Shown one piece after another: positions 1 through 64,000 of a DNA stretch of 64,000 nucleotides. A program made the position numbers and the translations under genes. This DNA is from Corbicula japonica (Eukaryota; Mollusca; Bivalvia; Venerida; Cyrenidae). Under the pieces are notes generated by a model that was not told the origin of the DNA, searched no databases, and saw only the letters and a program-made list of their open reading frames with translations. The stretch spans positions 682,001-746,000 of the forward strand of contig JAZAYU010000037.1 in the NCBI GenBank assembly GCA_038501625.1, in the 5' to 3' direction. Every line of letters begins with the position of its first letter. Positions within the stretch are counted from its first letter, which is position 1.

Positions 1-324
1 ATCCTTGTCAATTGAGGGAGGATGGATGAGTCGTGTTAGTGATCCAGGATATAGATTGCACAAGTGCTCAGGTCAGGTTATTGTGTCCAGTTTATATTGT
101 CTTTGTGCATAACACAATAAAGTAGTTAGGGAGTTTAAACTGGTTTCCATTATACTGTATCCATTGTGTTCACCAGCTGGTTTCTTGTTGTTGATCCGCC
201 ATACACAGCCAGCATCAGGCAGTTGCTGTTGTGTTCCATTACAATAATATGTCCGTATGATCTAAATGTTTGTCATGATATAATAATAAGAAATGCTAAA
301 TGACATGTGGTTGTTTATTTTCAG
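1..324. other. Intron of the AUTS2-like gene (upstream exons outside the window)
   Basis: Non-coding sequence ending in a pyrimidine-rich tract and AG at 323-324, the acceptor of the first visible exon. No other feature is seen in it. Confidence 0.6.
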
Positions 325-20672
<20,348 letters not shown>

Positions 20673-21471
20673 CCTTTGTGCTACAAATGTCAAGGTTAGA
20701 ATTAAGTAGAACTGGTTATATGTGTCCAAGTTGGGATTAGTGCTTTGGAAGGTTAGATTATTGTGTTAAAGTGTTAATTTGTGCAAAAACCAGTATAGAC
20801 TAAAAGTGGATATAATGTGTTTCTGTGAAAATAATAAAGTGAAAGTATTTGTTTCTAGGTCAAACCGTGCAACTCCTTGACACTGACCTTTGACCTCTCA
20901 TTGTGATAATAGACATGCTGTTTTCTGTATATGTGTACAATGCATGTGATTTACTCAACAGGGTGAACAAACTTCCTATGTTTATAGGATACACTGAAGT
21001 GATAGTTAAGCATAACTAGGGCTGGCCTCAGAAACATTCAACTGTCTCACACCGCATGGATTTACTTGAAATGCACCTTATATATATATATATTGAGTAC
21101 AAAGTGATGTTCTGTATTTACTGGGTATTATTGTTACAGTTTTTGTCTGTTAAGAGATTAGTGCTTCAAATCACTCGTCACCTGAATGCACAAACGTTGT
21201 AAGAACCTTTGAAATAAGATGGGGTTATACTGTTATTGCATTAAGGTGAAAAACTATAACATTTATAGTCCTTGCTGTAGAGTTTTGAAAAATGCAGTTC
21301 CTTCTCTTCTATGGTTGTCCTTTTCAGGGATAAAATGAACATTGTAGTGTAGCAGTAACTGGGCTGTTTCTGCTGGACTTTTTAATTTAGATCTTAGATA
21401 TGTCCCTAACAATCTCTGAAGTATCCTTTCTTATTGCATAATTATTTAAGCCTTCAGACCTCAGAGGTTAA
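20673..21471 (+). other. Probable 3' UTR and 3' flank of the AUTS2-like gene
   Basis: Non-coding. A canonical AATAAA lies at 20833-20838, about 160 bp after the stop. Further AT-rich sequence follows, so the true polyadenylation site is not fixed. Confidence 0.5.
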
Positions 21472-21630
21472 CCCTTTACTCCATATATACATATTTTAAC
21501 ACAAGTGGGATCAGGGTTTATCAGTGTAGATCTAGATCTGCCAGGACATTTGTGCCATCTGATCAGGATCTTCACTGTTTACTAAATGCAAATGACATAA
21601 ACCCCTAAACATGTTTATGGTGTAAAGGGA
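21472..21630 (+). mobile_element. piggyBac-like MITE, copy 16 (short)
   Basis: TTAA at 21468-21471; CCCTTTACTCCATATATACA left end; right end GTGTAAAGGGA, then TTAA at 21631-21634. The second half is mostly deleted. Confidence 0.8.
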
Positions 21631-22238
21631 TTAACTTGACTGTAACCCTTTAGAAGAAAATAAGAGTGCTGGGCTTGTTTGTGCAATACTTCAAACACTG
21701 GTTCAACTTACTGTAGATTTATCTCTAACTTCATGAGAATAGGTAAATTGAAGAATCAGTACCTTTCTATGTTGTAAGAAACATGTGTTATATAAAATAA
21801 CATATATTGAAATCAAAATAAAATAACATCTTTAATAGTTGACCAGTTGTAGAAGTTTGAAACAATCAGCCCATGCCAAAACAAGTGCTAATAGATGACT
21901 TTACAATTCCCTACCTGTGTAGTGCACAAATTGCTGAATAGAAGTTATTTTCTTAATTAAGTTATTTACATAGCTGCATATTTATTTCAACATTATAATA
22001 AATTGTTGTTTATAGAAAAAGAAAAATTCATACAATGAATTTAATACAAAATCTATTTTCTACTCCTGTATTTTGAAAGATATTATTATAATAAATAAAA
22101 AACAGTTAAACAGATGCATAACTTAAAATTTTTAATATAATATATTAAATACTATATAATTAATGAAATGTGTGTATAATGTTAAAATCAAATCATTATA
22201 AATAACTGGTATACATATGCAATACCGGTCATTTTTAA

Positions 22239-23789
22239 CCCTTTCCTCCATATACACACCTTTATTGTGTGGGTGAACAGTTTAGATCCAGATCAGCCAG
22301 CACATCAATGCCGTCTGATCAGGATCTAAACTGTTCGCTTTTTAGCTCACCTGAGCCATAGGCTCATGGTGAGCTATTGTGACCCGTCTTTGTCCGGCGT
22401 CCGGCGTCCGTCGTCCGTCGTCCGTCAACAATTTCCTTTAAACAACATCTCCTCTGAAACCACTGGATGGATTTTAACCAAATTTGTCCTGAAGCATCCT
22501 GGCACTGATGTCTACAAAAGTTGTTCAAATCATGACCACAGGGTCAAGGTCAAGGTCACTGCTGCTAAAAATAGAAATTCAGTCTTTGCTCAATTACTTG
22601 AGTTTGCTTAAGCCTATTGACTCCAAACTTGGTGTATGGGTAGCTTATATCAAAAGGCAGCTTGGGGTTGCTACCCAGATGTCTGTGATCAAGGTCAAGG
22701 TCACTGTTGCTAAAAATAGAAATTCGGTCATTGCTCAATTACTTGAGTTTGCTTAGGCCTATTGACTCCAAACTTGGTATATGGGTAGCTTATATCAAAA
22801 GGCTGCTTGGGGTTGCTTCTCAGATGTCTGTGATCAAGGTCAAGGTCACTGTTGCTAAAAATAGAAATTCAGTTTCTGCTTAATAACTTGAGTTTGCTTT
22901 GGCATATTGACTCCAAACTTGATGTATGGGTAGCTTATATCAAAAGGCAGCTTGGAGTTGCTACCCAGGTGTCTGTGATTAAGGTCAAGGTCACTGTTAC
23001 TAAAAATAGAAATGCAGTTTCTAATTAATAACTTGAGATTGCTTTGGCCTATTGACTCCAAACTTGGTATATGGATAGCTTATATCTAGAGGCAGCTTGG
23101 GGTTGCTACCCAGGTGTCTGTGATTAAGGTCAAGGTCACTGTTACTAAAAATAGAAATTCAGTTTCTACTTAATTACTAGAGATTGCTTTGGCCTATTGA
23201 CTCCAAACTTGGTATATGGATAGCTTAAATTAAGAGGCAACTTGGGAAAGCTACCTACGTGTCTGTGATCAAGGTCAAGGTCACTGTTGCTAAAAATAGA
23301 AATTCAGTTTCCACTTAATAACTTGAGTTTGCTTTGGTTTTTTGACTCCACACTTGGTGTATGAGTAGCTTATATCAAACAGCAGCTTGGGATTGCTACC
23401 CAGGTGTCTGTGATCAAGGTTAAGGTCACAGTTGCTAAAAATAGAAATTCAGTTTCCACTTAATAACTTGAGTTTGCTTTGGCATATTGACTCCAAACTT
23501 GGTATATGGGTAGCTTATAACAAGAGACAAATTGGGATTGCTACCCATGTGTCTGTGATCAAGGTCAAGGTCACTGTTGCTAAAAATAAAAATTCAGTTT
23601 CTGGTTAATAACTTGAGTTTCATACTCAGGTGAGCGATTCAGGGCCATCATGGCCCTCTTGTTATTTGTTAGGTTATTTGAGCAAAATGCGACCAGTGCA
23701 GATCCTGATCAGACGGCATGGATGTGACGGCTGATCTGGATCTACACTGGTCGCACTTGCGTAAAAATGTGTTTATATGGTGGAAAGGG
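22239..23789 (+). mobile_element. piggyBac-like MITE, copy 17, split by a pearl/HINE-like insertion
   Basis: Left half is 22239-22343 and right half about 23664-23789. TTAA lies at 22235-22238 and 23790-23793. The break falls in the CTTTTTGATTTATTAGG linker of the family, so the interrupted copy can be read straight across. Confidence 0.9.
22345..23661 (+). mobile_element. Pearl/HINE-like non-autonomous element with 145-bp tandem core
   Basis: The 5' end GCTCACCTGAG is complementary to CTCAGGTGAGC at 23625-23635. A 3' hairpin GGGCCATCATGGCCC lies at about 23642-23656, six bases from the end. The centre has eight units of about 143-147 bp, each with (A)AGGTCAAGGTCAC. It sits in a T-rich site (CTTTT to TTATTTG). 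Subterminal inverted repeats, a 3' hairpin, a tandem core and a T-rich target fit the bivalve pearl/Helentron-associated (HINE) plan. A TTA duplication is the alternative reading and would mean a TIR transposon. Confidence 0.75.
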
Positions 23790-23868
23790 TTAAATAAAAG
23801 TCTGCAATGCTAGAGGCTGATGATTTAACTGCAGAGAATATTGTTATTATTTGTTTAAGGCTACTTAA

Positions 23869-24334
23869 CCCTTTACTCCATTTATGCTGGTTTTATCAAG
23901 TGTGCAACAAGTGTAGATCCAGATCATCTGGCTCATCTGTGCTGGTTGTTAGATCCAGATCAGCAAACACATTATGTAGAACTACACTGGTCACTTCTTG
24001 GTCAGAAATTACCAAATGAATCTTAACCCTTTCCTCCATAGATACACCTTTATAACATGGGAGGACAATTTAGATCCAGATTAGACGGCACGTCCGTGCC
24101 ATCTGATCAGGATCTAAACTGTTCGCTTTTTTATTTGTTAAGCTATTTCTGAACAAAATGTGACTAGTGCAGATCCTGATCAGACAGCACGGACATGCTG
24201 GCTGATCTGGATCTACACGGGTCGCACATGCGTAAAAATGTGTATATATGGAGGAAAGGGTTAAAATGACCATTGGATCTGGATATATACTAGTCTCCCA
24301 TGTAGTAAAAAGCGTATCCATGGAGAAAAGGATT
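23869..24334 (+). mobile_element. piggyBac-like MITE, copy 18 (host of nested copy 19)
   Basis: Left part 23869-24022 follows TTAA at 23865-23868. The right part resumes at about 24265 and ends GGAGAAAAGG. Copy 19 lies between. Confidence 0.85.
24027..24260 (+). mobile_element. piggyBac-like MITE, copy 19, nested, with perfect TTAA duplication
   Basis: 234-bp full copy with TTAA at 24023-24026 and 24261-24264. TIRs CCCTTTCCTCCATAGATACA and TATATATGGAGGAAAGGG. The best-preserved member in the window, with both internal palindromic halves. Confidence 0.95.
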
Positions 24335-25170
24335 TATGCCATTTGTTTTGCCCACACCAATAATTTGACAGTGTTCTACTAACACTTCATTAATGCTTCT
24401 TTTTGACTAATTTCATCAATATTTTAAAGACCTGTTCCAAGTTTTAATTAAAGCAAAATGTAAAATTTAGTTTACAGTGGCAAATAAAGAATTATGTTGT
24501 ATTGCAAGAGCATTGGGGGCAATGCATTAAGAACACACAATGGCATGTATATAATTTATGAAGATTACAGAAGACCCCATAAATTATTTTTAAAAAATAT
24601 TGTTAACTATAAACATGTGATTATATTTTTTTTTAAAGAAAGTTTTATTTTTTGAGGGAAGACAGAAATTGGCTTTTAAAAATTGGGCAAATTGTTGGTC
24701 TGTAGCATGAAAGTTAACACCATTTTTAAATACCTCACTTTGGAGACTTTTCAAATCTTGCATCTATTGAATTATTTATTAAGTTAATGTATAAAATTAA
24801 AAATATAAAATGTACTACTTTTCTGTACAACCAACAATTCCAACTACAGACACCTCATGTAAAATTACGCTATGACATTTTGCATGAATCTTGCTATGAC
24901 ATTTTTTTGCAAATTGTGAACTAGAAATGAATTCCTCCATACTTTAAAAATGTGTTGGGGGAAAAAACTAAAATGGTTAAACCAATAACTGGTCTGCAGA
25001 ATGAGTATCACACATGTTTGGATGAGAAATTCCGGAGCCCGGAAACTGTTAAGGACGGAAATTTGACAGGGCCTTGTTGTCACTCCCAAACAGTTCCTCC
25101 TGTAAGAAAGATACTTATATTCTGTATTAATTATTATATTCAACCACCTTAAAGGTTATCAAGTGTGTCC
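24335..25170. other. Intergenic AT-rich sequence
   Basis: No coding signal or recognised repeat was found. Confidence 0.5.
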
Positions 25171-25174
25171 TTAA

Positions 25175-25410
25175 CCTTTTACTCCATCTACAATATGTGC
25201 TTTATTGGATGTGCAACCAGTGTATATCCAGATCAGCTGGCACATTTTTGCCATCTGATCATTATCTACACAGTTTGCTTTTTGGTCTGAAATAACTTAC
25301 TGAATCTAAAAGCAAACAATGCAGATCCTGATCAGATGGCATGGATAGGCTGGCAGATCTTGATCTACACTGGTTATCCACTGATAATAGTTGAATCCCA
25401 TGGAATAGGG
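25175..25410 (+). mobile_element. piggyBac-like MITE, copy 20 (last in the window)
   Basis: TTAA at 25171-25174 and 25411-25414. Left end CCTTTTACTCCATC and right end ATGGAATAGGG. No member of this family was seen to the right of this point. Confidence 0.88.
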
Positions 25411-26714
25411 TTAAAATAGTTGCCCCATTATAGTTTAGCAGTATCTTGTGTAGGTCATACATGTTGAACAACATAAAGTTGCTACAAGAGAGGATCTGTG
25501 TGACCAAATGTTTAACATGCTCATTACTTTATTAATTTATAGTAATTTAACAATTTTTGTTTAATATAACTCTAAGTTAATGCTTGTCTTTAAAGTTTAG
25601 ATTGTACATTTTTCTGCCATGTTCTAATGCCACTATGAAATAGTGTTATGTACAGATTGTGTTGATTATTGAATATTATAGCTAGTGAAACAAGTTGTTT
25701 GTTTCTCCAAATAAAATGTGAACTGCACTCACTTAAAATATCAATAAAATAAGGAAACTTGTTTCATGACTTTGTTGTTCTTTAACGTTTGGACCTTGCA
25801 ACACTTCTGGTAAAAAGCTGTTACCATGGTAACATTGTGGAGATACTGCATTCCTCAGCACTTATTTAAGGAAATATATACATCCCCAATGAAAACAATA
25901 GGGCCGTAAGAAGCTTGAGGTAACAAAGTTGCAACATACCCAAGAAGAGTTGATAATACAAAAGCAGCTTCATTTCATCTTGACCTTGATTCAGATAAAA
26001 TATCGACATTTTTCCTTAATTGGATAAAAGGATGTTTTGTTTAAGTGGTATATGGTTATAATGTTTCTAAATTCTAGTTTAAGCCACATACTGTTGGATT
26101 CAATTATTTGGCACTAAGAGTTATTTCCCTTGAGTAATTTAAAGATTGTGACTTAAATGTTTTATAGTTTTGGAGTATGCTTTCCAGTCAATGTTGTTTG
26201 ATTTAGGAAATTTACACAAGAGTTGTTGCCCTTAACTCTCCCCCTAAAAACAACAGACCATTTCATTATAACTTGTGTTGCGAAGAAACGCCATAGTAAG
26301 ATTTTACCATAAGAGAGTACTGCAAAAACAGCACTATCCTTATGTCTGAAGATCCCATGCAGCTCCCAAGGAAGTTTTCGAGTATGTTCATCGTATATGG
26401 AGACCATACTATGCTGATTTATATGGAACTATTTAATTGGTCTTGGCTTTAAACGTTCTGGGATGGAGATTCTGTTCTTGGTCGTAAAATACATCTAACA
26501 AACATGCTCTCCTCTCTACCTTTTGGCTGTGTTTTACGGATGAGGCAATTCCTAATATGCATGTTTCATTTTTTTTCAACGAATAACCTTCAAAGTCAGT
26601 GATATATTAGTAGTGTACTGATAAGGAGTAGCACATGTAGACGTCCCAAAACAATCCTCTTATCATAATATTGTGCATAGTTAATGCGATCATGTGTAAC
26701 TTGTGTTGTTAAAG
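25411..26714. other. Intergenic region before the first C1q gene
   Basis: No gene was recognised. A degenerate fragment of the R repeat (CATGCTCTCCTCTCTACCTTTTGGCTG and CCTAATATGCATGTTTCAT parts) lies at about 26501-26575. No convincing core promoter was seen upstream of 26715. Confidence 0.5.
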
Positions 26715-29700
26715 ATGGTAAACTTTCCAGTCTTTGTCGTCTGTTTGGTGCTCAGGGCTGTTGCGGCTTCTACGGTAGCCGAGCTGCCTACAATTGTACA
26801 ACTGCTCGGCAGAATTTTATCTCTTGAAAACAGAGGTAACTTTTGTCAATCTGTAGTTGGTTTATACGTGTTACTTCATTATTTCTTATCAAAGGTTTGG
26901 CTCTTCAATCGAACTGTAAAAAAAAAAGATTTTTTCTGTTAACAGCCATTATAAAAGCAAATAGTTCCAATAGCTGTGCTGTTCATAAAATTTGGATAAC
27001 GATTTGGACTATGTACAAGTGTTATTTGAAAAGTAATGCAAACGCCATTACCGCATCTGTATTTATGAGTGTAAACACGTTACATGTATATGAATTACTG
27101 CTGTCATCACAACCCTTTGTCTAGCAAGCCTGAAAATTTGAGGACCTTACATAGGGTATGCTGGATTATTCTAGACTTTTTTTCGGATAAACCAGATATC
27201 AGTGTCATTGTTAATATATATAACAATAAAGATAAGTAAAAACCAATGCTTATAAATTTTGAATACATCATAAACAAAGGATATTCATACTTGTCTATTC
27301 GATTATAAAATTAATTTGATCTGCTATTCTGTCATCGGACAACACATTCCTAAACAGGGGAGTCTAAATAACCAGAAATGACAGGGGTTCGTTACAACAC
27401 TTATGGGTAAATATAGGTAAAAGGTGAAATATGCATATCAGGAATGTCCACATCGAGCAGACACAGCCTCTCCACACAGCCAAAAAGTAGAGAGAAGAGA
27501 GCATGGTATTACAATAATCAGTTTCAATATAGACGACACAAACAATTAACGATGGGTTACCGCCTTGCAACGGTCAGTGACAAAAATTTGCCACTGGGCT
27601 TTAAACCAAGTTCTAGGGTGCACCAACCTCACACTTGTCCCAACAGGTTCTCGTATCACAAAACAAGTACAAGCTGTCTTGGTGAAATAACTCAAACCCA
27701 CCCATCGGCTCAACAATTTTGCATGCAAAAGCACACAAACATATAAAACATAAGAAGCTAATAACATTCAAAAAGCCAAATGCTCTTACCGTGACCAGAG
27801 TACCCGGAGTCAAATCAGCAAGAACACGAAGACAGGGATAAAAGAGAAGACGCGCTTCTAGGTTCTTTTAGAAAAAAGATTTCCCTATAAACCTTCATAA
27901 ACTCTTAAACCCCTGCCACCGTCGTGCCACCAAAGAAGTAAGCATAATGATCGAAAGTAAATGTTAACAGCAATCCCTGAGGGATGAAAAGATAACAGTA
28001 TTGCTTGAATGTACGGGGAGACGTTTTAAATTCCAAATTTGTGTTAAAATAACTACTTAGACGAGCTATCTATGTATAAATTGTCAGACTCCTAAATAAT
28101 ATTTATCTAAACTCTTCATCGAATTTTTTTCTCTTTTGGCCTTACTAAGACACCAATATTCATGTTTTTTAAACTACAATGTAATAATGTTAAATGTTAA
28201 ATTGGTATTAAGTAATAACATTATTTTTCTAGTAGGAAATTACAATTTTTTACAAAAAAAAACAAAACAAAAAACACGAAACTGGCCAGAACTTTGAGAT
28301 TATATAGAGGAATGATTGATGTACCTAAATGTAATTTAAAACACTTCACAATCGATATATTTTCTGCAATATGACCGCATAATTAACATTACTTTTCGAA
28401 CACACCTCGTACTGTCGTTCAGTGGGCAATTTCTTTTTATCTCATAGCAAAGATCCGAAAATTGCTGTCCGCACATTAGGCGCTTGTCACTGTGAGACCG
28501 ATTGTACATGAAGTTTCTTCGATCTTTCAAACTATTTGCCTCTTGCCTTTAGAAATAACATGGAGTGTACTGTTCTAGAAACTGGGTTGCACACTCGGTT
28601 TAACATTGCCTTAGTTTTGTTCTAGTTAAGTCGAAAAACGTAAATACTAGCAATATTCTTATTAGCTGTACATGTCTTGTGAAAATGATCTTCCAACTGA
28701 AAACTAATCCCAAACTTGTCGTTGAAAAACAATTCTTACACACCAAAATTGTAATTTTGTTTTGTATACTCTTTTGTATATTTTATCCTTTAAAGAAGCT
28801 GAACAGTCTGCAAGAATCCGTTTACTCGAGCAAAGGGCTGAGTTTTCGGATAAAAAGCTTCAAGAAATCTCTACAGCTAACGAAGAACTACTAAAGTCTC
28901 TAGTAAACCTCGGTGACAAACTAAACCAGAAAGAGGACCTAATTCAACATTTTAAAAATGAGGTTAATCAGCTTAAGTTTTTGGTGGATGTACAGGACAA
29001 AACAAACCAGGGAATAAAATTCAAGAAGCAAGAACCCGGTGTCAAGGAGTGGAAAATGAGAAAGCACGAGAAGAGTCTGATAAAAAGAATCAAGTTCAGA
29101 CAAACTGATAGCCGAAAACATCCGGAAAGCTTGACAACAAATGAAACATCGGAACCGATTATCTTCAATAATACACAGCAATTGCCATCCAGCGATCATA
29201 AAGTCGCGCATATTCTTAAAGGAAAAAGAGCTGTATCAATTCCAATAACGAACGGTGAGTTGAATTTGTATGATTTAATGAACCATGACTTTAATTGTAA
29301 ATTTTACATAAATACATGTATAAATTAATTCATTTATGCGTTACAATAAATATTTTCTGTGAACTTGAACAGAAGTTTGAGGTTGATACTTCATTTGCGG
29401 TATTGTGAACAATTGATATAAAAAAATAATACTTTAAAATGTTTCGCTTACTAATATGTTTTTATGTAACAAACAAAAGAAGATAATGCCAGGAAAATTC
29501 ATATACAAAGATCAGAAATTTATAACACCACATGATATTTTCGATGTGGTATTATGAAAGTTGTGTAAACAACATCAATTGAATGATATTAAGTATCGCT
29601 CTAACCTGTAGATATATGAAGTAAAGCAAACAATGCTTTGGATATTCAGGACAAAAAAGCAACTATGAAGTCATATTTAATGTTAAAGGGGAAACATTTC

Positions 29701-30506
29701 CAAAGAACGTTCATTGGAACAACCCATCGGGTCGATTTGAACATATTAAACAGCTTTAATTTTGTGTGATGAATATTTTTTACCATTAAAAAGTAAGAGT
29801 TGGTTTTTAACCATGAATTATTCATTGCCTCTCTGCTGGTCTACGTAAAGAGGTCTGTAATAGTTTATGTAGCAATTCTTAACAATTTTCAATGTGTATG
29901 CTGAATAGATGAAAAAAGATGTTTTCAAAGAGCATTACTTACATAAATTCAGATACACTGTTGGATCTAGATACAGTAAGCGAAACATGTTATATATAGA
30001 CTTCGATTGAAATTTCAGAGTGTTTAAATTAATAAATAGTATAAATAAAAATTTTAATCGTTTAAATTGCAACCCAAATTACAGAAAAGAGACAATCTTC
30101 GTTGGATACAGTAGCGTTTCACGCGGCATTTCTGGCCGCAAGCTTGATGCATCCAGACGTAGGAGCCAGCATTGTGTTTCCTGATGTCTCTCTTAATATT
30201 GGCAATGGTTACCATAGTAGCCACGGACTTTTCACCGCCCCTAGGGCAGGAGTTTATATCTTTTCGGCAAGTCTGATGGCTCGCAATCAGCAAGTAATTC
30301 AAGCGTCAATAGTAAAGAATGGTCAACAACTAAGTCGAATATTCGTACATAGTGTAGATGAAAACTATGACCAAGGTTCTGCAACCGTGATAACGCTGTT
30401 AAGTGTAGGGGACGATGTGTGGGTAAGGTATGATTATCCTCCGAATGCTGGAATTTGGGGAAACGATTTTACAGTTTTTACAGGCGTTCTTGTTCTAGCT
30501 ACTTAA
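26715..30506 (+). CDS. Secreted C1q domain-containing protein 1
   Basis: Three exons: 26715-26835, 28796-29254 and 30085-30506 (TAA), with GT-AG borders and phase-1 introns, giving 333 residues. Exon 1 starts at ATG 26715 and encodes a signal peptide (hydrophobic VNFPVFVVCLVLRAVAAS). Exon 2 is a coiled coil (EQSARIRLLEQRAEF onward) followed by a basic hydrophilic stretch. Exon 3 is a complete C1q/TNF-like jelly-roll domain, from VAFHAAFLAAS through GLFTAPRAGVYIFS to the terminal FTGVLVL. In bivalves such proteins are extracellular, usually trimeric, and act as lectin-like immune recognition factors; that function is inferred from the family. An AATAAA lies at 30580-30585. The second gene at 41.4 kb has the same architecture. 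Confidence 0.9.
27425..27955 (-). mobile_element. R repeat copy (Penelope-like terminal region) in C1q intron 1
   Basis: Reverse-strand copy matching 56172-56600 and 57000-57185. It covers the GTGCACCAACCTCACACTTG, CCAGTGGCAAA/TTTGCCACTG and AATATGCATATCAGGAATG segments. Weak frames here belong to the repeat. Confidence 0.8.
29255..30084 (+). other. Intron 2 of C1q gene 1
   Basis: Bounded by GTGAGT and TTACAG. AT-rich, with no recognised element inside. Confidence 0.75.
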
Positions 30507-31169
30507 ATAAGTTTTAGAACATTATGGCAACCACGGAAACATATGTCAAGAATAAGTATAAACGATATACACTTCATAGAATAAATTATTCTGTTTTAAT
30601 GTAAACATGTATCTGTTCATTTAGAATTTGGTTTAATGCAAACAACCACCGAGTAGATGCTAGGGGTAACCTTTAGAAATTGAGTCATTGTGGACACATT
30701 ACTATAATGGTATGAGGTTTCCAAACAAACAATGAATGAAAAGATAATGCAGACTGTGGCATGTAGATATTACACATAGATCATGATCAATATGCGCTTA
30801 ATCAATTATCAAGTGGTTTCAAGAACTTTCATTCGTAAGAAATATCACAAAGTATAATATATCGTACGCTGAACAAGTGGGGTTGAACATATTTGCAAGA
30901 CCCCCAAAACAAATACTGAAAATGAATAGTTACTGTGGATCACGGCATATATGTTACTTAAGTTTAAAAGGCATTTTCGGCCGCAACCTAACCTAGTATT
31001 TAAATACCTTAGCTTTTATTCATTTCATTTAACATTTGTACGAAAAATGACAACATCTTAAATTTTATAGACAATTTTTAAAATTAAAGAACATCGTGAA
31101 TATCAAAGGTCAAAATGTAGAGTTTTCAAATTTTTAACATCTTGCTACATATAATAATGTGAATTTGTT
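30507..31169. other. 3' flank of C1q gene 1
   Basis: Holds the polyadenylation signal at 30580-30585. The rest is AT-rich with nothing recognised. Confidence 0.55.
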
Positions 31170-31294
31170 GGGGGCAAGTGTAAGGTAAGTGCACCCTAGA
31201 ACCTGGTTAAATCCCCAATGGAGAATTGTTTTGCCACTGACAGTTTAAATGAGGTAACCCCTCGGGTTCTTTCTCGTTAATTGTTTGTGGTGTC
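31170..31294 (+). mobile_element. R repeat copy, left border of the tandem duplication
   Basis: Contains GGGGCAAGTGTAAGGTAAGTG, CACCCTAGAACCTGG, TTGCCACTGAC, GGTAACCCCTCGGGTTCT and GTTAATTGTTTGTGG, the conserved R-repeat blocks. More diverged than the copies at 32.7 and 34.2 kb. Confidence 0.8.
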
Positions 31295-31659
31295 TATTTT
31301 GAACTTGAGCATTTTATTACCCATTCTCCCTTTTCCTCTGTAATTGTTGGCTGGGTGGAGAGGCTGTGTCTTCTGGATGTAGCCATTCCTGATATTTCAG
31401 TTCTAAAAAAACAGTTACCGGTATATTGAGGACTGAACAAAATTGTTGCAATTTTACATGCAAATCGTTCTCGTTTTGGTAAATGTTTATCATTAATTGA
31501 TGGAGACACATAATCATTATTTATATTTTCCTTAAATATTTTGACCTGCTTAATACACAAAAAGTAAATTACTGACGATTAAATCTATTCTCTAGCTGTA
31601 CATGTTGAACGCCAAAAAACCTGTGCAATCTTGGTGCCGTTTTGAACCTCTTCCAATAT

Positions 31660-32530
31660 TTATCCCGGGTCGCATAGCGGCTGGGAGATATAGGAATGGT
31701 CTTCGTCCCTCCGTCCGTCCGTGCGTCCGTCCGTCTGTCCGTCCGTGCGTCAGTCCGCCTGTCCGTCCTTCCGTGCGCGCAAATTTCGTGTCCGGTCCAT
31801 ACCTTTTCAACCCCTAGGAATTTCATAAAACTTTAGTCAACTGTTCTCCCCATGAAGACGACGTGCAGTACCAATGTTCCAACCTGGCTGGCTCAAGGTC
31901 AAGGTCACCAGTGGTGTTTGAAGATTTGAACCATGTACTTCATGTCCGGTTCATATCTTTTGAACCCCTATAAGGAATTTCATGAAACTTTAGTCAAATG
32001 CTCAGCCCATGAAGGCAATGTGCAGAACCCATGTTCCCACCTGGCCAGCTCAAGGTCAAGGTCACCAGTGATGTTTGAAGATTTAAACTATGTATTTTGT
32101 GTCTGGTTCATATCTTTTGAACCCCTAGAATGAATATCATGAAACTTTTATCAAATGTTCAGCCCATCAAGATGATGTGCAGATTCAAGATGATGTGGCT
32201 CAAGGTCAAGGTCATTGAATATTTGAACTATTGTATTTTGTGTCCGGTTCATATCTTCTGAACCTATGCAATGAATTTTATCAAACTTTAGTCAAATGTT
32301 CATTCCACCAAGATGATGTGCAGAACCCATGTTCCAACCTGGCCGGCTGATGGTCAAGGTCACCAGTTGTCTTTGAAAGTTCATATTTAACCATGTCTTT
32401 CATATTTGCTCCATAACTTCCAAACTGCTGGAGATATATTTGTTAATTTGCAATTAAGCATCCATAACCTTTCCAACATTCATGCATGCGGCGTAGGATA
32501 TTGCTGTCGTTCCGACTGCCTTGTTCTTTA
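31660..32530 (+). mobile_element. Pearl-like element with GTCC microsatellite and ~155-bp tandem core (unit A)
   Basis: CCGGGTCGCATAGCGGCTGG leads into a (GTCC)n tract at about 31705-31772. About four 150-157-bp units follow, with AAGGTCAAGGTCA at 31896, 32053 and 32205 and GGTCAAGGTCACC near 32353. Microsatellite next to a tandem core is the pearl layout. The exact ends are uncertain. Confidence 0.6.
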
Positions 32531-33164
32531 CTCAAAGGTTCACGTTTAACTCGCTTTATCTTGTTTTCTTCAAGAAGAAATGTTGTGACACAGACAATAG
32601 TTATCAATTATTCCTCAGGGCACAGATAGCTTTCATTTGAAAGACAGTTTGAGTAACCGAAGCAAATATATGAAGCACTTCTCCAAAATCGCTTATAGAA
32701 TTAACCTGTTTTAAACCCTCAAGTGGCAAAATGTTTTGCCACTGACCATTCCAAGGCGGTAACCCCATGGGTTCTCTTTCGTTAATTGTTTGTGGCGTCT
32801 ATTTTGAACTTGAGCATTTTATTACCCATTCTCCCTTTTCCTCTGTAATTGTTGGCTGGGTGGAGAGGCTGTGTCTTCTGGATGTAGCCATTCCTGATAT
32901 TTCAGTTCTAAAAAAACAGTTACCGGTATATTGAGGACTGAACAAAATTGTTGCAATTTTACATGCAAATCGTTCTCGTTTTGGTAAATGTTTATCATTA
33001 ATTGATGGAGACACATAATCATTATTTATATTTTCCTTAAATATTTTGACCTGCTTAATACACAAAAAGTAAATTACTGACGATTAAATCTATTCTCTAG
33101 CTGTACATGTTGAACGCCAAAAAATCTGTGCAATCTTGGTGCCGTTTTGAACCTCTTCCAATAT

Positions 33165-34035
33165 TTATCCCGGGTCGCATAGCGGCTGGGAGATATAGGA
33201 ATGGTCTTCGTCCCTCCGTCCGTCCGTGCGTCCGTCCGTCTGTCCGTCCGTGCGTCAGTCCGCCTGTCCGTCCTTCCGTGCGCGCAAATTTCGTGTCCGG
33301 TCCATACCTTTTCAACCCCTAGGAATTTCATAAAACTTTAGTCAACTGTTCTCCCCATGAAGACGACGTGCAGTACCCATGTTCCAACCTGGCTGGCTCA
33401 AGGTCAAGGTCACCAGTGGTGTTTGAAGATTTGAACCATGTACTTCATGTCCGGTTCATATCTTTTGAACCCCTATAAGGAATTTCATGAAACTTTAGTC
33501 AAATGCTCAGCCCATGAAGGCAATGTGCAGAACCCATGTTCCCACCTGGCCAGCTCAAGGTCAAGGTCACCAGTGATGTTTGAAGATTTAAACTATGTAT
33601 TTTGTGTCTGGTTCATATCTTTTGAACACCTAGAATGAATATCATGAAACTTTTATCAAATGTTCAGCCCATCAAGATGATGTGCAGATTCAAGATGATG
33701 TGGCTCAAGGTCAAGGTCATTGAATATTTGAACTATTGTATTTTGTGTCCGGTTCATATCTTCTGAACCTATGCAATGAATTTTATCAAACTTTAGTCAA
33801 ATGTTCATTCCACCAAGATGATGTGCAGAACCCATGTTCCAACCTGGCCGGCTGATGGTCAAGGTCACTAGTTGTCTTTGAAGGTTCATATTTAACCATG
33901 TCTTTCATATTTGCTCCATAACTTCCAAACTGCTGGAGATATATTTGTTAATTTGCAATTAAGCATCCATAACCTTTCCAACATTCATGCATGCGGCGTA
34001 GGATATTGCTGTCGTTCCGACTGCCTTGTTCTTTA
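33165..34035 (+). mobile_element. Pearl-like element, duplicated copy (unit B)
   Basis: Exact positional duplicate (offset 1,505) of the element in unit A, with a few substitutions. Confidence 0.6.
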
Positions 34036-34224
34036 CTCAAAGGTTCACGTTTAACTCGCTTTATCTTGTTTTCTTCAAGAAGAAATGTTGTGACACAGAC
34101 AATAGTTATCAATTATTCCTCGGGGCACAGATAGCTTTCATTTGAAAGACAGTTTGAGTAACCGAAGCAAATATATGAAGCACTTCTCCAAAATCGCTTA
34201 TAGAATTAACCTGTTTTAAACCCT

Positions 34225-34425
34225 CAAGTGGCAAAATGTTTTGCCACTGACCATTCCAAGGCGGTAACCCCATGGGTTCTCTTTCGTTAATTGTTTGTGG
34301 CGTCTTTTTTTAATTTGACACACTTAAAAACATGCTCTCTTTTCCTCTCTTCTTTTTCGCTGCGTGGGGAGACTGTGCTTTGTGTGAGTGGCGATTCTTG
34401 ATATGCATATTTCACTTTTATCGAC
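34225..34425 (+). mobile_element. R repeat copy abutting LINE-A
   Basis: GTGGCAAAATGTTTTGCCAC hairpin, GGCGGTAACCCC, TTAATTGTTTGTGGCGTC and TGATATGCATATTTCACTTT are all present. After about 34425 the sequence leaves the repeat, which gives the likely 5' boundary of LINE-A. Confidence 0.8.
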
Positions 34426-34667
34426 CGCTCAAGTGCGAGTGCCATCCGTGCTTCGGAGCGCCGGTGTGATGCGTCGGATATGGCAGACATAAAAATTTGA
34501 ATTGTATATTTTTCGAGGAATTTATGTGATTAGTAAACAAAATAAAGATATTAGTGGATCTAAAGTATTGGATATTAACGATAGTGCTGCTGTGTATTCC
34601 CATTGTTGTTCTAATCTGTGGATTATTGTGCTGTAGTATGTAGTTTATCATTCTTGGTATCGTTTGA

Positions 34668-35999
34668 ATGGGCGGGAATAAGAAACCTTCCAAGAAACGG
34701 ACAAAGTCCCAAACCTCGCCTACTTCTGTTTGTTCTATTGAGAAGCGACAAATGATGGCCAATAACAGTTCTTCTCAAACTTCTCAAACTTATTGTGTAA
34801 ACACAAACTACAGTGGTGGATCTCTACAAGGCCAGTCAAAGCAAAGCAATCAAAACGTTCAATCACCGGGCCCTTTTCTGTCACAAGTACCACCGTACAG
34901 TGGGACTCCGATAAACAATTACTCTCCACAAAATGGTAGCTATAATGGTTACAGTGGTGGTCTACAGCCACAGCAAATGTACATGAATCCTGGTTCACCG
35001 GTATATAGTCAACAATTACCCCAGAATACCTGCACGACAAATATTGATATTTTACAATCAATACAGCTATCGCTTGAGAATGTTAACAAAAAATTGGGTC
35101 AGCTCGATCTCATCCAAGCAAGTGTGAGCAATATAACGGCAAAATTGAACGTGATGGACCGTAAGATCTGTGAAATCGAAGAAAGTCAAAAGTTTGTGTG
35201 CTTGCAATACGATAAATTAAATAACACCGCTGATGAGCATACCAGGTCACTTGACAGTTTGAAGTCTGAAGTTAAGCAGCTCACTTCTGAAAACATAAAA
35301 TTAAAGCAAGTCAATAACAGTTTTAGAGATGACATTATTGATCTCAAGTGTAGATCGATGAGAGATAATCTCCTGTTTATGGGAATTCCAGAAGGACCTG
35401 GTTCTATATTTCCTATTTTCCAAAATGAGGCTGACCTACGGGATTCACCTATGGAGACCCAGCTTAGTACATGTCTGCAGCCATGTGACCAGGCGGACCA
35501 GGCGGAACAGGAATCCGCGCCAGTGGATCTATCAAAGGACGCTGTTTCTAACAGCGCACCGTCCGTAGGGAGACCGGAAACGTTTGCTAGCGTAACCGCT
35601 GGTGCTTCTTCAGTGCGCGAACCCGAAAACTGTGAAGCCAAAGTCCGGTTCTTCTGCAAAAACATTCTGAAGATATCTGATTTGAATAGTATTCACATTG
35701 ACAGAGCCCACCGAGTTGGACCATATGTTCGAGGCAAAACTCGCCCAATTGTTGTTAAATTTTGTGATACGAATTCAAAACTTTTTGTGAAAAATTCACT
35801 TAAAGCAGTTAATCTAAGGCCAACGGATTATAATGTATCCGAACAATTCCCGCAGGAAGTAAAAGAGAAGCGGAAGGAACTTATACCGAAACTCATTGAG
35901 GCCCGTCGTGCTGGCAATAGGGCTGTTTTGGTCAGAGACAAGCTGTATATTAACAATGTATTATATACGCCCGAGACTACCGTTGATTTCTCGGTATAG
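34668..35999 (+). CDS. LINE-A ORF1 protein (L1-type RNA-binding)
   Basis: 443 residues from ATG 34668. A Ser/Gln/Asn/Tyr-rich N-terminus (about 1-125) is followed by a coiled coil (about 125-225: heptads from NIDILQSIQLSLENVNKKLG onward). Next comes the L1-ORF1-like RRM start (MRDNLLFMGIPEG), an acidic insertion, and the C-terminal part with FFCKNILKI, IDRAHRVG, RPIVVKF and NVLYTPETT. ORF1 proteins of this kind trimerise and coat the element RNA. The TAG at 35997-35999 is in the same frame as the endonuclease sequence that follows. Confidence 0.9.
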   Translation: MGGNKKPSKKRTKSQTSPTSVCSIEKRQMMANNSSSQTSQTYCVNTNYSGGSLQGQSKQSNQNVQSPGPFLSQVPPYSGTPINNYSPQNGSYNGYSGGLQPQQMYMNPGSPVYSQQLPQNTCTTNIDILQSIQLSLENVNKKLGQLDLIQASVSNITAKLNVMDRKICEIEESQKFVCLQYDKLNNTADEHTRSLDSLKSEVKQLTSENIKLKQVNNSFRDDIIDLKCRSMRDNLLFMGIPEGPGSIFPIFQNEADLRDSPMETQLSTCLQPCDQADQAEQESAPVDLSKDAVSNSAPSVGRPETFASVTAGASSVREPENCEAKVRFFCKNILKISDLNSIHIDRAHRVGPYVRGKTRPIVVKFCDTNSKLFVKNSLKAVNLRPTDYNVSEQFPQEVKEKRKELIPKLIEARRAGNRAVLVRDKLYINNVLYTPETTVDFSV

Positions 36000-38900
36000 G
36001 ACAGCGGAGAAAAGTATGGACTGTCCATTTTATCATGGAATGTAGAAGGTTTAAACAGCTGTATAAGCGATGAAGATTTCATTAATTTTGTTGTTAATTT
36101 TGATCTTATATTTACGTGTGAAACGTGGCAAAAGAAAAATAATTCTTTTATTTTAGATGGCTATGAAACGATTTCAGTACCTAGAAAACAGAGCATACAA
36201 AAACCATCTAGACGTGGTCATGGCGGAATTTGTTTGTTTTATAGAAAATGTTTGAAACAAGGAATTATCTTAGTTGAAAAAGATGATTGTGGTTTTTTGT
36301 GGATCAAACTTTGTAAAGATTTTTTCCATACAGAGTATGATATTTACATCTGTTTTGCTTATATCCCGCCGAAGACATCGCCATACTTTAATGACCACGA
36401 TATAGGGTTTTTTGAAGTTCTTGAACAAAAAATTCGCCATTATAGCGACTATGGTAAGGTCTGCGTCATGGGTGATTTAAATGCTCGTTGTGGGGAAAAT
36501 TTTGATTATCTTGAAGGTTGTAGCTTTTTTGAAAAATTTATCGATGTTATTGATCCGGAAAATAACGGTGATATTAATTGCGATTTACCGTACAGATTTT
36601 CAATGGATAATGTAACAAATGATTCGGGCAATAAGCTTCTCGACATTTTACGTTCGTGTGATCTTAAAATTGTTAACGGACGCATTGGGGATGACGCAGG
36701 AGTAGGAGGTTATACATATATGTCATCTAACGGTAATAGCTTAGTTGATTACGCCCTCTGCTCTTACGAATTATTTCCATACATAAGTGAATTTATAACT
36801 CACGATCTACAGTCTTGTTCTTCTCACGCACCAATACAATTAAATTTTACATTCGAATTTTCCATAAGGGCCCCAGAGAATATTTCATACGAATATAAGC
36901 AAATAATATGGGACAACGATAAAGCGTTGTTATTTCGATCAGCTATTCTTAATGAAATACCTTTAATTTCAAATATTGTAGAGAACGTTATCTCGTCAGA
37001 TACAGATATCGAAATTGGTATAAATAATATCTCTAATTGTTTATATGATAAAGCGTTCAATTGTTTTGGAAAAATAATAAAAGTTAACGCAAAACAGAAT
37101 GTAAAGGGGAAATATAAAACTGATTGGTATGATCACGATTGCGAAGTTGCGCGAAGGGATTTTAATTCGGCAAGTAAACGATATAGATTATATAGATCAG
37201 GTAGTAATTTTGAATCTTTGATAGAAAAAAGAAGAGCTTATAAATTTGCTAAGCGTAGAGCGAAAGCGCGTTTTAATCTCAAACAAAAGAATAGATTACA
37301 CGAATTAGCTAATCACAAACCTCGATCATTTTGGAAAGAAATAAAAAAGTTTAAAAAGAAAAATGTAAACAAAAGTAGCATAAGTAAAGAAGAATTTTTC
37401 AACCATTTTAAAGATTTATTTTCAAACGATGATATTTTTGTTAATAACGATGTAGAAAGAGATGTAACTTTGAGAAATTTAAATCAAAATGTACATGAAC
37501 TAGATAAAGATTTCGATATTATGGAGGTACAAAAAGCTATTTTTTCACTGAAGAAAGGTAAAAGCTGTGGCTTGGATTTATTAAATGCTGAAATTTTTAT
37601 TGAATGCGCTGATATACTCTCACCGATTTTGTGCAAACTTTTCAATTATATGTATGCTCATGCTATCTATCCAGTTAATTGGACTAAAGGCATGATTGTG
37701 CCTATACCTAAGAAAGGAAATTTAGACGAAATAAATAATTACAGGGGAATAACACTTTCAAGTATATTTTCAAAAATATTCTCAATCATTTTAGATAATC
37801 GATTAAAGTTATGGGCTGAAAGTAACAATTTATTAAATGATTTTCAATTTGGGTTTCGTAAAAATAGAAGTACTACTGATTGTATATTTGCATTAACTGC
37901 CATTATTGACAAAGTTTTAAATTATGAAAAGAAGAAGCTTTACTGTGCATTTGTTGATTTCAAAAAAGCATTTGATTTAGTATACAGAAGTGGAATATGG
38001 TTTAAATTAATGCATTGCGGGGCTTCAACTAAAATTATTAAAATGTTGAAAGTGATATATGAAAATGTCAAAACTTGTGTCAAAATAAACCATCATGAAA
38101 ATACTGATTTTTTCGACAGTTACACTGGTGTAAAACAGGGCGAACCGTTATCGCCTCTTTTGTTTCTGTTTTTTATAAATGACATGTATGATTTTATTAT
38201 TGATGGTATTACAGATGTGTTCACAATTGATGATATAAGATTATTACTTCTCTTGTTTGCAGATGATACTGTACTTTTTTCGTACACAAAAGAAGGCTTA
38301 CAAATACAGTTGAATAAATTACATAGTTATTGTAAAACATGGGGAATTACTGTTAATACCGAAAAAACTGTGATAATGCTCTTTAAGAAAGGTAATAGAC
38401 CAGAAGAGTTTGATTTATTTTATGATAATGTAAAACTAAATGTTGTAAAAGAATTTACTTACCTTGGTGTCACTTTATCCTCAAATGGTTTATTCAATAA
38501 AGCCCAAAAAAGATTGTCCGACCAAGGAATTAATGCTCTATTTGCATTAAATTCACTTTTTGATTCAGTAGAACTTGAAATATCTGACAAGCTAAAATTA
38601 TTTGATTCCATGATATTACCTATTTTATGTTACGGTTCTGAAATATGGGGTTTCAATAAATCTCTTGACATCGAAAAAGTCCATTTAAAATTTCTGAAGC
38701 AAATTCTATCAGTCCGTCCACAAACTACGAATGCATGTGTATACGGTGAACTAGGTCGCTTTCCCTTATCCGTTGTAAGACAAATTCGAATGATAAAATA
38801 TTGGTATAAAATATGTAAAACACCAGATACACTATTATTTAGATTGTATAACATGAAAAATGATCAAGGAAGATTTATTAATAGCTGGACGTTAAATGTC

Positions 38901-39428
38901 CATAGATTGCTAGATAATATTGGTTTTAATTATCTTGTAGACAAGAATACACTGTGTTTGTATGATATTAACTGTGTTGTGCAAAGAATTTATGATATTT
39001 ATGTCCAAAACTGGTTTTCTGAGATAGACAATAGCAACAAATTGACATCATATAGACAATATAAAAAATCGTTTGAGTTCGAAAAATATATCTCATGTGT
39101 TACTAACTCGAAACATCGTATCGCTTTGACTAGATTTAGATGCTCCGCTCATAGACTTTTAATCGAAGAGGGACGATATAGAAATATTCCTAGAAATCAT
39201 AGAATTTGTATAAATTGCAATATGAATTTAATTGAAAACGAATATCACTTTTTGCTAGTATGTCCAAAATATAGAGAACTAAGGAATAAAATTTTACCTC
39301 GTTATTATTGCTCGTGGCCGAACATTAATAAGTTTATTACATTATTAAGTTCTAACAATGCTTCTTGCCTAAAGAAACTAGCAAACTATATATATCTAGC
39401 AAATAAAAAACGTGAAGAAGCAGCTTAA
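36000..39428 (+). CDS. LINE-A ORF2: endonuclease-reverse transcriptase
   Basis: Open from the codon after the ORF1 TAG to TAA at 39426-39428 (1,142 codons), in the ORF1 frame. APE endonuclease: SILSWNVEG at once after the stop, CETW, MGDLNAR at about 36468, and SSHAPI in place of the usual SDH. Reverse transcriptase: RGITLSSIFSKIF, FGFRKNRSTTDC, FVDFKKAFD, GVKQGEPLSPLLF and the catalytic FADD at 38256-38267. The C-terminus has a CINCNMNLIENEYHFLLVC zinc-binding motif. It has no ATG before 36468, which is already inside the endonuclease active site, so independent initiation is unlikely. Confidence 0.92.
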   Translation, partial: DSGEKYGLSILSWNVEGLNSCISDEDFINFVVNFDLIFTCETWQKKNNSFILDGYETISVPRKQSIQKPSRRGHGGICLFYRKCLKQGIILVEKDDCGFLWIKLCKDFFHTEYDIYICFAYIPPKTSPYFNDHDIGFFEVLEQKIRHYSDYGKVCVMGDLNARCGENFDYLEGCSFFEKFIDVIDPENNGDINCDLPYRFSMDNVTNDSGNKLLDILRSCDLKIVNGRIGDDAGVGGYTYMSSNGNSLVDYALCSYELFPYISEFITHDLQSCSSHAPIQLNFTFEFSIRAPENISYEYKQIIWDNDKALLFRSAILNEIPLISNIVENVISSDTDIEIGINNISNCLYDKAFNCFGKIIKVNAKQNVKGKYKTDWYDHDCEVARRDFNSASKRYRLYRSGSNFESLIEKRRAYKFAKRRAKARFNLKQKNRLHELANHKPRSFWKEIKKFKKKNVNKSSISKEEFFNHFKDLFSNDDIFVNNDVERDVTLRNLNQNVHELDKDFDIMEVQKAIFSLKKGKSCGLDLLNAEIFIECADILSPILCKLFNYMYAHAIYPVNWTKGMIVPIPKKGNLDEINNYRGITLSSIFSKIFSIILDNRLKLWAESNNLLNDFQFGFRKNRSTTDCIFALTAIIDKVLNYEKKKLYCAFVDFKKAFDLVYRSGIWFKLMHCGASTKIIKMLKVIYENVKTCVKINHHENTDFFDSYTGVKQGEPLSPLLFLFFINDMYDFIIDGITDVFTIDDIRLLLLLFADDTVLFSYTKEGLQIQLNKLHSYCKTWGITVNTEKTVIMLFKKGNRPEEFDLFYDNVKLNVVKEFTYLGVTLSSNGLFNKAQKRLSDQGINALFALNSLFDSVELEISDKLKLFDSMILPILCYGSEIWGFNKSLDIEKVHLKFLKQILSVRPQTTNACVYGELGRFPLSVVRQIRMIKYWYKICKTPDTLLFRLYNMKNDQGRFINSWTLNVHRLLDNIGFNYLVDKNTLCLYDINCVVQRIYDIYVQNWFSEIDNSNKLTSYRQYKKSFEFEKYISCVTNSKHRIALTRFRCSAHRLLIEEGRYRNIPRNHRICINCNMNLIENEYHFLLVCPKYRELRNKILPRYYCSWPNINKFITLLSSNNASCLKKLANYIYLANKKREEAA

Positions 39429-40323
39429 GATTTTGTAATTTTGTAAAATGTTGTAATTTCTATATAATTTTATTTTCTAACTGAACACATATTATAATTT
39501 GTAGAAATTCCCATTTACGAATATCCTACATAAATACAATGGTACGGTTCGCTAATATTTACCTTAAGTAATATATACGAAATATTTTAGTTTCGTAAAA
39601 CTCTCCTATCGGCGATCTTTACACAGACCAATGAGTCGGTCTTTAAATTTCGCTTTCGGAAAGGCCGTCCGAAGTTTGGTCCGGTGACATAAAACATACG
39701 TAACTTTCTTATAACACAGAAATCCCTTGCCTATTTACATTATAGTCAAGGGAATCTTTATATAACGTATGTAGACCTATCGTGCATACTTAAAGTGTAA
39801 TTATGTAAAGCATATATTAAAAAAATCACGATATGGTGGGAAAGCAAAAACGATATATTCATGCGTTTCCGATACCATTGTATATATGTCATACAAAACT
39901 ATTTTATTTAATTGTGGTTCATTTATACTGAGTCGTGAAATATTCGCTTTAACACTTAATGCGAGGGAGATAAACCTTAAAATCTAATCAGATACCATTG
40001 TATACATGTCATGGAATACTATTATTTAATTTTTATACATTTGTACTGTTTTGTAATCTTCTCTGTTAATTATTAGGAACCATTTCTATTAAATTAAATC
40101 TATTAACCCGTGTTAAGCTTTGCTTAATTTGATGTCGAATAAAATACATGTTATGTTGTATTTATGTTTTGTCAGTATGTATGTTAGTTGTTTTGTACAA
40201 GTTTGTTATTCGTACTTTTCTCTTATTATGTACTGCTCATATTCGATCGCCATTATTATTTGTAGGGCGACAAACCTTTGTGTTTATGCTAAATAAACTT
40301 TTGAACTTGAACTTGAACTTGAT
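39429..40323 (+). other. LINE-A 3' UTR
   Basis: AT-rich non-coding sequence ending in AATAAA and TTGAACTTGAACTTGAAC. GATACCATTGTATA-TGTCAT occurs twice (about 39871 and 39991). Confidence 0.7.
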
Positions 40324-41360
40324 AAAGAAAATACATATGTAAGACAACAAAGTCAATATTGTTAGTGAATACGCAAGAAACATCATAGGTTAATGTTAAG
40401 TTCATCTAGGTATATAGGTTAACATGTATCGTATGATAGTATTTCCGGATGTTGTCGGATGGTTCTGTTGAATAATTTATGATTTACTAATCTTTAGTAC
40501 ACTTGAGCACGTTCTAGTATACGATTCGTTGTTCTGGAGCGCTTTGGACTTATTTGGGCATCAGTTAGAAGTAACGTTGGAGATTTGTAAAAATATACCT
40601 TGATCTTTTGATCCGAGCGTTCCGATTAGTCCAAAGGTCTAAAGTTTAGAATGATCTATCGCGCACGGCAGCGTTGTAGTCAGTCGAGTCTTGAATCAAT
40701 CGCAGTCCAGATCGTTCGCTTTGAACAACTCTTATTCTAGGACGTGCGAAGATGATTTTGTCATTATATTAATATGGAATATTATTATTGATATATAAAA
40801 TAAATAATTTACTTCCGAAATTAAACAATGTGAAAACCAATTAATTTTCGTCATTTATCAACTTTATATGTTTCCAGTATGTAAAGATCCCGGACATTAA
40901 TTGAGTTAAATAGCAACAATTTATTAACTGCAAACATGCTGGTTACACATACCCTACAATAGGTCGCATATAGGAAATATATTATAATGGCTTTATGTAT
41001 GGCTTCCAGATATTACATGGTGTTCAAACAGTCAAGTTTTAAACTTGCAAACTCCCTGGTAATTGGATACACTATTGTTGTTTTAGCGTCTAACCCGAAA
41101 TTCTAAATACCGGTATAATTGATATGATGCCAACATACAGGTTCCCAAGCGTTTTGAACAATTTACCAAGCAAATCATTTAAGTAGTTGAAATATTTTTA
41201 TAACCATTGTCAAATGTGCCACAGAATGAAGAAAATCTTCGTTCATTGGCCAAGTCACTTGTCTTTCATCTGGTTTAAATTTGATAAGGAGATAAAAAAT
41301 ACCATAATTTAATTCGAATTTATAAGTGCAGTTAAGTTAACCTTGCCTTTGAACAAGACT
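40324..41360. other. 5' flank of C1q gene 2
   Basis: No gene was seen. An ATTTATAA motif at about 41319 lies about 40 bp upstream of the start codon and could be a TATA-like element; this is weak. Confidence 0.45.
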
Positions 41361-44300
41361 ATGATGAGCATTTCTTCCGTCGTCGTATGGTTTGTGCTCG
41401 TGTGTGGCGTGGATTCTGAGCTCGCTGAATCACCACCGGCTTCACAGCTCCTCGACCGAATCGTAGCTCTTGAAAACAGAGGTAATCATTCACCTATCTT
41501 GAATAATCAATTAGTTGCTATTGCTTAATGTTTTACTATATGGTACAGATTTCGTACCATACGCATCTTTACGTGAAATGGAATTATTCTGAAAATATCT
41601 CAATGTTCAAGGCATATGCACATCGTCGCTTGGGATTGATCTAAATTGTACTGTTTACTAGTGTAAATACTGAGTTGCGCTCAACCCGGGGACCAGGCGG
41701 CGTGGACCTTTATATGCATTTTCAGTTATCCATACAACAGGCTCAGTCAATCCGAACCTGCAATTAAATAATACTAGTATTTGTCTTGTTCAATGGTTTC
41801 CAACGTTTCTGTTTCATTTTACCATTTTTTTTACAGTATCAACTGTCCAACTTAACAAAAAATCAGTAGAATGTCGAAACAAAACGATATCGATCGAATT
41901 GTATTGAATGAATCCTAAATAATTCTTTACATTATATTTCAGATTATGAACAGTCAAAAAGAATTATGTTATTAGAACAACGCGTGAAATTATCTGAAGA
42001 AAGAGTGCAACAACTCACCATGGCTAATGAAGATCTGATAAAACACAATACCGACCAACTAAAAGAAATTAATGCGGTCACAAGCAAGTTGCAGTTGGAA
42101 ATGCAAGCACTCAAATTAGCTGTCGGAGAAAAAGAAGAGCTAATTTTTAATTTGCAGTCCAAAGTAAAGGAATTTGATGAGAAACTCGAAGAGCAAGCGG
42201 AACGGATAAAAGAAACCGCGTGGCAAAACTTTCTAGACGTCAATTTAGCAAGACAATCTTCAGACGAAATTCCACTCAATAAAGTCCATCCAAAATCCTA
42301 TAAAGACGAGGATATGAACAATACTGACGAACCTCAAGAAAGGCATGAGGACGAATCGTTTCAAGCAGTCAATACTACAAATAAGATTTCTATTGAGCAT
42401 TTGCCATCCGATGACGGGAAACTTCTCCATAAGCTACGAGCAATACAAAGATTTGCCCCTGCAAAAAACAATGGTGAGTGAAGTTTCAGACAATTTTGTA
42501 TGTTTTAGACCTGATCGAGTAGCTCTCTTTCCTTCTGGATATGATTTCTGTTATATTTGGTTTCTTGGTTTATAACAAAGAAGTACATTCAGCTCATAAT
42601 TATACAAGGGACAATATTGAACACTGCAAGTAGGGTTGTAGATCTTAGTACATGGGTGGCTATACCACGTGACTTGTAGGATGTCTTGCACACACACAAT
42701 CACTTACTTCGGGTAGGTTTTTTGCTTTTTCTCAGTAATTTCTAAACCGATTTTGATCAGATAAAGAGCACCGTACTCCATTTAAAAAGCATTTTCATCG
42801 ACATTTAACTTACACTGCCAGTGGGCTGTCGTTTTCTCTAATATTCAAAGACATTTCAAACAAATAGTTATTTCACCAAGACAATTTGTACTTGTTTTGT
42901 GATACGAGAACCTGTTGGGGCAAGTGTGAGGTTGGTGCACCCTAGAACCTGGTTTAAACCCCCAGTGGCAATTATTTTTGCCACTGACCGTTCCAAGGCG
43001 GTAACCCCTCCGGTTCTCACTTCCGTTATTTGTTTGTGGCGTCATGTTTGAAACTGATTTTTGTAATACCATGCTCTCTTTTCCTCTCTACTTTTTGGCT
43101 GTGTGGGGAGGCTGTGTATGCTGGATGTGGCCATTCCTGATATGCATATTTCATTTTTTTGAATGTTTGATAAAACGGCAGACGATTTTGATATTGGTGG
43201 TTAAATGTCGATTTAAAAAAAATCTTGTTAACAGAAGTGAGGTGTTCTTTATCTGATCAAAGTCGGTCCAGAAATTACTGAGAATTAAGCAAAAACCTTA
43301 ACTGAAGCGAGTGATTTTTTTGTGTGCATGACATTTTAAAAGTCACGTGGTAAAGCCACCCGAAGTACGGTGCAACAAAATGACCATATCTCACACGTTA
43401 TGTAAACTAATGGGGTCCTACCGATATACGGAGTTATCTCAATTTTCTGTCTTAATTTACCTCCCTTTGTAACGCGCACCTGTCACTGGGTAGTTCCGGT
43501 CTGAGATTGACAAAGCTGACATGCAGTAGTCATCCGTGGTCCTTTCAAATACGTTTTAATAGGGTCTGGTTGGTTAGAGATCAGCAATATGCATAAAAAC
43601 GTTTTATTATTTATTGAATGGAAAAAAGATGGTTTTTATAGTACAGCGCAAAATATTTAAATTTTCTCTTCTAACCATTTTAAAATATTATCCTACAAAT
43701 TGAATGCACACGATTCGGTTAATAGATTTGTGCCATGTTCGTATTGACGTTTTTATTCAATATATTGCTTTTTTTCTTCAAAACGTTCTTTCTTATTCTT
43801 ATAAATTAAGAACATATTCAAACATTGTTATATATTTTTCACGTTTTTCTTTTTATTTCTGAAAATTTTTAGTTCATTTAGTTTGATAATAAATTTTATG
43901 TCTTTAAATAAATATATGTTTGGGTAAAACTTCCCGATTTTTATTTAATTCAGTACGGAGCGTTTTAAGTTGCCAATATCAAGTAATCAATGTCTCGGGT
44001 TTCAAACATTATTGTGACAATTAATTAGAATATTTAATCTCAAGTCAGTTTCCTAAAAACGCAATTTCACCCTCAACAAGCAACGTAATCAACCTCTTAC
44101 AATCTACAACTGAACTACAAAAGGCCTTTATCACACATCCAGCTGGTAAAACCCAGTCTTGGTAATTAGATTACGTAACATGGTTATAACACACCAGCCC
44201 CTTTTCTTAATATGCATTGTTTGGATGACTTAACAGTGATTGGCTAAATACTTAAGTGAAAGCTATAACTTCCATGCCAGCCAAAAGAATGTTCATAAAG

Positions 44301-45487
44301 GATACGCGAAGTTACGTAAATAGGTAAAGTTGCAATAAGTTATTAACTTAAAATCAATTTACAAAGATGAATGATATTCCTTATAATTAAGTCTGTTCAA
44401 CTTTTTTTGTTAAATCGACAATGCATTTGAACTTTAAAAGCAATTTGAGATCTTTGATTTACACTTTTAACGCTACGCTTTATTACCGCTTTTAAACCGG
44501 AACTACCCAATCAGCAAGGGAAACCACTCTCAATGGGAGGTAACTCAGTATATCGGTAGGCCCCCATTTACGGGCATTCCATCTCAGTTGTGAATATGTG
44601 TCAATCATAAAAGCTCAATAAAATTTAAGCACACATGGTGGCATATGTTAATTTCATATTTTTATTGATTTATTAGCAAAAATCGATCAACGCTGAACAT
44701 TTTATTAAAATCGATTGGTAAGAAAAGAGTTAACACTGTTCACTGACAATTTGAAATAAATAATAAGAGTGCTGTATACAATGTACACAATTTTAGCATA
44801 AAGAAGTTAAGTGTTGAAACTGACTTGAAACGTAATTGTTTAAATTTAAGGATCTGCAAGTCTCTAATTTAGCAAAATATGTTATCAGGTCTACGATTTT
44901 CAATGACGTTCCGCAAAAGCTTGATGATAGACAAACGCCGATTGAAATCTAAAACAAAGAGCAGAGCTACTTGTTCAATATTAAAACGCTTTCATACTCG
45001 TTTATTTATAGATAAATAGACTTTTGATAATTCAATTCAGATATATTTTTAAGTGGTCCACAGGGAGAAACGAGTTGCGACAAATAACGACTTGGTGGCA
45101 TTTCACGCAGAGGTAACCCCTCACTACAATGAACACTTTGGAACAAATGACAATATTAAGTTTGACAATATTCTTCTTAACCTCGGAGGAGGCTATCACA
45201 ACCAGCATGGCTTGTTCATCGCTCCAAAACATGGACTCTATCTTTTCTCGGTAACTGTCGCTGTTAAATATAATGAATGGGCATGGTGTGATGTTCTGAA
45301 GAATGGAGTAAGAATGGTAGGTGTGCTTGCCCAAGCAAACATTAACTTCGGCAGCGGTTCCACTACCTTTGTCACCTTACTCGACGTTTCAGACGAAGTG
45401 TGGGTCGTGCATACAAATCCACCAGACGGAAGTTTCTGGGGTAATGGACACACAAGTTTTACAGGAGTGCTCATTTCTGAGACATAA
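41361..45487 (+). CDS. Secreted C1q domain-containing protein 2
   Basis: Three exons: 41361-41481, 41943-42473 and 45054-45487 (TAA), phase-1 introns, 361 residues. Exon 1 is exactly as long as in gene 1 (121 nt) and ends in the same ALENRG-type sequence after a signal peptide (SISSVVVWFVLVCGV). Exon 2 is a long coiled coil (RIMLLEQRVKLSEERVQQL onward) with an acidic tail. Exon 3 is the C1q domain (VAFHAEVTP, GLFIAPKHGLYLFSV, terminal FTGVLISET). The exon 3 acceptor was set at TTTTTAAG 45046-45053 because the closer CAG at 45038-45040 would break the frame. AATAAA lies at 45519-45524. It is a paralogue of gene 1. Function is inferred as innate immune recognition. Confidence 0.88.
42645..43372. 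repeat. Inverted-repeat (fold-back) element in C1q-2 intron 2
   Basis: Arms at about 42645-42785 and 43235-43372 share CACGTGACTT, GATCAGATAAAGA, TTTCTCAGTAATTTCT-type and CTTCGGGTGGC blocks in inverted orientation. An R repeat fills the loop. Confidence 0.8.
42865..43160 (+). mobile_element. R repeat copy in C1q-2 intron 2
   Basis: Carries TGTGATACGAGAACCTGTTG, GGTGCACCCTAGAACCTGG, the CCAGTGGCAA/TTGCCACTG hairpin, GGCGGTAACCCCTC and GATATGCATATTTCATTTTT. Confidence 0.85.
43410..44575. mobile_element. Probable 1.17-kb non-autonomous element with imperfect TIRs
   Basis: The left arm (CCTACCGATATAC, GAGTTA, GGGTAGTTCCGGT, about 43413-43502) is inverted at about 44493-44574 (ACCGGAACTACCC, GTATATCGGTAGG). 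The interior is AT-rich and non-coding. No clear target duplication. Confidence 0.65.
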
Positions 45488-45847
45488 TGATAAAAACAGT
45501 GTTTGCCGTCAATTTAAAAATAAATGATTTAGAACTTTTATTTTTGTTGTATACCACGTCATTCAATTCGGTAGCTATATAAAAATTTACTGTCAAATTG
45601 CATTTTTTCATCTGTTCTGCATGATTTTAAGAAGTATAAAGATTTACAATCCTGGTTTGAACTTGTGGGATGGGAAGGCTAAGTTTTAAAAATATGAATT
45701 TCAAAATAAGTTAATTTCACAAACATAAAAGACGCATGATTCGTTGAAATACTTTTCTTAATTGCACACTAGCTAAGGGGACAAATACTATCAAACACAA
45801 ACAAAGAATTGTTTCCGCTTTCGAAATGACATTTAAACAAGGTCACC

Positions 45848-47882
45848 GGAAACACAGTGTCTAAGCGTACAGTTAAGCGAAACGGAAGTTGCTGATCTGT
45901 ACGCTGATGATCACATAGTTGCTTAGAGAAAAAACTGCGACATCGCTTTATTTATAGGTAAATAAACCAAATTTAATGTGCATTTGGACAAAAATATTCC
46001 TGTGGTACGTACAACGTTAATTGTTAGTCCTGCTGTGATCATATAGACTTAAAGGAATGGTTAGTATTGTTATAATCCATCATCGTTCCCAACTCGATCA
46101 GTGAAAATAGGAGCAAAATATTGGACAAAACGGGACATTTTGGGTTCAAATGTCTTTGTGTAAATATAATTTGGACCATATTTGTGTTTGTATGGGAGAA
46201 AATTCATTTATTCAACTTGTGTACTTCGTTGACCTGAGTTTGAACGACTTAGCAACGAGAAAATGATACTTTCTTTATGTCACTGTAAATGATAAGACTG
46301 TACGCATAGTTGCAACTGTACGCGATCGTTAGTTGTTAACAGATGCGTAACATCTGTACGCATAGTTGTCAAACAGATAATTAACAATTTATGATTCCAG
46401 TTAATGCTTTCTTATTATATCGACCGGTTATCATTTTAGCTTCAGTTAACCTTAATAATTCATGCACGAGAACATGAAAAATGCATATTTTTCAACAAAT
46501 TTGCTCATTCTTTTAATAATACAATTATATAAACAAATAACTGATCTTGGCTTCTGATTCAAATTCAGATTTGTTTTTAAATCTCTTGTTAGCTCTTCAT
46601 GAAAGGAGGCTTGAAAAAAACGACTACAGTCCAACCGAGCTATATCAGTGGTAAGACCGTGTAAGATATGTAGAGGCCCGCTGTAATGTTTTCATTTATT
46701 CTCTGAAGTGCGAACAGTAGAAGCCATGATATAGCTGGACAAATACGCGTTAGTACTTCAACCATAGTTTCTAAAGAATTCATAAAATGCTCTAATCAGA
46801 CATAATCCCTGAAATCTACCAATGAAAGTCGGCCAAAATGAAATCCAGCTCGACATTTTAACGACCTTAAACATGAAATTCTTAGCAGTTGCAGACATAA
46901 TTGTAGACTTACTTAACTCAGTCACGAAGTGGTGGATTTCCAAAATCTGAAACCACTTAATGGAATTTTTCTGTCAAAGACCAGATTGTTAAAGTCATTA
47001 TGCCATTGGATAATATTTGTGCATAATGTATATTTTTGCCAACACCGGCAGGGATTTCAGCAGGTTTATACTAGGTTTTATTTAATGTCACTAGGTTTTA
47101 TTTAATGTCACAATCAGAGGATTTAGGATTTCTAGCAATTATCGGTGTCTTATTTGCAAAGTGTACCAATTCGTTCATATGGTTCAACAGTAAATCAGAG
47201 TAAAAAAACCTATCAATTTATAGCTCAAAACTTGCTTGTCAGTTCTAAAATGTTATCATATAAGGTTTTATTTTTGATAAATAATACATTAGATTTGGTT
47301 GATTCCTTTGATTGATTCCTTTAACAAGTTCTTGCTTCACTGATGCTTTTCAGTTGATCAGTATATGATGCACTTATAATCGCAACTGTTCGTACAGTCT
47401 GACATTGAAGTACTGCAACTTTGCGTACAGTCTTGTCGCTTTCGGTTGCTGCACAGAAAGACTATTAACTCGATGCTTATTCTTTCAAGCACCGTTCAAC
47501 GCAATATGTTAGCATTGGAAATGATTTTTCTTTCACGGGAAGTCAAATACATACCATTCCAATATATACATTATAAAAAATGAGGTCACAAATGCAGATT
47601 TTCTCCACTCTTTTTCCCCATTTTGTACTGATCAAGTGTGAAAAGATTACAGATTTCAACTTAACTAGCCGTTAGTTCAAGGCTTCAAGATCGCAGTAAT
47701 ACTATTAATCAACGATGTTCTTATTATAAAAATAATTTCTGCAAAAAGCACGTTTAATTTGAATATATTTTACAAATAAAAAGCCGATGTCGCATGTTTT
47801 TCTGTAAGCAACTATGTGATCATCGGCGTACAGATCAGCAACTTCCGTTTCGGTTAACTGTACGCTTAGACACTGTGGGAAA
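45848..47882. mobile_element. 2,025-bp Transib/RAG-like non-autonomous transposon
   Basis: The element is 45853-47877 with 5-bp GGAAA duplications at 45848-45852 and 47878-47882. TIRs begin CACAGTGTCTAAGCGTACAG, match at 71 of the first 73 positions, and decay over the next 30 or so. CACAGTG is the consensus V(D)J RSS heptamer, and a 5-bp duplication is typical of Transib and RAG-like transposases. There is no RSS-type nonamer at a 12- or 23-bp spacing. No transposase ORF is present, so it would need help in trans. Inverted subterminal copies of CTGTACGCATAGTTG occur at about 46299, 46354 and 47380-47440. A 20-bp direct repeat lies at 47070-47110. Confidence 0.85.
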
Positions 47883-48679
47883 GGGAGTTCAAAATCATAT
47901 ATCCGGGCTCAACTTCCGAAAATGTTAAAACATAAAACAACTATAAAATACTCTAACTTATAATAGGGCCAAAAATGCCATAACTTCAAAGCTCGAAACA
48001 ACAGTTTAATGTAAAGGCAAACAAACGCTGTGGTCGTGTACGCCTGATGAAGGCGAGCTCGAGCAGCAGACTGTTTGATCCATTGCAATACAGGAGAGAT
48101 AACAACGATATGATTTTCAGGGGTTGCGCGAAGCGAATTAATTAATGTTTTGTTGTACATTAAATGTCAAATTAAAATCCATTTTAGATCCGATATCTTT
48201 CAGTTAACGCTGATATGTGGTCGTGGTCCTACTCGGGAACATGTACCTCATATCCATCCCAGAGGCTGCTTGGAACTTGGTGATTCAGTCGTGCACGGCA
48301 TGTATGGCCAAGCGTTATTTATGCTATATAAATATGTAATAAAAATGCCGACACTCTGAATCTCAAAACAAGAGCTCCTGTATTACATCGAGACAAAGAA
48401 ACATTGTGTTGGGTCTAGGCCGTGCTGAGTTTGTGCTGGGTCTAGGCCCAGCTGAGTGACCCAATCTCCGATGGCTGGAACACACTGGTTCCGAACGCAC
48501 CAGTCCATATAGGCTATATATTTACTGAGCCAAAATGAAAACTTGACAAAAATAACATGCGAAACTCCTAATACGTTAGTGATGTGAGTGAATGCTTACA
48601 TCAGGAGGAATGTGACAACCAAAATGATTATCTTGGAAGTTGTCGGTTTAGCATCTATCAGTTTAAAAATGAAAGAAGC
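47883..48679. other. Spacer between two large inverted-repeat elements
   Basis: No gene recognised. TGTGCTGGGTCTAGGCC-type short repeats lie at about 48408-48447. Confidence 0.45.
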
Positions 48680-48846
48680 GGAAAATTAAGGGTCCGTTCT
48701 AATACCCCAAACTACCCCAAACCACCCCAAACTAACCCAAACCACATCCCAAACTACCCCAAACTACCCCAAACCACCCAAACGAAATCCAATATAAGGT
48801 TGTAATAATTAAATAAGTCCATATGAAATAAGGACTTGTGAGCTCT

Positions 48847-49964
48847 AGTATAATCAAAGCGCTGAAAGCGTTGAAAGACTGGCGCGCTGGTTGAATCGAA
48901 CATGCCCAGCACAGATATCATTGCTGTAATCATATGAAACTATGTGTGATTTTTTTCGTTAAACTTTGTGACAGTTACTATCATCAACATTAGCAAATAA
49001 TTCAGTATATTCAGGGATTTCAATAGATGCAGGTACTTGTATTTTGATGCAAGGAAATTAGGTTTTCCACTTTTTTTCACCTGAATCTTAGGTTCGGGGT
49101 CTTTTTGATGCAGACGCATATGATTAGTGGTTTAATTTTGCTAGAATAACGATGATCAGGCTCCGCCACAACTGAGTAGTGTCAACAATGAAATGCACAA
49201 GTCTCACGTACCTTAAGAGACTGAAACAGTTACAATCTTAATTTTTATGTCGATCGCAACAATGCATTAACAAAAATATTCGCCAACTTACTAACGGTCT
49301 CCCCAGGATTTTTGGAAGCGTTGTCGCTGGACTGTTCGTGGATTTAATCTCGCGAAACTTTATTGTTTTAACTATAATTTTATACAGTTTTATATTTGTA
49401 CCAAAGTTTTTTGCAACAACTGTATATAGTACATAGATGTTTTTTTTATCTCTTTAGAGCCAAGCAAAGGTACAAAGTTAAAAAACATAAATAATGTGAA
49501 ACAATGTGTAAACAGTATGTCAACATGTGTTTTAATAACATAAACTGATCTGATCTCATCAAGTTACAATGTCAACTATTTACTCTGTATAGTTAGTTTT
49601 CCACTTTCATTGTCCAAGATATCTCACACATTTCAAATTCAGGGTTTCATTACAACTGACAGAATTAGGATTAAACTTTCAGAAGCCTATTTTTTCTTGG
49701 GCCCAAGTGCTGACTTCCTTATTATAATCAAACTTCAGTACATCAGGACCTTCCATGGATATCATTAACAATGAATTTAATGTTGAATGGTTAAGCCTGC
49801 TTCTAAGCTTTGTCTTCTCTCTTGACAAGGTGGAAAAAAACCCACTCACAATCTGAAATTAAATTTATTTACGATACCAGTAAACATATGAGACAGCTTC
49901 ACATATATAAAAATAATATCATAATAGTATTCAGTTAACACAAACAGGTATAATAAATTATGTA
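48847..49964. other. Interior of the 6.9-kb segment, nothing recognised
   Basis: AT-rich, with no convincing ORF or known motif on either strand. Confidence 0.5.
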
Positions 49965-50165
49965 GTGCACCCCTAGAACCTGGTTTAAACCCCTAATAGC
50001 AAATTATTTTGCCACTGACTGTTCCAAGGCGCTAACCCATACGGTTAACCTTTTTTGTTAAACAATCAACAAACAAATCATTTATTTTCCTCTCTTCTTT
50101 TTGCTGCGGGGGAGGCTGTGTTTTATTAGTGTGGCGATTCCTGATATGCATATTTCCTTTTTTAT
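49965..50165 (+). mobile_element. R repeat copy
   Basis: CACCCCTAGAACCTGGTTTA, TTTTGCCACTGACTGTTCCA, CTTCTTTTTGCTGCGG and TTCCTGATATGCATATTTCC are present. Confidence 0.8.
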
Positions 50166-50228
50166 ATATAGTAGCATGAAATTGAGTTATTTCATTTATT
50201 TAATGCAAGTCACAAGGCTAAGTAAATA

Positions 50229-51714
50229 TAAACTGACACGATTTAAAAACGCAAAAAGTACTTTAACAGAGGATATATTCCACATAGCCGATGTATAACC
50301 ATGTATAACTGTGTACTTAACTAGTGTAGACATAACAGAAAAGAAAATAACCTTTTAAGTCTTGAGTTTTGCTTGGACTGACGTCTCATTGTGCCTAAAT
50401 GCACGTTGAGTCAATAGCGCGTATGACCACCGTTACTGTTCAACACGGCCTGCACTCTACGTGTCATGGATGTGCACAAATTGCGGTATACGCGCCTTGG
50501 AATATTGTTCCATTCCTCCAGGAGAGCCTGTGACAACTCGTCGACGGTATTAGGGGCATGAGGACGTTGACGTAACCTGCGACCGAGCTCGTCCCACATA
50601 TGCTCAATTGGATTACAATCAGGGGAACGAGCCGGCCATTGTAACACCGGGACATTGTTTTGCTGTAAGAACTGTCTTGTGATTATTGCTGTATGCGGAC
50701 GAGCATTGTCATGCATAAACGTTAGCCCCTGACGTTGACGGAAGATGGGCACGACGTGGGGTCGAAGGATTTGGTCGATATACCGTCTTGCGTTCAAATT
50801 GCCATTACAAACAACCAGGTCAGACTTAAAATTGGTATTGATCGCTGCCCAGACCATGACGCCCCCACCGCCGTATGGATACACTTCACGTACACAATTG
50901 TTTGCAAAGCGTTCATTACGACGTCTGTAGATTTTAACCCTCCCATCAGCATGGTGAATATTAAACCTGGACTCGTCGCTGAAAACGATATTGTCCCACT
51001 GCCGTCGGCGGTTGTTTAAAGCCCAACGTTGTCTCTCAAGGCGATGACGTTGGGTGAGCCTGGCACCGCGCAGGACGACGACAGTGAATCCCACGTTCTC
51101 TCAGGCGATTTATCACTGTGTCACGATGTATAGACCGTCCACGATTACCAACCATGGCATTTGCAGTAGACTGAGCCGTCGCAAATCTGTTGCGTAAGTG
51201 ACGTTGTCGTATATAATTGTCTTGACGTACACTTGTTACACGTGGCTGACCGGGGCGTGGGCGGTCTGCAGTTGTTCCAGTAGCATTTACACGTGTCACT
51301 AACCTTGTAATCGTCGATTCGGCGACATTAAACCGTCTAGCAACCTCTGTTTGCGTAGCCCCGCCGGCCAAAAGCCCCAAAGCTTGGTTCCGTTGTGCAA
51401 AAGTAAGCCTCGGCATTTTGCAAACGAAAAATGTCCGTAGTTTGTGTTTGATTTTCAGAAAGTAAATCAATGTGCCAGTTTACACACAAAAAATCGCATT
51501 GATTTTCCGCGTGGTTTAAGTGCACGAGACGCACGTGCATTTTGTGAAGGGCGGCTCAAATGCCCGAGAGGTTTACATTTGGCACGACAAAATTGGTGGG
51601 GCGTGAAGGGTATACATTGTATCATTTATGTCCCCAAATATGGTGCCGATCGAGGCTGCAGGAACAGAATAGCTGATGAAAATGCCTTTTGCGTTTTTAA
51701 ATCGTGTCAGTGTA
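50229..51714 (-). mobile_element. Tc1-like transposon with TA duplication
   Basis: The element is 50231-51712 (1,482 bp), with TA at 50229-50230 and 51713-51714. TIRs ACTGACACGATTTAAAAACG pair perfectly for about 25 bp. It carries one transposase gene on the - strand. It sits inside the 6.9-kb segment, so it is the younger insertion. Confidence 0.95.
50411..51416 (-). pseudogene. Tc1-family DD34E transposase, one frameshift
   Basis: Starts at ATG 51416 (MPRLTFAQRNQAL). The N-terminal part has an HTH (ATQTEVARRFNVAESTITRL) and a second DNA-binding half (RDTVINRLRERGI). The frame is lost near 51060-51065 by a single-base shift. The catalytic part then runs to the stop at 50411: FSDESRF (D1), FMHDNARPHTA (D2), SPDCNPIEHMWDEL (E), with exactly 34 residues between D2 and E. 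In function this family excises and inserts at TA. Apart from the one shift, the frame is clean. Confidence 0.93.
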
Positions 51715-52332
51715 CATTAAAAAAACATTGCCAACTTCTTGCAACCAGGAGTAGACTTTCTTCCACTTAGAATCAACACCTGACTGGATCGAACTGGCTG
51801 TTCGAGGTAGCCGGCGTTGATTCAGTGTCTCGGCATGTTGGGGTACCGCGTCCGGCGTCGGAGTAATTTCACGACGTGAAGGGGTATTTGGCGTCGTCAG
51901 AGTCGCTCTTGAAGGATCTCATTTCTAGAATTTTGAAGTTCAGAATGCCCGATGGAGTTGGCATCAGCCTCACAAGGCCGGTTTCTGTTGAAAAAAGATA
52001 GAATTGACGAGTCGTCGTTCTTTCCCGCATGCATACTTGAAAATGTGTCCGACGAAAATGAACTCATCGTTACGATGATAGCGCAGTAAAATGCCACAGA
52101 ATGTATTTCTTTTGCAATTTAAGTTCTAACTGCAACTTGCCAATAGATTTGCTTAAAACAAATCCATTATCGCACAATTATTTTCATACATGTATACACT
52201 ATAATACAGTACAATTTTCGAAGTGTTTGTCTTCTAATCACAGAACTAAGAATAACCAAATTATTACTCATGATCGCATCTACTTAAAATCATTGAACAT
52301 TATGACAAACACACCGAGTTCCGCTTTTATAA
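51715..52332. other. Probable 5' region of LINE-B, unresolved
   Basis: No gene recognised. LINE-B must begin somewhere here, but the boundary is not visible. Confidence 0.4.
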
Positions 52333-52386
52333 TATACCGAATATAAACTCCTCCGAGACGCGAACCGTAATAGTAGCGTCAGTATT

Positions 52387-52869
52387 ATGTTTCCAGCCAA
52401 GTTGGTAATGGACGGACGTGTAATAGCAGACATGTTCCCCCACTGGAACCTTATAATGCAAGGTAACCGTATTACTTTCAATAAAATTACAAACACTAAG
52501 TCTAGACAGACGACCGAGTCATGTGAGTCACATGACTCGCATTCCTCAACAGATTATCGTGATCCTCGTGCAAATAGAAGCTCAAATCCATCACAACAAT
52601 CTGTAAACATTGGCGTCAACCAGGCCCGTAGCCGAAGTAGAACACTATCTGTCGGTGAAAAGGGTGCGCAGAGAACGCAGTCGTCCTCGCCAAATACGTC
52701 CAGAAAGACTCGCTCACGCGCACCCAGTAGACCTCTGAGTGCACATCCACAGCCTCCACCGCCCTCTATTCAACATGGGCCCTTGACTTCGTCACAGCAT
52801 ACGCCAGTTCGTCCTTGGATGACAGATCCCCAAAATAACTCCACTGAACGCTTGAACATGTCACATTAG
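52387..52869 (+). CDS. LINE-B ORF1-like protein (short, basic)
   Basis: 160 residues from ATG 52387 to TAG 52867-52869; the frame is open upstream to 52333. It is rich in Ser, Arg, Pro and Gln (SRSRTLSVGEKGAQRTQSS, SRKTRSRAPSRPLS) with no recognised RRM or zinc knuckle. Its position just upstream of an endonuclease domain makes it ORF1 or its remnant. As in LINE-A, the frame continues after the TAG straight into endonuclease sequence. Confidence 0.65.
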   Translation: MFPAKLVMDGRVIADMFPHWNLIMQGNRITFNKITNTKSRQTTESCESHDSHSSTDYRDPRANRSSNPSQQSVNIGVNQARSRSRTLSVGEKGAQRTQSSSPNTSRKTRSRAPSRPLSAHPQPPPPSIQHGPLTSSQHTPVRPWMTDPQNNSTERLNMSH

Positions 52870-55095
52870 GATTCCCGGGGAAAGGATCCTGCTTCTGACC
52901 TGAAAGACAATTATTGTATAAAGTTTGGATGTTTAAACGTCTGTGGACTTAAGCAACGCTTAAATTATCCGGAATTTGTAGATTTTGTTAGCAGTTTCGA
53001 TGTGTTTTGTGTATCTGAAACCCACCTTGGTAGCTTTGATATTGTCGACATTAATGGTTATACTTTTCTTTCAAAACACAGAACACAGTCTTATAGGAGG
53101 AAATCGGGTGGCATTGGCATATATGTCAGAGATGAGATATCCCCGTTCGTAGAGATTTTACAAAACAATTCAGAATATATTCTTTGGGTAAGCATTAGTA
53201 AGGAATTAACCAAACAAGATGAAAATACCATTCTTGGGTCAATCTATCTCCCTCCCGAAAGTTCGAGGTTTTTTAATGAAGATCATTATAGAGATTTTGA
53301 GAACGAAATTTCGCAGTATTGCAATATTTATAAATACGTGTATCTAGCGGGCGATACAAACAGCAGAGTTGGCACACTCCGAGATTTTATTTACTCGGAT
53401 TCTCATATTAATGAAATCTTTAATATTGACCTAGACTTGCAAAACCAACTTGATAAATATATATTATTGAATAACCTCTCCATCCCTCTAAACAGAAATT
53501 CAAAAGATTGCAGAACTAATACACAAGGCTTCCGCCTAATTGACATATGTAACAACAAAACTTATTTTTTATTCAATGGTAGATTATTCAAAGACAAAAA
53601 CACAGGTTCGTATACATTTAGAGACAAATCGGTCATAGACTATGTTTGCTCGACTGCAGACTGCCTTGAATATGTTACTCATTTTGAAATATTGGAAACA
53701 GATTCGTTGTTTTCAGATGGTCATTATGCCTTATCATGGAATGTAAAAACACATTCTTACCCATATAAAACCGGATCTCAAGCTAATAAAAAAGGTCGCC
53801 CAGCCTGGAATCCTGAAAAAACACAAACTTTCATTAATAAAATAGATATCGATCAATTAGAAATTTTAAAATCTCAATTGTTTACATATCCGCAGTCACA
53901 ACTAACTATTAATAATGTAACGCGTGATTTAGAAACAATTTTTAGAAACGCTGGAGCCGCAACCTTTACCGATAAGACGTTAAATTATAAACGTAGTTTT
54001 CCAAATAATAAACCTTGGTTCGGTCCGAAATGCCATGCGGCTAGGCAGAATTACCACGAGGCTAAAGAAGTATATAACAAATACCGTAATAATGATAATA
54101 AAGTAAGACTTCGTAACGCCAGTAAACAATATAAACGTACAATGAACTTTTATATTAAACAAAATAAACAAATATCCGCCGAACAACTAAGAGCAATGAA
54201 CGATAAAAATCCCAAGAAGTATTGGAAATTTCTGAACCAATTAAAACCCAAAACAAAAGATAGCCCAACACCATCATTAGAAGAATTTTATGACTACTTT
54301 AAGGAAATTAATAGAAATAATGTTGATGATAATAGATTTAATAACGAAATACTGACAAATCTGATTATCAAAACTCGACCGAATCCCTCAACGCGAAAAT
54401 TACTCAGGATGAAATAAAAAAATGTATCTCAAAACTTCAAAATGGTAAAGCCGCTAGCCCTACTGATGACATTTTAAACGAGTATATCAAATCCACACAG
54501 AATCTCCTACTGCCATTTTACTGCAAACTTTTTAATTGCGTGCTCGACACAGGAATTATCCCGTCTAATTGGCTAGTAGGAACGATAAAACCTATATTTA
54601 AAAATAAAGGTGACCCAAAAGAACCGAATAATTATAGACCTATCACTATTTTGAGCTGTCTCGGTAAACTTTTTACATCGATATTAAACCATCGATTAAC
54701 AACATTTCTAGAAGAAAACAATATCTTAGATGAAAACCAAGCCGGTTTTAGGAAAGGTTACTCATGTGCAGATCATATTTTTGCTCTTCATGTGCTAATA
54801 GAAATTCTTAAAAAAAGGAAGCAAAAACTCTTCTGTGGATTCGTAGACTTCTCTCAGGCCTTTGACAAGGTCTGGAGGGCAGGTTTGTGGCATAAACTGC
54901 TGCAAAACAACATAAATGGTAATTTCTTTAAAGTAATACATAGCATGTACAATAATATAAAGTCTTGTATTTCACATAACGGCTCACTATCAAGCCCATT
55001 CTTATCCGAAATCGGAGTGAGACAAGGCGAAAATCTTTCTCCTGTTCTTTTTTCATTGTTCCTTAACGATTTACAGACTTATATGCACACCAGTC
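52870..55095 (+). pseudogene. LINE-B ORF2 (endonuclease-reverse transcriptase), frameshifted and 3' truncated
   Basis: In frame with ORF1 after the TAG: GCLNVCGLKQR, FCVSETHLG, AGDTNSR, VIDYVCS and SDGHYALSW are endonuclease motifs. No ATG occurs in frame until about 54140. A frameshift near 54385-54395 moves the frame. RT then continues with NNYRPITILSCLGKLF, AGFRKGYSCADHIFAL, FVDFSQAFDKVW and GVRQGENLSPVLFSLF. Similarity ends at about 55095, before the catalytic FADD box, at the edge of an inverted repeat. The copy is therefore dead. The RT is related to but clearly distinct from LINE-A. Confidence 0.88.
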
Positions 55096-55096
55096 T

Positions 55097-55425
55097 AAAA
55101 ATCAGTGTTAAACTTGTTGCCTCTATAACCATTTTTTAATAATACTCATTGAAAATAATTTTTTTTTGGGGGGGGGTGGGGGTGGGGGGCGGGGGTGGTT
55201 GTTAAACTTCACCAACAAGCCATGTATTTTACCTGTAATCTGATTATAACACTTAAAATATTAAATGTAGTCGATTTTAAGTGGTTTGAGGTAAACACTG
55301 TAGATGTGGTTTGGGTTATATCACACTCACTATGTGTCATACTTATTTATGGCCAGTCATGTCATTTACTAAAACTTTGATGTTTATTTTGCTACAGAGG
55401 CAACAAGTTTAACACTGATTTTAAA
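55097..55425. repeat. Short inverted repeat truncating LINE-B
   Basis: AATCAGTGTTAAACTTGTTG-CCTCT at 55100-55125 is inverted at about 55396-55421. A poly-T/poly-G stretch (55159-55198) lies in the loop. Confidence 0.75.
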
Positions 55426-55825
55426 CTTGAGCTCACAAGTCCTTATTTCATATAGACTTATTTAATTATCACAACCTTATATTGGATTTTGTATGGGGTG
55501 GTTTGGAGTAGTTTGAGGTATGGTTTGGGGTAGTTAAGGGTATGGTTTGGGGTAGTTTGGGGTGGTTTGGGGTAGTTTGGGTAGGTCTGGGGTATTAGAA
55601 CGGACCGGAAAATTAAGCGTTGAATTTTGTCCTTTGTTTAATATAAAGGGAGGCAATTTTCGAGAACGGATAATTATTTAACTGTATCGTATTTCTTTTC
55701 ATCAGTGGGCTTTAAAGACTGTGTTTTTCTCCTGTATATGCCATTAAATTCTTAATTAGATTGTCAAATAATCTGGTTGAGATTTTAATGTTAATGATTT
55801 CAATGAACGTAATCTTTGCATTACA

Positions 55826-56171
55826 GAAAATCTTATAAAACAAGGTTATCGGTATCACAAATTAAGGAAAACCTTTTGCAAGTTTTATCGCCGATACCCA
55901 GATTTAATTCATAAATACAGGTGCAGTTTAAAATCACTTTTGCAACAACGTATTTCACAGCCAGTTTTTTTATGGAGATTTAATTTATAAACTCAAGAAG
56001 ATAAAAGGGAATGTTAATTTCTTCGGGTTATTCGTAAAAACCATCTGTAAATTTAAAAACAAAAGTTACCCATATGATATTTTACAGCGCTCTGCAGGCC
56101 TGGTGATTAACCATTCTACAGTTGATCATTATGCTTACTTCTTTGGTTGCACGACGGTGGCAGAGGTTTAA
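55826..56171 (+). pseudogene. C-terminal fragment of a Penelope-like reverse transcriptase
   Basis: The frame reads ENLIKQGYRYHKLRKTFCKF and continues to a frameshift in the T-run at about 55960. It resumes as KLKKIKGNVNFFGLFVKTIC and ends at TAA 56169-56171 after FFGCTTVAEV. This matches the C-terminal tail of RT-like ORFs that I know from many invertebrate Penelope-like elements. The upstream part is missing. Confidence 0.65.
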
Positions 56172-57185
56172 GAGTTTATGAAGGTTTACGGGGAAATCTT
56201 TTCTTAAAAGAACCTAGAAGATCGTTTTGTATCTTTTATCCCTGTCATCGTGCTCTTGCTGATTTTACTCCATGAGCTCTGATCTCGGTAAGATCATTGA
56301 GTACCCGCCTTTTGGCTTTGCAATGCTATTAGCTTCTTATGTGTTATATTTTTGTGTGCTTTTGCATTCAACATTGTTGAGTGGGTTGGAGTTTTTTTCA
56401 CCAAGACAACTTGTACTTGTTTTGTGTTATGAGAACATGTTGGTGCAAGTGTGAGGTTTGTGCACCCTACAACCTGGTTTAAACCCCCCCAGTGGCAATT
56501 TGTTTTGCCACTGACTCTTCCAAGGCAGTATCCCCAAGGGTTCTCTTTTTCGTTAATTGTTTTTGGCGTCCTTTTTCAATTGACATACTTATAACAAGCA
56601 TTCTCTCTCTCTCTCTCTCCGGTTTTGAGTCCCCGCAGTTACGGTATCTTATCACTTTTTCGCATTCTGGGGACACCTCTCTCGATTTTCTATATGATAT
56701 ATGGGGTCAGATCAAGTTTTCATAACTCTCATTTTTTGTGGGGTCATAGCTATTAATACATTTTATGACCTCACCATGACGTAAGGATTTTAATGCACTA
56801 CCGTACAGTGGGGACCCACACAATGTCCCCAGATTTACGATAGGTCCCCAGAGTCCGGTGAAAAATGGTGAAAATGTCCACACAATTACGGTGTTACAAG
56901 TGCTCTCTCTCTCTCTCTCTCTCTTTCCCTCTCTCTCTCTCTCTCTAGTTCTCTCTCTTCCTCTCTCTCTCTCTGGTTAAAACCCCCAGTGGCAGTTTGA
57001 TTTGCCACTGACCGTTCCAAGGCGGTAACCCCTCGGGTTCTCATTTTTGTTTATTATTAGTGGTGTCTTTTTTTTAAATTGATCATTTTATTAACCAAGC
57101 TCTCTCCCTCTCTCTTCTTCTTGACTGTGTGGGGAGGCTGTTGTTTCTGAATGTGGCGATCCCTGATATGCATATTTCACTTTTT
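56172..57185 (+). mobile_element. Penelope-like 3'/terminal region with two R repeats and CT microsatellites
   Basis: Follows directly on the RT fragment. R repeat parts lie at about 56240-56580 and 56980-57185. CT-rich tracts occupy 56602-56621 and 56905-56973. Between them is a segment of tandem GGGGACC/GTCCCC words. Confidence 0.7.
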
Positions 57186-57287
57186 TTTAAATTGTCGATC
57201 TTTTCATTTTTTATCTTCTGCGTCTTCTGTCCATATTCCGGCGAAATGAAATACTTTCACATACCTGCAACCGTCAGTTTGTTTATC

Positions 57288-58275
57288 TCCAATAAATTTA
57301 TCTTCGGCTACTTCCATCAAAGTGCACAATGCACTCATTTATTTAACAATAATTCAAAAAATAAAATTGTCACCTTTCAGTTCGCATATTCTTAAAAAAT
57401 ATAACATTTCCACGCCTATAAAACTAAACGACGAAAGACGCAGATCGTATCCTTTTATATACAAGTGTAATTTAAAAAGGTGTAATTCCTGTAGTTTTTT
57501 TAAATGTAATTCAACAATAAAATCTACAGTTAATGGAAGATCATTTTCATTTAACATTAATTCAGATATTTACTGACAAACGGATAATATTATTTATGTT
57601 TTAACCTAAAATGCTCTAAATTGTGGGATTCAATATGTTGGACAGCCCTTTGAAAACACGTTTTAGTCAGCACTGTTCTAAAATAAGAAACAATAATAAA
57701 ATCAATACATAATTATATAAACATTTTAAACAGCCACACTTTAAAACACGTTAATATTCAACCTGTTGAAAAAATTATATTTGATAACAGTGCTTCAAGA
57801 GCATTTAAAATTAGAGCAAGGATTGTTTCAGAGCATGAATGGATAAAGAATTGCCAAACACCTTATCCACTTCGTTAAAATGATAATATTTATCAAGAAG
57901 GCAACATTTCCCACTTGGTTTATATGATAATATTTACCAAGAAGGCAACATTTCTAAAAATCCTGATTTTGACATCATTGATTTGCTTCAAATACGAAAA
58001 GGAAAATCGCGGTCACACGTGATAAGGACTAATGGTAACATCAAAAGGAAATCACGTGTTCAATGTTCTATCCATGACCTTCAAAATATTTTAAAACATT
58101 CTGGTAGACACGCTATGCTGTCACGTTTTGCTTCTTTTTCTATTTCAAATTTACAGAAAGTGGACAAGGAAGCCGATGATATTGTTATAAAAACTCATCC
58201 ACTTTATGAAGTTGCTAGCCTTGCTCAGTGTTACACTCGGCATGTTCTCAAACCACACATTGACTTGGAAATCTG
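57288..58275 (+). pseudogene. Penelope-like element, N-terminal GIY-YIG-like region
   Basis: Broken frames in the order ILKKYNISTPIKLNDERRRS, a Cys cluster (CNLKRCNSCSFFKC), a CGIQYVGQ motif (about 57620-57645) typical of a GIY-YIG nuclease core, and then SGRHAMLSRFASFSISNLQK and HPLYEVASLAQCYTRHVLKP. It contains several stops and shifts. The nuclease-like part is 5' to the RT part, the permuted order known from the Naiad/Chlamys-type Penelope-like elements. Confidence 0.7.
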
Positions 58276-59365
58276 ATCACCAAAGACATTTCCTGAAAAT
58301 TTCATTTTTAAATAAAGGTATAGATTTTATTGACCTACCAAGTTTATTTAAAGATAAAACTGTTTAATCGGCTTTACCTAACTATTTCAAGAATACTGAA
58401 ACACCCGTCGTTTGTTATAAATACAACAAACCAATAAGAAACACAATTTTCAATTACAGCCAAATTACCTCGGATTTACAGATTTTTGAGATTACACAAA
58501 TATCATGAGAGTGTTCCAATTCAAAATTTTGCTATCAACCTGCCGGTCACATCGTAACAAGGGATCTAAATGTTATCAAAGACTTTAGAATCCGCAATTT
58601 AATTTCAAAAGGTCCGAAATATAGAATTCCATCGGACATCGACTCTAATACCTGTCGCGCGGAAATTGCAGAGTCTTTAAACTGTTTTTGCAATAAATGG
58701 TGTAAACGAGAACATGCTGAGCCTAATGCTCTTTCAAACTGGAAAAAAACAAATATTGAAAATAATTGGTACTCGTATATCCTTCTATAAAAGAAACATA
58801 GCTTTATTACTACCTCGACCTCTTTTTAACTTTCGTCATTTGAAAAAGGGTATTCAAGATTTTCACAACAGATTTGTTTTAACACCTGCTGATAAGGCTG
58901 CAAATAATGTAATTTTAGTGTGACCTATACACTATATTAATGTTCAAACTGAAGAGCTTAATAGCACTAATGCTTATACACTGACTTCTTCATCTGAGAG
59001 TGATATTGTTACTGCACACACTATACAAGCTACAAAATTTAGAATCAGTGTTGAGCCGAAACAAGACAAAGTAACTACTATGTATTGGTTGCCTAAAATG
59101 CACAAAACACCGTACAAAGCAAGATTACTTGCAAACTCTAGTTCTTGTACAACAACAAAATTATCCGTGCTCTCAACATCTTGTCTTACAGCTATAAAAG
59201 AACATGTAATTAGGCATTGCGAAAAAGTGTTTGAAACCACTAGCAAAAATTCAGTTCAGTCTATAAAAAATTCAAATGCCATTATGAAGAAGCTTAAATC
59301 AAATAATTTTCAGGCGCCCTGTTTGTCTACCAATGTTTTTTCAACTCTTTATACTTATCTCCCTC
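58276..59365 (+). pseudogene. Penelope-like element, RT N-terminal part, internally deleted
   Basis: Decayed sequence with FRHLKKGIQDFHNRFVLTPA, MYWLPKMHKTPYKARLLANS, SILSTSCLT-like residues and FSTLYTYLPH. Immediately after that motif the sequence jumps into an R repeat, so the catalytic palm is absent. Confidence 0.75.
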
Positions 59366-59575
59366 ATCGTGTTCTTGCTGATTTTACTCCAGGTGCTCTC
59401 GTCTCGGTAACTGGTAAGATCATTGAGTACCCGCCCTTTGGCTTTGCAATGCTATTAACTTCTTATGTTTTATATGTTTGTGTGCTTTTGCATGCAACAT
59501 TGTTGAGACGATGGGTGGGTTGGAGTAATCTCACCAAGACAACTTGTACTTGTTTTGTGATACGAGAGTAGTCAG
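59366..59575 (+). mobile_element. R repeat copy joined to the truncated Penelope-like RT
   Basis: CGTGTTCTTGCTGATTTTAC, GATCATTGAGTACCCGCC, GTGCTTTTGCATGCAACATT and TTGTACTTGTTTTGTGATAC match 56248-56430 and the reverse copy at 27.6-27.8 kb. Confidence 0.85.
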
Positions 59576-59944
59576 GGCTATGACTTGAGTACGTTTTTTT
59601 TGAGGGGAAAAACGGAATCATTGAGGCGTAAAGCAGTAGCGCATCTATATGTTCTTTATGATTCCGTATCTCGGATGATGTACACAATGAGGGAATGTTT
59701 AGGGCCGCAGGGAATAACGATTTTAACTAAACATGAGCTTTGTATGTAAATGCGTTGCGAGTATATACACGTTTATCTGACGTCATTACCATCTTTATTC
59801 CACTATGTCAATGAACAGCGAATGTAAACATAATGTGCCGTTGTTTTATTCTACTATGTTTTAAGCACATTTATCTGTTAACTTTGTAGCGGACGGCGGG
59901 ATGCGCTAATTTTTCATCCCACTGTGTATATCTGTCAGCGCGTG

Positions 59945-60225
59945 GCAGCATCTTTATCTTGCGTCGCAAGTTTAAACACGTGTAATCGAGCATCAATATT
60001 ACAGAGCTCATGAATTGTTTACTAATGAATCGATCTTCAGCATCTTTATCATGTTACGGCGTCGCAAGTTTAAATCGTTTATCTGTCGTCGCGTAGTAGC
60101 CTCAGGCTATCGAGCATCAATATTACAGAGCTCGTGAAATGTTTACTAATCAATCGATCTACAGCATCTTTATCATGTTACGGCGTTGCAAGTTTAAACA
60201 CGTTTATACCTCAGCGTTGTAGCTG
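59945..60225 (+). repeat. Imperfect tandem repeats of about 110-125 bp
   Basis: GCATCTTTATC, CGTCGCAAGTTTAAA, CGAGCATCAATATTACAGAG and GTTTACTAAT-AATCGATCT recur in order at about 59949, 60039 and 60161, about two and a half copies. Confidence 0.8.
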
Positions 60226-60956
60226 ATGACGTGTGCGCTATTTTTATCCCACTTTGTTATTGCGGTGCAAGTTTAAACATGTTGATATATTTCTAGTTGT
60301 GCATTCGATATGCGTCTCCAATAATGAAGTCCATTCCAGCTAGAGTCACTGAGAGGAATACACTGCTTTACCTTTAGGTAAGTCGATTTTAGATTACATT
60401 TCGCTTCTTCGTTTATGGAGAGACAAGTAGTTGATTACCCGTATACAAGGTTTAAACGCATTGTTACTTTGGAAACGATTTTTGTCTGTTTTATCAAGCA
60501 ACAAGATCTTGTTCGGGTTTATTAATTGATCATAGATTCATAGATAATCACTTTTTTTTACTCTCTTTGTTTAAAACTGAATGATATATTGGCAGATTTA
60601 GCCTATTAATTTTTTTTTCAGTGATAAATAACCGTAAAGCGCACATGGCGATTTCAAATGTTTTGTAAACTGTTTTTTTTTTTGGTGATAAGTTTTTCTT
60701 TCAAGTGATTATCAAGTTATCTATAATGTAGTATAGCGGACCACCAGACCAAATCTTCCTGCACAAATTAGCAGTAATAGGTTATTAAACATAACAAAGA
60801 CTAACGTACGTTTTATATAAATTTTTATTTTATACAATCGGCATAAAAATATGTACAACATGACAGCTGTTACAACACAAAAATATATTTAGAGTAAATG
60901 GTTAAAGTTTATTACAACGATCATACACAGATTACAGTAATAATACAAAATCAATA
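60226..60956. other. Flank downstream of the Polinton-like integrase
   Basis: No gene recognised. The expected terminal inverted repeat of the element was not identified. Confidence 0.4.
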
Positions 60957-62231
60957 TCAATCTAAATCAGTAGCTTTTATCCAGCTGTTAAAAGTCCGTG
61001 GATAATATTTCCACTTCACAAAATATTGTTTATTGCGTCCTTTCCCCCGAGTTTTTAACACTTTTTCCACTTTCCATGTCTGATCGGGATCAATGTTTAC
61101 TTTCTGCAGTTCACTTTGATAAAAAGTTCCCTTGATGTCTTCGTCCCGTAAATCGCGTAGTCTGTAGATGGGTAATATCCCTCTGTGATAACGTTTAGAT
61201 ACTTTAAACACTTCACCGGAGTATGTTTGATCGTATGCTCGGGTAAACACGGTTTCCAGATGACTGATACGTACATAGTCACCTACTTTAAATTTGAATG
61301 TTTTAAGTTTTGTATTCGTCTTTCCATATCTTGGGTTTTGCGCGAAATAAGTCGCTAGTCGCACTTCCTCTTGATTGTTGTCCTTGACATCGGCGGGTCT
61401 CATGCCAATAGTTCTATGATAGGTATTGTTGTAATTATCGGCGATGTCTTGTAACACAGGTAAATAGGCGGTCGACTCTTTGTACGCGAAAAAGCGATTG
61501 ATTCGGGTCTTTATAGTTAAAATTGCCCTCTCTGACGTTGATGCTTTTGTCTCATTTTGGGTAGGAAAATAAATAACTTCTTCTTTCTTCATGAGATCTT
61601 GTACTGTCTTTGCTTTAAATTCTTGGCCTGCAAATAAATATGAATGGATTGTAAAGCGTTTGTCCAATAGTTACAAAATGAAGCAATATTATAACAATCA
61701 TGTTAACAAAAATATCTTCGAAATAATTAAAAAAATATTCCCATGAAAATATTAAATAAATGATTTATTTAATAAAAGCATAATTTGCATAAATATACCT
61801 TGGTCAGTGATCAGTTTGTCTGGTGATCTTTTTGAAATGTCGAAAATTTTCCTGAACGCTTTAGCTACTTCTTCGCCCGTTTTGTTTTTCAATGGTTGTA
61901 ACCACACGTACTTGGAGAATGTGTCTATCACCAACAAGATGTACTTGAAACCTTTGTTCCAGTCAGCAAATTTCGCCATATCGATTAAGTCAGCCATCCA
62001 CAAATCGTCTCTACCCGAGCTTACAACGTGGTTTCTTTGAAATCGCCTTCTAATAGGTTTATGTAGACTGTAGGATTCTTGATTATGCAAAAATTGGCGT
62101 ATTCTGTGTATACCAATGTTGAATTTTCCATCGTCTTTCGCCACTTTGTACAGTTTTTGTGGACCGGCAAACCCAGTCGGATGTTTAGGATCATAATATA
62201 TTGTTTTTAGATAATCCTCCCAATGCGCCAT
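60957..62231 (-). CDS. Polinton/Maverick-type integrase with chromodomain
   Basis: Two exons on the - strand: 62231-61799 and 61627-60957, with an intron bounded by GTATAT and TTGCAG that restores TDQGQEF across the junction; 367 residues. ATG 62231 gives MAHWEDYLKTIYYDP. The DDE core has DLWMADLIDMA (D1), LITDQGQEF (D2) and TKASTSERAIL (E). The region FKVGDYVRISHLE is the C-terminal SH3-like part, and the last about 55 residues (WKVEKVLKTRGKG, YFVKWKYYPRTFNSW) are a chromodomain. Retrovirus-like integrases with chromodomains insert Polintons. It appears intact and lies next to an ATPase gene of the same element type. Confidence 0.88.
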
Positions 62232-62287
62232 GTGTACTGTACTGAGTTCACAACATAAATGAATGAAACAAATCAACTAGTAAGACT

Positions 62288-63618
62288 TTATTCATCTCCT
62301 GAGTCACTCTTTTCATCTGCCTCTTCCTGTTCACTACTTTCATCATCAATGAATTCAACGTCAAATAAATCTTGAAATGCAGTTTTATGCTTTCGCAGCA
62401 CTTTTGTTATTGCAGAAGTTGTAGTTAAGCCTTTTGAAACTGATTTTTCTACCTGAGCAATGATTTGCTGGTGAAGCCCGTTGTTTCTGAGTGGCAATAT
62501 GTATTTCTCTGTCAAAGTTTTATATTCGCTGAAAAATTCTCTTTCGTTATGAGGCTGTATGCGCTCTTCAGTCATTTCTTGTGCGTCGTTACTTTTTTCT
62601 CCGTCTCCAACAAATCTATTGTATATTTTCTCAAATTTTTCGTCATTAGCTTCCCTGGCTCTTTTCCAGAGTTGTTTATACGCCTCATTATCTTCTACAG
62701 AATCATCTTGTTCACTATCAATGAAATCGTTGTATTTTCTTTTCAATCGGCCCCTGTGTTCTGGACAGAAACCGCTTTTGACATGTCTTTGCACGTCGTG
62801 GACAGTATCAAATAATTGTCCACAATCGTCGCACGTCGTGGACAGTATCAAATAATTGTCCACAATCGTCGCACGCTTGTCCTTTATCAGCCATTTCTGC
62901 ACAATGTGTGTTTTCTTCTCGTGGACTTCCTTCGACGTGATCTGTCTGAACGCTTGCTGAAGAGTGACTAACTACTGGTAAATAATCTGCTTTTATAGTT
63001 TTGATGTTAGTCACGTGATTAACATTATTAACGTGTCCGTCACTTTTATTTTGTTCCGATAAAGAAACTGTATGTTTTAATCTTTCATTTTCTGGTGTAA
63101 ATGGCTTCAAATCCACTAGTAGATATCCATATGGTAGTTTAGTTGCTTTTATAAACATCTTCATGAATGTCTCGGCATGCCCAGGATACATTTGCCTCGC
63201 GAGGGTCATCACAGACTGCTTATCTATAGGATTATTGAACAATACAAGGTAATGACAGTTTCTTCTTTGTGTTGGATCCTTGTTTCCAAATAAATTCTGG
63301 TTTATGGACATTACCGATAGAGATCTATGGTGGGATCCCTCTGTGAACAAGTCGGTAATACGTTTATCCTTGCCAGCTTCAGAGTATAAATCATCTAAAA
63401 TCAGTAAGTTGTTCATTTTAGGGTTAAAGAAATCATCGTCCTCCAAGTCCACGGGCACTCCTTGTATAAATTCTACCTGTGTTGATACTGTTCTCTGTAT
63501 AATATTGTACAGTGGCTGCCATCTTTTGTAAAGCCATACGATCCGTTGAACAGCTGGCTGAATTCTTGTACTATGATTCTGCAGCAAGTTATTTTTACAA
63601 ATGTTGTTTTTCCACACG
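62288..63618 (-). pseudogene. Packaging-ATPase/zinc-finger gene of the Polinton-like element, broken
   Basis: From the acceptor at 63618 the sequence first reads the end of a Walker A (CGKTTF), then shifts by one base in an A-run at about 63595. The ATPase frame goes on with PAVQRIVWLYKRWQPLY, Walker B NNLLILDDL, FTEGSHHRSLSVMSINQN and LARQMYPG (to about 63100). A C2H2-like zinc finger (CDDCGQLF...HVKSGFCPEH) and an acidic tail end at 62288. A 40-bp exact tandem duplication (62791-62870) throws the frame between the ATPase part and the zinc-finger part. The ATPase is of the FtsK/A32-like kind used for genome packaging in Polintons and adintovirus-like elements. It is non-functional as written, unless the two shifts are assembly errors. 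Confidence 0.8.
62791..62870 (-). repeat. Exact 40-bp tandem duplication inside the zinc-finger coding region
   Basis: Units 62791-62830 and 62831-62870 are identical (starting GCACGTCGTGGACAGTATCA). 40 is not a multiple of three, so the reading frame is broken. Confidence 0.97.
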
Positions 63619-63864
63619 CTGAAAATAGAATACATTTCATATTTTATTTCGTATAAATATTCGAATTTATTATTAATTAAAGCAAAATAGAGGAAACTAA
63701 ATTGTCTTACTTTTCAGAATTTTTTATTCAAATGCAAATTCGCAAAAGAAATGATAATAAAAAGATGTCCGAATAAAACACGTTGGAAAATTAGAACAGA
63801 ACATGTCTTATGATTATAAGTATTACAGTAGCGAAAAAAAAAAAAAGTAAAAAAAAAATTATAC

Positions 63865-64000
63865 CTGTCGGTCCAGATATCATCATTGTGAAAGGATGTT
63901 GAAACATAATGTCTGTTGTGCTTTTATCATCATGTTGTGGTAATCGCGGTAATCCCTGATGTTGTGATTGTGATTGTATATCCTCATGTTGTGGTATTGT
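63865..64000 (-). CDS. Upstream exon of the Polinton-like ATPase gene (partial)
   Basis: Open on the - strand from the window edge to the donor at 63865/63864 (ACAG|GTATAA). A Gln/His-rich stretch (QHEDIQSQSQHQG) is followed by FQHPFTMMISGPT, the first half of a Walker A motif. The second half starts the next exon at 63618, so a 246-bp intron splits the P-loop. Confidence 0.75.

Follow-up and report, generated by a model that had tools for sequence, protein, structure and literature searches.

A probable high-copy family of non-autonomous transposons with RSS-heptamer tips and AT-rich 5-bp target duplications in Corbicula japonica

Introduction

How far can an exact V(D)J RSS heptamer and a 5-bp target-site duplication (TSD) place a transposon, and where do they cease to do so? 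The question is raised by a 2025-bp element with CACAGTG...CACTGTG termini in the window analyzed here, a stretch of 64,000 nucleotides from Corbicula japonica. A first-pass annotation, made from the sequence alone, had read it as a fairly recent, non-coding relative of Transib/RAG-like transposons, mobilized by a partner of that kind. The family to which the element belongs keeps both the heptamer and the 5-bp TSD, and its AT-rich targets misfit the reports on RAG and Transib. If the partner were RAG-like, this would be a case of high-copy RAG-like mobilization in an invertebrate with decayed RAG1-like genes; if it were otherwise, a different transposase would have arrived at the same tip.

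Results

Extent, termini and arms of the element

As presented in Table 1, the CACAGTG...CACTGTG termini were confirmed at 45853-47877, and so was the GGAAA duplication on both sides, the two flanks being equal at length 5 alone when lengths from 1 to 11 were tried. The element starts with CACAGTGTCTAAGCG and ends with the inverse of CACAGTGTCTAAGCG, while the tip sequence characteristic of the family ends is CACAGTGTCTAAG. When the window was scanned with the 26-base tip, allowing up to 3 mismatches, the two element ends were the sole matches, with 0 expected. The element had been described as non-coding, in agreement with the absence of a Pfam match in the six frames of the window copy with stops read as X. 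The initial observation is strengthened and the window element is confirmed as a genuine transposon copy. A single sub-threshold snoRNA match in Rfam was rejected. A C1q-domain frame (45053-45487, +) adjoins the element at 0.36 kb, and another lies at 30066-30506 (+). With a host exon as query, 24 relatives were obtained; the only named one, from a land snail, was 30% identical.

Table 1. Positions of the element, its repeats and arms in the window, and of the RAG1-like loci elsewhere in the genome.
Feature	Position	Strand	Remark
Non-autonomous TIR transposon, family A copy	45853..47877	+	2025 bp, CACAGTG...CACTGTG
Left target-site duplication GGAAA	45848..45852	.	same as 47878-47882; only k=5 fits
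Right target-site duplication GGAAA	47878..47882	.	flank comparison
Outer left TIR, ~75 bp	45853..45927	+	near-identical to right end
Outer right TIR	47803..47877	-	near-identical to left end
Inner left arm	45928..46314	+	diverged from right arm, 55-78% by window
Inner right arm	47414..47802	-	diverged
CTGTACG, TIR motif 1 (reads CGTACAG)	45866..45872	-	invariant over four arms
CTGTACG, TIR motif 2	45897..45903	+	inverted pair with motif 1
CTGTACG in conserved inner block AAGACTGTACG	46298..46304	+	longest invariant inner run
CTGTACG	46316..46322	+	motif scan
CTGTACG	46354..46360	+	motif scan
CTGTACG, right side	47391..47397	-	motif scan
CTGTACG in right arm's conserved inner block	47424..47430	-	motif scan and four-arm alignment
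CTGTACG, right TIR motif 2	47827..47833	-	motif scan
CTGTACG, right TIR motif 1	47858..47864	+	motif scan
Decayed RAG1-like locus L080	C16:5569200-5579199		RING frame upstream of match
Decayed RAG1-like locus L081	C611:30400-40399		
Decayed RAG1-like locus L082	C24:2681400-2691399		

The terminal inverted repeat (TIR) had been given as 73 bp with two differences. The 2 mismatched positions in the outer 73 bp were found again, but the arms pair far beyond this length, over approximately 464 bp, and BLAST aligned element positions 1-462 with 1562-2025 at an identity of about 70%. By windows of 40 columns, arm identity was 97.5% and 95% in the first two, 55-78% in the later ones up to column 480, and 55% and 52.5% in the last two, past column 480. 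Local alignment of arm parts 80-280 and 280-560 gave scores of 70 and 53, compared to 20 and 24 for the largest of 300 shuffles, respectively. The extent of the arm alignment and its identity profile therefore indicate that the TIR is long and old, and that only its outer part has been held alike.

The two TIR differences had also been taken as the sign of a fairly recent insertion, and this dating fails. Position 25 is a G in 14 of 15 left ends, window copy included, at loci selected because they resemble the left end of the window copy, and a C on the window's right end. T53 is uncommon among the same left ends, being present in the window copy and L005 (2/15). Since G25/C25 is a standing difference between left and right, the 2/73 mismatches cannot date the insertion. 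Divergence from the family majority is a better measure of age than TIR differences. After alignment of the window copy with 31 other two-ended copies (1958-2186 bp), the 32 full copies were 0.7-3.2% from the majority sequence, and the window copy was at 2.2%.

Family A in the genome

The exact 24-base tip was found at 591 places in the genome (297 forward and 294 reverse; 1,069,688,145 bases scanned), and at 0 for the reversed-pattern control. Tips with other letters at positions 31-33 were found at 12 places compared to 2 in the reversed control, and most of these are, by eye, indel forms of the same tip.

We analyzed two samples of copies. The first consisted of 40 copies, the best matches to the left 133 bp of the window element (1113 candidates, best 40 scored). 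Both ends were present in 34 of them, and 29 of these 34 had an exact 5-bp TSD; the one-ended copies (L034, L035, L050, L056, L057 and L063) are truncated, interrupted or partly read. For the second sample (n = 20), copies with two exact tips were picked, none of which was in the first one; here, the TSD was exact at 5 bp in 16 copies, had one mismatch in five in 3 and was 4 bp long in 1. Tabulated over both samples, as the first-pass annotation had proposed, exact 5-bp duplications flank 45 of the 54 two-ended copies. One mismatch was observed in L065, L088, L112 and L120, whereas L049 and L053, with a lost or degraded right end, have no exact 5-bp TSD. Duplications of another length were restricted to L064 (6 bp), L070 and L096 (both 4 bp) among the 54. 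Since the tips and the exact TSDs recur in two samples, both key signs noted at this locus hold for a family. Two of its members, L059 and L058 (C16:9957592 and 9960548), share an orientation and are separated by under 1 kb; their 5-bp TSDs differ, being GAATC and GTTAT, respectively.

A chance inverted repeat or an assembly artefact is refuted as an explanation by the 591 tips, the differing flanks and the 5-bp TSDs in two samples, and its probability is negligible. A TIR, a TSD, many copies and no recognizable transposase were all found, as in non-autonomous TIR DNA transposons. Very probably, therefore, we are dealing with a high-copy, non-autonomous family of cut-and-paste DNA transposons of approximately 2.0 kb, with a related subfamily. 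It shares with MITEs and other non-autonomous TIR elements the lack of recognizable coding, the high copy number and the TIR plus TSD. Typical MITEs are shorter than about 2 kb, and the family differs from them by its length of about 2 kb and its arms of ~464 bp. No description of the family in print was found in a literature search by topic words.

Family B and the conserved blocks of the arms

As for tips standing singly, 37 stretches of 500 bases were compared. Thirty were family A arms, with a partial or weaker match in L127, L130 and L155; in four others (L131, L145, L147 and L152), the likeness ends after 35-98 bp. The last three (L148, L150 and L158) are 88-92% identical to one another and only about 70% identical to family A, and we call them family B. 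The single family B copy delimited, on contig C1, measures 2248 bp with the TSD TTAAT on both sides. Over the 1787 of 2248 bp scanned, no Pfam family was above the cut-off, the best match being a weak one to DUF2204 (E 0.087, below the cut-off). A search with the family B arm gave 1168 candidates, of which the best 40, itself included, were mostly 79-93% identical.

When four arms from families A and B were aligned, 68 of the first 80 columns and 141 of the next 395 were invariant. In the inner arms, the longest stretch free of variation, AAGACTGTACG, covers 11 columns (permutation p 0.002).

CTGTACG repeats and proposed mobilization

CTGTACG or its complement CGTACAG occurs 9 times in the element, out of 13 in the whole window; a random 7-mer would be expected in the element about 0.25 times, both strands counted (2 x 2025 / 4^7). 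Internal inverted copies of a 15-mer, CTGTACGCATAGTTG, had been suggested as extra binding sites. Four are indeed present, two exact on the + strand and two on the - strand with 1 and 2 mismatches, but by themselves they are not far above chance (1.25 expected; 4 reached in 3 of 100 shuffles). The repeats and the conserved blocks point to CTGTACG as a likely transposase site.

No autonomous partner was found, and the copies read have no recognizable transposase. Longer TIR pairs (4739, 3125 and 2531 bp), considered as autonomous copies, were family A with nested insertions. At E 0.001, protein searches gave no relative for a 104-aa open frame in L053 and nothing for the TIR frames. Pattern scans of viral contigs and of genome contigs gave 0 matches; the IMG/VR matches L001-L003 have 24 bases in common in a phage-gene-like context and were taken as chance. 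Mobilization in trans thus follows by elimination, as no coding copy was found. To this extent the earlier idea of a partner-mobilized element is supported; a RAG-like or Transib identity of that partner is possible. One family A copy carries an insertion (L084:1287-2412) with frames that resemble, by eye, the start of a Harbinger-type gene, and a 104-aa frame of this insertion had no Pfam match.

We propose that a transposase supplied in trans would bind the CTGTACG sites, both the inverted pair of the outer TIR and the inner sites, approximately 445-510 bp from each end. It would then pair the two ends and cut at the 5' C of CACAGTG. The ends would be joined to a 5-bp staggered target in an AT-rich palindrome, C-RTWAY-G, and gap filling would produce the 5-bp TSD.

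Target preference

The targets of the first sample (n = 29) were compared with 7-mers from the same flanks. We observed R at position 1 in 24/29, T at 2 in 17/29, A or T at 3 in 26/29, A at 4 in 15/29 and Y at 5 in 23/29, with a C just before in 12/29 and a G just after in 10/29. G/C accounted for 28 of the 145 TSD bases compared to 49 expected, and 0 of 5000 resamples was as low. The second sample showed these preferences less strongly (R1 9/16, T2 7/16, A4 7/16 and Y5 12/16; G/C 19/80). When both samples and the family B site were pooled (n = 46), G/C made up 47 of 230 bases, at least 3 G/C were present in only 2 TSDs and CANTG was fitted by none; the bases just outside were C at -1 in 19/46 and G at +1 in 18/46. 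Overall, the preferred target of the family is an AT-rich palindrome, C-RTWAY-G, in which RTWAY is duplicated.

CCANTGG is the target reported for Drosophila Transib, and the hopper motif is clearly GC-rich (PMC3276498); a GC bias of targets is reported for ProtoRAG, Transib and vertebrate RAG (PMC8289069). Few studied Transib/RAG families enter into our comparison of targets. The targets given for hobo and 1360 are GTNCGNAC and GTTNAAC (PMC3276498). Against these published targets, RTWAY is closer to the hAT/P type, though the outer C...G recalls Transib.

Candidate partner transposases

A transposase of the Transib/RAG1 superfamily, with a CACAGTG tip truly related to the RSS heptamer, is one of the two leading options for the partner and is possible, short of probable. 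The CAC...GTG tips and 5-bp TSDs, found family-wide, fit with it: CMCT-clade elements make TSDs of 2-5 bp and as a rule end in CA..TG (PMC12730594), and a 5-bp TSD is listed for Transib hopper and transib2 (PMC3276498), which also have CAC-type tips and a C...G outside the target, as in CCANTGG. RAG-like elements once entered this genome, as fossils indicate: a search with PF12940 (RAG1), a profile that may miss Transib, gave 7 fragments at 3 loci (14/14 candidates scored). Stops were present in 5 of the 7, and the one fragment compared with PDB was of RAG1L type (best 6b40, 1.9e-26). However, no family TIR was found in the 10-kb stretches around these three loci, and no transposase was linked to family A ends. 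The RTWAY target, with CANTG in 0/46, departs from the GC-rich targets of Transib/RAG, and Transib comparison also sets apart the long diverged arms with their CTGTACG repeats. With protostome RAGL elements such as oyster RAGL_B, the family shares the 5-bp TSD and the first 3 bp, CAC; beyond CAC, the tip fits the RAGL consensus CACTWMCAAACKTYKBB at only 3 of 14 positions, with 6 expected by chance, and has TCT at positions 8-10 in place of an A-rich block. In the first 60 bp, an RSS nonamer was matched with 3 mismatches at best. As for molluscs, a survey identified one Transib element, which weighs against this partner, and its curated library has 133 consensus sequences for hAT (PMC10294476); Pinctada imbricata is reported to have RAGL elements that are non-autonomous (PMC7204232). 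The Transib/RAG attribution made at first is thus weakened by the targets and by the tip beyond CAC.

A hAT5-like hAT transposase, whose BED-type DNA-binding domains would sit on the CTGTACG repeats, is the other leading option and only slightly less likely than the first. hAT5 also has 5-bp TSDs (PMC12730594), and the T/A symmetry of RT..AY resembles hobo GTNCGNAC (PMC3276498) and Hermes nTnnnnAn (PMC10368747). The CTGTACG sites find a parallel in Hermes, which requires ~220 bp at either end and in which two of the subterminal repeats form a quasi-palindrome bound by BED domains (PMC10368747). This parallel is partial, as the Hermes paper considers the use of sites further inside unlikely and describes right-end repeats without BED contact (PMC10368747). 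hAT genes are abundant in the genome: the best 150 of 544 candidates scored as matches, and about 45 of the 150, by our count, have an intact frame no shorter than 350 aa. None was linked to the family, no hAT gene being found by eye within 5 kb of a tip when these 150 of 544 candidates were compared with 100 of the 591 tips. Tips of hAT elements generally follow the rule YARNG, which the tip CACAG breaks at position 3 (C).

CACTA elements have subterminal repeat arrays, to which the CTGTACG repeats may be likened. The CAC...GTG tips of the family, shared with EnSpm/CACTA (PMC12730594), would also suit another CMCT-clade transposase (CACTA/EnSpm, Chapaev or a relative) with an unusual 5-bp TSD. 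We consider such a partner improbable: the EnSpm/CACTA examples have 3-bp and 2-bp TSDs (PMC12730594), and the family shows exactly 5 bp in 45/54 copies rather than the 2-3 bp of CACTA/EnSpm. An undescribed transposase is unlikely too. That such a lineage would bridge two plans, with the CAC tip and 5-bp TSD of the RAG/Transib side and the subterminal repeats (CTGTACG) and RT..AY target of the hAT side, has a small chance of being true.

Other features of the window

Several other repeats and mobile elements were observed in the window. A Tc1/mariner-type element (50411-51479, -) has two overlapping frames, with HTH and DDE_3. A 1142-aa open frame at 36000-39428 (+) is LINE endonuclease/reverse transcriptase-like by eye, and a second, broken LINE-like frame is located at 52870-55139. 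Another mobile element (60957-62276, -) combines a chromodomain frame with an integrase-core frame that falls slightly short of its Pfam cut-off. A dispersed repeat whose inverted units resemble GATCCAGATCAG, together with 61/63-bp and 145-bp tandem arrays, was observed at 4200-25400, 15856-16583 and 22401-23715. Finally, a tandem duplication of ~1505 bp at 31219-34312 contains GTCC-rich and 157-bp repeats.
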